Source: Diacronema lutheri (Eukaryota > Haptophyta > Pavlovophyceae > Pavlovales > Pavlovaceae). Taken from it: a stretch of 64,000 bases of DNA. Below, in pieces: positions 1-64,000 of this stretch. The position numbers and the translations under genes are program-made. Numbering within the stretch: the stretch's first letter is position 1; each line of letters opens with the position of its first letter. The stretch lies in assembly GCA_019448385.1 (NCBI GenBank), contig JAGTXO010000043.1:104501-168500 (forward strand), in the 5' to 3' direction. Under the pieces are notes generated by a model that did no database searches, was not told the DNA's origin, and saw nothing but the letters and a program-made list of their open reading frames with translations.

Positions 1-261
1 GGCCGGGCCATCGCCGCCCACGCACAGGAAGACGGGCCCGCGCCCGCGCGCAAAGAAGGCGGAGCGCACGAACACGCGCTGCGACCACGTCCGTCGCTCG
101 GCCGCATCGAAGTGATCGAGCTGCTGCCGCACGAGGTGGATCGAGACATCACTCGTGTTTGGCGCAATGTGCGGCGGCTCGCGCACGGCGCGCACGTGCT
201 CGCGCACGTGCTGTTCCCAAGGCAGGAGCCCTAGGACTGCGATGAGGACGTTGGCCGGCAT
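1..261 (-). CDS. Serine carboxypeptidase S28 family protein, 5' part only
   Basis: The first 87 codons run from an ATG at 261 down to base 1 with no stop, so the gene continues off the left edge. A short hydrophobic N-terminus (VLIAVLGLLPW) may be a signal peptide. It is followed by VRQQLDHFD, then TWSQRVFVRSAFF and GPVFLCVGGDGPA. This order (QxLDHF, W.QR, then PVFLxxGGxGP) is the N-terminal signature of peptidase family S28, the lysosomal or secreted prolyl carboxypeptidases and thymus-specific serine peptidases, which cleave after proline. The catalytic Ser, Asp and His lie further downstream, outside the window, so activity cannot be judged. The start codon is 30 bp from the start of the divergent gene at 292. 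The family call is fairly sure; the exact subfamily is not. Confidence 0.82.
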   Translation of the reverse strand, partial: MPANVLIAVLGLLPWEQHVREHVRAVREPPHIAPNTSDVSIHLVRQQLDHFDAAERRTWSQRVFVRSAFFARGRGPVFLCVGGDGPA

Positions 262-291
262 CGCTCGCGACGCGATGGAAGCTTGAAGAAA
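262..291. promoter_or_regulatory. 30-bp divergent intergenic spacer between two start codons
   Basis: Only 30 bases separate the ATG of the S28 gene (-) and the ATG of the prefoldin-like gene (+). Core promoter elements and 5' UTRs must therefore overlap the opposite transcript. No TATA-like element is visible in the spacer. Confidence 0.45.
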
Positions 292-745
292 ATGGCGTCG
301 GAGGAGGGTTCGAGCCTAGCGATGCTGCGACACGAGCAACGCGAGCTCGCGCGCCGCCGGCAGGAGCTAGCCGTCGCGCAAGCCGAGCTGCAATCCGTGC
401 GCGAGAACCGGCGCACCTACCTCAAAGCCGGGCAAATCTTCTTCAGATCGAGCCCGCACGCCACGCAGCAGGCCGTCGCTGGTGTGCGCGCGCGGCGAAT
501 GTGCCGCGCGCTGCGCGGTGGCGTCGTGCGGCGCGCAAACCCATCCGCGATGCGCGCCTCATACTTCCTCACCTGCGCGCGCAGGCCACCTGTCCGCCAT
601 CGACGCCCGACAGAAGGCTGTCTCGGCCGAGGCGGATCGGGCAGCGCTCGTGCGCGAGCTCGAGCGGCAGGACCTCGACGACGAATCGTCCGGAGGCGAA
701 GAGGAGGCGGAGGAGAAGGCGGCCAGACGGCCAGCGCGGCGCTAG
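292..745 (+). CDS. Small prefoldin-like coiled-coil protein (ASDURF-like), two exons
   Basis: The model joins 292-481 and 585-745 and gives 116 aa. The intron (482-584) begins GTGTGC, ends GCGCAG and falls in phase 1. Exon 1 carries a heptad-like helix (about residues 12-38) followed by ENRRTYLKAGQIFFRS. A short helix continues across the junction into a second coil rich in Ala, Glu and Arg, and an acidic then basic tail ends the protein. The helix-(N/K)RxxY-IFF-helix layout resembles ASDURF, the prefoldin-like subunit encoded by the ASNSD1 upstream ORF in animals, which joins the R2TP/PAQosome chaperone. That match is from memory of the family pattern and is moderate. Without splicing the frame runs into unrelated arginine-rich sequence, which supports the intron. 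Its stop is 36 bp from the stop of the convergent gene. Confidence 0.5.
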
Positions 746-781
746 CGTCGACGCGTATGCACTGAAGCGCGCAAGACATGC

Positions 782-1240
782 TCAGAAATCAAACTCGTCG
801 TCATCAAAGACGGCCGAAGCGGTCGAGGCGGCCACCGCAGTGGGCGCGGCAGCCGGCTCTGCTCTGGCCGCCGACGGCCGGCGCTGCTGCACGAAGGCAG
901 CCGCGCTCAGCCCGACGTCGTCCTCGTCCTCGTCCGACAGGTCCCACGCGCGCTGGCCGAGCGCGACGCTCAGCGCTGCGCTGCGGCTGGGAGCATCGAC
1001 GCCATTCGGCCGTCCGTCCGCCTCCATGTTGTCCGTCCGCCGGCCGAGCCAGTCGACAGACTCGGCCTCGCGCGAGCAGCCGGCCTTGCTGGCGTCTTGC
1101 GTCGAGTCCGCGTCGTGCTGCGCCGCACCATCCGCCGCCTGGCCTGCCACGCGTGCGCCGCCGCTCGGCTCGGCTCTGCCGCTGTGCAGCGCGGGCGCGG
1201 TGCTCGCCGCCCACAGAGCCGTGCCTCCCGACTCGGCCAA

Positions 1241-1274
<34 letters not shown>

Positions 1275-2832
1275 AAGGCGGCGACGGCATCGGCGGCGGC
1301 GTTCGGCTCCTCGGCGCCGCTCGACGAGACGCCGTCCACCTCCGGCCGAGGCGCGTCGGTTCGCGCGGCGCGCTGCTGCGGCGACGCGGATCGACTGTGC
1401 GGCTCGTAACCCTCGGCCAGTTTGGGCATGGCCACTGTCTGCGCGTGCGGCGTGGCGCGTGCCGCTGAGCCCAGCTCGACCGGCGCGGCCGTCTCGTCCT
1501 CGTGCGCCGACGGCCAGAGCGCGGAGCTGATCGACGCGTCACTTTGCCCCGAGCAGCGGCGCTCGCTGAGAGGAGTCACGTCGCCTGCCCACCCGCGCGA
1601 CGCATCCGCGCGCGGGCTCGCGCTCGACGGCCGCGAGGTGCCCAGTCGGGCACCGGCGGGACGCGGCGAGCGCGGCGCAGAGCTCCCGGGCGACACGGTC
1701 CCAACCAACGCGTTCTCGGCCGGGCCTGGGCGGCCACGACGGGGCGAGTGGCTCGCGAGGTGCCACGTGGCGGGGATGGGCGGCCCCACGCGCGACTCGC
1801 CGCCCACCGCCTCCGCCTCGCCGAGCTGCAGCCGCCCGCCCGGCGACAGCGCGCCCCGAAGCGCGAGTGGCTCGCCGCCACCGCCGCGCCCGTCCGCGCC
1901 GCCGCGGCCTGCGCTGCCGCCCGCGCGCGCGACGAGGCGCGCAAAGCTGAGCGTGGCCTCCGGCGACGTGACGCTGGAGGGCATCGGCGACGCCTCGGGG
2001 GAGAGAGCGGCGAGGAAGAGCGCCTGCATCCCGGGGGAAGGGGAAGGGGAGGGGAGGGGGGGGGGGGGGAGAGAGAGAGAGCACGCGCTGCTTCGTGAAA
2101 GGCTGATGGGGGGGGGGGGGGGGGGGGAGAGAGCACGCGCTGCTTCGTGAAAGGCTGATGGGGGGGGGGGGGGGGGGGGGGGGAGAGAGCACGCGCTGCT
2201 TCGTGAAAGGCTGATTGGGGGGGGGGGGGGGGGGGGGGGGGGAGAGAGCACGCGCTGCTTCGTGAAAGGCTGATTGGGGGGGGGGGGGGGGGGGGGGGGG
2301 GGAGAGAGCACGCGCTGCTTCGTGAAAGGCTGATGGGGGGGGGGGGGGGGGAGAGAGAGAGAGCACGCGCTGCTTCGTGAAAGGCTGATTGGGGGGGGGG
2401 GGGGGGGGGGGGGGGAGAGAGAGCACGCGCTGCTTCGTGAAAGGCTGATGGGGGGGGGGGGGGGGGGGAGAGAGCACGCGCTGCTTCGTGAAAGGCTGAT
2501 GGGGGGGGGGGGGGGGGAGAGAGAGAGAGAGCACGCGCTGCTTCGTGAAAGGCTGATTGGGGGGGGGGGGGGGGGGGGGGGGGAGAGAGAGCACGCGCTG
2601 CTTCGTGAAAGGCTGATTGGGGGGGGGGGGGGGGGGGGGGGGGAGAGAGCACGCGCTGCTTCGTGAAAGGCTGATTGGGGGGGGGGGGGGGGAGAGAGAG
2701 CACGCGCTGCTTCGTGAAAGGCTGATGAGGGGGGGGGGGGGGGGGGGGGGGGGAGAGAGCACGCGCTGCTTCGTGAAAGGCTGATGGGGGGGGGGGGGGG
2801 GGAGAGAGCACGCGCTGCTTCGTGAAAGGCTG

Positions 2833-2867
<35 letters not shown>

Positions 2868-3335
2868 GAGAGCACGCGCTGCTTCGTGAAAGGCTGATGA
2901 GGGGGGGGGGGGGGAGAGAGAGCACGCGCTGCTTCGTGAAAGGCTGATGGGGGGGGGGGGGGGGGGGAGAGAGAGAGCACGCGCTGCTTCGTGAAAGGCT
3001 GATGGGGGGGGGGGGGGGGGGGGGGGGGAGAGAGAGCACGCGCTGCTTCGTGAAAGGCTGATGGGGGGGGGGGGGGGGGGAGAGAGCACGCGCTGCTTCG
3101 TGAAAGGCTGATGGGGGGGGGGGGGGGGGGGGGGGGGGAGAGAGAGAGCACGCGCTGCTTCGTGAAAGGCTGATTGGGGGGGGGGGGGGAGAGAGCACGC
3201 GCTGCTTCGTGAAAGGCTGATGGGGGGGGGGGGGGGGGGGGGGGAGAGAGAGCACGCGCTGCTTCGTGAAAGGCTGATTGGGGGGGGGGGGGGGGGGGGG
3301 GGGGGAGAGAGCACGCGCTGCTTCGTGAAAGGCTG

Positions 3336-3369
<34 letters not shown>

Positions 3370-6300
3370 GAGAGCACGCGCTGCTTCGTGAAAGGCTGAT
3401 GGGGGGGGGGGGGGGGAGAGAGAGCACGCGCTGCTTCGTGAAAGGCTGATGGGGGGGGGGGGGGGGGGGAGAGAGAGAGAGCACGCGCTGCTTCGTGAAA
3501 GGCTGATGGGGGGGGGGGGGGGGGGGGGGGGAGAGAGAGAGAGCACGCGCTGCTTCGTGAAAGGCTGATGGGGGGGGGGGGGGAGAGAGAGAGAGCACGC
3601 GCTGCTTCGTGAAAGGCTGATGGGGGGGGGGGGGGGGGATGCCCACAAAGCTGCGCACCTCCCTCGACACGCGGCGCGACAGGTCGGGCTTGAAAATGGG
3701 GTTTGACGTGTGGCCTGCAGAGCCAGCGCTCAAGCGCCTCGACCCGATTCCGCCCGCGCTCGCGCCTGCCGCCGTCGGCGAGCCCAGCGCGTCGGAGAGT
3801 GTAAGAGCACCGGGCCGGACACCGGACAATGCCCAGGGCGAGCCGACCAGCGCGCCGTCAACGCCAGTGCCTGTCGGGGAGCGGGCGGTAGCGGCGGCCG
3901 ACGCCTCCATCGCCGAGCGACGCGAGCCGGGCGTGCTCTCGCGCGCGGCGGCCGCCATTCGCGCGGCAAGGTATTGAGCGGCCTAGGGGGAAGGAGAGCG
4001 CCCACCCCCGCGGCGCCCAGGGCAACGCGTGCGCGCGCGCAAGGGTCGAACGCGCGCCGGTCGGTTGGCGGCGAATGGTGGCGAGCGGTAAGCGACATAT
4101 GTGCGCGCGCGCGCTGGCGGCGTGCGGCGGCGGCCGCCACCGCCGGCCTTCGCGCGGCAAGTGGCGCACGCTGCCCCTCGCCACCAACCGTGGCTGCCAA
4201 CTGGGGCAAGTGGGGCAAGTGGCGCACGCTGCCCCTCGCCACCAACCGTGGCTGCCAACTGGGGCAAGTGGGGCGAGTGGGGCGAGTGGCGCACGCTGCC
4301 CCTCGCCACCAACCGTGGCTGCCAACTGGGGCAAGTGGGGCGAGTGGCGCACGCTGCCCCTCGCCACCAACCGTGGCTGCCAACTGGGGCAAGTGGGGCA
4401 AGTGGCGCACGCTGCGCCTCGCCACCAACCGTGGCTGCCAACTGGGGCAACTGGGCCAACTGGGGCAAGTGGCGCACGCTGCCCCTCGCCACCAACCGTG
4501 GCTGCCAACTGGGGCAAGTGGGGCAAGTGGGGCGAGTGGCGCATGCTGCCCCTCGCCACCAACCGTGGCTGCCAACTGGGGCAACTGGGGCGAGTGGCGC
4601 ACGCTGCGGGCACGTGGGGCAACTGAGGCAACTGGGGCCGCAACCCGCATGCACACGCGGGCGCACGCCGCGCGCACCTTGCGCTGCGCCCACGACGCGT
4701 TGCGGCAGTCGAGCGGGAGGAGGAGCGGCACGAGCGATCGCGAGACGCCCTCGACCGTTGTCCAGCCGCTCTCCGCGAGCAGCAGTCCGTGCAGCGCGAG
4801 CTGCGCAACGAGCTGCGAAGCGTCCGCCGACGCATACGTGCCAAGCGGCAGCGAGGCACTCACGTCGTTCATCAGCAGCTCGTCGTACAGGAAGGCCTGC
4901 GGCAGCAGCCCGCGCCCCCTCCGCCTGCCCGTCGCCGCCGTGCGGAGCGCGCGCGCCGCCAGATCGACGGCGAGCGCGAGCGCGTTGGTCGCGCCCAGCG
5001 CGGCGAGGACCTGCGGCAGGGCGGCGAGGCGGGCGCAGCAGCGGCGGCCGCCAAGCTGAGCGCGCGCGCGCGCGCGCGAGCAATGGCCGCCTCGCGTCGC
5101 GGCCGTCCGCTGCGCGAGGGGCGCGCTCTTTGGCCACCCTTCCGCTGCGGATCGCGGCCGCGAGGCCAGAGCGGCCGCACCCGTTTCGTGCGTCCCCCCG
5201 CGGAGTGGGCGCACCCGTTTTGTGCGGCCGGCCGGCCGCGCGACGTCGCGCGCGCGGTCGCATCGGACGCAAGCGCGGTCGCCCACTCCGCGGGGGGACG
5301 CACGAAACGGGTGCGCCCACTGCGCGGGGGGGCGCACGAAACGGGTGCGCCCACTGCGCGGGGGGACGCACGAAACGGGTGCGCCCACTCCGCGGGGGGA
5401 CGCACGAAACGGGTGCGCCCACTGCGCGGGGGGACGCACGAAACGGGTGCGCCCACTCCGCGGGGGGACGCACGAAACGGGTGCGCCCACTCCGCGGGGG
5501 AACGCACGAAACGGGTGCGCCCACTCCGCGGGGGGACGCACGCGCGGTCGCGCACCTGCGCCCACTCCGCGGGGTCGCTTAGCCGCAGCCCCTCGCTGTG
5601 CACGCGCCAGACGGCGCGCAGCTCCGTGTCGGTCATCGACGGGTCGTTGAGGCGCGCGAGCAGGGCGGCGACGATCGCGAGCTCCCGCGCCGTGTCGTCT
5701 GGATCCGAGTCGCGATCGGACTGCAGCAGTGTCGCGGCGGCCAGTGAGACGGGTGGCGGATCGTCTTGCCGCGGCGGCGCGGCGCGCGCGTCGGACGGCA
5801 TTCGCTCTGAGCCGGTGGCCGCGCCGCCGGCCACGGCCGCGAGCGTGCGCTCGGACAGCTCGGGCGTGCCGCGCACTGGCAGCGCGGAGAAGCTCACCGC
5901 ATCGCCCGCGCCAGCGCCGCATGGGAAGTCTGCACCGGCGGCGCGCTCTGCGACGGGCTGCTGCGCGGCGTGCAGCAGCGTGTCGACGTGCGCCGCGCGC
6001 GCGGTGTCGCCTCGTGTGCCCGTGTGGACCGACCCGCCCGCTTCGAGCGCCATGGCGGCCGAAGCGTCGCCGTGCGCGTGCCCAGAGCCAGCAGCTTGCG
6101 GTGGCGAGCCTGGCGCGAGCAGCGCGAGGCGCGGACAGTGCGACGGCTGGTCGACACCGGCCGAGCCCGCGGGCAGCGCGTCGCCGCACGCCTCCGCCCC
6201 CGTCGCGCCGACCGAGAGCCAAGCGGGCGGCGGCTGGCGCAGAGGCTCGTGTGCCGTCGGCACGAGCGGACGGGCGCCGTCCGCTGCGCTCGCCGTGGCG

Positions 6301-7103
6301 GTGCGCGCGGCCGCGGCCGCAATCGCGTTCACGGCCGAGAGCAGAGCGGTGGCGCACGCGGCCTCGCTCCGCTGCACGTCCGAGCGCGCGCCCGCGCCGT
6401 CGCACGCCGCGCCCGGCCCAAGGGGAGCGAGCGCGGGCACGCCGAGCCGCGCACCATCGGTGCCCGGCTCGGCCCGCTGCGGCAGCTCGGCAGTGAGCGC
6501 GCGCAAAGCGACGTCCATCCGCATCGCCGACATGCCGATCTGCAGCTGCTGGCCGAGCACCGCCGCTGAGCGGCTCGCCCACTCAGCCGAAGCGCCGTGG
6601 AGCGCAGTGGCGTACGCCTCGGCCTGGCCGGCGGCCTGCGCGTCGAATGCCGCGCGGACAGAGGCACGCGTGCGCGCGTCAAGCTCGGCGAGTTGCTTCT
6701 GCTCGTCGGCGTAGCGCTCCGCGTCCGCCCTCCGGACGCTCGCCGATAGCTCGAGCGCAAACACCTCGCTCGCCTGTGCGCGCCGCGCGCTCAGCGCGGC
6801 GGCGCGCGCGCGCAGCAGCTCCTCGCGCCAGCGCGGGTAGGCGTCCTCGACGTGTGCAACGTACTCGGCGCGCGCGCGATCGAGCGCGTCACGCTCGTCG
6901 CTGCGCACTTTCGTGGGCGCAGCGAGCGGCGCGTGCCGCAGCTGCGCGTTGCGCACGCCAGCGTGCGCGCTCTGCAGCTCGAGCGCGGCGAGCTCGGCCT
7001 TAAGACGCTGCACTCGCACGTGGCTTATGCGTCCCTCGCGGTCGGAGCGCGCGAGTGCAGCCTCCTCCGCGCGCGCGAGACGCTCTTGCACGCTGCGTAG
7101 CAT
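782..7103 (-). CDS. Coiled-coil protein with acidic C-terminus, possibly kizuna-like; four exons, three repeat-filled introns
   Basis: The exons are 7103-5556, 5055-4678, 3982-3659 and 2023-782, all joined in phase 0, giving 1,163 aa. Three introns begin GTGCGC; the acceptors are CTCAG, CCCTAG and GATGCAG. Residues 1-160 form a long charged coiled coil starting MLRSVQERL. A low-complexity Ala/Pro/Ser stretch follows, then a predicted ordered helical block (exon 2, around LPQAFLYDELLMNDV), then a Ser/Pro-rich region. A run of Asp lies late in the protein, which ends DDDEFDF. An N-terminal coil plus a terminal acidic-aromatic motif recalls the centrosomal protein kizuna, but similarity is weak and other centriolar coiled-coil proteins are possible. 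Read without splicing, the last intron gives an absurd polyproline ORF (782-3958), so that reading is rejected. The gene is divergent from the RING-CH gene, with 80 bp between start codons. Confidence 0.55.
2067..3638 (-). repeat. 28-copy intronic minisatellite with long G runs (intron 3 of the coiled-coil gene)
   Basis: Twenty-eight copies of a constant core (+ strand GCACGCGCTGCTTCGTGAAA then GGCTGAT) are separated by G runs of about 12-30 bases and short (AG)n. The array fills nearly all of an intron of 1,635 bp (3658-2024). The core is almost invariant while the G run and AG count vary, and some units have GATT or GATGA instead of GATG. On the transcript strand each unit reads as a C-rich pyrimidine tract ending in ATCAG, which looks like a 3' splice site. 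The + strand runs could form G-quadruplexes. Confidence 0.95.
4158..4640 (-). repeat. Seven-copy minisatellite in intron 2 of the coiled-coil gene
   Basis: Units of roughly 54-69 bp contain + strand CTCGCCACCAACCGTGGCTG then CCAACTGGGG, followed by one to three short GCAAGTGGG-like sub-repeats and GTGGCGCACGCTGCCC. The units differ mainly in the number of the inner 9-10 bp sub-repeats. They lie wholly inside the 695-bp intron 4677-3983. On the transcript strand each unit contains GTGCGC followed by CCCCAG, resembling a donor and an acceptor. Confidence 0.9.
5167..5545 (-). repeat. 34-bp minisatellite with inverted copies in intron 1 of the coiled-coil gene
   Basis: Seven full direct units of 34 bp lie at 5281-5518 (CCCACTCCGCGGGGGGACGC then ACGAAACGGGTGCG), plus a partial unit to about 5545. 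The sequence 5167-5224 holds about one and a half units in the opposite orientation, so the two arms could pair as a long hairpin. Units alternate between ACTCCGC and ACTGCGC. An 18-bp stretch identical to the repeat lies in the end of exon 1 (5557-5574). Confidence 0.9.
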
Positions 7104-7183
7104 CTGCGCCGCTGCGCCGGGCGCTGCCGGCCAGAAATGGCGGGCGCGCGCCAAAACACGTTTGAAGTTTGGACGGCAGCAGC
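7104..7183. promoter_or_regulatory. 80-bp divergent spacer between coiled-coil and RING-CH genes
   Basis: The two start codons face away from each other across 80 bases. The spacer holds a relatively AT-rich patch (CAAAACACGTTTGAAGTTT) containing the palindrome-like ACACGT. No clear TATA box is seen. Confidence 0.4.
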
Positions 7184-8395
7184 ATGGCGGAGGACGAGTC
7201 CGCGTGCCGCTACTGTGGCGAGTCCGATCGACCCAACTTGTCGCGCACGTGCGACTGTCCGGGCGTGGCGCACGCGTCGTGCGTGCTTCGCCGGCGCGCA
7301 CTCTCGCTCGACGCGTGCTTGGCTAGCGGGGGCAGGCGGGGCCGCGGCGCCTTTGCAGCGTGCGAGCGGTGCGGTTCGCCGTACGCCGTACCGCTCTCGA
7401 CGCAGCAGCTCGGCCGGTACGCGCCGCGCGTGCCGTACGCATGGGCGATGCTCGTGGCGCTCTGGCTGGTAGATGCTGCCGCGCTAATTGTCGCCGTCCA
7501 CGCGCTTAGCCTCGCCGTCGCGCTGCCAATCCGGCTCGCACTCGTCGCGGCCGTCATGCGCGCCGCCGACGCGGATGGCTCGGGCCGCCTCGAACTCAGC
7601 GAGGCGGTCGAGCTCGCACGCGCGACGGGCGACGAGGCGGGCGTTCACGCCCTCCCTTCGATTATCCGCCACCTGCCGCCGCGCGGCGAGGACGCCCTCT
7701 CCGCGCGCGCGCTCCGCATGCTCTACTTACAAATGTGGCCGCCCAACACGCTCGCGCGCGACGCGCAGACGCTCGGGCTGCTCGCGCCGCGCGCCCGAGC
7801 GTGGTGGATCGCGCAGCCCACGCCGTGCGCCGGCGCGGCGGCCGCGCCCGTCGAGCTCGGCGCTGCCTGGCCAGCCCTGCCGTGGGGGCCGGACGCCGTC
7901 GGCGCCGCCGCGCTCGGCGGAGCGGCCGCGCTGCTCGTCATCGTGGGCGCGCGCGGCTACTGCGCGCGCGTGCGCGCGCGCCTTGCGACGGCGCTCACGG
8001 TGGCCGTGTGCGACGCGCACGCCGTGCGGGAGTGCGGGGCCCCGCACCCGGCCCACTTTTGGGCCGCTGTGCTCGCAATGGGCCGCCCGCGCGCACGCGC
8101 ACACGTGCTCCTCGCCGCGTGCGCGCTCAGTGCGGGCGCGCAGTGGCTATGCGCGGCGGCCGCGTGGTTGGCAGACGCGCGCGTGCTGCGCGCGCGGCTG
8201 CTCGGCGCAAGCCTTCAACGCTGGTGGTCGCCGCGCCCCCTCTCGTCCTCGCTCGCGCCGCTCATCGGCGGTGGCTGCGACGCGGCGGAGGTCGAAGCGT
8301 GGACGTGGGCTGCGAGCGTGGCGTTGTGCGCCGCGGCGTGCGCCGCGGACGTGCTCGCGCTGCCGCTCCTCGCCGCGCTGGTCGCGCGCGCCTGA
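7184..8395 (+). CDS. RING-CH (MARCH-type) E3 ligase-like membrane protein with an EF-hand loop
   Basis: This is a single exon of 403 aa; the ATG at 7184 is the first in frame. Residues 8-63 hold a C4HC3 RING-CH pattern: C8, C11, C23, C25, H30, C33, C60 and C63. The spacing between the fourth ligand pair and the last pair fits RINGv domains of MARCH ubiquitin ligases, which recruit an E2 and ubiquitylate membrane cargo. A hydrophobic segment follows (about residues 86-120). A canonical EF-hand loop, DADGSGRLELSE, then lies at residues 129-140, and at least three more hydrophobic stretches reach the C-terminus. A RING-CH followed directly by a single EF-hand loop is unusual and could give calcium-responsive ligase control (inference). 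The RING-CH call is strong; membrane topology is only estimated. Confidence 0.8.
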   Translation: MAEDESACRYCGESDRPNLSRTCDCPGVAHASCVLRRRALSLDACLASGGRRGRGAFAACERCGSPYAVPLSTQQLGRYAPRVPYAWAMLVALWLVDAAALIVAVHALSLAVALPIRLALVAAVMRAADADGSGRLELSEAVELARATGDEAGVHALPSIIRHLPPRGEDALSARALRMLYLQMWPPNTLARDAQTLGLLAPRARAWWIAQPTPCAGAAAAPVELGAAWPALPWGPDAVGAAALGGAAALLVIVGARGYCARVRARLATALTVAVCDAHAVRECGAPHPAHFWAAVLAMGRPRARAHVLLAACALSAGAQWLCAAAAWLADARVLRARLLGASLQRWWSPRPLSSSLAPLIGGGCDAAEVEAWTWAASVALCAAACAADVLALPLLAALVARA

Positions 8396-8774
8396 GCGGC
8401 ACCATAGTCTGGGCGCAACCGCGCAAACTCTCGACCGTGCCCGGTTCGCACATGCACGTGGGCGCGGTGGCCGCACAAGTGCATTTACGCGCGCTTGCCC
8501 CACATTATCCGGGTTTGTGGGAAAAAAAAAAAAAAAAAAACCTCGCTGATCATGAGCCCCGCTTGGAGGACTGGTGAGTCCTCCCAAAGGTGCAGGAGAG
8601 CACCTTTGGCGCCGGAGGGCGTCTTCGCGGGTGGGCGGGAGGTGCGAAGAAAAGTTGCAGAGCAGTGGGCTCGTCCTCGTGAGGCTCCTCGACTCTGGCA
8701 GATGTGCCGGTCTCCGGTCTCCTGCCTGTCTTAATAAAGCTCCATACTTTCTTCATATGGGTCCATAACGCACG
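8396..8774. other. Intergenic region with A-tract and three adjacent hairpins
   Basis: This 379-bp gap contains an 18-19 base poly(A) run (about 8522-8540) directly followed by three back-to-back inverted repeats. These are 8565-8584 (8-bp stem, 4-base loop), 8586-8607 (8-bp stem, 6-base loop) and 8608-8623 (6-bp stem with one G-T pair). An AATAAA-type sequence lies near 8733. No ORF here looks coding. It may be the 3' end of the upstream gene plus the promoter of the next, or hold a small structured RNA. Confidence 0.4.
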
Positions 8775-11700
8775 ATGTCAGAGCGCGCCCGCGCAGCGCT
8801 CGTCCTGCTCGCGCTCGCGTGCGCTGTCGGCCGCTTGGACGCGCAGCTGCACGCCGACGAGCCGACGTGCGCTGTCGGCGCGGCGCGCGAGGGCGCATGG
8901 ATCGACGTGCCTACGTTCTGGATCAACGTCGATTCGGCGGTAGAGCGGTCGGAACGAATGCGCGCTCAGCTGCGCGACGCGCTCTTGCCCGGCACGTGCG
9001 CGACGCGCGTACCCGCCGTGACGGTTGCGCAGCTTGGACAAACGGTGCGCGGCGGCTTGCTGCTGAGCGAGGACGGGAGCGGCAACCTACGCTTCGAGTC
9101 GCCGAGCACGAAAAGGGTCGAGATCGCCGTGATGCTCTCGCACCTCAAGGCGCTCCTCTTCGCCTCGCGTTTGGGCGTCGGCCTGACTGACGCGTTCCTG
9201 ATCCTCGAGGACGATGTCGATTTGGGATTTACCGCCGCCGCGCGCGCCTCGCGGCCAGAGTGGCCAACCGCGCGCCTCTCGGCGGACGGGCTGCGGCGCT
9301 CGCTCCCCGACGACTGGGCCTTTGCGCAGCTCATGCTTATCACGCTGCCAAAGCGGTGGCGGCTCATGTGCGCTGCACCACGCTGCGCCGCGCCTCTTGC
9401 GCACGGCGCGCGCGCCGCGCCGCGCCGCGCCGCGCCTCGATTGCCTGCCTCGAGCTCTCACCTCCTCCCGCCAATTTCTCTCCCTCCTCCTCCTTCACCT
9501 CCCCCCTCCCGGAACACGTGCACGCAGGTACGAGCAGTGGCAGGCGAGCGGCAATTCGACAGCCGTGCGCGCGGAAAGCCTGACTGAGGGGCGCAAGTAT
9601 GGCTGCGTCAACAAGCTCTGGTCGGCGGGCGCATACCTCGCGCGCGGCTCGGCCGCCGACTCGGCGCTGCGGCTGTGGCCGGCGCTCGTGCGCTCGGATG
9701 GCACCTTCGAAGCCAACGTCTCGCGCAGCTGCTGGCACATCCGCACGCAGATGGCGATGGCGCACTGCACGCCCGTGTTCAAGAATTCGCCGATGGCGCC
9801 CAACTTTGTGAGCGACCTGTGCCTGCTGCACCACGAATCATTCGGGCCGGCGCTCACGGTCGAGGAGGCGAGGGGCTTGACCGTGCGCGCGCGCGCGCAC
9901 GACGGCACCATCCTGCGAGCTGAGGGCAACGACGGTGGCGGCGACGTGCCGATTGGCAAAGAGCTCGTGCGGCTGCGCGCGCACGCCTCGCTCGGCTCGC
10001 GCGCTGCCGTCACGTACTCGGTGACGCCGCCGCTCGTCATGTCGTTCCTCAGCACGAGTGGCTGGGCGCACCCCGGCGATTTCATGGTGCATAACCGATC
10101 GATGGCGATCGCGCGCGGCTGGTGGGCGACGGGCAACGTGCCCGACGTGCTGAACGATGGCGTCTGGTGGTGGAACACGCTCACGCACACGCCCGAGCCT
10201 CTGCCGCCGCCGCCAGACTTTGCGTTCGGGCCCAGCGGGCGCGGCGCGCGTGACAAGCCGGCACGGGCGGAGGCGGAGGCGAAGGCGGAGACGGCGCGCA
10301 CGGCGACGCGTAGCGCGCGGCTTGGCGGCAGCCGGCGCATAGGCGGCGCGCGCACGCGTGGCGCGGTGCGCGCCGCCCAGTGGGCCGCATGGGTAGGCGG
10401 GGATGCACAACCCGTCGTTACGACCGGCGGTCCCGTTACGACCGGCGGTCCCGCTGCGCAGCCGCACGCGCGCTGGCGCAAGCTGCGCAGGCCAAAGCCG
10501 CGCCCGGCGGCGGATGACGCGGACGCGGAGCTGCCGAGCAGTGTCGGCTATTTGGAGGAGCGCGCGCTGCGCGCCGTGCTCGGCGCGCGGCTCGCGCGCG
10601 CGACGGCGGCTGACTGGCGCTTCGGCGTGCCCGAGCTGAGGAATGGACAGCTCCTGCCCGCGCTGCCCTTCGCGTGCGGCGCGAGCGCCGCAGGCTGCGC
10701 CGCGCCGGCCGTGCTCGGCGCGGCGGACGTGCGCACGATCCGCGGGCTGCCGCTCGGCCGGTATGGCGAGGCGTTCAACCTCGCGCTCGCGCCGCTCCTC
10801 CCGGCAGACGCACGTGCGCTCAGCGCGGGCGCAGCGTACGTGGCGACGGTGCGGTATGGCACAGGCCAGCAGTGCACGGCGGAGCGCGTGCAGCCGGACA
10901 GGCACGGCCGGCTCTCGACGATTGGCGTCGCGCTCCTCTCGGCTGAGCTCGTCGTGCTCGACGCGGCGCCGCTTGAGATCGCGGACCCCAACTGCAACTC
11001 GCGGCGCGCGGTGGTCGAGGACTGCCGCATCTTCCGGCGGCGAGGGGGGGAGGGCGAGGGCGGGGGCGAGGGCGGGGGCGGGAGCAAGGGCGGCATGGGG
11101 CTGTGGCTGAGCTGTGTGTGCCACTCGTACGACTTCTTGCGCAAGATTGGGCAAGTGCCGCTCAACGCGCCCTTCCTCGGCCCATTGCGCCTCTCGTCGA
11201 CGCCGGTGGCGGCCAACGCGACCGCGGGCGGCACGAGCGGCGCGGCGGTGCCACGCGCGCGGCGGATGCGCGCGGCGCTCGACACGAGGGCGGGCGGCTT
11301 CCTCATGGCGGAGGTGACGCCCGACGGCGCCGACGGCCGGTGGCGCGGCGGCCACGGCCAGCGCAACCAGCTGCCCTTCGAGCACGGCGCCGAGCTCTAC
11401 GCCCTGTGGGCGCTTGCGCCGTCCTCTGTCGTCGTGCGCATCCCCGCAACCGGGCCGACGCCGCCGCCGCTCAGCAGGCTGGGCCTGGCCGCGGGCGAGC
11501 TGTGCTGCGCGCAGCCGATCGCCCTCGCGCAAGCGCCCTCGCGCGCGGCCTCTTTGCTCGGCGCGCTCGGCCGGATGCTTCACCTGTCCGCTGGCCTTGT
11601 GCACCTGCGCGGCGCTGGCCTTCTGCTTGGGATGGCACACGTGCACAGGGACCTGTGGCGGCAGCGCGCCGCGCCGCGCGGTGGCGGCGGCGGTGGCGGC

Positions 11701-12090
11701 CGCAAGGCGCACCTACCGCTGTACGGCACGCACTACACGCACCTATTCTTTGGCCTGAGCGACAAGCCACCCTTTGCTCTCACGCGGCTCGGCGGCGAAT
11801 TCTGCTTGCCGCGCACGGAACATCGCGCGCTCGACGCGCTCGGTGGCGCGGCCACGCGCGTGAACGGCACGGAGTGCGACATGATCCAGTTCGTCACGTC
11901 CATGCTGCTCGAGCGCGCGGACGGCGGGCGCGGCCGACAGCAGCTCGTGCTCGCGTACGGGATTGACGACTGCGCCTCGGCCGTCGCGCGCGTCGATCTT
12001 GAGCTCGTGCTGCGGGAGCATCTGCGACCGCTCGACCTCTGGACGGGCGTGCGCAGTCCCCGTGGCACGCCAGCGCGGGCAGCGGCGTAG
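8775..12090 (+). CDS. Secreted GT25 glycosyltransferase fused to a five-bladed beta-propeller (GH43/GH130-like) domain
   Basis: The model joins 8775-9367 and 9528-12090 and gives 1,051 aa. The intron (GTGCGC...ACGCAG, phase 2) restores WRLMYEQW across the junction. A signal peptide (residues 1 to about 24) precedes a GT25 domain with WINVDSAVERSERM, RVPAVT, an S/H-rich helix (MLSHLKAL) and the metal-binding EDDVD at 145-149. GT25 enzymes transfer sugars (galactose in collagen and LPS) in the ER or Golgi. From about residue 500 a second domain shows YGTGQQCTAER, VEDCRIF, GMAHVH, YTHLFFGLSDKPPF, IQFVTSML and YGIDDC. That order is typical of five-bladed propellers of the GH130-like and related clans. 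A Lys/Arg/Ala-rich linker separates the domains. The fusion suggests a bifunctional glycan enzyme or a propeller that holds the acceptor (inference). The stop is followed by an 80-bp gap to the next gene. Confidence 0.72.
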
Positions 12091-12170
12091 CCCCGCGTCA
12101 TCTCTTCAAACCAATTTTTTTTAAAAAAGGTCCGAACGACGTCCTGTGTGGGTTTGGGCGCCAAACCCGA

Positions 12171-15100
12171 ATGGCGTGGGGTGCGCCCGAAGCGGACGCG
12201 CTGCGCTTCCTCGAGGGCAAGGTGGCGGACGCGGAGGCGATCATCGCGCACCAGAACGACGTGCTTAAGCAGGTGTACGAGGTGCGCAGTCGCCACGCCA
12301 CGCGCCGCCTGCCGCGCGCGTTCCGCGAGCGCGGCGCGCTCGCGCGTCCCTCACCGGCACTCGCGCTCGGTGCGCCCACCTCGGCGCGCGCTCCGCTCCG
12401 CGGCGCTGCGCGCCCAGATCAACCGCGTGCTCGAGTCGAAGAACGCGGAGCTGCGCGCACTCGATGCTCAGCGCCCCCACGGTGCGCCGGCGCGCAGCGC
12501 GCGCGTGCACGCCGGCACTCGCGCACCTGCGGCGCGCGCATCCGCCGACCGCGCGCCACGCCACGCCACGCCGCGCCGCCGCTGCGCGCCGCGTCGCCGT
12601 TGCGCGCGCGCAGTCGCCGGTACGAACGCCACGCGCCCTGAGGCCGGCTCCGCCTCCGCCCCTGATGAGCTCTCGCGAGACCCGCACGAGTGGTTGCGCG
12701 GCGGCCTCGGCGAGCGAGAGGCTGTAGCGCACGTGGCGCCGCCGCTGGCGGCGCGACGGTCGCCCTCGCCCGCGCCGCGGGCCGACGTGGGCGAGGGCAT
12801 GCGTCGCTCGTCGGCGATGGAGCTGGCCGGTCCGTCCGACCCGCTTGCCTCCTTCTCCATCATCTCGGCCGAGGACGAGGCGCGCGTCGACCACATGCTA
12901 CAGCTCTCGCGCAAGTCGTCGCGGGGACTCGCAAACGTGCTGCGAGCGGCCGACCTCGGCGCGGAGCGCGCCGCGGCGGCGGAGCGCGCGACGGCCGTCG
13001 TCGTCAAATCGCTCGGCGCCGAGCTCGCCGCGCTCGAGACCGACCGTCATGCCGACGCCGAGCGGCGGCGCGAAGTGTTCGACGAGGCCGCGCGACGGGT
13101 CCACGACGCGACGGCCGACGCGCGCGCGGCGCGCGCGGAGACGGCCGCGGCGGTCGCGCGCCTGTCCGCCGCGCGTGACGCCGCGCGTGAGAGCGCGGCG
13201 GACGCGCAGGCGCGGGCGGCCGAAGCACGCGCGCGCCTGTCCGCCGAGCTTGACGAGGCGCGCGCGGGCGCAGCGGACGCGCGGGCGCAGGCGGCCGAGG
13301 CGTTTGCGCGCCTCGCGGCCTCGGAGGGCGCTGCCGACGCGGATCGCCAAGTCCGCGCGCGCGGCGGCCTACAGGGCGGGAGCGGCGAGGACGCGAGCGC
13401 GCGCACGGAAGGCGCGCGGCGCGATGGGTGCGCGTGGGAGAGCGGCGGGCGCGGCGGGGGCCGGCGCGACGACGACGGCGACGACGACGACGATGGCGGC
13501 GGCGGCGGCGGCAGCGACCTTGGTGGCGTTCGCGGGCGCGCGGGCAGACGTCGGGCTCGCGATGGCGTGCTTGTCGGCTCGGAGGAGGGCGAGGCTGTCG
13601 CTGCGCTCGTGCGCAGGCTCGCCGCCGCCAAGCCGATGCGCGCGGCGGCGGCGGCGGGTGCAGCGGCCGCCGCCGCCGCCGCGCGCCGCGGCGACGACGG
13701 CGAGGATGGCGGCGGCGGCGGAGCGGCCGCGTCCGGGCTCGCGAGTGGCGCGGCCGCGTGGCGCGCCGCGCGGCGACTCGCTGACGTGCACGCCGCCTGG
13801 CGCGCGCTCGCGCGCGCGCGCGCGAGCGCGCGAGCCGCGCTCGCCGGCGCGCTCGCCGCGCGCGCCGGCGCGCGCTCGCGCCACGCCGCGCTGCGCGCGT
13901 GGCAGCGGCGGGGCGCAAGCGCCGCGCAGGCGACGCTCGCGCGCGCGTACGGCACGCGCGCCGGGTCGCACGCCGCGCTCGCCGCGCTCGCCGCCGCGGC
14001 GCGCGCGGCGCGCTACTCGCGCGCGCTCGCAACGGCGAGTGCGCGCTTCTGTTCCGAGGGGAGCGCGCCGCGCGCGCTCGCGCGCGCGCTCGCGCGCGGC
14101 GCGCGCGCATCGGCCGCGGCCGTCGGCGCGCGGCCGCGCGTGCTCGAGCGGCGCGCCGGATTGCCGCCCGCCGCGCTGGCGCCTGCGCTCGCCGCGTGGC
14201 ACGCGCGCGCGCGCGCCGCCGCCGTCGAGCGGCGGCGGCAGCGGGCGGCGCGACGGGCGGGCGCGGCCGCGCGGCTGCACGTTGGCCTCTGGCTGCTGCG
14301 CGCCGAGGCGGGGACTCGCGCAGCGCGCACGGCCGCGCGTGCGCGCGCGCGCGCGAGCGCGTGGCGCGCGCATCTGCGTCGCTGGCGGGCGGCGCGCCGC
14401 GGCACGCCGTGCGCCAGCGGCTTGGGCTGCGTCCTGCGGCGCGGCGCGCTGCGCCGCTGGCGGCGAGCGGCCGCCGGCGAGCGGTACGATGCCGTCGCGC
14501 GCTCGTGCCACGCGCGCGTGCTCGCGCGCCGCGCGGGCGGCGCGGCCGAAGCGGCGCTGCGCGCCGCCCGCGAGCACGCGCGCGTAGCGCGCGGCGCGCG
14601 CGCGAGGCGCGCGCGCGCGCTCGCCGCGTCTCGGGCGCGCGGGCTGCACTCGGCGCTTCGCGTCATGCGCGCGGCGGTTGCCGCCGTCGGCGCGCGTGCG
14701 CGCGCACGCGCGGCGCTCGCCAACGTGCGCGCGCGCGCATGCCTCGACGTGTGGAACGCGCGCGTCCGAGACGCGGCGAGCGTGGCGCACGAGGCGCCGC
14801 ACGCGCGGCGCGCGGCGTGCAGCCGGCGCGCGATGCGCCGCGCGCTCGAGCGGATGAGCGCGCGCCCGCCTCGCGCACCGGCACGCACCGTCGCGGCGGC
14901 CATGCTGCACCGATGGCGACGGCGGGCGCGCGCCGGCGCGCTGGGCGGCAGCCGTGGCGGCGGTGGCGGCGGTGACGCCAGCGGTGGCGATGGCGGCGGC
15001 GGCGGTGGCGGCAGCGGCGGCGGGAGCGCGCCGACGGGCCTCGCCGCTCGGCGCCCGGCGGCCGGACGCGCTCGGCTTGCGAACCACGCCAACGTGGCGC

Positions 15101-18100
15101 GCGCGCTCCGCGCGCTTGCGGCCGCCGCATCGCGCGCTGCACGGCGCGCGCACGCGCTCAGCGCCACGCACCTCGCGCGGCGCGCGCGCGCGCGCCGCCG
15201 GGCGCTGTGGAGATGGCGGTGTGCGCGCCCCAGGCAGGCCGCGGCCGCGCGGCTCGCGCACAACTCGTACGCGCACGCCAGGGCGTCGGCTGCTCGCGTG
15301 GCGCTGCGCGCCATGCGCGCGCGCGGTGCGGCGCGCGCGGCGGCGGGTACCGCACGCGCGGCGCTCGCGGCCGCGCGCGTGCGCCGCGCGCGCCGCCGCG
15401 CGCTCTGGCGATGGTTGCTCGGCGCGCGGCGTGGCGTCGCGCTCGCTCGCGGCCGCCGTGCACTCGCCGCGGTGCGAGCGCGCCGCGCGCTCGCCCTCGC
15501 CCTCGCCGCCGTGCGCGCGAGCGGCGGGCGCGCGCGCTCGCCGGCGCTTTGGCACGCCGCGCAGCGCGGCGGTGAGGCGGCGCGCGCGCGCGCCCGCTCG
15601 CACGGCGTGGGCTTTGCCGCCGTGCGCGCGGCTGCGCGAGCCGCGCGCCGCGACGCGCTGGCGGTGCGCATGGCCGCGCGGCGCGCCGCCACCTTGGCCG
15701 TGGCGCGCTGGACGGCGACCGCAACGCTCGGCGGCGCGCGCGTGCGCGCAGCGCTGGCCGTCGCGGCGCGCGCGGCGCGAGGCGCGCTGCGCGCCGCAGC
15801 CAGCCGCTGGCTGCGCGCGGCGGCCGCCGCCGCGTTACAGCGGCGTGCGGCGCTGCGCAGCGGGCGCGCGGCGATCCGCGGCGCGGCGGCCGAGTCCGCC
15901 GTCACCGCTGCCGTGCGCCTGCGCGCGGAGCGCTTCGCGCGGTTCACGCAGTCGCGCGCGGGCATGGCGCGCTGGCACGCGGTGCGGTCGCGCGCGAACC
16001 GGGCGGGCGACACGTTGCGCACGGGCGCCGCGCGCGGCGCGTCGGCCGGCGCGGCGCGGGCGCTTGGCGCGTGGCGGCGCGCGATGAACGCCGTGCCCAC
16101 GCGTGCGCTGCGCGCCGTTGCGCGCGGCCGCACGCTGCGACGCGCGCTGCTCGCGCTGCTGCGCGCGCGCCGCGCCAACGCGTCGGCCCGCCGCCGCGCC
16201 GCCCTCGCCGCCGGCGCGGCGCAGCGGCGCGGCTGGGCGGCGCTGCACCGCGCGGCCGGCGCAACGGCCCGCCTCGCGGCCGCGCGCACCTGCGGCGCGC
16301 CCGCGGCCGCCGGCCTCCGCCGGCTCCAAGCCGCCGCGCGCGCGGCCGCGAGGCGCGGCGCGGCCAGCGCGGCCGACGGCCGGTATGCTGCCGCCATATC
16401 GCGCTCGCGCCGCGTGCAGCTCGCGTGGCGCGCGTGGGCGGCGCGCGGGCGCGCGTCGCGCGGCGCCAACGTGGCGGCCGCGACGCGCCCGTCGGCGGCG
16501 AGGGTGCGCGATGCACGCGCGAGCGCCGTGCCCGCTGCCGACGGTGCGGATCGGCCGCCGCCGGGCGGCGCGGCGGCGTACGCGCTGCTCGTGCGCTGGC
16601 GGCTCGCGGCGCGCGCGCGCGCGTGCAACGGCGCGCGCGACGCGGCGCGCGCGACGCGCGTGGCCGCGCACGCCGCCGCGTGCGCGCTCGCGCTCTGGCG
16701 CGCGCGCGCGGCGACGGGCGGCGCTGCGCTGGCGCGGACGGCGCGCGTGCGCGCACGCGCGCGCGCGCTGCGTCGGTGGGCGCGCGCCGCGGGCGCGGCG
16801 GGCGCGGCGGGCGTTGTGTCGCGCGCCGCGCTCGCTGTCGCCGCGGCACCGCGCGCGCGCCGCGCCTTGCGCGCCATCGTCGCCAACGCCGCCTCGAACG
16901 CGGCGGCTGCAACGCACCGGACGGCCGCACGCCGTTGCGCGCGCGCGGCCACGATGCGGCGCTTGCGCGCGGCCAGCCGCGCCGCCGCTGCCGCCGCCGC
17001 CGCTGCGCGCGCGCGCGCTCGGCGCGCCGCGCGCGCGCGCGCGCGCTTCGCGCTGCACGCCGTGCGCGCAGCGGTTGCACGGCCGCTCGTGCGCTTGTCG
17101 CGCCCGAGCGCGCCTGCTTCGCGCCACCCGCCGGCCGGCGACGTGCGCGCGGCCGTTCGCGAGGCGCACGCCCTTGCGGTCGCGCTCGGCGCGTGGCGGG
17201 CGCGCGCTCGCGCTGCGCGCGTCCCGCGCGCTGCGCACGCCGCCCGTCGTGGCGCGGCGCTCGCCCGCTGGGCGCGCGCCGCTCGCGCGCGCCGCGCGGG
17301 CGGCGTTATCGCGCGTGCGCTCGGCGCGCGCGCGGCGCGCGAGCGAGCGCTCGAGCGTTGGCGCGCGCGCGCGCGGGGGGGCGGTGCATGCCGTCCTCGC
17401 GCGCCGGCGGCGCTCGACCGCCGCCCGGCGGCGGTGGTGCGCTGGGCGGCGGCCGCACGCTCCTCCGCGCGTGCGGCGAGGGCGGCCAACGGCAGGTTGC
17501 GCGGCGGCGCGCTCTCGCGCTGGCGCGCCGCGGCGGCGTTGGCCCGCGCGCGACGCTCGCTTGTCGCGCGCGCGGCGCGCGTGCACGTGCTGCGCGCGTC
17601 GCGCGTCGACCGGCGCGGCGCGCTGCTCGCGCTTGCGAGCGCCGTGCTGCGCGCGCGGGGCGCGCGCGCCGCCGCGCTCGCGGCGCGCGCGGACGGGGCC
17701 GAGGCGTCGGCGCGCGCGCTCGCCGAGGCGCTGCGCGACACGCAGGGTGCGCACGAGGTTCTCGAGCGCGCGCGCGCCGCCGCGGCGCAGGCCGCCGCAG
17801 CGGAGGCGGCGCGCGCGGACGATGCGGCGGCCGCCGCCGCGCGCGCTGGCGCGGCGCTTGCGGAGGCGGGTGCAGAGGCCGAGCGCGAGCGCGCACACAC
17901 CGCCGGCGCGCTCCGCGCGCTCGAGGACGCGCTCAGCGCGGCGCATGCGGCGGCGGCCGCCGCGGCGATCGGCGGCGCGGCGGCCGCCGCGGCGGCGGAC
18001 GCAGCGGCCGCCGAGTCGACGGCGGCCGCCCTCGCGGCGGCGGACGTGCGACTCGCCGCGCGCGAGCGCGGGCTGCAAGCGGCGCTGCGCGCGCTCGAGC

Positions 18101-21100
18101 GCGTGCACGCCGTGCACGCGCGCCGCTTCTCCGCGGCCGGCGGCGGCGCAAGCTCTCGCTCGAGTTTGGCTGCCGCCGCAGTTTGCTCGCCCGCCGGCTG
18201 CGCGCCGGACGCCGCCGCAGGGCTGGCGAGCTCGGCGTGCGCCGGCGCCGGCGCGAGCTGGTCGCCGTGTGCGGCGAGCTGGCCGCCGTCGCCGTGCTCC
18301 GCCTACGGCTTCGCGCCGCCCGCTGCGCCCACGCCGCGCGCCGCGCCATGCCGCGTCGCGACTGGCGCGGACGTGGGCGATGAGGGCGGCGACGAGGCGT
18401 CGGCAGGCGCGGCGCTCTCGCGCGCGCTCGCGCCGCTCGTCGCCGAGCTGCAGCGCCTCACGGCGTCGCCGCCCGCGTTCGCGCACACGAGCAGCGCGGC
18501 GCTCGACGAAGGCAGACGGGCGCGCGGCTCGCCGCTCTCGCCGCCGCGCGCCGCGCCGGCGGCGAGCAGCCCTGCTCTGCGCACGCGCCTCGCCGCGGAC
18601 GAGCGCGAGCCGCCGACGGCAGACAGGTCGACGCGCGCCTCGCCGCCGGCGATGCAGCGGCCCGACACCGATGACGCCGCCACGTCGCCCGTCGCGCTGC
18701 ACGCGCCGCGCTGGGCGGGCGCGCAGCCTCGGCTGCTCGAGGATGCGGCGACCGATGCGCGCTCGCCCGGCGGCGTGCACGCAGCGACCGATGCGCGCAC
18801 GCCCGGGCACAACGCGGCGACCGATGCGCGCACGCCCGGGCACAACGCGGCGACCGATGCGCGCTCGCCCGGCGGCGTGCACGCGGCGACCGATGCGCGC
18901 ACGCCCGGGCACAACGCGGCGACCGATGCGCGCACGCCCGGGCACAACGCGGCGACCGATGCGCGCTCGCCCAGCGGCGTGCACGCGGCGACCGATGCGC
19001 GCTCGCCCGGGCACAACGCGGCGACCGATGCGCGCTCGCCCGGGCACAACGCGGCGACCGATGCGCGCTCGCCCAGCGGCGTGCACGCGGCGACCAATGC
19101 GCGCTCGCCCGGGCACAACGCGGCGACCGATGCGCGCTCGCCCGGGCACAACGCGGCGACCGATGCGCGCTCGCCCAGCGGCGTGCACGCGGCGACCGAT
19201 GCGCGCTCGCCCGGGCACAACGCGGCGACCGATGCGCGCTCGCCCGGGCACAACGCGGCGACCGATGCGCGCTCGCCCAGCGGCGTGCACGCGGCGACCG
19301 ATGCGCGCTCGCCCGGGCACAACGCGGCGACCGATGCGCGCTCGCCCGGGCACAACGCGGCGACCGATGCGCGCTCGCCCAGCGGCGTGCACGCGGCGAC
19401 CGATGCGCGCTCGCCCGGCGGCGTGCACGCGGCGACCGATGCGCGCACGCCCGGGCACAACGCGGCGACCGATGCGCGCACGCCCGGGCACAACGCGGCG
19501 ACCGATGCGCGCTCGCCCAGCGGCGTGCACGCGGCGACCGATGCGCGCTCGCCCGGGCACAACGCGGCGACCGATGCGCGCTCGCCCGGGCACAACGCGG
19601 CGACCGATGCGCGCTCGCCCAGCGGCGTGCACGCGGCGACCGATGCGCGCTCGCCCGGGCACAACGCGGCGACCGATGCGCGCACGTCCGGGCTGCACGC
19701 CTCCCACGGCGCCATTTCGCCCGCATTTGTCGAGGCGGCAACCTCACCGCTCAACGCGAGCGTGTCGCTCGACCATCGCGCGCGCGCTGAGGCCGTCGAC
19801 GCGTTTGAACGCTTGCGCGCGCGGCGGCAGCCGGCCCCGACGAGCCCATGGGCCACGGGCTCGATGGCGCGCTTGGCAGCGCTCAGCCCCGGTGGCACGG
19901 CGAGCCCCGCCTCCACCGCGAGCCCAGGCTCGCCGAGCCTGCGCGCCAATTCGTGCGCGCGCGCGACGGACGGGGCGCGCGCGTGGTGCGGCGGAGCGCG
20001 CGCGCCGCTTGGCGGCTCACAGCTCTCGCCGCCACCGCTGCTCGGGCTCGCGGCGCGCGCGCTGGACGGCGCGCCGCACGTAGCTGCGGGCGCGCTCGCC
20101 GCCGCAGAGCCAGGGCCGCGCGAGAGGGCGTGCGACGACGTGTGCGCACAGCCTGCGCACGGTGCGGGCGGCGGCCTTGGCGGCGGTCTGACGCCTGCGG
20201 CGAGCGCAGTCCTCGAGGGCCTCGCCGAACGAGGCCTTGCGATCTCGGCGGGCGTGATGACACGCGCGGCGCGCGGCGCGCATTCACCATCGAGCGGCGC
20301 GCGCGCGGGCTGCATGCAGCATGGCGACGGCCATATGAAAGGCTGCGCCGGCAGCCGTGCAGAGCGGCCCGCATCGGCCGGCGCGCTGCGCGACGCGCCC
20401 GTTGTCGCCCTCGTCTCGCAGGAGGCGGGCGTCGGCGCGCTGGGCTGGCGAGCGTGCGCGCCGAGCGCACAACCTGGCGGCGGCTCGCCCACCGCCGAGC
20501 GGCCGTCACCATCGTGCGCAGCCGTGCGCATGCAGTCGCCCGTGCGCGCGCGGTGCAGCGCGGCCGGCGGCGTTGCCTCCTGCGGCGCTGCGTGCCCTCA
20601 CGGGGGCGCGAGCAGTGAACCGTCGAGCGACGGCGGGCCGAGCAGCCGCGGCGCGCGGCGCACGCCGCCGACGCCAGCGGCGCGCGACGAGCGCGCCGCG
20701 CCGCCCGCAGCGCACCGGGCGCGCGAGCTCGCGGGCGAATTCAGCGCGCACGGCGCGACGGGTGCACGCGCGCTCCATGCCTCACCGCCCCCAGCACGCG
20801 CGTCCGACCTCGTCACGCGGCCTTGGCTTTTGCGCGAGCTGTGCGAGCGCTACTTGCATGAGCACGCGCCGCCACCATCGCCGCGCGCCGACACGCGCGC
20901 CGGCGCGCCGGGCGGTGCGCGCGCGGCTACGGGAAGGCGCGCGGCGCGTGCGCTCCCGATCGATGGCGCGCGCGACGGCGACGACGACGCGACGGGCACG
21001 TCGAGCGAGTCCGATGCTGCGTGGGAGGCGGGCGAGGGCGCACGTGCGGGCGACGCCAGCGCCGAGTCGCATCGGCTCGGCCCGCGCAGCCATGCTGACG

Positions 21101-23467
21101 CGCGGCGCGCCGTCTCGTCCGAGGGGCGATGGCGGCGTCGGGGTTTGGTAAGAGGCTGCCCACTCAACGCAAGCCTGCGACGGCACACGCCGCAAGCGCG
21201 CCTTCACCATCGCGCGCGCGCGCTTGGCCGCAACACTGCACGCCACGCGCTGCGCCTCGCGCGCCTCACCCGGCCCCGTCCCCGCCTCCCCCCCGGGCAC
21301 CTGCACGTCCCTCGCGCAGGCGCGCGCCGAGCACGCGCGGCGCGTCGTCGGGGTGTGGAGCGGCTGGGGCCGGCTGCGGCGCGGCGCGGCCTCGGCCGCA
21401 TCCGCCGCGCTGCTCGCCGCGCGCGCCGAACACGCCGCGCGCCACGCTTTGCTCGCGCGCGGCTGGGCGGCTACAGGCCGCCATCGTGCGCAGCGGACCG
21501 CGCCGTCACCGTCGGCCGCGCGCGCCGCGCTCGCGCGCGGGGCGCGTGCACGCGCGCTCGGGAAATGGGCGGCGCGCGTCTCTGTCCCCGCGCTCGCCGA
21601 CGCGCGCGTCGAACGCGCAGAGGCGGCCGGTGCGTCGTCGCTCTCCCTCGTCGCGCTCGCACGTGCTCAGGATGCGATGCGGCACTCGCAGCGCGCGGCC
21701 GACGGGCACGTGCAACGCATGGAGCAGCTTCACCGCGAGGCGCGCGCACAGCTCGACGCGCGCGCGCCGCAGGCCGCGGCGCTCGCGCCGCTGCTCGCGC
21801 TCGCCTCCGCGCGCGGCCTGCCGCTCGCAGGCTGGCAGTCGCCGGCGGAAGGCGGCGCGCGCGAGCGCGACACACCCGGCGCGGCGCAGCTACGCGTCCT
21901 CGCCGCCGTGCGCCATGCGTCGGTTGAGGCCGAAGCGCCCCGGCGCGCGCGCGGCGAAGAGCGGCCGTGGGCGTCGCGCGCCGTCGAGCAGCGCGCGGCC
22001 AGCTGCGCGCCGAGGGGCGCGGCCGACTCGCAGCCGAGCGCAGCCGCGAGCGCTGCGCCCGCCGATGCGCAGCGCGCGGCCGACGGCGCGTCGGCCGAGC
22101 GCGTTGAGTCGCTCGCCGCTGCGGAGCGTTATGCGCGCGGCGAGGGCGTGCGTGCGCAGCCGGACACGCCGGCGCAGCCGGACACGTATCCGCGCACCCT
22201 TCCGCTCGGCGGTGCGGCCGACGGCGGCGAGGCGCCCGCCGCGCGCGCGCCCACGCATGCGACTGCGCGCGCGCAGTTGGGCCACTCCGCCTCTGCCGAG
22301 CTGCAGTCGATCCTCGCCCTCGCGCGGGGCGCGACGGCGCTCGTCACCGCCGGCCGGCAGCGGCAGGGGCACACGCAGGGGCACACGCAGGGACAAACGC
22401 AGGGGCAGGAGGACCAACCGCTGCCGCAGCCGAGCGCGCTCGCGCTCGCCGCGCGCCAGCGCGCGCTGCCTGCGTTTGCTGCCCGCCGCTCGACGGGAGC
22501 GGCAGGCGCACCGAACGCGGGTCGGCACGTGCCCGCAGAGGACGCGAGTGGCGATGCGCGCGCCGCGGTGGGCGCGGCGGGTGGGCTCTGTGCGGGCGAG
22601 CTCGCCACGCAAAGCCTCCGATCGGCACCGCTTGACGAGCTCGCGCACGCAGCGTCGATCCGAGCGGCCGCCGCGGTGGTCGACGTGGCACGTGGCTCCA
22701 TGCGGTGCGACACGCGGCCTGCGGCTCGAGGAGCGGGTCGCGAGCTGCTTTCATCGCATGCGCCTCGCGCCGAGCCGCTGCGAGCGTCGCCACCGGCAGT
22801 GCGCGCGCCGCAGGCGGCGCCGCAGGCGGCCGTCATCGACGACGAGCAGCAGCCATTGTTGCCCCCTGCGCTCGCACTGACGCCATGCAGCCTTCGCACG
22901 CCCTCTGCGCGGTCGGATCGAGGCCGTGCAGCGGCTGATGCGCGGCTCGGCGCGCCGCACGCGGATGCGGGCGCGAGCGCGTGCGCTGGCTGGCAGGCCT
23001 GCGGTCGAGGCGCTGCTGGCGACCGAGACGGCAGCGCCTGCGCGCGGGGCGGCGCAGGCCCGCGCCCAGGCTCCGACGCGAACGCCCAGGCGCGCCCCCA
23101 TGCGCGCGGCGGCCTTGCGACGGAGTCGTCGCCGCACAGCTCGGACGCGAGATTGGCGGCGTCGGCGCCAAGCTCAGGCATGGCGTCGGCGGGCGGGAGG
23201 CGCACGCCGCTGTCGGAGCGCTCCAACCGGCAGGGCGAGCGCCACCCGGCGCGCGAGCAGTCGCGCGCGGGCGAGTATGGGACGGGTGGCGCAAAGGCGG
23301 CGCGCGGTGCGGGCGTTGACGCGCCGGGGGCGACGTTGTTGGCGCGCGGCGCGATGGGCTCGAGCTCGCGCGTCGCGGTCGCGGCCGCGAGCGCGCAGTC
23401 TGCGCTCGGCGATGTGCACGCGCGGCCATGGTCTGCGGCTGAGCGCGGCGCGCGCTTCGTCGAGTGA
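12171..23467 (+). CDS. Giant Sfi1-like Trp-repeat / coiled-coil protein (centrin-binding type), four exons
   Basis: Suggested exons are 12171-12281, 12418-12481, 12614-21147 and 21320-23467, about 3,618 aa. Donors are GTGCGC, GTGCGC and GTAAGA. The second intron is 132 nt, a multiple of three without stops, so retention is also possible. The N-terminus is a coiled coil (KVADAEAIIAHQNDVLKQVY, then INRVLESKNAEL). From about 13,750 to 17,560 more than twenty repeats of roughly 23-35 residues carry a central Trp, such as ALRRWRRAA, ALGAWRRAM and ALERWRARARGG. Such repeats resemble Sfi1, whose helix binds centrin at spindle poles and basal bodies. Next come an Ala/Glu/Asp coiled coil, a Ser/Thr-Pro tandem repeat region and a long disordered tail with one more Trp-rich helix (VVGVWSGWGRL). 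Composition is extreme in Ala and Arg, so the Sfi1 call rests on the Trp spacing, not on detailed identity. No gene in the window obviously encodes centrin. Confidence 0.55.
18746..19698 (+). repeat. Coding minisatellite: 28 units encoding Asp-Ala-Arg-Ser/Thr-Pro motifs
   Basis: Units of 30 bp (ATDARSPGHNA type) and 33 bp (ATDARSPSGVHA type) are arranged mostly as a 93-bp higher-order repeat of two short units and one long unit. Twenty-eight DAR/NAR units are present, and the final one has decayed to TSGLHASH. Unit length is always a multiple of three, so the frame of the Sfi1-like protein is kept. Every unit except the last carries SP or TP, potential sites for proline-directed kinases. Near-identity between units at the DNA level points to recent expansion. 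Confidence 0.95.
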
Positions 23468-23669
23468 CGAGCGCTGTCTCGTGCGCGGCGGGTCGTCTGC
23501 GCGCTGGGCCGCGCCGTTTGCTCGACTTGGCGCACGGCCGGCCGATGGCGGAGGCGCGCGCGGCGGTGGGGCTGAGTCGGAGTCAGACCACAGACTACTC
23601 GGGCCCAGCGATCGCCTTTTGATGGGGCCGGGCCACTCAACTTCCAAAGGGGCAGCCAAATCCGTCCGC

Positions 23670-25386
23670 ATGGTCCCTTCCACGTGCGACGACGCGCACC
23701 TGCTCGCCAAGCTGGCTCGTGCAGAGGCGCCCGCGGCGGCGGTGGGGTTTTGGGGCGCGGCCACGGCGCCCGAAGCGACAGTGGAGCTCACCGGCGCGGC
23801 TGCGCCAAGCGACGGCACGATCGAGCCGCTGGCCGCGCCCAGGCCAGACTGCGGGCGCGGGCACATCGACGGCCAAGGCGACCAGCCGATCGGCGTGCTG
23901 CTGCGGCCCGTCTCGCTCCCGCTGCGCGCCGCCGATTGCCTCGCCCTCCAGCTCGAGTTGCGCCTCGGCCGCCAGCTGATGCGCGTCGGCACGCCCGTGT
24001 CTGTGCTCGCAGTGCGCGAGGCCGTCAGGCGCGTCGAGGGCGAGCACTTTGCGCGCGCCGAGGGCGAACACGTGACGGTCGCGTTCGAGCTGCTCGCTGA
24101 GCAGGTGTCGCGCGCGCCGTTCAACCTCGCCGGGCGCATCTACATTCAGCAGCTCTTTGAGCGCGCTGCGCGCGCGCGCGAGCGCGTGTACTGGCACCTT
24201 GCGTGCAACCCATCGGTCGCGCTCGGCGCGGTGCGCACGCCCATCTTCATCATTGGGCTGCCTCGGACGGGCTCAACGCACCTGCACCGGCTGCTGTGCG
24301 CCGACCCGCTCTCTGAGAGCCTTCGCCTTTACGAGATGCTCCAGCCGCTGCCGCTCGCCGCGCCCGGCTCGCGCCGCGCGCGGCTGCGCGCGGCCTACCT
24401 GCGCGCGCAGTACCGTGCGATGGATCTGCTCGCGCCGGGCTACATTGCCGCCAACAGCACCTTCCACCGTGCCGACATGGATGGCCCCGAAGAAGAAGCC
24501 GTGCTGCTTGCCGGCTGCGGGGTCTCGATGATGCCGTACGTTTGCGTCGGCGGCGCCGGCTCGGCGTACGAAGCGGCGCACGCGGACGGTCGCACCAAGG
24601 CCGCCGCGTTCCGCTACCTCCGCCGCTTCCTGCAGCTCGTCGCGGGCGCACGGCAGGCGGCGAGCAATTCGCGCTGGGTGCTCAAATCGCACTACAACGC
24701 GCTCTGGGCCGACGCATTGCTCGCCGAGTTTCCCGACGCCAAGCTGATCATCACCGTGCGCGAGCCGCTTGAGGTCGTGCAGTCATTCATCTCCTACTCC
24801 ATCGCCAACCTCTCCTTCGTCGCGGACGGCGCGAGCGGGGAGGAGGTGCGCGCCGAGAGGCTGCGCGCGCGCTCTTCGGGCGTCGCGCACTTGCAGAGCT
24901 GCGCGCGGTAGAGCATCTCCCTGCCGTGCTGACTGTGCTCACCAAGCTCGCCCCCCCCCCCCCCCCCCCCCCGGTTGCGCATACGACGCGTGCGTGAATC
25001 GCTCCGCGCTCGACGTGGCGCAGCTCGCGCGCTCCCACGCGGCGGCAGCGTACCGGTACATGCTCAGCAATGCGCGCGCGCTCGTCGCGCTGCAACGGCG
25101 ACTGCGCGGCTCGCGCAGCCTGTACGTCGTGAAGTACAAACGGCTCGTCGCCGAGCCGATCGGCGTGCTGCGCGAGGTCTACGCTCAATTTGACATCCCG
25201 CTCACTGACGAGGCGCTCGCGACGGCGTTGGCCTATTTGCGCGAAAGCCCGCAGCACGGGCTCGGCCGGCCGACAAAGGTCGCGGTGAGGGAGGTCGGTC
25301 TGAGCGTCGAGCAGATCACCCGCGACTTTGCGGACTACTGCGTCGAGCTGGGCGACGGCGCCCAGGCTTTCTTCGAACCCAAGTGA
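23670..25386 (+). CDS. P-loop sulfotransferase family protein
   Basis: The model joins 23670-24845 and 25024-25386 and gives 512 aa. The intron starts GTGCGC and ends GTGGCGCAG, phase 0, with a 22-base C run inside. The core begins at residues 192-205 with IFIIGLPRTGSTHL, the 5'-phosphosulfate loop that binds PAPS. Further on are NSRWVLKSHYNALW, then LIITVREPLEVVQSF, which resembles the 3'-phosphate-binding R..R/S element. After the junction come YVVKYKRLVAEP and an ESPQHGLGR tail similar to Sulfotransfer_3 family proteins. The N-terminal 180 residues contain a helical block before the catalytic domain, as in many protist sulfotransferases. No signal peptide is obvious. Substrate is unknown; a glycan or lipid acceptor would fit the nearby glycosyltransferases (inference). 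The ATG at 23670 was chosen as the last one before the conserved part; an in-frame ATG also occurs 48 bp upstream. Confidence 0.8.
24951..24972 (+). repeat. 22-base C homopolymer in the sulfotransferase intron
   Basis: An uninterrupted C run lies about 50 bases before the chosen acceptor at 25023. It is the likely pyrimidine tract, since the next AG downstream is the acceptor itself. Confidence 0.85.
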
Positions 25387-25398
25387 ACGCGTAGCCAC

Positions 25399-25947
25399 TC
25401 ACGTCGTTGTGTAGCCGGCGCTAGATGCCAAGATCACCGCCGTGCTGAGGCGCACGCGCGGCGCAGCGGCGACCAGTTGCTGTGTGAGGAGCATCGACTC
25501 CCCCCACTGAGGCGGTTCGCCAGACGCACTCTCACTGGGAATCGAGGTCTCGCGCGCGCGATTGGCCTCGTCTTGGTCGGCCTTGCGCTTCGCTCGCGTC
25601 ATCTTGTCGGCTATCGCCTTGTCCAACGGACCGGCGCGCGCGACCTTGACGCGACCAACGCCAGCGCGCGCGCCGGCGTCCGCGTCCAAGCGGAGGGCCG
25701 CGAGCGCGCCTGCGCCGGCCGGCGGGCCGGGCGCGGCGGATGTCGCAGCTGCGGCGGCGGGGTCCTGGCCATCTTGGGAACCCGGGGCCGGCACGGCGAC
25801 ACCGTCCGCGACGCCGCCGTCCGCTGCCGGCTCACCGAGCGTGTGGCTTGTTCGGCTGGGAATCGACGATGCCGGTGGCCTCGTACCGCTCGATGGTGGC
25901 GCGGACGATCGACTCCGTGAGCGTGTCGGTGGATGTGTGGAGGTCAT
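25399..25947 (-). CDS. Uncharacterised low-complexity ORF next to a transposon relic
   Basis: This open frame of 182 aa has Ala/Pro/Gly-rich composition and one charged helix (KMTRAKRKADQDEANRAR). No domain is recognised. It overlaps, in another frame, the helix-turn-helix relic described at 25832-26046, so at most one of the two can be functional there. Its stop lies 12 bp from the stop of the sulfotransferase gene. It is listed because the composition of its second half is less arginine-biased than typical shadow frames, but evidence for a gene is weak. Confidence 0.15.
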   Translation of the reverse strand: MTSTHPPTRSRSRSSAPPSSGTRPPASSIPSRTSHTLGEPAADGGVADGVAVPAPGSQDGQDPAAAAATSAAPGPPAGAGALAALRLDADAGARAGVGRVKVARAGPLDKAIADKMTRAKRKADQDEANRARETSIPSESASGEPPQWGESMLLTQQLVAAAPRVRLSTAVILASSAGYTTT

Positions 25948-26046
25948 CCGCGATCCTCACCGCGCTCCTGCCGAGAAAATAGCCGCCACAGGATGATCTT
26001 CATGACCTCGACCGAGAGCCGGTGCCCGCGACCGACGCCGATGATG
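25832..26046 (-). pseudogene. Frameshifted transposase-type helix-turn-helix relic
   Basis: One frame reads HRLSVEVMKIILWRLFSR and then meets a stop. Another frame, beginning within a few bases, reads GRSAVRIADDLHTSTDTL and IERYEATGIVDSQP before a stop at 25832. Together they match the layout of a Tc1/mariner-type N-terminal HTH (K.IL...G.S...IA..L..S..TV...RY.ETG). A single frameshift near 25980 is enough to explain the break. No DDE catalytic domain is visible downstream, so this is a fragment. A short inverted repeat lies about 55 bp upstream. Confidence 0.4.
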
Positions 26047-26101
26047 ACGCCGCTCGCGGCGCTGCGGCCGCGCCGCCTGCACGTGTCGCGGTTATGAGAG
26101 C

Positions 26102-26128
26102 GGGGTTCCCGGGTATGTCAGGAACCCC
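26102..26128. repeat. Short inverted repeat
   Basis: GGGGTTCC and GGAACCCC form a perfect 8-bp stem around an 11-base spacer. It lies between the HTH relic and the RAP-domain gene. It might be a remnant of a transposon end or a promoter element. Confidence 0.35.
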
Positions 26129-26286
26129 CACGCGCAGCGGCGACACGCATAGCGCGACACGCACCGCGCCACCTCCCGCGGGGCCGACGCGACGCGCGCG
26201 CGCACCTCTCGCGGCCATTTTCGCTTTTTCGCGCGCGGGTCTCTCCTATTCCTTCGTCCGCGAACTCAGACCCAACGGGCAGCAGC

Positions 26287-29200
26287 ATGGCGTGTATTCC
26301 GCGTCTCCAACAGCGGCGATGTTTGCGATCGGCGCTGCTCGGCTCGCGAGCGGCCAGCTCCGCGCGCCCATGGGTCGCGCGACTCAGCGATGTGCCGCCG
26401 CTGCGCAGCGAGCGTACCGCCTCGCGCTGGGAGGCGTGGCCCGACGCGCCCGCCGAGCCGGCCAGCCGCGCTCTCTGCGAGAGCGCTCGGGCGCGCGGCG
26501 AGGTGCGCAAGCTGGTCAGCGCAGCGCGCGAGCCCTCGGCCATCCTTGCGCTGTGCGACACGCGCCGTGGCGCGCTCGACCTCACCACCGTCGAGCTCGC
26601 TCTGCAGAAGCTCGTGCACGCGCACGGGCGCGCCGCGTTGCAGCCGCACGGCGGGCGCGACGACGCGGCCGCGGGCGACCGCCTGCGCAGCCTCGTCGAC
26701 GCGCTCTGCGCGCAGCTGGTTGCGGCGGAGCATGCGCAAGCCGACGGTCCGAGCGGCTCCGCTGAGCCCGCCGCGACGCATACGAGCTTTCTCGACCGCG
26801 CCACGCCCGCCGGCTCGCTCCGCGGCGAGGAGCCGGCCGAGCCTGCCGCGCCGCACGGCGAGCGGCTGCGGAGACTCGTCGCATGCACGCAGGCGGTTGT
26901 TGCGCTCGGCGGCGCGCAGGCGGTGCGGGCGCGCATCCTCCCGCTCCTCGAGCCGGTCGCGCGGCGTGGCGCCCACGCGCTCGACGATGAGAGCGCCATT
27001 TCTCTGCTGTGGGTGGGCACGCGAGCGGGCGCGCACGGCGCACCGCTCTTCCACTCACTCAGCGCGCTCCTCCTCGCGCGCGCGGACGGACTGCCGCCGC
27101 GCGCTCTCGCGACGCTTGCTTGGTCTACAGCGGGCGCGCCGCTTGTGCCGGCGGCGCGCGCGCCCGCCGTGCGTGCGCTTGCGCGTGCAGTCGCTGCGCG
27201 CGCGCGCGATGCGCCGGCGGAGTGGCGCGTCGAGGACGTGACGACGTGCGCGGCCGCGCTCTGGCGCGCGCGCGGGCACGCGGGCGCGGAGCTCGCTGTC
27301 GACGGCGTGAACGCCGCGCTGCGCGCGCTCGCGCGCGTGGCGTGCCCGTGCATCGGCGATGGCGCGGCGCGCGCCGTCTGCGCGCCGGCCGATCGCGGCG
27401 GCTCGCCGACAGACGCGCGAGTGTCTCAGTGTGCCGCATGCCCGCTCGACGACGCGCGCGCGCGCGACCTCGTGCAGCTCTTCCAGGTCTTCTCGTGGGC
27501 GCTTGCCGCGGCGCGCACGCCGCCACCAGCCGGCGCGCACGTCAACGAGCACGAGCACACATTAGGCGAGGCCGCTGACGTCCACGCCCACGCGGACGCA
27601 GCCGATGGCGGCGGCGACAGCTTTGTCGACGTGCTGCTCAGCCTCGCGCCGCGCATCGCGCGCGGCGCGGCGCGGTTGTCGCCGGGCGGGCTCGTCACAG
27701 CGCTGCGCAGCGCCGTCCGCTTTGCCAGCGTCTCGAGGCGGGTGGAAACTTCTCGAAGCTTCTCGACGCGCGAGCGCGCGGCCGGCGGCGCGCACGACGG
27801 CGACGAGCGCAGCAGCGTCACGACCGCGGAGCGGAGCGCGGCCGTGCACGACGCGACTGCGAGCGTCGTGCTTGCGCTCAGCGCGGTGGCCGCGCGGGTG
27901 GCGCCCAACGCGCCGGCCACCGCGCTGGCCAGCTTGGCGCAGCTCCTCACCGACGGTGAGGTGCTCGCGCTCGAGGCCACGGCGCGCGCGACGCACGCGT
28001 CGTCGCATGGAGGGCCGCGCGCCGCGCTTGAGCCAAGCGGCCTGCGCGCGCTCGGCGAGGCGCGCTCGGCGATCGTCGCTGCAGCGGACGCGCGCGCCGT
28101 CACCCTCGTCACGGGCAGCTCGGGCGCAACGCTCGCAAGCCTGGCGCAGGCCTTTGCGCCGCTGCCGATGCGAGCGCCCGCGCTCGTGCGCGCGCTGAGC
28201 AGCGAGCTGCGCGCGCGCGCGCACGAACTCGCGCCCGCCGAGCTCATCAGCGCCGCGCTCGCGATGAGCACGTGCGCCGCGGTGCGCGAGCCGCGCGGTG
28301 CGGCCGCCGCGAGCCGCGCGGCGGCGCACGCCGTCGGCGGCGCGCGCGCGCGCGCCGACGCGCTGGACGCGGCGAGGCGCGGCGCAATTGGCGCGAGCGC
28401 GCCGGCCGCCGCCGTCGGCGCCGGCGGTGGCGCGAATGGCGCGGACGCCGGCGGGCAGGGCGGGGCGCTTGGCCTCTTTGACCCCGGGGCGCTTGGCCTC
28501 TTTGACCCCGCGCTGTTCGTCGCGCTCGCGCGCGCCGCCACGAGCTCGCGCTGCGCCGGGTACGACGCGAGGATGTGCGCGCGGCTCGCGTCCGCGTTTG
28601 CGCGCGCAGACTGCTACGACGCGCGCCTTTTCCGCCTCCTCGCGCGGCGTGCGCTCGGCGGCGTGCGCGAGCTGAGCGCGGAGGAGCTGCGCACCCTCGC
28701 GTGGGCGTACGCGCACGTGCGCGCGCGCGCGCCTCCGCTCTTCGAGGTGATCGCGAGCGCGGCGCGCGCGCACGTCGCCGCCGGTCGGCTCGAGAGCGCG
28801 GCCGACCGCCTCCACCTGCTACTCAGCATGGCGGTGCACTGCGCGCAGGCGCCGGACAACGCGCAGCAGAAGGCGCTAGCGGGCGAGGTGTGGCCGGGGC
28901 TGTGCGCGACGCGCGCGACGTCCGAGCTCGAGCTTGTGAAGCACCGGCTGACGGGAGCGCTCCTCGCGGCGGCCGGTGCGCTCAGCGCCGAGCGCGCCGC
29001 GCGGCCGCGCGCGCTCGCGCCCGACGCGGTGCGCCTGCAGCGCGAGCGCAAGAACGCGCGCGCCGAGAACTTCTCGGCGCTGCTCGCGCGGCACGGCTGG
29101 CGGCACAACGCGGAGGTGCCCGCCATCCGCGGCACCGTCCGCGTCGACCTCGCCCACGAGCAGACGCGCGTCGCGCTCGAGCTCGACGGGCCGCACCACT

Positions 29201-29679
29201 TTGTGATCGACCTCAGCCTCCTCCCGCCGCCGCCGCTTGTGCTCAGCGCACGCGCGAGCGACGCGCCCGCGCGCGCCGGCCCCGCCGGCGAGCCGTCGCA
29301 GCCGGCGGAGCAGCAGCCGCCGGCGGAGCAGCCGCTCGCGTACCCACCGCCGAGCGCGGCCGAGCTGCGCGAGCTGCGCTCCGCCGCGTGGCGGCACAAC
29401 GGCTTCACCGACGCGACGCAGCGGCTGCTCGTCGGCCATGGCTGGGCCGTCCACCGCCTCGCGTGGTGGCAGCTCGAGCGCGCCGCCGCGTCGGCCGGCG
29501 GGGACGAGGGCCTCGGCGAGAGGCTTGCTGCTCAGCTTCTTGAGCGCGCATCCGGCGCGGCCGCGCGCGGTGCGGGCAGCCGCGCGCACGGCGCCGACGC
29601 GCGCAGCAGCACGGTCGTGGGCGCTGAAGAGCTCCTCTCCGGCCCCTCAGGCGGCGGTGGATGGGCTGACTCCACATAG
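26287..29679 (+). CDS. RAP-domain organellar RNA-binding protein (FASTK/OPR-like)
   Basis: This is a single long exon of 1,130 aa. The N-terminus (MACIPRLQQRRCLRSALL...) is basic, hydrophobic and lacks acids, typical of a mitochondrial transit peptide. The middle is a long array of Ala/Leu helices in pairs, such as ELRTLAWAYAHVRA and ALATLAWSTAGA. These resemble the helical repeats of FASTK-like and octotricopeptide proteins that bind organellar RNA. From about residue 951 a RAP domain is clear: VRVDLAHEQTRVALELDGPHHF, then a Pro-rich insertion, then HNGFTDATQRLLVGHGWAVH and LAWWQLE. RAP domains act in RNA processing or stability in mitochondria and plastids. The insertion between the two RAP halves (about 60 residues) is longer than usual. 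No intron is needed. The stop is 89 bp from the next start, across a G-rich spacer. Confidence 0.75.
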   Translation: MACIPRLQQRRCLRSALLGSRAASSARPWVARLSDVPPLRSERTASRWEAWPDAPAEPASRALCESARARGEVRKLVSAAREPSAILALCDTRRGALDLTTVELALQKLVHAHGRAALQPHGGRDDAAAGDRLRSLVDALCAQLVAAEHAQADGPSGSAEPAATHTSFLDRATPAGSLRGEEPAEPAAPHGERLRRLVACTQAVVALGGAQAVRARILPLLEPVARRGAHALDDESAISLLWVGTRAGAHGAPLFHSLSALLLARADGLPPRALATLAWSTAGAPLVPAARAPAVRALARAVAARARDAPAEWRVEDVTTCAAALWRARGHAGAELAVDGVNAALRALARVACPCIGDGAARAVCAPADRGGSPTDARVSQCAACPLDDARARDLVQLFQVFSWALAAARTPPPAGAHVNEHEHTLGEAADVHAHADAADGGGDSFVDVLLSLAPRIARGAARLSPGGLVTALRSAVRFASVSRRVETSRSFSTRERAAGGAHDGDERSSVTTAERSAAVHDATASVVLALSAVAARVAPNAPATALASLAQLLTDGEVLALEATARATHASSHGGPRAALEPSGLRALGEARSAIVAAADARAVTLVTGSSGATLASLAQAFAPLPMRAPALVRALSSELRARAHELAPAELISAALAMSTCAAVREPRGAAAASRAAAHAVGGARARADALDAARRGAIGASAPAAAVGAGGGANGADAGGQGGALGLFDPGALGLFDPALFVALARAATSSRCAGYDARMCARLASAFARADCYDARLFRLLARRALGGVRELSAEELRTLAWAYAHVRARAPPLFEVIASAARAHVAAGRLESAADRLHLLLSMAVHCAQAPDNAQQKALAGEVWPGLCATRATSELELVKHRLTGALLAAAGALSAERAARPRALAPDAVRLQRERKNARAENFSALLARHGWRHNAEVPAIRGTVRVDLAHEQTRVALELDGPHHFVIDLSLLPPPPLVLSARASDAPARAGPAGEPSQPAEQQPPAEQPLAYPPPSAAELRELRSAAWRHNGFTDATQRLLVGHGWAVHRLAWWQLERAAASAGGDEGLGERLAAQLLERASGAAARGAGSRAHGADARSSTVVGAEELLSGPSGGGGWADST

Positions 29680-29768
29680 CCAGGGGGTGGGCTGGAGGGG
29701 GGGGGCCGGGGGGGGGGGGGGGGTGCGAGTGCTATCTATCGATTTGAGTAACGGCAACGGTGTTTCCG

Positions 29769-30833
29769 ATGGCGCCCGCGCGGAGCGCACTGTGGGCGGT
29801 GGGGCTCACAGAGTTCGTCGTCGGACTCTGGCTCGTGCTGTGGGCGCCGATGCGCTCGCGGCAAAGCGGCGCGACGTGCGAGCTCGCCGCCGCGATTCTG
29901 CCGCGCTTCGGCACTGGCGGACGTGCCGGCGGAGATGGGCCGCGAGGGCCGCCTGCACTCGTCACGCAGCCGCGTGTCGCGCGGCTCGCCGATGGGTGCG
30001 AGCACGTGTATCTTGACGTCGGCTCAAACATCGGCGTGCAGGTTCGAAAGCTTTTTGAGCCGGAGCACTACCCGCACGCCAAGGTGCTGCCGCTCTTCGA
30101 CGCGCAGTTTGGCACCGACCGCCGCCGCACGGTGTGCGCCTTTGGCTGGGAGCCCAACCCCTCGCACACGAAGCGGCTGCGCGAGGTGGAAGCGGCGTAC
30201 GCGCGGCGCGGCTGGCGGACGACTTTTCACACGGAGACGGCGGCGGGCGTGCGCGCGGGCAGCATCCCCTTCTTCTGGACGGGCAGCGCAATCCGTGACC
30301 TCGCCGCGTCCGCGCTGAACAATGCGCACCTCAGCCACGTGTCGCGCTCCGAGGGCGCGGTGGAGGTGCATCGCACGCTCACGCGCACCGCCGATCTAGC
30401 CGCCTTCCTCAACGAGCACATCCACGCGCGCGCGCCGCCGCCGGGTGGGCGGCTCGGCCGCGTCGTGATGAAGGTGGACGTCGAGGGCTACGAGCTCGAC
30501 CTGCTTCCCGACCTGCTGCTGCGCGGCGCGCTCTGCTCGGTCGACGTGCTCTACGCAGAGATGCACCCGACGCACTTCCGCGATCGCGAGCCGGCCGACC
30601 GAGCGCGCTACACCGCGCTCGGCCGCTTCGTGCACGAGACGTTCCGCGCGGCCAACGGCACGGCCAAGCGCCTCGACACGTCGTGCGCGCTCGTCGTCGT
30701 CGGGCTGGACGACGAGACGTACCGTTTGGACGACGGATATTCTGAGCTCAAGGCCGACAGGTGGATGCGCAAGGACGCGGCGCGCGCGAGGGAGCAAGGC
30801 TTCCCGATGGCGCGCCCGCCCCTGCCGCCGTGA
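29769..30833 (+). CDS. FkbM-type SAM-dependent methyltransferase with N-terminal membrane anchor
   Basis: This is a single exon of 354 aa from the first in-frame ATG. Residues 5-25 are hydrophobic (LWAVGLTEFVVGLWLVLW), consistent with a signal anchor that puts the catalytic domain in the secretory lumen. YLDVGSNIG at 81-88 is motif I of the SAM-binding fold. FGWEPNPSH follows as the acidic-loop motif, and VVMKVDVEGYELDLLPDLL matches the FkbM signature of VD-EG-E. YAEMHPTHF lies after it. FkbM enzymes O-methylate sugars and polyketides; here a glycan target is likely given the anchor and neighbours (inference). Similar anchored FkbM proteins are common in microalgae (from general knowledge). 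The upstream spacer from the RAP gene is 89 bp and carries G runs. Confidence 0.78.
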   Translation: MAPARSALWAVGLTEFVVGLWLVLWAPMRSRQSGATCELAAAILPRFGTGGRAGGDGPRGPPALVTQPRVARLADGCEHVYLDVGSNIGVQVRKLFEPEHYPHAKVLPLFDAQFGTDRRRTVCAFGWEPNPSHTKRLREVEAAYARRGWRTTFHTETAAGVRAGSIPFFWTGSAIRDLAASALNNAHLSHVSRSEGAVEVHRTLTRTADLAAFLNEHIHARAPPPGGRLGRVVMKVDVEGYELDLLPDLLLRGALCSVDVLYAEMHPTHFRDREPADRARYTALGRFVHETFRAANGTAKRLDTSCALVVVGLDDETYRLDDGYSELKADRWMRKDAARAREQGFPMARPPLPP

Positions 30834-31187
30834 GTGAGCGACCGGACTGACGCCGGCAACTGGGCGGCAACCCTGGACCCACTTTGCGACTTATCCAATA
30901 TTCCCGCCTTCTTTATCTACTATTTATACTAACATACTAACGACGCTTCCGACGGGTCAGGAAGTGCGGGGTCAGGAAGTGCGCAGCGAGGCGCCAGGCG
31001 AATCTACTATTTAGAGTTATTTAGAGACAAAACCGGCCGGATTCGGCAACTAGCAGAACGGTCTCACCAGCGCTTGGAGGCGCGCGGCGTCGGTCGGGCG
31101 ACGGTGCTGTGCACTCGAGAGGCGGATCGTAGCGTGGGAGCGAGCGCAGGCGACGGCGACGGCGGTGGAGCGGCAGCTGGCTCTGGC
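30834..31187. other. AT-richer intergenic region with direct repeats and two TACTAAC boxes
   Basis: In this 354-bp gap the base composition drops sharply in GC. A 12-bp sequence (ATCTACTATTTA) occurs at 30915 and 31002, a 15-bp tandem duplication (GGTCAGGAAGTGCG+G/C) at 30955-30984, and two TACTAAC motifs at 30927 and 30935. The latter equal the classic branch-point consensus and precede several CAG trinucleotides, so a 5' UTR intron of the downstream gene is possible. No coding potential is seen. Confidence 0.45.
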
Positions 31188-34100
31188 ATGGAGGTGCTGC
31201 TCGTCACTGACGCAGGGCCGGATCCCGACGACGTGAAAGCGCTGCTCGTGCTCGCGCTGGCGCACATGCACGGGCACGTTCGCCTGTCCGCGGTGATCGC
31301 CAACGGCGGCGGCCGCCCGGATCGGCGCGCACAGCTCGTGCGGCTCATCCTCGATCGCATCGGCGAGCCGGCCGTTCCCGTCGGCGTCGGCTCGGCGGGC
31401 GTGTCTGTGACTGAGCAGCCGCATGAGTGCTCGATGCGCGGGTTCGAGGCGATCGACCCCGCGCGCCTGCTCGACGGCACGGCGTTGCTCGTGCGCACGC
31501 TCGCGCGCGCGCAGCCGCGCGGCGTGACGATGCTCCTCATCTCTGGGCTGCGCGACTTTGCGGACGTCGTCAAGGCGCAACCCGAGCTCGTCGTGCGCAA
31601 GGTGGGCGCCGTCGCGATCCAGGGCGGCCTCGTGCCCGACTCAGCCTCGCCGTTTGGCTACTCGCCCGACACGTCGCAGAACAATGCCTTCGATCCGGAG
31701 GCTGCAAAGGTCGTCTATGACTTTTGCTTCGCGCGCGGCATCCGGATGAGCGTCGTCAGCCGCAACGCGGTGCCGGTGCGCGCGCCTCGTGCGGGCTGAG
31801 CGCTCGCCGCCGCCCCCGGCCGCGGCGCACCGCGCGCTCAGCCCGCGCGCGCCGCGCGCGCACGCGCGGGCCGCACGCTTCTCCGCGCGGTGTCTCTGTG
31901 CGCAGCTGCTGCCGATGCAGCTCGCGCGCTCCTTCGCGGTGCGCACCACGTCGGAGGTGCTGCGATACCTAGCGGACGCGCAATTCCTCGGCCTCGCCGG
32001 CCTGTGGAAGAAGCTGTGCGCCGGCCAGCTGCCCGCGCGGTGCGACAAGGCGTGGTTCTTTGCAACGTTCTGCGGCATCGATGGCGCCGAATTCCATCGC
32101 AGGGAGCTGGCCGCCTTGGACGAGACGGCCGAAATCATCAAAGAGCTGAACGGGTTCGTCAAACCCTACGACGGTGCACGCGCCAGCGGCTTTGCGCCAC
32201 GGATGCGAGGCTGTGGGCGCGTGTGCGGCGCGCACGCGCTCGCACGACGTGCTGAGCGCCGCATCCGCCGCGACGTCCGCGCCCCCCGACCCGCAGTGAT
32301 CGCGGCGATGACCGTGCTGCCGACGACGGCGGGCTGGTTCTCGCCCGCCGCCGAGGTGATGGTGAACGGCACGGCGCACCGGCTGCTGCTCCGCGCCGAG
32401 CACGCGATCGACGTGCGCTCGGTGCACAACCTGCTGCGCGAGACGTACCACTCGGTCGCGCTCCTCGACGCCGACGCGAGCGAGCTCGGTCAGATTCCGC
32501 GCCTGTCGCGCCTGCTGCGCGGCTGTGTGGGCAGGCGCAGCCGCTTCGTGCCGCGCGCGGCACCCCCGGCGCGACCCGTCGCTGCGATGTCGCCGATAGT
32601 GGGATCGCAGCCTCAGCGGCCACGCGGCTCGCCCGAGAACGGGCGGGACAGCGGCGCGCGCCACTCGTCGAGCCGCGCAGCCACCGCGCTGCCGTCGCTG
32701 CGCGCCTCGGCCCTCCCGCCGCCGCGCATCCGAGCGGCGCGCCGTCCCGCCCTGCACGGTGAGCCTGACCGCGAGCCGGACCGCCAGCCGGCCGCCGCGT
32801 GCTTCGGCTGCGCGCCGCTCGTCCTCGCGCTCGCGCGCGCGTCCACGGGCTCGCGCTCGTCCTACGCCAGCGCGGACGAGCGCTCGAGCGTGTCCGGCGC
32901 GCGCCTGTCCGGCGCGGCCTTGGTCGCGCTGCTGCACGCCGAGCGGCTGCGCTCGGCGGACGGCGCGGCGTCGTATGAGCGCACGGCCGAGCTGCTCGCC
33001 GCGGCGGTCGAGGAGGCGCGCGCGCGGCAAGCGGTCGTGGCGCTGCGGATCATCGCGCTCGTGGTGCCGCTGGCCGCGTGCACGCTCGCGCTCTTCTTGT
33101 GGACGACGTTTGTGTGGCGTGGCGTGGGCTCGGGCGAGCGGCACGACGAGCTGCACGTGCTGCGCTCCCATTTTGCGCAGCACAGGACGCAGGCCGTCGT
33201 CGTGGCGGGCGCGTTTGGCGCGACTGGCAACCTGATGATGCTCTGCCATCATCCCTCGCCCGAGCAGCGCACGCGCCTGCTCGCCACCGGCATCTTCGGC
33301 ACGCTCATCGTCGGCGGGACGACCGCGCCGTTCGCCACGCTCCTCGTTCGCCTGGCGCAGGCGAGCGGCGGCGTCCCCGGGCGCGACGAGATTGTGCGCA
33401 CCTTCTGGCTCATGATGGTCGCTGCATCCGCTTGGCAAGTTGGCGCAAACCTCTGCGTGTGCTCGCTCAGCCTGGCGCTCCTCTGGCGCAACCGATCCGA
33501 TGCGCAGTGCCTTCTCTGCGGGCAGTGGCGGTGCCTCGCCCTCACCTACGCGGGCGGCGCGCTCACGCAAGCGACGCAGTCCGCGGCGTACGCGCTCGAC
33601 GGCTTCTATACGACGGCGCCAGGCGACGAGCGCGGCGCAGCGGCCGCGCGCGCCGTGCTCTCGACGGCGCCCACCCTCCTCTTCGGCCTCGCCGCCGTCT
33701 TCGCCGCGTCGCCGTGGCTGCAGAGGCGCGCACAGGCGCTCGCCGCGCAGCCGCGGAGCGGGATGCAGGGCGTCGTCGCGTCGCTCGCGCCGCTCGTCGG
33801 GTACGGCTCGGCCGAGGGCGCGCGCGACGCGGTCGAGCTGTGCGCCGAGGCGCGCGCCGCGCTGCGCGGCGTCGCGCTCGACGATGCTGGGCTCGACGCG
33901 CTCGGTGCGGCGTGGCTCAACGTCGAGGCGCGGGATCCGATCGTCGCGCCAGAGCTCACGGCGAGCACGTCGACGGCACTGTCGAACTCGGAGCGCCTCT
34001 CGGCCGCGGCCACCAACGACGGTCGCGCGGACGGCGGCGGGTGGCCGCGCGGCTCGTCGCTCGAACTCTCGCGAGGGTTGGAGGCTGCGAGCGGCGAGGC

Positions 34101-35004
34101 GGCTCGGCCCGAGCGCACGCCAAGAGGTCCAGCGACCCGATCCGAAAACATGCCGCGGCAGCAGCGCGACCGAGCCGCCGAGCCCCCAGGCGCGCGGACG
34201 CTGTGCGTCGACGCGTACGACTGGTACGTCGTGCACCACGCCGGCGATCACGCGAGCGCAAAGCTCGCCGCGCTGCGCGCCTCCGCGCGCCGTTTCGAGC
34301 GGAGCACTGGTCGGCCGCCCGTCGCGTTCATCGACACGCTGTGCGAGCTGCCCGATGCGCGAGCGGTTGCGCCGCGCTCAAAGCTGGCGAGCGCAGCCGC
34401 GCGCTTCTCGCGTACGCGCGTCGCCTCCGCTCCGTCGCCACACGACGCGAATTTGCGTGCAAGTGCCGCGACGACCGCTGGCGGCTTCACCGATGCGTCG
34501 CACGCGGACAGTTCGCCATGGGCTGCTGACATTGCTACGCCCACGAACTCACGCCAGACCAGCGGCGCCGGCGCGGTGGGCCGGCGCGGCGCGGTGCGTT
34601 CGCTCGAGCACCTGCCCGTGCGGCTGGCGCGCTCGGCGCACCTCGTCGTGCTCGCGTCCGCGCCGCTCTTCGAGCAGCTGCGGCCCGCGCTCGACATCCT
34701 CGTCTGGCGGCTGATGGGCGGCGGGCAGGACACAATCCAGCTGCTGCCCATCGTCGAGGGCAAGCGCGCGAGCGACGCGCTGCTCGCCGCCGTCGACGCG
34801 TTCCACGTCATGTACTGCGACGAGCCGCGGCTGGCGGAGCGGCGGCGTGTCGCGCGCTCGGTCGACACGGCGAGCATGGGCGCAATCAACGAGGCGGTGC
34901 GCGCGCTCTACCCGGCGGTGCGTGATGAGCTGAACCTGGGGCGCGCGGAAGCGGGCGCACTCTCGAAGGCCGACGCTGATGACGGCGGTCGCGGCTGGAT
35001 GTGA
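31188..35004 (+). CDS. Nucleoside hydrolase fused to six membrane helices and a TIR-like domain
   Basis: The model joins 31188-31775, 31906-32173 and 32297-35004 and gives 1,187 aa. Introns begin GTGCGC and GTGCAC; the second join restores KPYDVIAAM. The first 350 residues are an inosine-uridine-type nucleoside hydrolase: LVTDAGPDPDD at 5-15 (metal-binding Asp cluster), VIANGGG, LISGLRDFADV, and a C-terminal YDVIAAMTVLP. After about 150 disordered residues come six hydrophobic helices (about 530-760), such as VALRIIALVVPLAACTLALF and LLFGLAAVFAASPWL. A long Ser-rich loop follows. From about residue 921 there is a TIR-like module, YDWYVVHHAGDHASAKLAAL, with a second block LEHLPVRLARSAHLVVLAS. 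This resembles microalgal membrane TIR-like proteins, but the usual WCxxE region reads LRPALDI. No stop separates the domains. An ATG at 32587 leaves open two adjacent genes with an unseen intron between them. Confidence 0.6.
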
Positions 35005-35075
35005 CCATGGAAAATGTCGTGAAGGTCTAAAAACTAGATTCGAGCATGTCACAATTCCACTTGGCAGCGCGCGGC

Positions 35076-35688
35076 TCATGACGCGACCAGGCCGGCGGGT
35101 CCGGTGCCCGTGTTCGTGACGAGTGGCCGGAAGCCAAGCTCCTCGACGGGAATGCCAAACTCGGTGAGCTTGGACTCGTACACACGGATCACGTCGTTGT
35201 GCGCCTTGGTGACGCGGTCGAGCTCGTACTGCAACGACTTGAGCGCGCCGTTCTTTGCGTCGAGCACGTCGTCGAGCTTCTTGGCGACAGCGCCGAGCAT
35301 CGTCGGGTCGAGATTGGACGCGGCGAGCACCTCCGAGAGTTGCGCCTCCTTCTTCTCGAGCGACTCGGCCTGGCGGCGCGCGCGCGCGGGCCGTGCAGGC
35401 GGGCGCACGCGAGCGGCGCGTGAGCGGCGGCAAGCGCAGCGCACGACGCCGCGGCGCGTGACGCGCGCTGTGCGCACCTGTGCCTCGAGCTTCTTCTCGA
35501 GGAGGATGTTCTTGAAGCCGCTCTTCTGCTGCACCTCGTAGATGGTCGACTCGAAGTGCTCGTACAGCTCGTCGCGCTCCTTCTCGACGGCGCCGAAGCG
35601 CTGCTCGAGGACCTCGTGCTCCCACGTCAGGTCGCGCAGCTGCGTCTCGAGCACGTGCAGCCTGCACGGGCAGGGGCGGGGGAAGGAA

Positions 35689-35724
<36 letters not shown>

Positions 35725-38664
35725 GGGGGGGGAGGGGAGGGGACGCACGACGCCGGACGCGTCTCTCTCCCCATCTTGCTTGCCACCCCCCTCCCCCCCC
35801 CCCCCCCTCCCCTCCCAATCCCTCCCTCCCTTCCCCACTGCCCCGAGCGGCGCACCTCGACTTTGCGTTCTGCAAGCTCATCTTGTCCTTCTGGTAGTTG
35901 GCGAGCTCGTGACGCAGCTTCTCGACCTCCTTGAGCGCGCGCGTCAGCGGCTCGGAGAGCTTCTTGTTCTCCTGCGCGATCTCGAACATGAGCTTCTCGT
36001 TTGCCGCGAGCTGCGCGCCGACGCGCGGCGCGGCGCGGCGCGGCGCGCGTCAGTGCGCGTGTCAGTGCGCGTGACATAAACAAAAAGGCGCGTGCCAGTG
36101 CGCGTGTCAGTGCGCGTGCGCGCGTCAAGCGCGGGGCGAGCACACGCGGGGCGGCGGCGGCGCGCCTTTTTGTTCATGTCGGCGACCTCCTCCTTGAGGG
36201 AGCGGATCAGGTCGAGGTTGTTGTGCGTGATGTCGTTGTAGTAGTTTTTGATCTCGCCAAAAGCCTTCTCGTGCCTGCGCATCAGCTCGTTAATGTGCCC
36301 GTTCTTGCGCTCCTGGATCTCGAGGATCTCAACCTGCGCTCGCAGAGGACGCGGGCGGCAGGCCACGCGCAGCCGCAGCGCGTCGGGCGAGGCGGCGACG
36401 TGCGCTGCGCGCGCGGAGCGACGGCACATGCGTGTGTGCCGCCCAGCAGGACTCCGAGCAGGACTCCGAGCAGGACTCCGAGCGCTGGCAGACGGCACGT
36501 GCGCACCGCGCGCTGGCAGACGGGCGCGCGGCGCGTGTGTGCCGCCTCGCCTTCCTGCGCAGCTCGAGCTCGTCCCTGAGCAGCTTCATCTTCTTCTCCG
36601 CCTTGAGCTGCAGCTCCTTGACGTTGCGCTCGTACTCCTGCCGCAGCTTGGTGATGTTCTTGTCGTGCTCCTGGCAGGGAGGGGAGGAGGGGAGGAAGGA
36701 GGGAGGGGGGGGGGGGGGGGGGGGTGAGGGGAGGGGTAGGGGAAGGGAGGGAGGGGGTCAGGGAAGAGCATCGAGGGGAGGATGAGCGGGACGACAAGAC
36801 ACACCGGCGGGGTGCAACGCGGCGCATGGCCGTGCCAGCCGCCACACGAGCAGGCGCAGCGCACACGGAGCGCTGTGCCAGCTGCCAGCCCCAGCTGCCA
36901 GCCCACTCGCACACGGAGCGCTGTGCCGCCACACGAGCAGGCGCAGCGCACACGGAGCGCTGTGCCAGCTGCCAGCCCCAGCTGCCAGCCCACTCGCACA
37001 CGGAGCGCTGTGCCGCCACACGAGCAGGCGCAGCGCACACGGAGCGCGGCAGGGCGTGCGGTGCGCTGTGCCCCGCGGCAGGGCGCAGGGCGGCACCGCA
37101 GGCGCCCACCTGCTTGAGCTCGCGGATCACATCCTCGTGCGCAAGCTCGAGCTCCTTGAGCTCGAGCTTCAGCGAGCGCTTGTCGCGCTTGAGCTCAGCC
37201 TCGCGCGCGGCGTGCTCGTCGAACTGCAGCCGGAGCGCAACCTCGCCCTCCGTCTTGAGCGTTGCCACTGCGCGCGCAGAGGCGGGCGGCGAATGGGCGC
37301 GCGCGCAGCGCAAGCGGACGGTGCGCGGTGGTAAGGGCGCGCCCTGCGGCCCAGCAGACGAGGAGGGGGGGGGGGGGGGGGGGGGGGGGGCTCTGATGCC
37401 CCCATCGCTGCACGTGCGAGCGCTAGGCAGCGCCGAGGCGATACGGCTGCGCGGCAGCCGCGCGAGCCCGCCGCGCGTTGGCGCGACCGCGCCGCTCGAC
37501 GCGAGCTGCGCAGCCGCCATGCGCCACCCGCGTGCCACCCCCTCGCCCTGCCACACCCTTCCGGCGCTCAGCGAGCGGCTCGCTTGAACGCTGGCGCGCC
37601 CCTGTCCTGCAGGGGACGCAGCGGCGGCCCCGTCCTGCAGGGGACGCAGCCGTCCGCCGACCGCCGTCCACCGTGCGCCACGGGCAGCCGCCCGTGCGCA
37701 GCGCACCCGGCGACGACGCGCTCACCGAGGCGCGTGCAGCAGACGCACGTGCAACGATGGAGGCCCAACGGACGAAACGCGACGATGGGCCAAGCGTGGC
37801 TCGCCCACCTCCACGCGGACCAGCCGCGCCGCGCAGAGCGCGAGCTGCGCGGCGCAGCCAAAGAGCAGCGCTCTCGGCACGCCCGGGTCGTCCGCCGAGG
37901 CCGTGCGATGCCTGCCGGCCCTCGCCCGGCCGCAGCGCGCCGCGCGCCACGGCCGCCGCCGCCCGCGCGCACCGTTGTTCTGGTGCTCGTAGAGGAGGTG
38001 CTTGACCTTCTGCTTGTACACCTTGATCTCCACCTGATGCCGCTCCTCGAGCTCCTCGCCCTCGCGGTCCTTGTTGCGCAGCTCGGCTTTGCGGTCGTCG
38101 AGCTCCTTCTTGCTGATCTCCCAGAACGTGTTGATCTTGTCCTGCGCGCGAGATAGCACGCCAGGCGGCGTAGCGGGCGTGGCATGGCGGACGGCGTCAG
38201 GCCGGTAGGCGCGAGGCGGACCGTGCGCGGCGCGGAGCGGACCGCGCGCGCGGCACGGCGGCCCGTGCGGCCGGCAGCGGCCGGCAAGCATGCCGCCAGG
38301 GCGCCGAGGTGCGCCGCCGTCGGCACGGCCGCGCGGCGTCGGGGTGCGCGCGCGCGCACGCGCTCGAGCTGGAAATAATTGCGCTCGACGCGCTCGTGGT
38401 CGAGCTCGGCCAGAAGCTCATTGACCTTCTCCTGCAGCGACTCGACCGTGACCGCGCCGTCGTTTGCGTCGGCCTTCTTGTCGCTCTTCCCGCCCTTCCC
38501 ACCCTTCCCGCCCTTGCCCTTCGAGCCCTTGGCCGCCTTGGGCGCCTGAAGCGCAGCGCATACACGCGTGGGCGCGGCGCCCGCGCCTCAGCCCGGCGTG
38601 CGCGCGGCGCATCAGCGCGCCCTACGCTGTGCACACTCGCTGCCGGCGGCGAGGCGCCCACCAT
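35076..38664 (-). CDS. GAS8: GAS8 / DRC4, dynein regulatory complex subunit, nine exons
   Basis: The exons are 38664-38662 (only ATG), 38545-38360, 38141-37973, 37267-37110, 36670-36551, 36333-36166, 36010-35856, 35661-35478 and 35369-35076, giving 478 aa, the same length as the human protein as I recall it. Segments align without gaps to that protein: MAPK..., [88 protein letters not shown] and [11 protein letters not shown]4 is a coiled-coil scaffold of the nexin-dynein regulatory complex on the 96-nm axonemal repeat, controlling dynein and also cytoplasmic microtubule linkage. Introns 5 and 6 use GC donors (AAG|GCGAGG and AAG|GCGCGC), fixed by the protein alignment; the others use GT. Introns contain G/C homopolymers and an 87-bp tandem duplication. 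The start is 47 bp from that of the divergent TBC gene. Confidence 0.95.
36075..36178. repeat. Inverted repeat spanning the exon 6 donor of GAS8
   Basis: CATAAACAAAAAGGCGCG (36075-36092) and the complement of CATGAACAAAAAGGCGCG (36161-36178) match at 17 of 18 positions with 68 bases between. One arm is the end of exon 6 plus the GC donor. In pre-mRNA the two arms would pair and enclose the 5' splice site. Between them lie short repeats of CAGTGCGCGTGT. Confidence 0.85.
36841..37047 (-). repeat. 87-bp tandem repeat in GAS8 intron 4
   Basis: Units start at 36841 and 36928, with a partial third at 37015. Each contains CACACGGAGCGCTGTGCCAG followed by CTGCCAGCCC sub-repeats. The copies are essentially identical, suggesting a recent duplication. 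Confidence 0.9.
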
Positions 38665-38711
38665 GACGGTTACTCCCCTTCGCCCTGCTTTTGCAGCCAA
38701 CCTGCCAAGTA
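38665..38711. promoter_or_regulatory. 47-bp divergent spacer between GAS8 and the TBC gene
   Basis: The GAS8 ATG (38664, -) and the TBC ATG (38712, +) are separated by 47 bases, so the 5' UTRs and promoters must overlap. No TATA-like element is visible; a pyrimidine-rich stretch CTTTTGCAGCC occupies the middle of the + strand. Confidence 0.5.
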
Positions 38712-40132
38712 ATGGCGGAGGTGGTCGGTTGCGGATGTGCTCCGACGGTCCGTAGGCGACGGGGCTGGCGGCGGCCCGGCTCGGTGTTTCCGCTCGAGGC
38801 GATAATCGTCAGCACCGCCACTGCACCTGCCGCGCTGCCGCCGCTCTCGCTCGCCGAGCTCGACGCCACGCCCGGCCTCGTCGAGCCGGACGGCGCGCTC
38901 GGCGACGTGCCCGCGCTCCTCGCGCGCGTGCACGAGTCGGGCATCGAGCCGACGCTGAGGCCGCGGCTGTGGTTGCACTTGCTCGGTGTCGTGCCGTGGC
39001 GCGCCTCGGCCGTCCGCCTCGCCACCCTCCGCGCCAAGCGCGCGCATGCGTACGCCGCTGCGCTCGCGCTGTGGGCGGCCGACGACGAGGCGGGCGCGCT
39101 CGGCGCGTGCGCGCACGGCAGCGTCGCAAAGTACCACCGAATCATCGCGGTGGACGTGCCGCGGACTGACCGCGCGCTCGACCGCTGGCGCGCGCCGGAG
39201 AGCCTCGCGCCGCTTCGCCGCGTCCTCCTGTCCGCATGCGCGTTGTCGAGCGCACCGGGCTACTTCCAGGGGATGAATGACCTCGCAGCCGTGCTGCTGG
39301 ACGCATTGGGCGGCGATGAAGCGGACGCGTTCGCCAGCTTCGTCGCGCTGCTCCATGGCAAGCTGGCCCTCAGCTTTGAGGACGAGCAGCGCGGTATCTG
39401 GCGGCAGGCCGCGGCGGTGGTCGGCGCGCTCCGCGCGATCGACCCGCCGCTCCACGCCGCGCTCGGCGCGGCGGGCGCGATCGGCGACAATGGCGAATGC
39501 CTCGTGCTCTTCCAGCCCATCTTTCTCGCGCTCAAGCGCGAGATCGGCACGGGCCCAAAGGGTGGGCGGCGCGCGCACGCGCACGGTGACGCTGCAGCTT
39601 TTGCCCCAACCACCCCACCCCACCCCCCCACCCACCCCCCCGAAACCTGCCCGCAGGCGACTACGAGGGCGTGTGCCGGGCGTGGGAGACGTGGTGGGCG
39701 GCGGCCGACCCGCTCGCGCCTTCCGGCCGCGCGACCTCTGGCCGCACGAACTGCGGCTGCGCGCACTATGAGCTCGTGCTCATCCTCGCCTTTCTCGAGC
39801 TGCACCGCGCTGCGATCCGATCCAACCGGCAAGGCGTCGCCGGCCTGACCAAGCTGCTCAATGGCGGCGGCGCGGGCGCGATTGATCCGCGCGAGCTGCT
39901 GCGGTACGCGCGCGCGATCCACACGGCGCTGTGGGAATTCGCGGACAGGCGCGGCGCGCGCGGCGGCGGCGGCGGTGGCGGCAGCGGCGGCGGCGACTCG
40001 GCAGGCGGGTCCGTCCACGCGATCCTCACCAGCCAGCGCCTCGTCGTCGCCAGCTCACCTTACAGTACGCCGCCGGCCGTGCGCAGCTCGACAGACGCGC
40101 CGACGCTGCTCGACGCCGCGCTCTCTGCCTGA
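38712..40132 (+). CDS. TBC-domain Rab GTPase-activating protein
   Basis: The model joins 38712-39561 and 39657-40132 and gives 441 aa. The 95-bp intron begins GTGGGC and ends CCCGCAG, phase 1, giving TGPKGDYEGVCRAWETWW. TBC landmarks in order are RPRLWLHLLG (about residue 84), IIAVDVPR at 144-151 with the arginine finger R151, YFQGMNDL at 184-191 with the glutamine finger Q186, and the late ELVLILAFLELHR helix. Both catalytic fingers are present, so it should accelerate GTP hydrolysis on a Rab and act in membrane traffic. The overall order fits the TBC1D15/17 type, but the Rab partner cannot be told. A Gly-rich loop (about residues 390-405) and a short C-terminus end the protein. Its 5' end overlaps the promoter of the ciliary gene GAS8. 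Confidence 0.82.
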
Positions 40133-40438
40133 GGCACGCGCGGAAAGGGCCCACCGCAAGCACTTCACGCATTTGCAGAATCTGAGAAATGCCGAACGTT
40201 ATCGCGCGCAAGCGCGCGCACGCTGGCGCTGGAAGCACGCGGCGTCCGAACAGCGGACCCGCCTGCCGAGGAAAAGTTTAGTGAACAGCGGAACTGGAAC
40301 GATGGAACCGCAGGCGGCGCGCGCGCGCGCCACTGCCGGAAGCCATGCGAGATGAAGCGTGTCGATGAGTGAACCGATTGCGCCCGCGAAGAGACGATGG
40401 CCGGCGTGTGCGGGACGCATGCGGCAGGTCGTTGTTCT
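40133..40438. other. Spacer between convergent gene ends
   Basis: These 306 bp lie between the TBC stop and the stop of the zinc-finger gene. I see no ORF or repeat beyond local GC-rich stretches; it presumably holds the two 3' UTRs. Confidence 0.4.
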
Positions 40439-41139
40439 TCAGCAAGCCATAGGCTCAGGCGTGATCATGATGGCGTCGTCCGAGTGGTCGGCGGAGGAGG
40501 AGTCGTTGTCGCTTGCCGCGATCGCCGCTGCGACGAGCAGCTGGAACGCGTGCGGCGTCTGCGAGAGCGCCGAGCCGCGCCGGACGACGGGTGGCGCGCC
40601 CGCGCGCGCGGCGTCCAGCGGCTCGGCGCGGGCTTCTTGCAAATCGCCCTCGGCGACGGCAGGGCCAAAGGCGGCGCGCTCGGGGAAGACATAAGCGGGC
40701 CCGACGCGCCCGTCCAGCTCGTCCATCAACGAGACGCCGCTCACCGCCGCCGCGCGGAGCATGTTGATCGAGCAGTAGGAGCCCGATGCGAACGATGCCT
40801 GGCGCGAGAGCGGCAAGCTCCACTCGTCGCCATCGACGACGCAGTGACAGGGGAGCTTCTCCGCGTCGCGCTCGGCAACCCATTGCGAGTGGTGCCGTCG
40901 TGCGTGCTTCCGCGCTGCGTCCGGGTGCGCGTACCGCCGTCCGCAGCCTGCGTGGTCGGCGCGGCGGGCGGGCGGGCAGGCGTGAGCGCAGGTTCGAGCG
41001 ACAGCTCGCGGGCGCGACGCGGTGCGGGTGCGGCAGGCAGACGAAGTAAAAGAATCGCGCGCGCGCGCACGCGCGCGCGCACGCGCGCACCAGCATACGC
41101 GCACGCAAAGTTGCACGTGCTCTGCGTCGCTACGATCAT
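40439..41139 (-). CDS. Single C2H2 zinc-finger protein, finger split by an intron
   Basis: The exons are 41139-41091 and 40947-40439, giving 185 aa. The intron starts GTGCGC and ends ACGCAG in phase 1. Joining the exons creates FACAYAGCGRRYAHPDAARK then HARRHH, a C-x4-C-x12-H-x3-H finger with the GC(G/K)RY and RKH.R..H pattern of algal single-finger proteins. Neither exon alone holds the finger, which strongly supports this splicing. The rest of the protein has a Ser/Asp-rich C-terminal tail (SDNDSSSADHSDD) that could be an activation or phosphorylation region. Likely a DNA- or RNA-binding regulator; targets unknown. A TATA-like AT-rich patch lies about 80 bp upstream of the ATG. Confidence 0.6.
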
Positions 41140-41706
41140 GCCAGCGCGGACGGACGTGTGGAGCTGCGCCCGTGGTAGCCGCTCCAACGGGGCCGTGTTG
41201 GAATCCCTACCTCTTTTAAAATATATTCCCGGGATTACAATTAATTGTTTTTCCCCCGCGATGGCGGGAAGGGCGGCGAGCCGGCGAGGGAGATCATTTT
41301 GGCCACGCGCGCCGCGCGGAGCGCCGCGCGTGTCGAGCTCAACTGCAGATGGAATGGCACTGGCAAGCTCACTCCCTGATGGCGTCGCGTTGAGCGCAGC
41401 GGCCTGATCGGCGCAGGCTTGCGCGCGCGCCGCGCAGGCTCACCCGCGTCCCGACTCCCGAGAAGGCTCAGGCCGCGCGGTGTGATCGGCGCCCCGCACC
41501 GGAGCCGAGCACCGCGGCATACGCGGTGTTCGGCGCACAGGCCATGCTCGCCGCTCGCGCGCAGGCCAGCACTTGGGCTCGCGCGCGCTCAGAATTCGCG
41601 AGCCGCAACGCACCGCGGCAGCGCGCCAGCCGCCAGCGGACTACGACCGCGCCACACTGGAACAGCAAAAGGTGCCTCCAGCGCTCCAGTGCCACCCAGT
41701 TCGGCG
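41140..41706. promoter_or_regulatory. Divergent promoter region with AT-rich patch and 12-bp palindrome
   Basis: This 567-bp region lies between the zinc-finger gene (-) and the second GT25 gene (+). At 41213-41250 GC content drops abruptly. The patch reads TTTTAAAATATATT on the + strand, a TATA-like sequence in either orientation, followed by the perfect palindrome ACAATTAATTGT (41237-41248). The rest is GC-rich with no supported coding sequence. Confidence 0.45.
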
Positions 41707-43083
41707 ATGCGGCCGGCGACCGTGCGGACGGTCGCCGCGTGGCTGGCGCTCCTCGTACCGGGCCGTCTGGCGCTGCCGCCTCCAATCGAATGTGGCGTTG
41801 CGCGCGCCGCCGCGTCACACACCTCCCTTCCCCTCATCGACGTGCCGATGTTCGTCATCAACCTCGACGCAGCCACGGAGTCCCTCCGGCGGATGCGCGC
41901 GCGGCTCCTGCCGCTGCTCGCGCCCGCTGTTTGCGCGCATCGCGTGCCCGCCGTGACGCCCGACGAGCTCGGCGCTACCGGGTACGGCTTCGCGCGCGCC
42001 AACGCGCGCGCGCGGCGGGTCGAGCTCGCCATCTCGCTCTCTCACCTGCGCGCGGCGGCGCACGCGCACGCGCTCTATGGCAACGCGAGCGCTGTGCTTG
42101 TCGTCGAAGTGCGCGCCGCGCTCGCGCTCGCGCTCCAGCCAGCACGCGAGCGCGCGCGGCCCACGCCACGCCACGCGCGCGCCGCTCACTGCACCCGGCC
42201 GCTGCCGCGCGCGCAGGACGACATCCATTTTGGCCTCGCCGCGCCGCGCTCGCTCGCTGGCGTGGCGTGGCGGCCGGCGCGCGGCGGGCTGCGCGCCTTT
42301 TGCGCGCACCTCCCGCCCGACTGGACGTACGCCCAGCTGCAGAGCGTCTCGCGCCTCCCGTTCCTCGTGCAGCTGCGCGCGGCGTGGGAGCAGGCAGGCC
42401 GGCCAGCTGCGATGCCGATGGCGGCCGCTGAGCACCGGCCGCGTGGCTGCGGCAGCGACTGCTGCGCGATGCACACGACGCTCGGGACCGGCGCCTACCT
42501 GCTCTCCGCGCGCGGACTCGCCCGCACGAGGGCGTGGTGGCCGCTGCGTGAGCTCACAGAGCCTCGCCCGCCGGCCGGGCAAGGCGCGCGTCCGTTGCTC
42601 CGCCGGGGCGCGCTCACGCTCGGCGGCGAGGCGCGCGCGTGCTGGAACCTGCCCGAGGCGGGCTGCGAGCGTGCGGCGGCGCCGGTGCTGCGCGCGCGCG
42701 AGGCCGCCGGGCCGAACGTGAGCCGCGGTGCGGTCGGCGCGGGCGCAGCCGACGGTTTCAACCTGGCGTGGCGCTCGCTCAAGCTGAAACCGTCGCTCGT
42801 GGCCGACTTTTGCCTCTCGCGGCCCGACCGGTATGGCCCGCCACTCACGCTGGGCGAGGCGCTCGCCGCGCTCGCTGCGCGCCGCCCACGCGACACCGCG
42901 CGCGTGCGCGCCGAATGGCGGCCGTACGTGGCGACGCCGCCGTTTGTTCTCGGTGAGCGCGCGGAGCAGTGGGCCGCGGGCGAGCCGCAGCGGCTGCATG
43001 CGGCGGGGCAGTGGCTCGCGCGCACGCTCGAGCGGGGCGAGCGCTTTGTGCGCGCGTGGTGGCGCGACCTTGGCGGCGGCTGA
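41707..43083 (+). CDS. GT25 family glycosyltransferase, second copy
   Basis: The model joins 41707-42108 and 42217-43083 and gives 422 aa. A signal peptide (residues 1-24, VAAWLALLVPGRLALP) precedes FVINLDAATESLRRMRARL, HRVPAVTPDELG, ISLSHLRAA and VVEDDIHFG, the GT25 order with the metal-binding EDD at 134-136. The 108-bp intron (GTGCGC...GCGCAG, phase 0) falls between E134 and D135. It is a multiple of three with no stop, so the unspliced frame stays open but loses the motif. A Cys-rich stretch (GCGSDCCAMHTTLGTGAYLL) follows. The C-terminal LVADFCLSRPDRYGPPLTLGEA resembles the matching part of the GT25 fusion at 8775, marking them as distant paralogues. This copy lacks the propeller domain. 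Confidence 0.75.
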   Translation: MRPATVRTVAAWLALLVPGRLALPPPIECGVARAAASHTSLPLIDVPMFVINLDAATESLRRMRARLLPLLAPAVCAHRVPAVTPDELGATGYGFARANARARRVELAISLSHLRAAAHAHALYGNASAVLVVEVRAALALALQPARERARPTPRHARAAHCTRPLPRAQDDIHFGLAAPRSLAGVAWRPARGGLRAFCAHLPPDWTYAQLQSVSRLPFLVQLRAAWEQAGRPAAMPMAAAEHRPRGCGSDCCAMHTTLGTGAYLLSARGLARTRAWWPLRELTEPRPPAGQGARPLLRRGALTLGGEARACWNLPEAGCERAAAPVLRAREAAGPNVSRGAVGAGAADGFNLAWRSLKLKPSLVADFCLSRPDRYGPPLTLGEALAALAARRPRDTARVRAEWRPYVATPPFVLGERAEQWAAGEPQRLHAAGQWLARTLERGERFVRAWWRDLGGG

Positions 43084-43499
43084 GGCGCCACGTTGACTTG
43101 AGAGGAGAAGAGGGGGGGGGGGGGGGGGGGGGGGGCGCTGGTGGTAAAAATTGAGTTACGGTGGCAATACGAAGCTCGATTGCCACCTCGATGACAGCCG
43201 CGGCAGACGCAACGCGTGTCGGCGGCGACGTCGTCGGTGTCATCACCGCGGATATGAAGCAGATTGCAGCGCGGCAAGCGGGCTGCAGCGCAGACACGCG
43301 AGGCAGGTGTCTCGCATGGTGGGGGCGAAGAGGAGGAGGGGCTCCATGCAGAGACAGACGGCGACACGGGCGGGGCAAATGAGGTTTTGGGCGATGGCTC
43401 GGTGGAGGAGGACGCGGAGGCAGGGGAGGGGGGGCAACTGCGATGTCACGCTCAGGCGCAAGCAGCTGCGCGATGACTGAGAGCCGCGTTCCTACGACA

Positions 43500-43737
43500 G
43501 TTCTCTGCCGAAATGTGCTCGGTGGGAAAACAGCCGTGTCATTTTGGACGCTCGTCATGGCCCTGTCCAAAATTAGCGGCCAAGGAACGCGGCGCTGCTC
43601 GTGCAAGGGCAAGTGCGACACCCGCGAAGTGCGCCTGCATCAAAGCTGGCCACCGCTGCAACTCTCGGTGCCACAAACGACCGCTGACTCATCGTTCCAT
43701 TCGTCGCCCTCGTTCGGCGCAACGGCTCGCTCATTGA
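43500..43737 (+). pseudogene. Decayed cysteine-rich mobile-element fragment
   Basis: One frame reads GTRRCSCKGKCDTR and the next frame continues KCACIKAGHRCNSRCHK, giving a C-x-C-x3-C...C-x-C-x6-C-x3-CH arrangement after one frameshift near 43625. Such cysteine clusters occur at the end of proteins of several eukaryotic mobile elements (from general knowledge; the element type is not identified). The surrounding 43,084-43,748 stretch has lower GC, a 24-base G run near 43112, and no intact ORF. Confidence 0.3.
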
Positions 43738-43748
43738 TTGATCCCTCT

Positions 43749-46700
43749 TTAGGCCGCGCTGCGAGATGTGCCGCCGCTGCTCACAGCGCGCGAACCCTCG
43801 CCCTGCTCCTCGCACTCGCTCTCCTCCTCATCCTCACCCTCGCGCCGCTCGGCAGAGCCAACGTCTAGACGAGCGCGCGCGGGGCTCGCAACAAGAGCTG
43901 AGCCGTTGGCCTCGGGACGTGCAGCGCACAGGGGGGCAGCCGGCGCGCTCGCGCTCCCCCGCGACGGGACGCTTCCAACTGCGACGGTGCGCGGCGGTGC
44001 GCTGCGCATGCGCGTCGGAGCGTCGGCGAGCGCGTGCGCGAGGCTGGCGGACGCGTGGCGCAGGTGCGGCGGGTTATGCAAGACGTCCATGCAGAAGGCA
44101 GCTGCGAGGCCGGTAAGGATCGCCTGAAAGGTGCGCGCTACGTGGCTTGCCAGCACGTACCTTCGCCCAGCGCGAGGCAGAGGGCGCACGTTGCATCGAC
44201 GTGAGCCCTTTGCGCGCGCGAGGCGCCCGGCGGCGCGGGCAAACGAGCACGCACACGCACACGCACGATACGCGCGCGCGCGCGCAAGCAGGGCGCGAGG
44301 CGGGGGCGGAGGCGCGCGCGGGCGCGGACGGAGCCGCAGCGCACGCACGAGAGGCAAAATGCCCACGCCAGTGGCACGCACAGCGTCTCGGCGGGCGCGG
44401 TCAGATCGGCCTCGCTGGGCGGGAGGAGCGAGAGGGCGAGGGCCGTCGCGCCTCCGCTCAGCATCGCGGCGCTGAGCGTCGTGCTGCGTTGCGCGGCGCG
44501 GGGAAGAGGGGGGCAGCAGGCGTGGAGAGTGTCAAGCGGGAGGGGAAGAAGAAGGAGGGGGGGGGGGGGGGGGGGGCAGCAGGCGTGGAGAGTGTCAAGC
44601 GGGAGGGGAAGAAGAAGGAGGGGGGGGGGGGGGAAGAGGGGCGCAGCAGGCGTGGAGAGTGTCAAGCGGGAGGGGAAGAAGAAGGGGTGGGGGGGGGGGG
44701 GGGGGGCGCAGCAGGCGTGCAGAGTGTCAAGCGGGAGGGGAAGAAGAAGGAGGGGGGGGGGGGGGGGGAAGAGGGGCGCAGCAGGCGTGGAGAGTGTCAA
44801 GCGGGAGGGGAAGAAGAAGGGGTGGGGGGGGGGGGGGGGGGGGGGGCGCAGCAGGCGTGGAGAGTGTCAAGCGATAGGGAAAAAAGGAGGGGGGGGGGGG
44901 GGGGCAGCCATGCGCACGCGCTTTGCCCCCCCCCCCCCCCCCCCCCCCCTCCCCCCCCCATCCTCGGCGTCACAGCTGCGCGGCGCGCACAAGGTGAGCC
45001 CGGCTTGCGCGGCCAGCACGACGCGCCAGCAGCTCGCGAGACCCAAACGTGGCCGATGCGCGAGCGACACATCCGCGCGCAAAGCCATGCCCAACGAGCA
45101 CTGCTCCGCCCATGCGCGCCGAGCGGCGGGCGCGAGGTCGAGACCGAGCGCGAGCACGTGCGCCAACGCGGGCGCGCCGAGCGCGGGCAGGTGGCCCGGC
45201 GGGGCGCAGCGTGGTCCGCGCGGCCGCCCCTTGCGCGGCGATCCGTCGCGTGGCGTCGCGTCGCTCGCCGCCTGGCGGCGAGGCCGCGCAGCCGCGCGCA
45301 GCGCGAGCACGGCGCGTGCGGGCCAGAGCGGAGCGCGCAGGAGCGCAGCGAAGAGCAGCGAGCCCGCGTGGTAGCGCAGCGCGAGAGCGAGGCACGCGAG
45401 AGCGGACGGCGGCGAGCGCGAGTGCGCGGCGGTCTCGCGGAGCGCGGCAGCGAGCGCGGCTTTGCGCGGCGTGCGCGCGACGTCGGGCGAGTGCGCATGG
45501 CCGTCGTCGCTGTCGCTCGGGCTGTACGCGGCGGCGCGCACCTCGTCCCACGTTGGCGCGGCCAGCGGCTCGACGTCGAAGGGCCGGGGCAGCCGTTCCG
45601 CAACCGCCGGGCGCATGCCGTCGGCGGTGTGCGCGCGCTCGGCCGCGCGCTCGGCCGCGCGCGCGGCGGCTGCTGCGCGCAAGGCGACCACGCCGCCGGG
45701 CCCGGCGTGGAAGAAGCGGAGCATCGTCGCCGAGGCCGCGGCCATCTGCGTGGCGGCCGAGAGCGCGCCGAGCAGCACCGCGCCAAGGATTCCATGCGCG
45801 CACAGCAGGCCGTGGGCGACTGACGCTCGCCGGGCGAGCATCGGGTAGCCGCGAAGCGACAGCTCGACGACGCCCGCCGAGGCGAGCAGCGCGGCGACGT
45901 AGAGCCACCACGCGCACAACGCGCACGCACACAGCGCGCTCGCGCACGGCAGCAGCAGCAGCGCGGGCGACTCGCCCAGAGCGCGCGCGAGCTCGAGCGC
46001 CGCGAGGCGCGCGCGCTCGCTCAGCTGCGCGCGCGGGCGGCGCGCCGCGCGCGGCGAGGGCGCGCGCGCCGCATGACGCGCACTGGGCTGCGGCGTGATG
46101 GCCGGCGGCGCACCGCCACCGCGCGCCATGCGCGTGGCGGCCGCCGCCCCGCCGAGCGCGAGCGCGCCGCCCGCGGCGACCGTCACCCACGCCGCCGCGC
46201 GCAGCGCGGCTGCGCCCGGACGCTCGCCAAGCGCGGCCGCACGCAGCAGCAGCGCGGCCGCCGTGCACGCGCATGCACAGAGCGCGCACAGCATCGCGCC
46301 GCAGAGCGCGGCCCCTGGCGCGCGCGCGAATGCGAGCGCAAGCGCAGCACCGAGCAGCATAGCGCCGCCCACCGATGAGCCGATGACGGTCGAGCTGACG
46401 CGGTTGAGGAGCAGCCTGCCGAAAGCCGCACGGACAACGCCGTGCGCGCTCGGCGCGAGCGCGGCGCGCAGCTCGTCGAGGCCCGCTTCGGTCGGCAACC
46501 ATGACGGCGCCGGCTCGTCGCGCGCCGCGCCGCGCAGCATCGCGCGGTATGCGCCGGCGAGCGCGGCGGCTGTCTCGTCGGCGTGGCCGGCTGGCGCGCA
46601 GTAGCCTCGGCCATCGGGCACGGTCGGGTAGGCGGGGAAGCAGCAGCGGCCGAGAAGCGCCGCGCGCTCGTCGTCGTCGCTGCGCGCGCATTCGTCTGTG

Positions 46701-47324
46701 CACAGCAGCGCGCGGCCGGCGAAGCCGTCGGCCGCCGTCGCGGGGTTTGGACACGTGCGCACGCAGATGCCCAGGCCATGCTGCGGGATGGCAAAGAAGA
46801 CGAGCGGCATGCCGCGGCGGTCGGCGCCGCGCGGCCCGCGCGCAGCCGCGGCGGCCGCGGCGGCCGAGCGGCTGGCCCCGGCGATCAGCGCGCCGTCGAG
46901 CCGACGCCCGCCGTTGTCCGCCCCGCAGACGTCGAGGCCGTAGTCGACACCGGAGACGAGCCGCGTGGGCCGGCCGAGCGCGGCCGCCGCCGTCGTACAG
47001 AGCGTGAGCAGGGCGAGGAGCGCCACGAGGAGCAGCACGCACGGCGCGTCGGTGCATGCTCGACGGCGCGCCGTCGAGCTCGCACGCGCCGCGCGCGCGG
47101 CGAGCTCGAGTGCGGGCGACCAGGGCACGCCGCTCGCGGCCGCAAACCGACGCGCCACCGCGGGCGGCAGCGATGCGCGCGCGCTTATCACGCTATCGCG
47201 CGCGGCACTGAACGGGCCGTGCGCAAGGAGAAGGCGCACCTCCTCTGCAACGACGGCCGCCGCCGCCGCCTCCGCGTGCGGCGCACGCGCGTGTGGCTCC
47301 TTGGGCTCGTCGCCATCGTCGTCG

Positions 47325-47356
<32 letters not shown>

Positions 47357-50300
47357 CTTGTCCCCTTGCCCGCATGCACCTCGGCCGTCGCCTCCGCCTT
47401 CGCCGTCGCCCTCACGCGCCCCCGGTGCATACCGCAAGCGGAAACCGAAGCGGCGCGCGGCGGCGCGCGCAGCCGACGTGCGCTCCGCGCGCGCCCACGG
47501 CTCGTCGCCGCCCTTCGCCGACGCGCGCTCGCCGTCGACCCACGCACGCGCAAGAAAGTCGCGCAGCGCAGCCGCGTTCAGCGCGCGCGCAGGCACGTCG
47601 GGCACCGCTGCGGCGAGGAGGAACTTTGCGCAGACGGCCGCGTGCTCGAGGGCGACGAGGAGCAGCAGCTTGTCCGCGTCGCCCAACTGCACGAGCGAGC
47701 CGAGCGCGTCCGCGGTGAAGATCATGATGCCCAGGTTGGTGAAGATCGCCATGTAGCCCACAACGTCGAACGCGTGCACCCACACGCCCACGCCCGCGGC
47801 CGCGCGCGCGAATGGGCGCTGGCGGAGGAAGAGGGTCTTGACACCGTCTGCGCGCAGGTCGACGAGGTTGTTGGCGATGACAAAGAGAGGCGTCAGCGGG
47901 AACGCGCTGGCGAAGAGCGTCGCCGCCGCAAAGTCGAGCATCAGCTCGTTGTACTCGGCGAACAGCTCGGCGGCGGGCGCGAGCAGCAGCTCGGCGGCTG
48001 CGCGTGGAGGCCGCGGCTCGCCGGCGGCGCGGGCGCGCGCCTCGAGCGTGCGCGCGCGCGCGGCCTGCCAGTGTGGGAGCAGCGAGTTGGACAGCTGCGA
48101 GAGCGTGGCGTTGAGCAGCACGAGCACGATGACCTGCGCGCGCAGCTCGTCCATGCACGTGGCGGACGGAAGGCCGTCCCATCCGCGGCACTGCTCTGTA
48201 AAGTCCAAGCCGAAGAGGCGCGCTCGGCGCCCTTTAGCGAAGGCGATGTACAGCGAGGCGAAGAAGCGGTTGGTGAACGAGAAGACGCCAAGCTTGACGA
48301 TCAGCGAGCTGCGGTGCGCCTCGTGCGTGCGGTGGTTCTCCCACGCCGTGAGCGAGCGCGCCGCGCGCTTGTACGCAAAGCCCATCGCCTCCGCAAACGC
48401 CGCGTTCGCCGCGGCCGCCGCGAAGGTGCCGCCCGTGCCGGCGAGCGCGCGCGCCGCGACGCGCAGCACGAGCAGCGCGAGCGAACCGATGACCGTCACG
48501 CCGAGGAGGCACGAGATGAGGAGCGCTGAGCAGGCCATCCGACGGCGCGGCACGTGCGGCGGGACCATCTCGATGAGCGGCGCCTCGGCGTCGTCGGGCA
48601 GCATGTCGGAAGGGACGGGCACAAAGTCGCCCGAGCGCGCGTGCAGCCCGTGCGACATCTGCCCGGAGAACTCGGCGCGCACGCCCTCTGCGCGCAGCCG
48701 GTGCGCCACGTCCCACTCCGCGGAGAGCTCCGCCTGCCGCCGTTTCCACGCCTCGATGAACGCAGTCGCCCACACGACCAGCACGAGCGAATACGCGACG
48801 GTGAACCACGCGAAAGGCGGCCGCTGTGACAGCGCAAGGCCGCGCTCGAGCGCGAAGAGCACGCCACCGAGCGCCGCGACCGGCCACAGCTGCGATACGC
48901 GCGCGGCAAAGCGGCGTCAATGGCGGTCGCGCGGCGGGCGTCAATGGCGCGGCGGGCGTCAATGGCGCGAGCGGGCGAGCGCGCGCGAGCGCGCACACGG
49001 CGCACGCGCGCACGCGGGTGGCACGCGCGCACCGCTCGGGAGAGCGTGTGCACGAATGCAAAGTAAAAGGCGTGCTCGCTCCCCAGGTAGCCCTCGAGCT
49101 GGCGCAGCGGCATCGGCTCGAGGCCGAGGTGTGAGCTGCCAGACTGCAAGCGCGCCTCGAGATCGGCGCGCTCTGCGCGGTCGTGCAGCGCGAAGACAGC
49201 CTCGAGGCCCGCGCGCTTGCAGCACTCGCCCACGTCGATGCCCGCGCCGCCGAGCGCGAACGGCGCTGCGAGCAGCCGCTCGAGCAGCAGCGCGCGCTCG
49301 GCGGACGAGAAGTCGAACGCGCGCGCGCCGCCTCCGCTGCCGTCGCCTTCGTCCGCTACGCCTGCCGCCCCCACGTCAGCTGCGCGCGACTCGAAGCGCG
49401 ACGCCTGCGCCGCGCGAAAGCGAGCCCAGCCGCCGCCGAACGCGCGCCGCAGCCGCAGCCGCACACCGAGCCGCTCAGCTGCGGCCATCAGCCGCTCACG
49501 CGTGGCGCCAACGACAATGAGCACGACGCGCTCGCCCGCCGAGTCCGTCGCGTCCACCTTGCCCACGCGCAGGCCAATGGCGCGAAGCCGGCGGACGAGC
49601 GCGGCGCGGTCGGGCGCGCGCGGCTGCACGCCGTCCGCTGCTGCCGCTGCTGCCTGCGCCGCCGCCGCCGCGGCGAAGTGCGAGCCCGGCCCAAACGATG
49701 GCGGCGACGCGCTGCTCGCCTCGCGACCGACGGCCGCGCCCGCCGCGGCGCCTTCGTCAGCGGACGGCGGCCGCGCTGCCGCGTGCGGCGAAGGCGCGAG
49801 CACGAGCGGCGGCGTGCGCAAAATGGGCAGCCGGCGCGCGGCGGCAAGCCGCGCTGCTCGCGCGCCGCCCGCCGCGGCATGCGCCCGGCCGCGCGGCGCG
49901 CGCTCGTCGCCGTCGTCGCCGCTCGCGGCGGCGCGCGCGTCCGCGCCACCGCCCGGCGTGCCCGGCGCGTCATTCTCGTCGCCGTCGCTCTCGGCCGCGC
50001 GCGTCTGCGCGGCGTAGACGAGGACGAGGGCGAATTTGGCCCCCGTACCGGGGCTGCCCGCCTCTGCGCCGGCGGCACCGCCGTCGCCATTGGCGGCCGC
50101 GCCGTCGCCGCGCGCAGCGCCGGTAGCCGCGGCGGCAGCGGCGTCCGTCACGTCCACGCCCTCGCCCAAAGCGGCCGCGCCCTTGGCGCGGCCCTCGGCA
50201 CCGGCCGCCGCGGCGGCTTTGGCGCGCGCGCCCGGCACGGCTGCGGCCTCCTCCGCCCCGCGCTTGGGCCGGAGCGCGTCCGCGTCCTCCGGAGCGGCTT

Positions 50301-51867
50301 TCTCCGGAGCGCTGGACTGCGCCGCTGGGCGGCGCCGCTCGGCGCTGCGCTCGTCTTCCGCGCGCCCGTCCGTCCCCTCCCGCCGCCGGTGCGCGCGCGG
50401 CTGCGTGTGCGAACCACAGCTCGCCGCACGGCCGTCGCGCGGACGCGTCGCTCGCTGCGCGAGGGCGGACGGCAGCTGCACGTTGACGGGCTCTCTCGTG
50501 CGACTGCTGCCGTCGTTGCCGTTGCCGTCGCCATCGTCGCCATCGCACGTTGCGCGCGCGTCGCCGACCCGGTCACTCGGCTGCGCGCGCGCGCGCAGCT
50601 CGTCGGGCAGGCGGCGCGGCAGCGGCAGCGGCGCACGCGTGGCCGGCGTCGGGGCCGCGCGCGACGGCGGCGGCAACAGCGGCTGCGGCGTGCGCTGCTG
50701 AGCTGCGCAGACGCACGTCTCGCCGTCGCGCAGCGCGGCATCGACCGCCGCACAGTCCAACGCGCGGTGTGCCTGCCACCACGGCTGCGCGCCGCTTGCG
50801 CCCGCCGCCGCCTCGGCTTGAGCAGTACGCGACAGCCCCTCCGAGTCGCCCACGGCGGGCGCCGCGCGGTGGGCATACGCCGGCGCACAGCCACGCGGCT
50901 CCGTCCACTGCGCGCCACGCGGCGCCCACCGCTCCGGCTCCGCGCGCGCGTGCGGCCGCCCGGCCGCCAGCAGCGCGGGGTGCGGCAGCGCAGCGGGCGC
51001 GCGCGCGCGCGCCGCGGCCTGCGCCGGCTGGTCGGCCATGTCGAGCTGTTGCGCGAAGCAAGCGTCGCGCTGCTCATACGCAAGACGACGGCCATCCACG
51101 ACGCCATACGTGCGCGCGCAGCACGGGGCGTGCGCCTCGATGCGCGCCTCGTCGGCCGCGAGCGCGCACGACACGCAGCGAACGCTTGGCGGTGCGCGCT
51201 CTGCGCGCGCATCTCCCGCCTCGCGCGCCAGCGCCTCTGCGCCCGCGCTGAGCAGAGTTGAGCGCAAACACATCGCCGCGACCTCGAGCTCGCGCAGCCC
51301 AAAGTCGCGCGCGCCGCGCGGTGGCGTTGACGCGGAGGTCGGCGCAGAGCCGATAAGACCTTCAAGCCGTGGTCGCACGCCTGAGCCTTCGCCGTCCGCG
51401 CAGCGCGCGGCAACGCCATCAGGAATGGCGCGCCGAGCCCTGGTGTCATGCGGTGCCGCAACGTAGCCTGCGCCTCCGCATTGGCGCCGCAGCGGCAGCG
51501 CCGGCGGAGCGCCCGCGCGCGCGGCGCGCTCGTCGGCGACGGCAGGCGCGCGCGCGCGCCCTCGGCGCACGTCGGCGCCGCGCGCGACGAGCGCGTCGAT
51601 CACATCGACATGAAGCGCCTCGAGGGCAATGTGTATGGCCGTCCGCCCCGATCCGTCGAGCACGTGCACGTCCGCGCCCTCGTCCAGCAGCCGAAGCGCG
51701 ATGGCCGCGTGCCCGCTCGCGCTCGCAGCGTGCAGCGCAGTGCGGAAGCCGTCCGAGCCCGCGGCAGCGTTGGGATTGGCGCCCGCCGCCAAGAGGTATT
51801 CAACGGTGCGCAGGTCGCCGCGCGCCGCGGCCGCAACCAGGGCGCTGCCAGGCGGCGTTGCCCGCAT
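43749..51867 (-). CDS. Ankyrin - anoctamin (TMEM16) - choline-transporter-like (SLC44) fusion protein, four exons
   Basis: The exons are 51867-49033, 48889-44991, 44483-44349 and 44145-43749, giving 2,421 aa. Donors are GTGCGC, GTGCGC and GTGCGT, and phases agree at each join. Residues about 10-105 hold three ankyrin repeats (GDLRTVEYLLAAGANPN, TALHAASASGH, TAIHIALEALH). A long disordered region follows. An anoctamin N-domain is next (LRAIGLRVGKVD, YLGSEHAFYFAFVHTLSR). The channel/scramblase core follows: WKRRQAELS, LGVFSFTNRFFASLYIAF, EYNELMLDF, FPLTPLFVIANNLVDLRADG and RPFARAAAGVGVWVHAF. Acidic calcium-site positions in these helices are largely kept (E..NE and NNLVDLRAD). After an acidic loop an SLC44 domain begins with TDAPCVLLLVALLAL, VDYGLDVCG, GICVRTCPNP and RYHAGSLLFAALL, ending with an acidic tail. 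Anoctamins scramble lipid or conduct chloride; SLC44 proteins carry choline or related headgroups. Intron 2 holds a minisatellite. Confidence 0.75.
44506..44907 (-). repeat. Six-copy minisatellite in intron 2 of the ankyrin-anoctamin-SLC44 gene
   Basis: Units of about 64-70 bp contain + strand GCAGCAGGCGTGGAGAGTGT then CAAGCGGGAGGGGAAGAAGA and a variable G run. One unit has CGTGCAG instead of CGTGGAG. The last unit differs (AAGCGATAGGGAAAAAAGG). A C run (44927-44959) lies beside it. The array is unrelated in sequence to the three arrays in the coiled-coil gene but has the same design: a constant core plus a variable G run. Confidence 0.9.
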
Positions 51868-51986
51868 CCACGACGCCCGTCACGCACCGAATGCCATCGC
51901 GGCGTGTGCCGCCGCCATCCTCCGCGGAGGAATTGTTTGAAAACGCAACGTCCTCGAAACCGTCATGACTCATGATGCGCCGGAGT
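51868..51986 (-). promoter_or_regulatory. 119-bp spacer between tandem genes
   Basis: These 119 bases lie between the stop of the dynein-like gene and the start of the ankyrin-anoctamin-SLC44 gene, both on the minus strand. The spacer must hold the 3' end of one and the promoter of the other. On the + strand it includes TTGTTTGAAAACGCAACG and CATGACTCATGATG, relatively AT-rich. Confidence 0.4.
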
Positions 51987-54900
51987 CTACGCCCAGCCGG
52001 GAGGGGGCACCGCCAAGTAGGCGCCCGACGTCGCCCATTCGGCCGCTGTCCACTCCGACGCGGGGCTGATGGGCAGCGAGAGGCTGAGCAGCGGGCCGCA
52101 CTGGACGGCGCAAGCGCCGCGCGGCGCGCCCGCCAGCCCGAGCACCACCGAGCGGCCGAGGCTGCACCCGTCGGCGTGCGCGAGCAGGATCACGGGCAGC
52201 TCGACATTCGCGCGCGCGCCCGCGCGCCCCACGCCGGCCATGTCGCCGCCTGCGAGCGCGCCGCTCCCGGCGGGCGGACCGCCGCCGCCGCCCGACGCCG
52301 CCGTCGTGCGCGCGAGCATGCCGCCGCGCGCGAGCGTGTTCGCGTCGGCGGCGGGTGGCGTGCTGCCCGGCGGCGCGTAGCGCGGGACGAGGACGAGCGG
52401 TCCGAGGTACTCAACGCACGTCGTGCGCGCGCACGCGGCGACCGCCTCGCGCGGCGCGAGGAGCGGCGTGCGCGCGCCCACCGCGTGCGCCTCATCGCGC
52501 GCGAGCGGCGGGAGCGTGCGCTCGTCGGGGCCGGCGAGCGCGGCGGGCGCGGTACCGGGCGCGCGCGTGCACGCGTCGGTGAGCCCGGCCGCCCGGTCCG
52601 CGTCGCGCGCGTCCGCGTCGGCACCGGGCGGCGGCCCGGCGGCGAGCGCGGCGCGCGCGCGCGTCGGCGGCGCGCGCGCGTCTGCCGACGGCGACAGCGA
52701 TCGCGTCGGCTGCGACGGGGCCGATGCGCGCGGCGCCTCAACGACCCCACGCCCGTCCCACAGCGCACCGACGAGCACGAGCCCGCACAGCGTCATCTGC
52801 TGCGACGCATCAGCCGCGCGCGCCATCCATGGCCTGTGGGCGGCGCTTGGCGGCGCGCCGGCTGCCGTCGCAAGCTCTGCGCCGCGTGCTGCGCTGGCGA
52901 GCCACTCGGCTCGTGACTCGGACAGCGGCGGCGGCGGCGCACGCGCGCGCACCGCCGCGCCGATCGCCGCCTCCGCCCCGTCGCCGTCGGCGCCGGCGCC
53001 GGCCGAGCGCAGCCGCGCGACGGCGAGCGCGCCGCCCGCGGCGGAGGCCGCCGCGGCGTACGCGCGCGCGCGCGTCGGCGGCGACGCGACGCTGAGCGCG
53101 CCGAACGCGTACCGGACCAATGCGGGGGCGATGCGCGCGTGCGCGGCAAAATCTGCGAGCGCGGCCGCGAGCAGCGCGCCGGGCGCGCAGAGGGCCGAGA
53201 CGCGCCAATGCGCGGGCACAGCCGAATGGAGCCATGCGGCGGCGCAGGCCACGCGCGCGTTCGCGCCCGCCACCCACGCTTCGATGGGCGCAGGGAGCGG
53301 CGCGCGCGCGTCCGCGTGCACGCCCGCGCTGTCCGCGCCGTCGCCGCTCGCCAGATCGGCCGCCCCGCCCGCGCAGCGCCATGCGGCGGGCGCAGCGCCC
53401 GCCGCGAGCGCGCGCGCGGCTCCGGGCGCATCGAGGCGCGCGCTGTGGAACCGGCCAACGGTGCGCGCGCCAGCGCCGCCCGCGCCGGCGCCGCGCTCGA
53501 CGGCGGCCGCCGCGTCGACGGCCACGATCGCCTCCGCCGCCGCGGCCGCGCGGTCGCCCGCGGCCGCGGCCGCGCGCCAGCGCGCGCGCAGCGCTCCGCC
53601 GAGCGGCCCGGCGGCGAGGAGCAGCACCTCGGCGCGCGCGCGGCCGAGCGTGGCGCGCGCGCCCGCCACCTCCGCCTGCAGCGCGCGCTCAAGCAGCGGC
53701 ACGGGAGGGTCGGCGACGTGCGTGCGCCACGCGGCCTCCCGCGCGCTGAAGGGCGGCAGCGCTGCGTGCAAGCAGCCGAGCACGAGCGCGCACGACGCGG
53801 CGAGCTCAGCGCCGCCGCCATCGTGTATGCTCGGCGCCGGAGCGGCTGGCGCTGCCGTCGACTGCACGGCGCGCGCGCCGCGCGCGCGCACTCGCGCGAG
53901 CGCGGCGGCGGGCGCGCGCGCGAGCACCGCGGCGCAGAGGCTGGCGGCGAGCGGCTGCGCGGGCAGCGAGGGTGACAGCGCGACGGCGAGGCTGGCCGTC
54001 GGCCACTGGTGCGCGCTCGCGCTCGCGCTCGCCGCCGCCGCCATCGCGTCGAGCGCCGCGCAGCTCGGCCCGTCGGGCGCAAAGAAGCTGAACGCGACGG
54101 CGGGCGGCAGCGCGCCCGCGGCGAGCGGCGCGCGCGCGCCAGTGCGTCCGCCGCCGGAGGCGGCGCGCGCGCTGTCGTCCGGCGCGCGCCGCAGGGCGAG
54201 CGCGCCGTACGCCTGGTCGGACAGCGACGCGGCCGCTGCGAGCGCGTCTCCACGCGCCGGCGCGCCGCCGAGTGCACGCCCGTCGATGGCGGGCGGCAAA
54301 TCGGCGCCGCGGGGGCGCGTTACGCGCTCGAGCGTGTCGAGCGCCGCATCGCGCGCGAGTGCGAGGAGCGTCATCCACTCGGACGCCTCGGACGCGTCGA
54401 GCGGCGGCGGCGGCGGCGGTTCGGCGTGCGCGCCGTCGGCGCGGCCGTCGGCGCGGCCAACGGCGCGGCCGAGCGCGCGCGCGGCGAAGGCGGCGCTGTC
54501 GCCGCCGGGCGGGTGCGCGGGCAGGCGCGCGCCGGGCGGGACGTGCAGCGTGGGCGAGCCGGCGACGCCCGGCGGGCTCACGCGCACCTCAATGCCTGGC
54601 GGCGGCGGCGGCGGCGGCAGCGGTTCGAGTGCATCGAGCCGCACGTCGAGGCCGCCAAATGCCTCGGGGCGCGCGCTCGGCGCGGCCGCCGCCGCGGGCG
54701 GCGGGAGGCCAAGGAGCGCGTGGAGGAGCGCGTGCCAGTGCGGCTGCGCGCACACGTACTGCGCACCGAGCAGCGAGCCGAGCGCGCCGCTCATCGCGCG
54801 CTCCGACGCGGCGGTCGCGGCGGGCGCGCGCGCGCTGAGCGCAGAGCCAACGGCGCCGTGGACGCGCGCGTCGCTGTCGGCGCCTACGCTCGCCGCCCAC

Positions 54901-57900
54901 GGCGCGAGGCCGTCGGCCGAAAGCGTGAGCGCACTCAGCGCGCCGACCGCGCCGCCCACCGCGCGCGCGAGCGCTGCCGCGCGCGCCGCCAGCTCGACAG
55001 CGCGCGCGTCGGCGGCCGCCGTCGACGCCGCGCCCTGCACCGCGGCGACGAGCGCGCGCCGACAGCCAACGGTGCCAGTCGGCGCCGGCCGGCTGGGCCC
55101 GGCGGCATTCAGCGCGGCGCCGAGCGCGCCGACGCGCGCCGCGGCGGCGGCGAAGGAGCGCGGCGCGCCGGGCGCGGCCGACGCGGCGCGCACGGCGACG
55201 CCCGGCGGCGCCGCGCCCGAGCTTGCGCCGACGAGCAGCGCGTGGACGAAAGGGGCGAGGGCGTGCACCCCGTCGCCGCCACCGCTTGCGCCCGCCCAGC
55301 AGAGCGCGCTGAGGGCTAGCGCCGCGCCACCGCTCAGCGCGTCCAGCGCCTCGGCGCCGCGCACAGACGCGGCGTCGCTTGCGTCAAGGAGCGGCGGCGC
55401 GCCGTCCACCGCGCGACCCGCGCCCGCCGGCGGCGCGGCCGCGGCGGCGGCGAGCGCGGCGGCGGCCGTGCCGCCGCCCGCCGCGAGGAGGTGCACGCGC
55501 GCGGCGTGCGCGGCGCAGAGCAGCGCGTGCGCCACGTTCGCCATGCGCAGCCGCTCCGCGCGGCGCGCGGCGCCGGCAATCGCCGCCGCGACCGCCATGC
55601 GCGCGCCGCGCGAGGAGCGCAGCCCGCGCATCTGCGCGCGGCCGGCGGCGGGCACGCCGCCGGCCGCGGAGTCGCGCGGCGGCCGTGGCAGTGCGCGCGG
55701 CGGCAGCGGTAGCGGCACGTGCCACAGCAGCGGCGAGAGCCACAGGCCGTCGCCCGTCGCGATCGGCGCGGACGGCGGCACGGCGACGCTGCCGGCTGAC
55801 GACGCGCCGCCGCCCGCCGGCGAGCCGCCCGGCGCACCGCCGCCGCCGAGCGTCGTGTCGGAGAACGCGACGCTGCCGCTGCCGCCGGCGGGTACGGCCT
55901 TCACGTCGACGGTCGCGCCGGTCGCGCCGCTCCTCTGCTCGCGCCAGCCGCCGCCCGCGCTCGTCGCGCCGTTCACAGAGCCGCGCATGGCGCGCGCGCC
56001 GCTGCGCCGCGCCGGCGAGTGCGGCGCGGGCGTGGCGTGCAAGCTCGTGCGCCAGCCGACGGCCGCGGCGCTGTCGCGCATGCCGAAGCCGACCACGCTG
56101 GCCCGGTCAGTGCTCGCCCGGTCCATGCCCGCCAGCCCCGCGATCGCGGCCTCGTGGGCGCTCAGCGGCACGGCGATCCCGGGCGGCGCGCCGTGCGGCA
56201 CGCACGCGGTCGCGATGGGCGGCTCAGCCGGTCGCACGACGGGCAGGCAGAAGCCGTCGCCATCGTGCGCGCAGTACGAGATGAGCGGGCGCGGCTCCGA
56301 CCCGCCGCGCCACTCGCCGCCGCCATCGCCAGCCTCGATAGCGCCGTGCGCCTCGGGCAGCTCGCCCTCGGTGACGAGGGCGACGATTGCGATGCGGATG
56401 CGCTCGCCCTCGTGCGGCGCGCCGAGCAGCGGCGCGGGCAGCGCGCCGTCGGCGCCGCCGTCGAGCGAGGTGCCGAGCCGCATGAAGGATGGCGCGCCGC
56501 TCAGCTTCTCGCGCTGTTCCGCCTCTCGCGCGCGTTCCGCCATCTCGTCCGACAGCCGTGCGGAGAAGGCTGCGCTCAACTCGACCAGGGCGCCGCCGAG
56601 CGCGCGCAGCGCGCCCGCGCGTCCGCCCGCCGTGCCCGCCGCCGCCTCGAGCAGCACGGCGGACGCGTCGACGAGGAGGAAGTAGTCTGAGCTCACGGCC
56701 GCAGGCGCCTCGCGCTCCGCGCCGCCGCCGGTGCCACCGCCACTGCCCGCGGCGGCGCCGGCCACCGCGCCGTCGTGCGCCCGGCCATTGCCTTCGCGCG
56801 CGGCGGGCGAGCGACCGGCCGACCGCGCATCGGACGGGCGCTTGGCACGGCCGGCGCGCTCGGGCGAGGCGCTCGTCGAGCCGCCCGCACCCGCGCCGCC
56901 CGCGCCGCCCGCGCCGCCAGCGCCGTCCGCGCCGCCCGCGCCGCTTGCGCCGCCGGCGTCGGCGCCGGTCTGCTCGGCGAGAAAGGCGGCGGTCGCAGCG
57001 GCGGTCGCGGCGCACACATCGGCGCGGGCAGCATCGCTCGAGCCGGTGGCTGGATCGTCGCCGCGCGCGTCGCCGCCGCTGCCGGCGGCGGCGACGCCGT
57101 CGGCGCCGTCGGGCGTCGCGTTCGGCCGGGCGGCCGCGCCGTGCTCGGCGCCACCCGGCTGCACGACCTCGGCCGCCTTGAGGAGCGCGTGGCGCGCGGT
57201 CGGTGGGAGCGCGGGCGGCGGGAGTGCACCGAGCACGTCCGCGACCTGCCGCGCGAGCCCGTCGATCCACGCGTGCGCCTCGAGCTCAGCGGCGCTCTCG
57301 GTCAGCCGCTCGCCGCCGCCGCCGCCGCCAGCGCCGAGCGCTGCGCGCAGCGCGTCGCCGAGCGCGGCGGCGCCCGTCGGCCCGACGGCGGTGGTGCCGA
57401 GCGCCCACCCGACGGACGAGACGGACATGCGCTCTCGCGGGTTGGGCGACGCGGGGCGCGACGACGAGTTTGGAGAGGCTGCGGCGCGGAAGCCGCCACG
57501 CTGGCTCGGGGACGCCTGCCGCGACGCGCTGAACGACGTGCCCGCGCGCGAGCGGCGCGGCGACGCCGCGCGCGTGCTGGGGTTGGACGCTCCTGGCACG
57601 GACTCGCCGGTGGCGGCCTTGGCGCCGCGCGGCACGAACGCGGCGGCGGCGGCGGCGGCGGCGTGCGCGCGCACGGCGGCGAACTCGGCCGCGCGCGCCG
57701 CCACGCCGAGCGCCACAGCGTCCACCTCGTCCGCCGCGCGCAGCCAGAGATCGTCGGCGCCGCTCGCCGCGTCGGCCGCGCGCGCGCGCGCGGCCGAGAG
57801 CGCCCGCACCGCGCGCAGCCGCGGGAGCGCGAGCGCACCGGCGCCGGCCGCGCCGGCGCCGTCGCCGCCGAGCGCGCCGAGGCAGCCCGACGACGCGGGC

Positions 57901-60900
57901 GCACACCGCCACTCGCGCTCGAGCGCGTCGTCGGGCGAGCCGTCGCGCGCGGCGCGCGCGCGCACGATGCGGTGCGCGCCCGCGCCCGCGCACAGCATCG
58001 CGAGCTCGGCCGCGCTTGCGCACGCGAGGACGAGCGGCGCGCCGCACGAGAGCCGGTCGGCAACGCGCGCGCGCACGGCCGCCTCCGAGGCGCCGCCGAT
58101 GCCCACGCCGAGCGCGGCCGCCTCGGCCTCGGCCGCGGCTGCGGCTGCGGCCGCGGCCGCGGCCGCCGCGGCGTCGCCGCCGCCGCCGCGCACCGCCGCC
58201 GCCGCCGCCGCGCCCTCGAGCGCGCGCAATCGGAGATGTGCGAGCGCCACCGCGGCGGACGGCGTCGCGCGCGCGAGGGCGCGGTCGCGCGCCGCGGCGC
58301 GCGCGTGCGATGCGCGCGAGAGCGCGCGCAGCGCAAGCCACAGGCCGTCGCGCGGCCCGCGCGGCGGCGCAGCGGCGAGCGGCAGGGCCGCCTCCGCCGC
58401 CTCGAGCGCGTGCGAGACGGCCGCGACGCGCAGGGCGCGCAGCCGCGACGCTGTCGTCGTCACCGCCTCGGCAGCCGACGGGCCGCTCGGCAGCGCAAAG
58501 GCGGGCAGCATCTCGGCGAATGACGGCGCCTCGCCCGCGCTGCCCGCCGCCGGCCGCGCCGCGCCACCGAGGGCGGCGCGAGCCGCCGCGCGCTCGTCGT
58601 CAGCGGCGAAGAGCGCCTCGACCGCGCTGCACAGCGCGCCGTGCGTGCCGCGCAGCAGCGCGCGCATCCGCGCGGCGCGCTGCTCTGCCGCGGCGCCGCT
58701 CCGTCCGCCATCGCCGCCGCCACTGCCGCCGCCGCCGCCGCCGCCCGCGCGCTGCGCGCGGCCCGGCCTGCCGGGCCTGCCCCAACTGTGCAACCCGCCG
58801 CCGCGCGCGGCGAGCACGTCCTGCGCGCCGTACACCTTGAGCTTCTGCGTGCCGTGCTCGCCGCCCTTTGCCTGCGCCTTGCCCTCAGCAGCGCCAGCGC
58901 CGGCACCGGCGGCAAGGCCAGCGGCGCCGTCGGGCTCGCGCTCGCCCGGCGCGCGAGCGTCCGCCGCCAGCGTCGTGTCCGCCGCGGCGGGCGCGCCGCC
59001 GTCCGCGCGCTCGCCCGCCGCCGGCGAGGCCGTGTCGGCGTCGGACGGCGCCGCGCCGTCCGCCGTCAAGCGGCGCGCGCGGCGCACGCCGTCGGGCGCG
59101 CCGGCCGGCGAGGGCGAGGGCGAGGGCGAGGGCGACGGCATGCGACCGCCGCGATGCAACGGCTCCTTACGCCGCGCGGGCGGCGCGCGCGCGCTCGCGT
59201 GCGCGTCGATGATCACGCTGGCGACCGCGGCCACGAACTCATCGAGCGCAGGCCGGCGCAGCCCCGCGGCACCGAGCGCGCGCCACGCGCCGGCCGAGGC
59301 GCGCACGACCGCGCCGAGCGTCGGCGGCCGCTCGGTGGGGCGTTCCGCCGCGAAGGGCGTGGCGGCCGCGCCGGCGCCGCGGGCGCCGCGACCGCCGGGT
59401 GACGCGAGCCGGCCCGCATTTCCGCCGCTGCGCCCAACTGCCCCACCAGCGGCGGCAGGCGTCGTCGAGATCCGCGCGCCCGGTCCATCTCGCGCCTCGG
59501 GCGCGCGCGATGGCTCGGCGTGCGCGGCGGCGGCCAGCTGCCGGATGTGCCGCACCCACGCGGCGCGGAAGGGGAGCGCGTCGCCCGCGCCGGCGTCCGC
59601 CGCGCCGAGCACGTCCGCGTACGCGCCGCCGTACGTGCCGCCGCCGCCCGCGCGCTGCTCGTCGTCGCCGTCGCGTCCACCCGCGTCCATCGGCGCGCCG
59701 TCTTTGCCGAAGGGTAGGAGCAGCACTGCGGCGCGCGCGCGGTCGAGCGCAGCCTCGCGCTCAACCGCCTCGGCCGCGGCTGCCGTCTGCCGCGCGAGCC
59801 GCTCCGCCTCGAGCGCCCATGCGCGCCAGTCGACAAGGCGCGCCTTGGCGGCGGCCGCCGCCTCGCGCGCGGTCTCCGCCGCACTCACGCCGCCGCCGAT
59901 CCCGCCGCGCCGCATGGACGAGCGGCGTGACGACATCGGGCTGACCGACGGCGACGCGCGCCGCGACGACGGGCTGTTGGCTGCGTGCGCGCTCGAGATG
60001 TGCGCGAGGTGCGCAACGCGCGCAGCGACACTCGTGGCGCGCGAGGCGGCGCGCGCCTCCTCCTCCGGGTCGCGCCACGCGTCGCTCTCCGCGTCCGCGT
60101 CGGCGTCGGCGCCCGCGCCCGCGCTCGCGACGCCGAGCACGGCTGCCGCGGCGCGCACGTGCGCGCAGAGCGCACCGCTCGCGCGCGCAAGCGCCGCGAC
60201 GCCGACGCTTTCACCGAGCGCCGCGTGCGCGCCCGCCGTGCGCTCATCGTCGGCGGCGGCGCTTGGCGGCAGGAGCAGCCGCGCGAGCGCGCCGACGGCC
60301 GACGTGCGCGCGTGCGGCAGCCGCGCGAGACCGAGCGCGACGACGCGCTCGAGCAGCGCCGCGACGGCCTCGTCGTGCGGCGCGCCAATCTCAACCGGCG
60401 CGACGGACGCCGCGTGCGCCGCCATCCACCACGGCGCATCGGGCGGCGTGGAGGCCGCCCACGCGGCGTGCGCGCCGCTCGCGCCGCCGGCCGGGTCGGG
60501 AGCGCGCGCGCGCGCAAGGAGGACAAGGCGAAAGCTCGGGTGCGGCGCGCGCGACAGCCAGCGCAGCTGAACGGTCGCCGCGGCCGCCGCAGCCGCCGTC
60601 GAGTGCGCGAGCGCGCCAAGCTGCGCAACGCCGCCACGGCCGCGGCCGCGGCCGAGCTCGTCACGCCGACCAAAACGGCGCTCGGCACGCTCGCCGTCGG
60701 CGTCGGCGTCAGCGTTGGCGTCGGAGTCCTCGTCCGACTCCTCGTCGTCGCTGTCGGAGCGCACGCGCGACTCCGAGCCGTCGCCATCACCATCGTCGTC
60801 GTCGTGGCCATTCGGCGTCGCGCTCGCGCGCTCGTCGCGCGCCGCCGGCGTCGTCTCGACCCGGAGCGCGAGCCGGTGCGTTAGCAAGCGCGACTGTTCA

Positions 60901-63900
60901 GACGGGTCGCCCGTCGCGAATGCGCGCGCGAGCGCGCTCGCGCCGCCGCCCGAGTCCGCGTGCGCGGCAGTTGGGCGCGCGCACGGCTCGAGCGGCGGCG
61001 GCTGGCGCGGCGGCGGCGTCTCGAGCGACACTCGGCCGTCAACGCCGTCGGCTTCGCACGCGTGCAGCTCGTGGCACGCGATCGCGGCGAGCACGGCACG
61101 CACCGCGTCGCCGCCAGCCACGGTGGCGAGCGCCGTGCGGCGCGCGCTTGCTGGCGCGCCGTCAGCCGCGCCAGCGCCGGCACCAGCCTCGCCCGCGCCG
61201 CTCGCGGCGGCGTCTGCGTCCGCGCGCGCCTCGTCCTCCACCGCCACGCCGCCCCGCTCGGCGTGCTGGGCGCGCTCACTTGGCAGCGGCAGCGTTAGCC
61301 CCTCAGCCGCGAGCGCCGCCGCGTCGAGCGCGCCGATGCACGCGCCCGCGAGCGGCGCGAGCCACCCGCCAAGCGGCGCGCACGCGCGCGCGGAGTCGTC
61401 GGCACCGTCCGCTGCGCCCGCCACCGTGCCCGACGGCTCGAAGCGCAGCGCAACAACGCCGCCATCGCGCCACGCGCGCCGCAGCTCGGCGACGAGCGCG
61501 TGCCCGCCGCCCGCCGCGCGCCGCTCGCGCTCGCGCGCGCGCATCGCCGCGCCTCGCGCGCCGAGCTGCGCGTCAAACTCGCCGCGGCCGCGCGCGCCGC
61601 TGCCGAGCGCCTCGAGCAACGCCGCGCGATCCATCGCGAGCAGCCACGCCTCGCCGCAGCCGTGGCTGTCGCGCACGTAGAGCGCGCGCGCGCCCGCCGG
61701 CGCGAGCGCGCGCAGCATCGCGTCGCGCGCTCCCGCCTCGCACGCGCCGCTATGCTCAGCGTGCACGTCGGCGGACGTGAGCGCGGACCAGCCGCCAGCG
61801 CCTCGCGCGCGCGCGCTTGCGGGCGCGCCGCCGTCCACTCGGCGCTTGCCGTCTGCCATGAGGGTGTCGGCGGCGGCGGAGCGGAAGCGCGCGAGCGCGG
61901 CGGCGCCGAGCACGACGTGCGTGCTCGACGCGGCCAGCGTGCCGGCCTCGACGGCGACGCCCGCAGCGGCGGCGGCCGCCGCGACGCGCGCAGCGAGCGA
62001 CGCGCGCGCGCGCGCGCTCGGTGCGGCGGTGAAGCTCGGCAGGCTCGCAACGGCGATCGCGAGCGCGTTGCCGTCCGTGCGCGCGCGCTCGTCGCGCAGT
62101 TCGCGCAGCTCGTCCGCCCACGTGCGCACGGCCGTGTGCGCGCCGCGGCCGACGGCGGCGGCACCGTGCTCGCCGGTTGAGCCATCGGACGCGTCACCCT
62201 CAGACGCCTCCTCGTCTGAGCCGCCCGCCTCCTCGCCACCGCCCTCCTCGACGATAATCCCGCCCGCGAGCGCGAGCGGGCGCCGTTTTGCGCGGCGCGC
62301 GACCGGTGCCGCCGCGCCGTCGGCCGCGTCGCCAGCGGACGCGACGGCCACGTCGGCGCCGATGACGCCGCAGTCGCGCAGCAGCACGCGCACGCGCTCG
62401 AGGCCACGCAGCCGCAGGAGCAGCCGCTCGACGCGCGTGCGCCTCGCCTTCTCCTCGGCCGCCTCCGCCTCGGCAGCGCCGCCCTCGCTGGCGTCGCCGT
62501 CGTCGTCGTCTTCGTCGTCGTCGTCGTCGTCGATGTCGTTGTCGTCGTCGTTGTCGCTTTCGCCATTGCGCGCATCCGAGCCGCGAGCGCTGGCCGCGGC
62601 GGGCGCAGCGTGCTCGTGCTCGTCGATGTCGCCGTCGGCGCCGGCCGAGAGCGCGGCCGCCGCCTCGGCGCGCGCGACGCGCACGTCGAGTGCGAGCAGC
62701 GCGGCCGCGTCCAAGACGGGCGCTTCGCCAAGCGAGCGCGGCGCGGCGGGCGCGCCCGCATCGATCACGGCGCGCGCATTCCAACGGCGCACCGCCGCGG
62801 CCTGCGCGCGCACGATCATCTCGCCCGCAGACTCAGCGGCTCGCTCGCGCGCGCGCCTGCGCTCGGCGGCGCGCGCGCGGGTCGGCAGGGTGGCGACCGC
62901 GTCGGCGCCGGCCGCGTCGACGGCGGCGTCGGCGAGCCAGACGCTCCGCGGCAGCAGCACCGCGCCCGACTGGTCGACGCTGGCAAGCAAAACGGGCACG
63001 TGGTGCGGCGCACGTGCGAGCGAGCCGAGTCGCCGGCGCGCGCCTCGCACGCCGCCGTCATCAGCGGTCGGCGGCTCGCGCTTGGCGACGCGCGCCGCGT
63101 TGGCGCGCGCCACCTCAACCATGGTGGCCTGCTCCTCGCGCGCCGCGGCCGCGCGCACGGACGGCGGCACGCGCGCGCGCAGGCCGAGCGCGCGCAGCCG
63201 CGCGCGCGTCTCGCGCGCCGCGCGCGCGATCGCCGAGACGGAAGCGAGCGCGGCCTCGAGCTCCGCGGTGCGCGACGCGTCATGCGACTTGAGGCGGTGC
63301 AGCGCCGGGCCGAGGACGCGCCAGATCGCGCCGAGCTCGGACGGGCTCGGCGTGGGCGCGGGCGCGGGCGCGGGCGCGGCACCTGCCGTCGCCTTTGCCG
63401 CCCGCGCGACGCCGCCGCCGTCGTCGGCGCGCGCCGCGCCGTCCGCTTCGCCGTCGCGCGCCGCGCGCAGCGCACCCGCCACGGCAGCGACCGCGCGCGC
63501 GAGCGCGCGCGCGCGCGACGTACTCGGCGGCGGCACGTCGAGGCCAGCCGCGCGCATCGAGCGCAAAAAGGCAAAGCCGACGGCAAACGCGCGCGCCTCC
63601 GCGCGCGAGCTGGGCGGCACGACGAACGCGCGCCCGCCGCCCGCGCCGTCGGCGGCGCCGACGCCCATAGAGCGGTTCGGCGGCGCGCCCGTCGACGTGG
63701 GATGCGCGCCTGCCGCCGAGGCGAGCACGCGCCCGTCGATGGACGAGCGACGGCTGAGCGCGCCCGCGCCGACCGAGCTGCGCCGCGAGCCCGCGAGCGA
63801 GGCGGGGCGCGAGCCGGCCAGCACGAGCGGCGCGTCATCCACCGACGGGCGCGTGCCCGCCGAGCTCGCGCGGCGCGACGCGCGGCGCGGCGAGATGAGC

Positions 63901-64000
63901 CCGGCCATGGCGGACGACGCGGCGCACGAGACGAAGGAGGGCGAGGTGGCGGTCAGCTCTGCCGCGGCATGCACGGCGGCCGCAGCGGCCGCGCTGCCCA
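51987..64000 (-). CDS. Giant diverged dynein-heavy-chain-like protein (DNHD1-like?), 5' end outside window
   Basis: An uninterrupted frame of 4,003 codons ends at 51987 and remains open at the right edge, so the start is missing. The last 700 residues follow the order of a dynein heavy chain C-terminus. VALSPSLPAQPLAASLC is reminiscent of the AAA6 R-LWLT-P--FP segment, ALVLGCLHAALPPFSAREAAW of FGLCFFHAVVQERR-FG--GW, and LLERALQAEVAGAR of the helical linker. AWLHSAVPAHW, LCGLVLVGALWDG (GL-LEGA-WD) and the final beta-rich YLGPLVLVPRYAPP segment follow in order. No Walker A (GxxGxGKT) is seen in the visible part. Long Ala/Gly/Asp-rich inserts separate blocks, including a run of Asp near 62,500. 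This suggests a non-motor, DNHD1-like or otherwise degenerate heavy chain, perhaps ciliary. Similarity is weak and another giant scaffold is possible. Confidence 0.4.
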   Translation of the reverse strand, partial: GSAAAAAAVHAAAELTATSPSFVSCAASSAMAGLISPRRASRRASSAGTRPSVDDAPLVLAGSRPASLAGSRRSSVGAGALSRRSSIDGRVLASAAGAHPTSTGAPPNRSMGVGAADGAGGGRAFVVPPSSRAEARAFAVGFAFLRSMRAAGLDVPPPSTSRARALARAVAAVAGALRAARDGEADGAARADDGGGVARAAKATAGAAPAPAPAPTPSPSELGAIWRVLGPALHRLKSHDASRTAELEAALASVSAIARAARETRARLRALGLRARVPPSVRAAAAREEQATMVEVARANAARVAKREPPTADDGGVRGARRRLGSLARAPHHVPVLLASVDQSGAVLLPRSVWLADAAVDAAGADAVATLPTRARAAERRRARERAAESAGEMIVRAQAAAVRRWNARAVIDAGAPAAPRSLGEAPVLDAAALLALDVRVARAEAAAALSAGADGDIDEHEHAAPAAASARGSDARNGESDNDDDNDIDDDDDDEDDDDGDASEGGAAEAEAAEEKARRTRVERLLLRLRGLERVRVLLRDCGVIGADVAVASAGDAADGAAAPVARRAKRRPLALAGGIIVEEGGGEEAGGSDEEASEGDASDGSTGEHGAAAVGRGAHTAVRTWADELRELRDERARTDGNALAIAVASLPSFTAAPSARARASLAARVAAAAAAAGVAVEAGTLAASSTHVVLGAAALARFRSAAADTLMADGKRRVDGGAPASARARGAGGWSALTSADVHAEHSGACEAGARDAMLRALAPAGARALYVRDSHGCGEAWLLAMDRAALLEALGSGARGRGEFDAQLGARGAAMRARERERRAAGGGHALVAELRRAWRDGGVVALRFEPSGTVAGAADGADDSARACAPLGGWLAPLAGACIGALDAAALAAEGLTLPLPSERAQHAERGGVAVEDEARADADAAASGAGEAGAGAGAADGAPASARRTALATVAGGDAVRAVLAAIACHELHACEADGVDGRVSLETPPPRQPPPLEPCARPTAAHADSGGGASALARAFATGDPSEQSRLLTHRLALRVETTPAARDERASATPNGHDDDDGDGDGSESRVRSDSDDEESDEDSDANADADADGERAERRFGRRDELGRGRGRGGVAQLGALAHSTAAAAAAATVQLRWLSRAPHPSFRLVLLARARAPDPAGGASGAHAAWAASTPPDAPWWMAAHAASVAPVEIGAPHDEAVAALLERVVALGLARLPHARTSAVGALARLLLPPSAAADDERTAGAHAALGESVGVAALARASGALCAHVRAAAAVLGVASAGAGADADADAESDAWRDPEEEARAASRATSVAARVAHLAHISSAHAANSPSSRRASPSVSPMSSRRSSMRRGGIGGGVSAAETAREAAAAAKARLVDWRAWALEAERLARQTAAAAEAVEREAALDRARAAVLLLPFGKDGAPMDAGGRDGDDEQRAGGGGTYGGAYADVLGAADAGAGDALPFRAAWVRHIRQLAAAAHAEPSRAPEARDGPGARISTTPAAAGGAVGRSGGNAGRLASPGGRGARGAGAAATPFAAERPTERPPTLGAVVRASAGAWRALGAAGLRRPALDEFVAAVASVIIDAHASARAPPARRKEPLHRGGRMPSPSPSPSPSPAGAPDGVRRARRLTADGAAPSDADTASPAAGERADGGAPAAADTTLAADARAPGEREPDGAAGLAAGAGAGAAEGKAQAKGGEHGTQKLKVYGAQDVLAARGGGLHSWGRPGRPGRAQRAGGGGGGGSGGGDGGRSGAAAEQRAARMRALLRGTHGALCSAVEALFAADDERAAARAALGGAARPAAGSAGEAPSFAEMLPAFALPSGPSAAEAVTTTASRLRALRVAAVSHALEAAEAALPLAAAPPRGPRDGLWLALRALSRASHARAAARDRALARATPSAAVALAHLRLRALEGAAAAAAVRGGGGDAAAAAAAAAAAAAAEAEAAALGVGIGGASEAAVRARVADRLSCGAPLVLACASAAELAMLCAGAGAHRIVRARAARDGSPDDALEREWRCAPASSGCLGALGGDGAGAAGAGALALPRLRAVRALSAARARAADAASGADDLWLRAADEVDAVALGVAARAAEFAAVRAHAAAAAAAAFVPRGAKAATGESVPGASNPSTRAASPRRSRAGTSFSASRQASPSQRGGFRAAASPNSSSRPASPNPRERMSVSSVGWALGTTAVGPTGAAALGDALRAALGAGGGGGGERLTESAAELEAHAWIDGLARQVADVLGALPPPALPPTARHALLKAAEVVQPGGAEHGAAARPNATPDGADGVAAAGSGGDARGDDPATGSSDAARADVCAATAAATAAFLAEQTGADAGGASGAGGADGAGGAGGAGGAGAGGSTSASPERAGRAKRPSDARSAGRSPAAREGNGRAHDGAVAGAAAGSGGGTGGGAEREAPAAVSSDYFLLVDASAVLLEAAAGTAGGRAGALRALGGALVELSAAFSARLSDEMAERAREAEQREKLSGAPSFMRLGTSLDGGADGALPAPLLGAPHEGERIRIAIVALVTEGELPEAHGAIEAGDGGGEWRGGSEPRPLISYCAHDGDGFCLPVVRPAEPPIATACVPHGAPPGIAVPLSAHEAAIAGLAGMDRASTDRASVVGFGMRDSAAAVGWRTSLHATPAPHSPARRSGARAMRGSVNGATSAGGGWREQRSGATGATVDVKAVPAGGSGSVAFSDTTLGGGGAPGGSPAGGGASSAGSVAVPPSAPIATGDGLWLSPLLWHVPLPLPPRALPRPPRDSAAGGVPAAGRAQMRGLRSSRGARMAVAAAIAGAARRAERLRMANVAHALLCAAHAARVHLLAAGGGTAAAALAAAAAAPPAGAGRAVDGAPPLLDASDAASVRGAEALDALSGGAALALSALCWAGASGGGDGVHALAPFVHALLVGASSGAAPPGVAVRAASAAPGAPRSFAAAAARVGALGAALNAAGPSRPAPTGTVGCRRALVAAVQGAASTAAADARAVELAARAAALARAVGGAVGALSALTLSADGLAPWAASVGADSDARVHGAVGSALSARAPAATAASERAMSGALGSLLGAQYVCAQPHWHALLHALLGLPPPAAAAAPSARPEAFGGLDVRLDALEPLPPPPPPPGIEVRVSPPGVAGSPTLHVPPGARLPAHPPGGDSAAFAARALGRAVGRADGRADGAHAEPPPPPPLDASEASEWMTLLALARDAALDTLERVTRPRGADLPPAIDGRALGGAPARGDALAAAASLSDQAYGALALRRAPDDSARAASGGGRTGARAPLAAGALPPAVAFSFFAPDGPSCAALDAMAAAASASASAHQWPTASLAVALSPSLPAQPLAASLCAAVLARAPAAALARVRARGARAVQSTAAPAAPAPSIHDGGGAELAASCALVLGCLHAALPPFSAREAAWRTHVADPPVPLLERALQAEVAGARATLGRARAEVLLLAAGPLGGALRARWRAAAAAGDRAAAAAEAIVAVDAAAAVERGAGAGGAGARTVGRFHSARLDAPGAARALAAGAAPAAWRCAGGAADLASGDGADSAGVHADARAPLPAPIEAWVAGANARVACAAAWLHSAVPAHWRVSALCAPGALLAAALADFAAHARIAPALVRYAFGALSVASPPTRARAYAAAASAAGGALAVARLRSAGAGADGDGAEAAIGAAVRARAPPPPLSESRAEWLASAARGAELATAAGAPPSAAHRPWMARAADASQQMTLCGLVLVGALWDGRGVVEAPRASAPSQPTRSLSPSADARAPPTRARAALAAGPPPGADADARDADRAAGLTDACTRAPGTAPAALAGPDERTLPPLARDEAHAVGARTPLLAPREAVAACARTTCVEYLGPLVLVPRYAPPGSTPPAADANTLARGGMLARTTAASGGGGGPPAGSGALAGGDMAGVGRAGARANVELPVILLAHADGCSLGRSVVLGLAGAPRGACAVQCGPLLSLSLPISPASEWTAAEWATSGAYLAVPPPGWA

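What the first reader, a model, noticed from the sequence alone, without database searches (positions are those of the whole stretch)
43749..51867. One gene encodes ankyrin repeats, a TMEM16 scramblase/channel and an SLC44 choline-transporter-like domain
Seen in sequence: one 3.9-kb exon (48889-44991) runs without stop from the anoctamin core (FPLTPLFVIANNLVDLRADG) to the SLC44 signatures (VDYGLDVCG, GICVRTCPNP, YHAGSLLF). The ankyrin exon joins in phase 0 at the anoctamin N-domain. Established: anoctamins scramble phospholipids or conduct chloride in a calcium-dependent way, and SLC44 proteins carry choline or ethanolamine. Inference: a single polypeptide may couple lipid scrambling to head-group transport. 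I know of no described fusion of these three modules.
Basis: partly seen in the sequence, partly recalled or inferred. Interest (0 to 1): 0.8.

Follow-up and report, generated by a model that had tools for sequence, protein, structure and literature searches.

The report
Ankyrin–scramblase–choline-transporter-like fusion gene family
A marine alga carries three related genes that each appear to join ankyrin repeats, a TMEM16-type lipid scramblase or ion channel and a choline-transporter-like membrane protein into one long protein, a natural fusion that offers a clue to what the puzzling choline-transporter-like family does.

Summary
The window gene (51867-43749, minus strand, 4 exons, 2426 aa) encodes ankyrin repeats, a TMEM16/anoctamin, a low-complexity linker and an SLC44/CTL module running through CTL helix 10. 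The strongest evidence lies outside the window: two other loci of the same genome (its statistics match Diacronema lutheri) have the same colinear architecture. At C75 ankyrin, TMEM16 and SLC44 up to helix 9 lie in one 5330-nt exon. The C75 frame and the spliced C5 protein pass Pfam cut-offs for all three modules. A strongly supported branch separates the three copies from all other rows in both a TMEM16 and an SLC44 tree. One ancestral fusion, then duplication, is the simplest account. The window linker has no Met.

Most residues of the pocket proposed in human CTL1 are replaced in the fused copies, though that pocket also varies among stand-alone CTLs, and a 2026 study doubts that CTLs transport (PMC13160678). 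I favour a Ca2+-gated scramblase/channel carrying a lipid-handling, non-transporting CTL module; that step is inference. There is no RNA evidence, and no second species was searched.

The parts
43749..51867 (-). whole gene, ATG to stop, 4 exons, 2426 aa
49033..51867 (-). exon 1 (2835 nt): ankyrin repeats, spacer, TMEM16 N-domain
51559..51846 (-). ankyrin-repeat region (residues 8-103)
   Evidence: Pfam Ank_2 E 8.5e-14; paralogues
50035..51558 (-). low-complexity spacer (residues 104-611); exon structure not verified
47525..50034 (-). TMEM16/anoctamin N-domain and membrane part (residues 612-1400; interrupted by intron 1)
   Evidence: Pfam Anoctamin E 9.5e-84; PDB matches ANO10, ANO6, ANO1, nhTMEM16, afTMEM16; Ca2+ ligands
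48890..49032 (-). intron 1, phase 0, also placed there in the C5 paralogue, absent in C75
44991..48889 (-). exon 2 (3899 nt): TMEM16 membrane part, linker, SLC44 up to about helix 9, one open frame
47069..47524 (-). linker between TMEM16 and SLC44 (residues 1401-1552), low-complexity with an acidic run, no Met; its end is similar to C75
44061..47068 (-). SLC44/CTL module (residues 1553-2323, spans introns 2 and 3): helix-1 CTD motif, Cys-rich loop (GICVRTCPNP, GRCCFPAY), RYHAGS, helix-10 motif
44484..44990 (-). intron 2, carries a minisatellite
44161..44348 (-). intron 3, phase 2, placed at the same position and phase in C75 and C5
43752..44060 (-). C-terminal tail, low-complexity

Best explanation
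SUPPORTED BY RESULTS HERE (my confidence about 0.93): one gene for one polypeptide, a member of a three-gene Ank-TMEM16-SLC44(CTL) family, most simply from one fusion followed by duplications. INFERRED (about 0.4): the protein works as a Ca2+-gated TMEM16 unit (lipid scramblase and/or ion pathway). It is presumably a dimer like known TMEM16s, and so would carry two CTL modules on flexible linkers. The termini of TMEM16 and the N-terminus of CTL are cytosolic in the known families (recalled), so the topology fits. The CTL module is more likely a lipid- or sterol-binding partner that feeds, orders or senses lipid next to the TMEM16 groove than a choline carrier. The ankyrin repeats probably tie the protein to a cytosolic partner or membrane site.
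For: Same architecture at C75 (ankyrin to SLC44 helix 9 in one 5330-nt exon) and C5; three modules over the Pfam cut-offs in both. The fused copies are separated from all other rows by a branch with 99.9 SH-aLRT / 99 bootstrap in the TMEM16 tree (11 rows) and 100/100 in the SLC44 tree (8 rows). In the window no Met lies in the 222 residues before SLC44's CTD motif (last Met 1334, inside TMEM16; CTD at 1557). The linker end beats all 500 shuffles for window-C75 and for C75-C5. Intron 3 can be placed at the same position and phase in 3 of 3 copies, intron 1 in 2 of 3. TMEM16F Ca2+ ligands E667, E670, E/D699 and D703 are kept in 3 of 3; E624 is E in C75, D in C5, N in the window (ligand list recalled). 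The fused SLC44 profile matches two stand-alone CTLs of this genome (HHalign probability 99.6%, E 1.5e-23, 580 columns). Lipid- or sterol-like densities in a groove of CTL1 and PNS1, and lipid changes in Arabidopsis ctl1 mutants (PMC13160678, PMC5746207), make a lipid role plausible.
Against: No transcript or protein data; one species only. Splice sites were set by hand with the paralogues in view, so the shared intron positions are partly by construction. The linker end of window against C5 is not significant (392 of 500 shuffles as good). The window copy has N at the TM6 Ca2+ position. The SLC44 half is less conserved than TMEM16 (32-36% over helices 5-10; against 54-55% between the window's TMEM16 exon-2 part and the other two), which also fits a decaying passenger. 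The window's Choline_transpo score is under the cut-off. The fused SLC44 profile finds CTL1 in the PDB only at E 0.45 and the window sequence alone finds nothing. The structure prediction failed (pLDDT 43.8). The Arabidopsis authors read their lipid changes as choline transport. Other single loci here also read TMEM16 in frame with another domain (C85 WLS-like, C13 TIG), a warning that one open frame alone is not proof.
Confidence: 0.55

Rival explanations
1. One reading: the protein couples lipid scrambling to transport of choline or ethanolamine by the SLC44 half.
For: SLC44 proteins were long reported as choline/ethanolamine carriers (reviewed in PMC13160678). Pavlova species make the choline-type betaine lipid DGCC (PMC8379373). 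C75 keeps acidic residues at the D537 and E591 positions.
Against: The window copy has V and Q at D537 and E591, C5 has L at D537; K491 is lost in 3 of 3 but kept in 3 of 4 stand-alone CTLs. CTL1, PNS1 and CherI showed no uptake in oocytes in the 2026 study. Weight: the pocket varies within the family, so this argues only moderately.
Confidence: 0.15
2. The SLC44 half is a degenerate passenger or membrane anchor without an activity of its own.
For: Lower conservation of the SLC44 half (32-36% against 54-55%), longer branches (0.59-0.93 against 0.38-0.43) and lost pocket residues.
Against: The open frame, the invariant cysteine-loop motifs (LGICVRxCPxP, GRCCFPAY) and the helix-10 region are kept in 3 of 3 copies, more than decay would leave.
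Confidence: 0.24
3. Neighbouring genes (Ank-TMEM16 and SLC44) that merely share an open frame in GC-rich DNA.
For: Shuffled linkers stay open 9-21% of the time. In C75 and C5 a Met exists in the linker. Other loci show TMEM16 in frame with unrelated domains.
Against: Three loci with the same order and frame; no in-frame stop between TMEM16 and SLC44 in any of them; no in-frame Met before SLC44 in the window; branches separating the fused copies in both trees.
Confidence: 0.05
4. Assembly artefact joining unrelated sequences.
For: None found; raw reads could not be examined.
Against: Published assembly with PacBio coverage of about 315x (PMC8379373); the same structure on three contigs at about 54% TMEM16 identity.
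Confidence: 0.01

Closest known systems
TMEM16/anoctamin family (ANO6/TMEM16F, ANO10/TMEM16K, nhTMEM16, afTMEM16)
   Same: Anoctamin domain nearly end to end (positions 3-453 of 460), four acidic Ca2+ ligands kept
   Different: N-terminal ankyrin repeats and a C-terminal CTL module; neither was found by Pfam in the main open frames of the nine other TMEM16 loci over the cut-off
SLC44/CTL family (human CTL1, yeast PNS1, Arabidopsis CherI/CTL1)
   Same: Helix-1 CTD motif, cysteine-rich loop, RYHxG[ST], helix-10 motif; alignable through helix 10
   Different: Fused behind TMEM16; most putative pocket residues replaced
Stand-alone CTLs of the same genome (C4, C75b)
   Same: Best matches of the fused module among the loci searched
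   Different: 57% identical to each other but 18-23% to the fused copies over helices 5-10; keep 5 and 4 of 9 pocket residues

Membership tests
TMEM16/anoctamin | PF04547 domain above its curated cut-off | tested here: met
   282.3 bits against 28; C75 310.1; C5 299.8
TMEM16/anoctamin | Acidic Ca2+ ligands in helices 6-8 | tested here: inconclusive
   E, E, D, D kept in the window; the TM6 acid is N in the window, E in C75, D in C5 (ligand identity recalled)
TMEM16/anoctamin | Anoctamin dimerisation domain PF16178 | tested here: inconclusive
   Not listed at E <= 0.01 for the window, C75 or C5 proteins; listed for 1 of 9 other TMEM16 open frames (C9b)
TMEM16/anoctamin | Ca2+-dependent lipid scrambling or Cl- conductance | not testable with these tools
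   needs expression
SLC44/CTL | PF04515 above its curated cut-off of 26.9 bits | tested here: inconclusive
   window 26.2: not met; C75 48.9 and spliced C5 29.0: met
SLC44/CTL | Profile homology to stand-alone CTLs over most of the length | tested here: met
   HHalign 99.6%, E 1.5e-23, 580 columns
SLC44/CTL | Putative central-pocket residues of CTL1 (9) | tested here: not met
   window 1, C75 1 (plus D537E), C5 1 of 9; stand-alone CTLs 5, 4, 2 and 2 of 9, so not a firm family criterion
SLC44/CTL | Choline/ethanolamine transport | not testable with these tools
   also disputed for the whole family (PMC13160678)
Ankyrin-repeat proteins | Tandem ankyrin repeats above cut-off | tested here: met
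   Ank_2 52.3 bits against 27.3; C75 66.7; C5 34.6

The most novel reading that the evidence does not exclude
The fusion is a 'Rosetta stone': CTL/SLC44 proteins in general are not choline carriers but lipid-handling partners of scramblases. In this alga the partnership has been made permanent and is gated by Ca2+ through TMEM16.
Probability: 0.2. Interest if true: 0.85.

Novelty: new variant of a known kind. Interest (0 to 1): 0.7.

Why it matters
Whether CTL/SLC44 proteins transport choline is disputed, and their structures suggest some other, unknown role. Natural fusion to a well-studied lipid scramblase or channel family, kept in three diverged paralogues, is an independent clue to that role and makes it testable in one molecule: remove the CTL half and measure scrambling. 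It would also be a membrane protein of about 20 helices per chain (count taken from the known families) with an architecture for which I saw no description.

Tried and rejected
Viral contigs: one scan with the C75 protein gave one locus (L029), a phage portal-like ORF (by eye) matching through a low-complexity acidic stretch; rejected. Structure: AlphaFold2 on the window SLC44 part alone (692 aa, no alignment) gave pLDDT 43.8 and pTM 0.30; no fold search was run on it. PDB search with the window SLC44 sequence: no match at E <= 1; profile of the three copies: CTL1 at E 0.45. Rfam on the window: 0 families.

Literature: 6 papers; 7 papers, 6 listed; 0; 0; the underscore was dropped, so the term read 'cholinetranspo'. 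In titles and abstract starts I saw no such fusion. Searches (20 of 23 listed; 15 of 332; 8 of 1526) were seen as listings only, save PMC5812556. The library is open-access PMC. Papers opened: PMC13160678 (outline, passages, sections 8 and 11), PMC8379373 (part 1 of 4 of the text), PMC5746207, PMC5812556 and PMC6393330 (passages only).

Rows left out: the TMEM16 tree used 11 of 13 merged rows (C91 and C13, under 230 filled columns, left out; loci L020-L023 gave none); ANO6 was a 243-residue fragment and C85 a very long branch. The SLC44 tree used 8 rows; the partial or split SLC44 loci C4b, C89b, C48 and C71 were not in it (L030-L032 fetched, not analysed). The order of the duplications is not resolved.
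Full report
What is in the sequence. The minus-strand gene at 51867-43749 splices into one 2426-residue frame from four exons with GT-AG introns (splice sites chosen by hand). Pfam finds ankyrin repeats (Ank_2 E 8.5e-14), an anoctamin (E 9.5e-84) and a Choline_transpo match just under its cut-off (E 5.7e-6, 26.2 of 26.9 bits). Two small exons carry the SLC44 part past the 3.9-kb exon through the helix-10 region. Helix counts are taken from CTL1 by alignment; a hydropathy scan was only a rough guide.

Is it real? In DNA of about 75% GC a long open frame proves little: shuffled linkers stay open 9-21% of the time. The answer comes from the rest of the genome. G000 has 43.49 Mb in 103 contigs, one of them 3,042,068 bases, which matches the published Diacronema lutheri NIVA-4/92 assembly (43.50 Mb, 103 contigs, longest 3.042 Mb, 73.25% GC; PMC8379373). 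Searching it for PF04547 and PF04515 shows two other places, C75 and C5, where both families match in the same open frame; the window's own SLC44 part is too weak to be listed there. The C75 gene has two exons, the first of 5330 nt, and encodes 1957 residues; its open frame passes the cut-offs for Ank_2 (E 2.7e-18), Anoctamin (E 3.5e-92) and Choline_transpo (E 7.1e-13). The C5 gene, as I splice it, has four exons and 2095 residues; it passes for Ank_2 (E 2.8e-8), Anoctamin (E 4.8e-89) and Choline_transpo (E 8.3e-7, positions 35-325 of 326).

Common origin. The window's TMEM16 exon-2 part is 54-55% identical to C75 and C5, against 29-39% for matching stretches of other loci. The fused SLC44 modules of the window and C5 are 37% and 39% identical to that of C75, and the three are 32-36% identical to each other over helices 5-10. 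In a TMEM16 tree of 11 rows and an SLC44 tree of 8 rows the three fused copies are cut off from all other rows by branches with 99.9/99 and 100/100 support; the trees are unrooted and the order of duplication is not resolved. Intron 3 can be placed at the same position and phase in 3 of 3, intron 1 in the window and C5, with the caveat that I set the sites with the paralogues in view. The last 45 residues of the linker are alike between window and C75 and between C75 and C5 (0 of 500 shuffles as good), not between window and C5 (392 of 500). The window has no Met in the 222 residues before SLC44's CTD motif; C75 and C5 each have one in the linker. Of the nine other TMEM16 loci over the cut-off, the main open frames show neither ankyrin nor Choline_transpo by Pfam (other exons not scanned). 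Profiles made from the fused copies find ankyrin only in C75 and C5 among the 20 loci, and SLC44 beyond those only in stand-alone SLC44 loci.

How it may work. TMEM16: four acidic Ca2+ ligands (TMEM16F E667, E670, E699, D703) are kept in all three, with D for E699 in the window and C5; the TM6 acid E624 is E in C75, D in C5 and N in the window (which residues are ligands is recalled). Ca2+ gating is thus likely for C75 and C5 and less certain for the window copy. SLC44: of nine residues that line the proposed pocket of human CTL1 (PMC13160678), the window, C75 and C5 keep one each, C75 with D537E besides. Stand-alone C4, C75b, C81 and C15 keep 5, 4, 2 and 2, so the pocket is variable in the family, and the alignment is at low identity. 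PMC13160678 reports no choline or ethanolamine uptake for three CTLs in oocytes, lipid- or sterol-like densities in a groove, and proposes a non-transport role without excluding transport. Arabidopsis ctl1 mutants have altered phospho- and sphingolipids (PMC5746207, passages); those authors read this as choline transport. I favour a Ca2+-gated lipid or ion pathway carrying a lipid-handling CTL module. That step is inference.

Results against my reading. There are no RNA or protein data. The SLC44 half is less conserved than TMEM16, which fits a passenger as well as a retuned partner. The 508-residue spacer of the window copy is not confirmed by C5 (139 of 500 shuffles). The window's Choline_transpo is under its cut-off. 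The structure prediction failed. Two other TMEM16 loci read in frame with other domains, C85 with a Wntless-like membrane domain and C13 with TIG: each is a single locus and may be a real fusion or neighbouring genes sharing a frame, which shows why the three-paralogue evidence matters here. No other haptophyte genome was searched.

Verdict. The architecture is a new variant of known families. Its value is as an independent clue to the disputed function of CTL/SLC44 proteins.

Noticed in passing
L018 (C85) 1185-5339: One 1385-aa open frame matches a Wntless-like membrane domain (PF06664, 50.7 bits, cut-off 28.3) followed by the start of an anoctamin (76.4 bits): a possible second kind of TMEM16 fusion, or neighbours sharing a frame.
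   Followed up: partly
L019 (C13) 4764-6644: The end of an anoctamin is in frame with a TIG domain (43.4 bits, cut-off 20.9).
   Followed up: no
window 44500-44904: Intron 2 of the gene is largely a minisatellite: 6.0 copies of a 70-nt unit with a long poly-C/G tract.
   Followed up: partly
window 2051-3638: A 28-copy, 59-nt G-rich minisatellite, which probably accounts for the extreme GC skew (0.54) of 2001-4000.
   Followed up: no
window 18745-19693: A 33/102-nt tandem array (9.2 copies of the 102-nt unit, 97% matches); both periods are multiples of three, so it may be coding.
   Followed up: no
G000 (whole genome): Nine further TMEM16 loci over the Pfam cut-off and eight further SLC44 loci besides the three fusions.
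   Followed up: partly
L010 5720-5586: The C5 copy has a 135-nt apparent intron between the Ca2+-ligand motif EYCE and LWLDF, absent in the other two copies; it keeps the frame open.
   Followed up: partly
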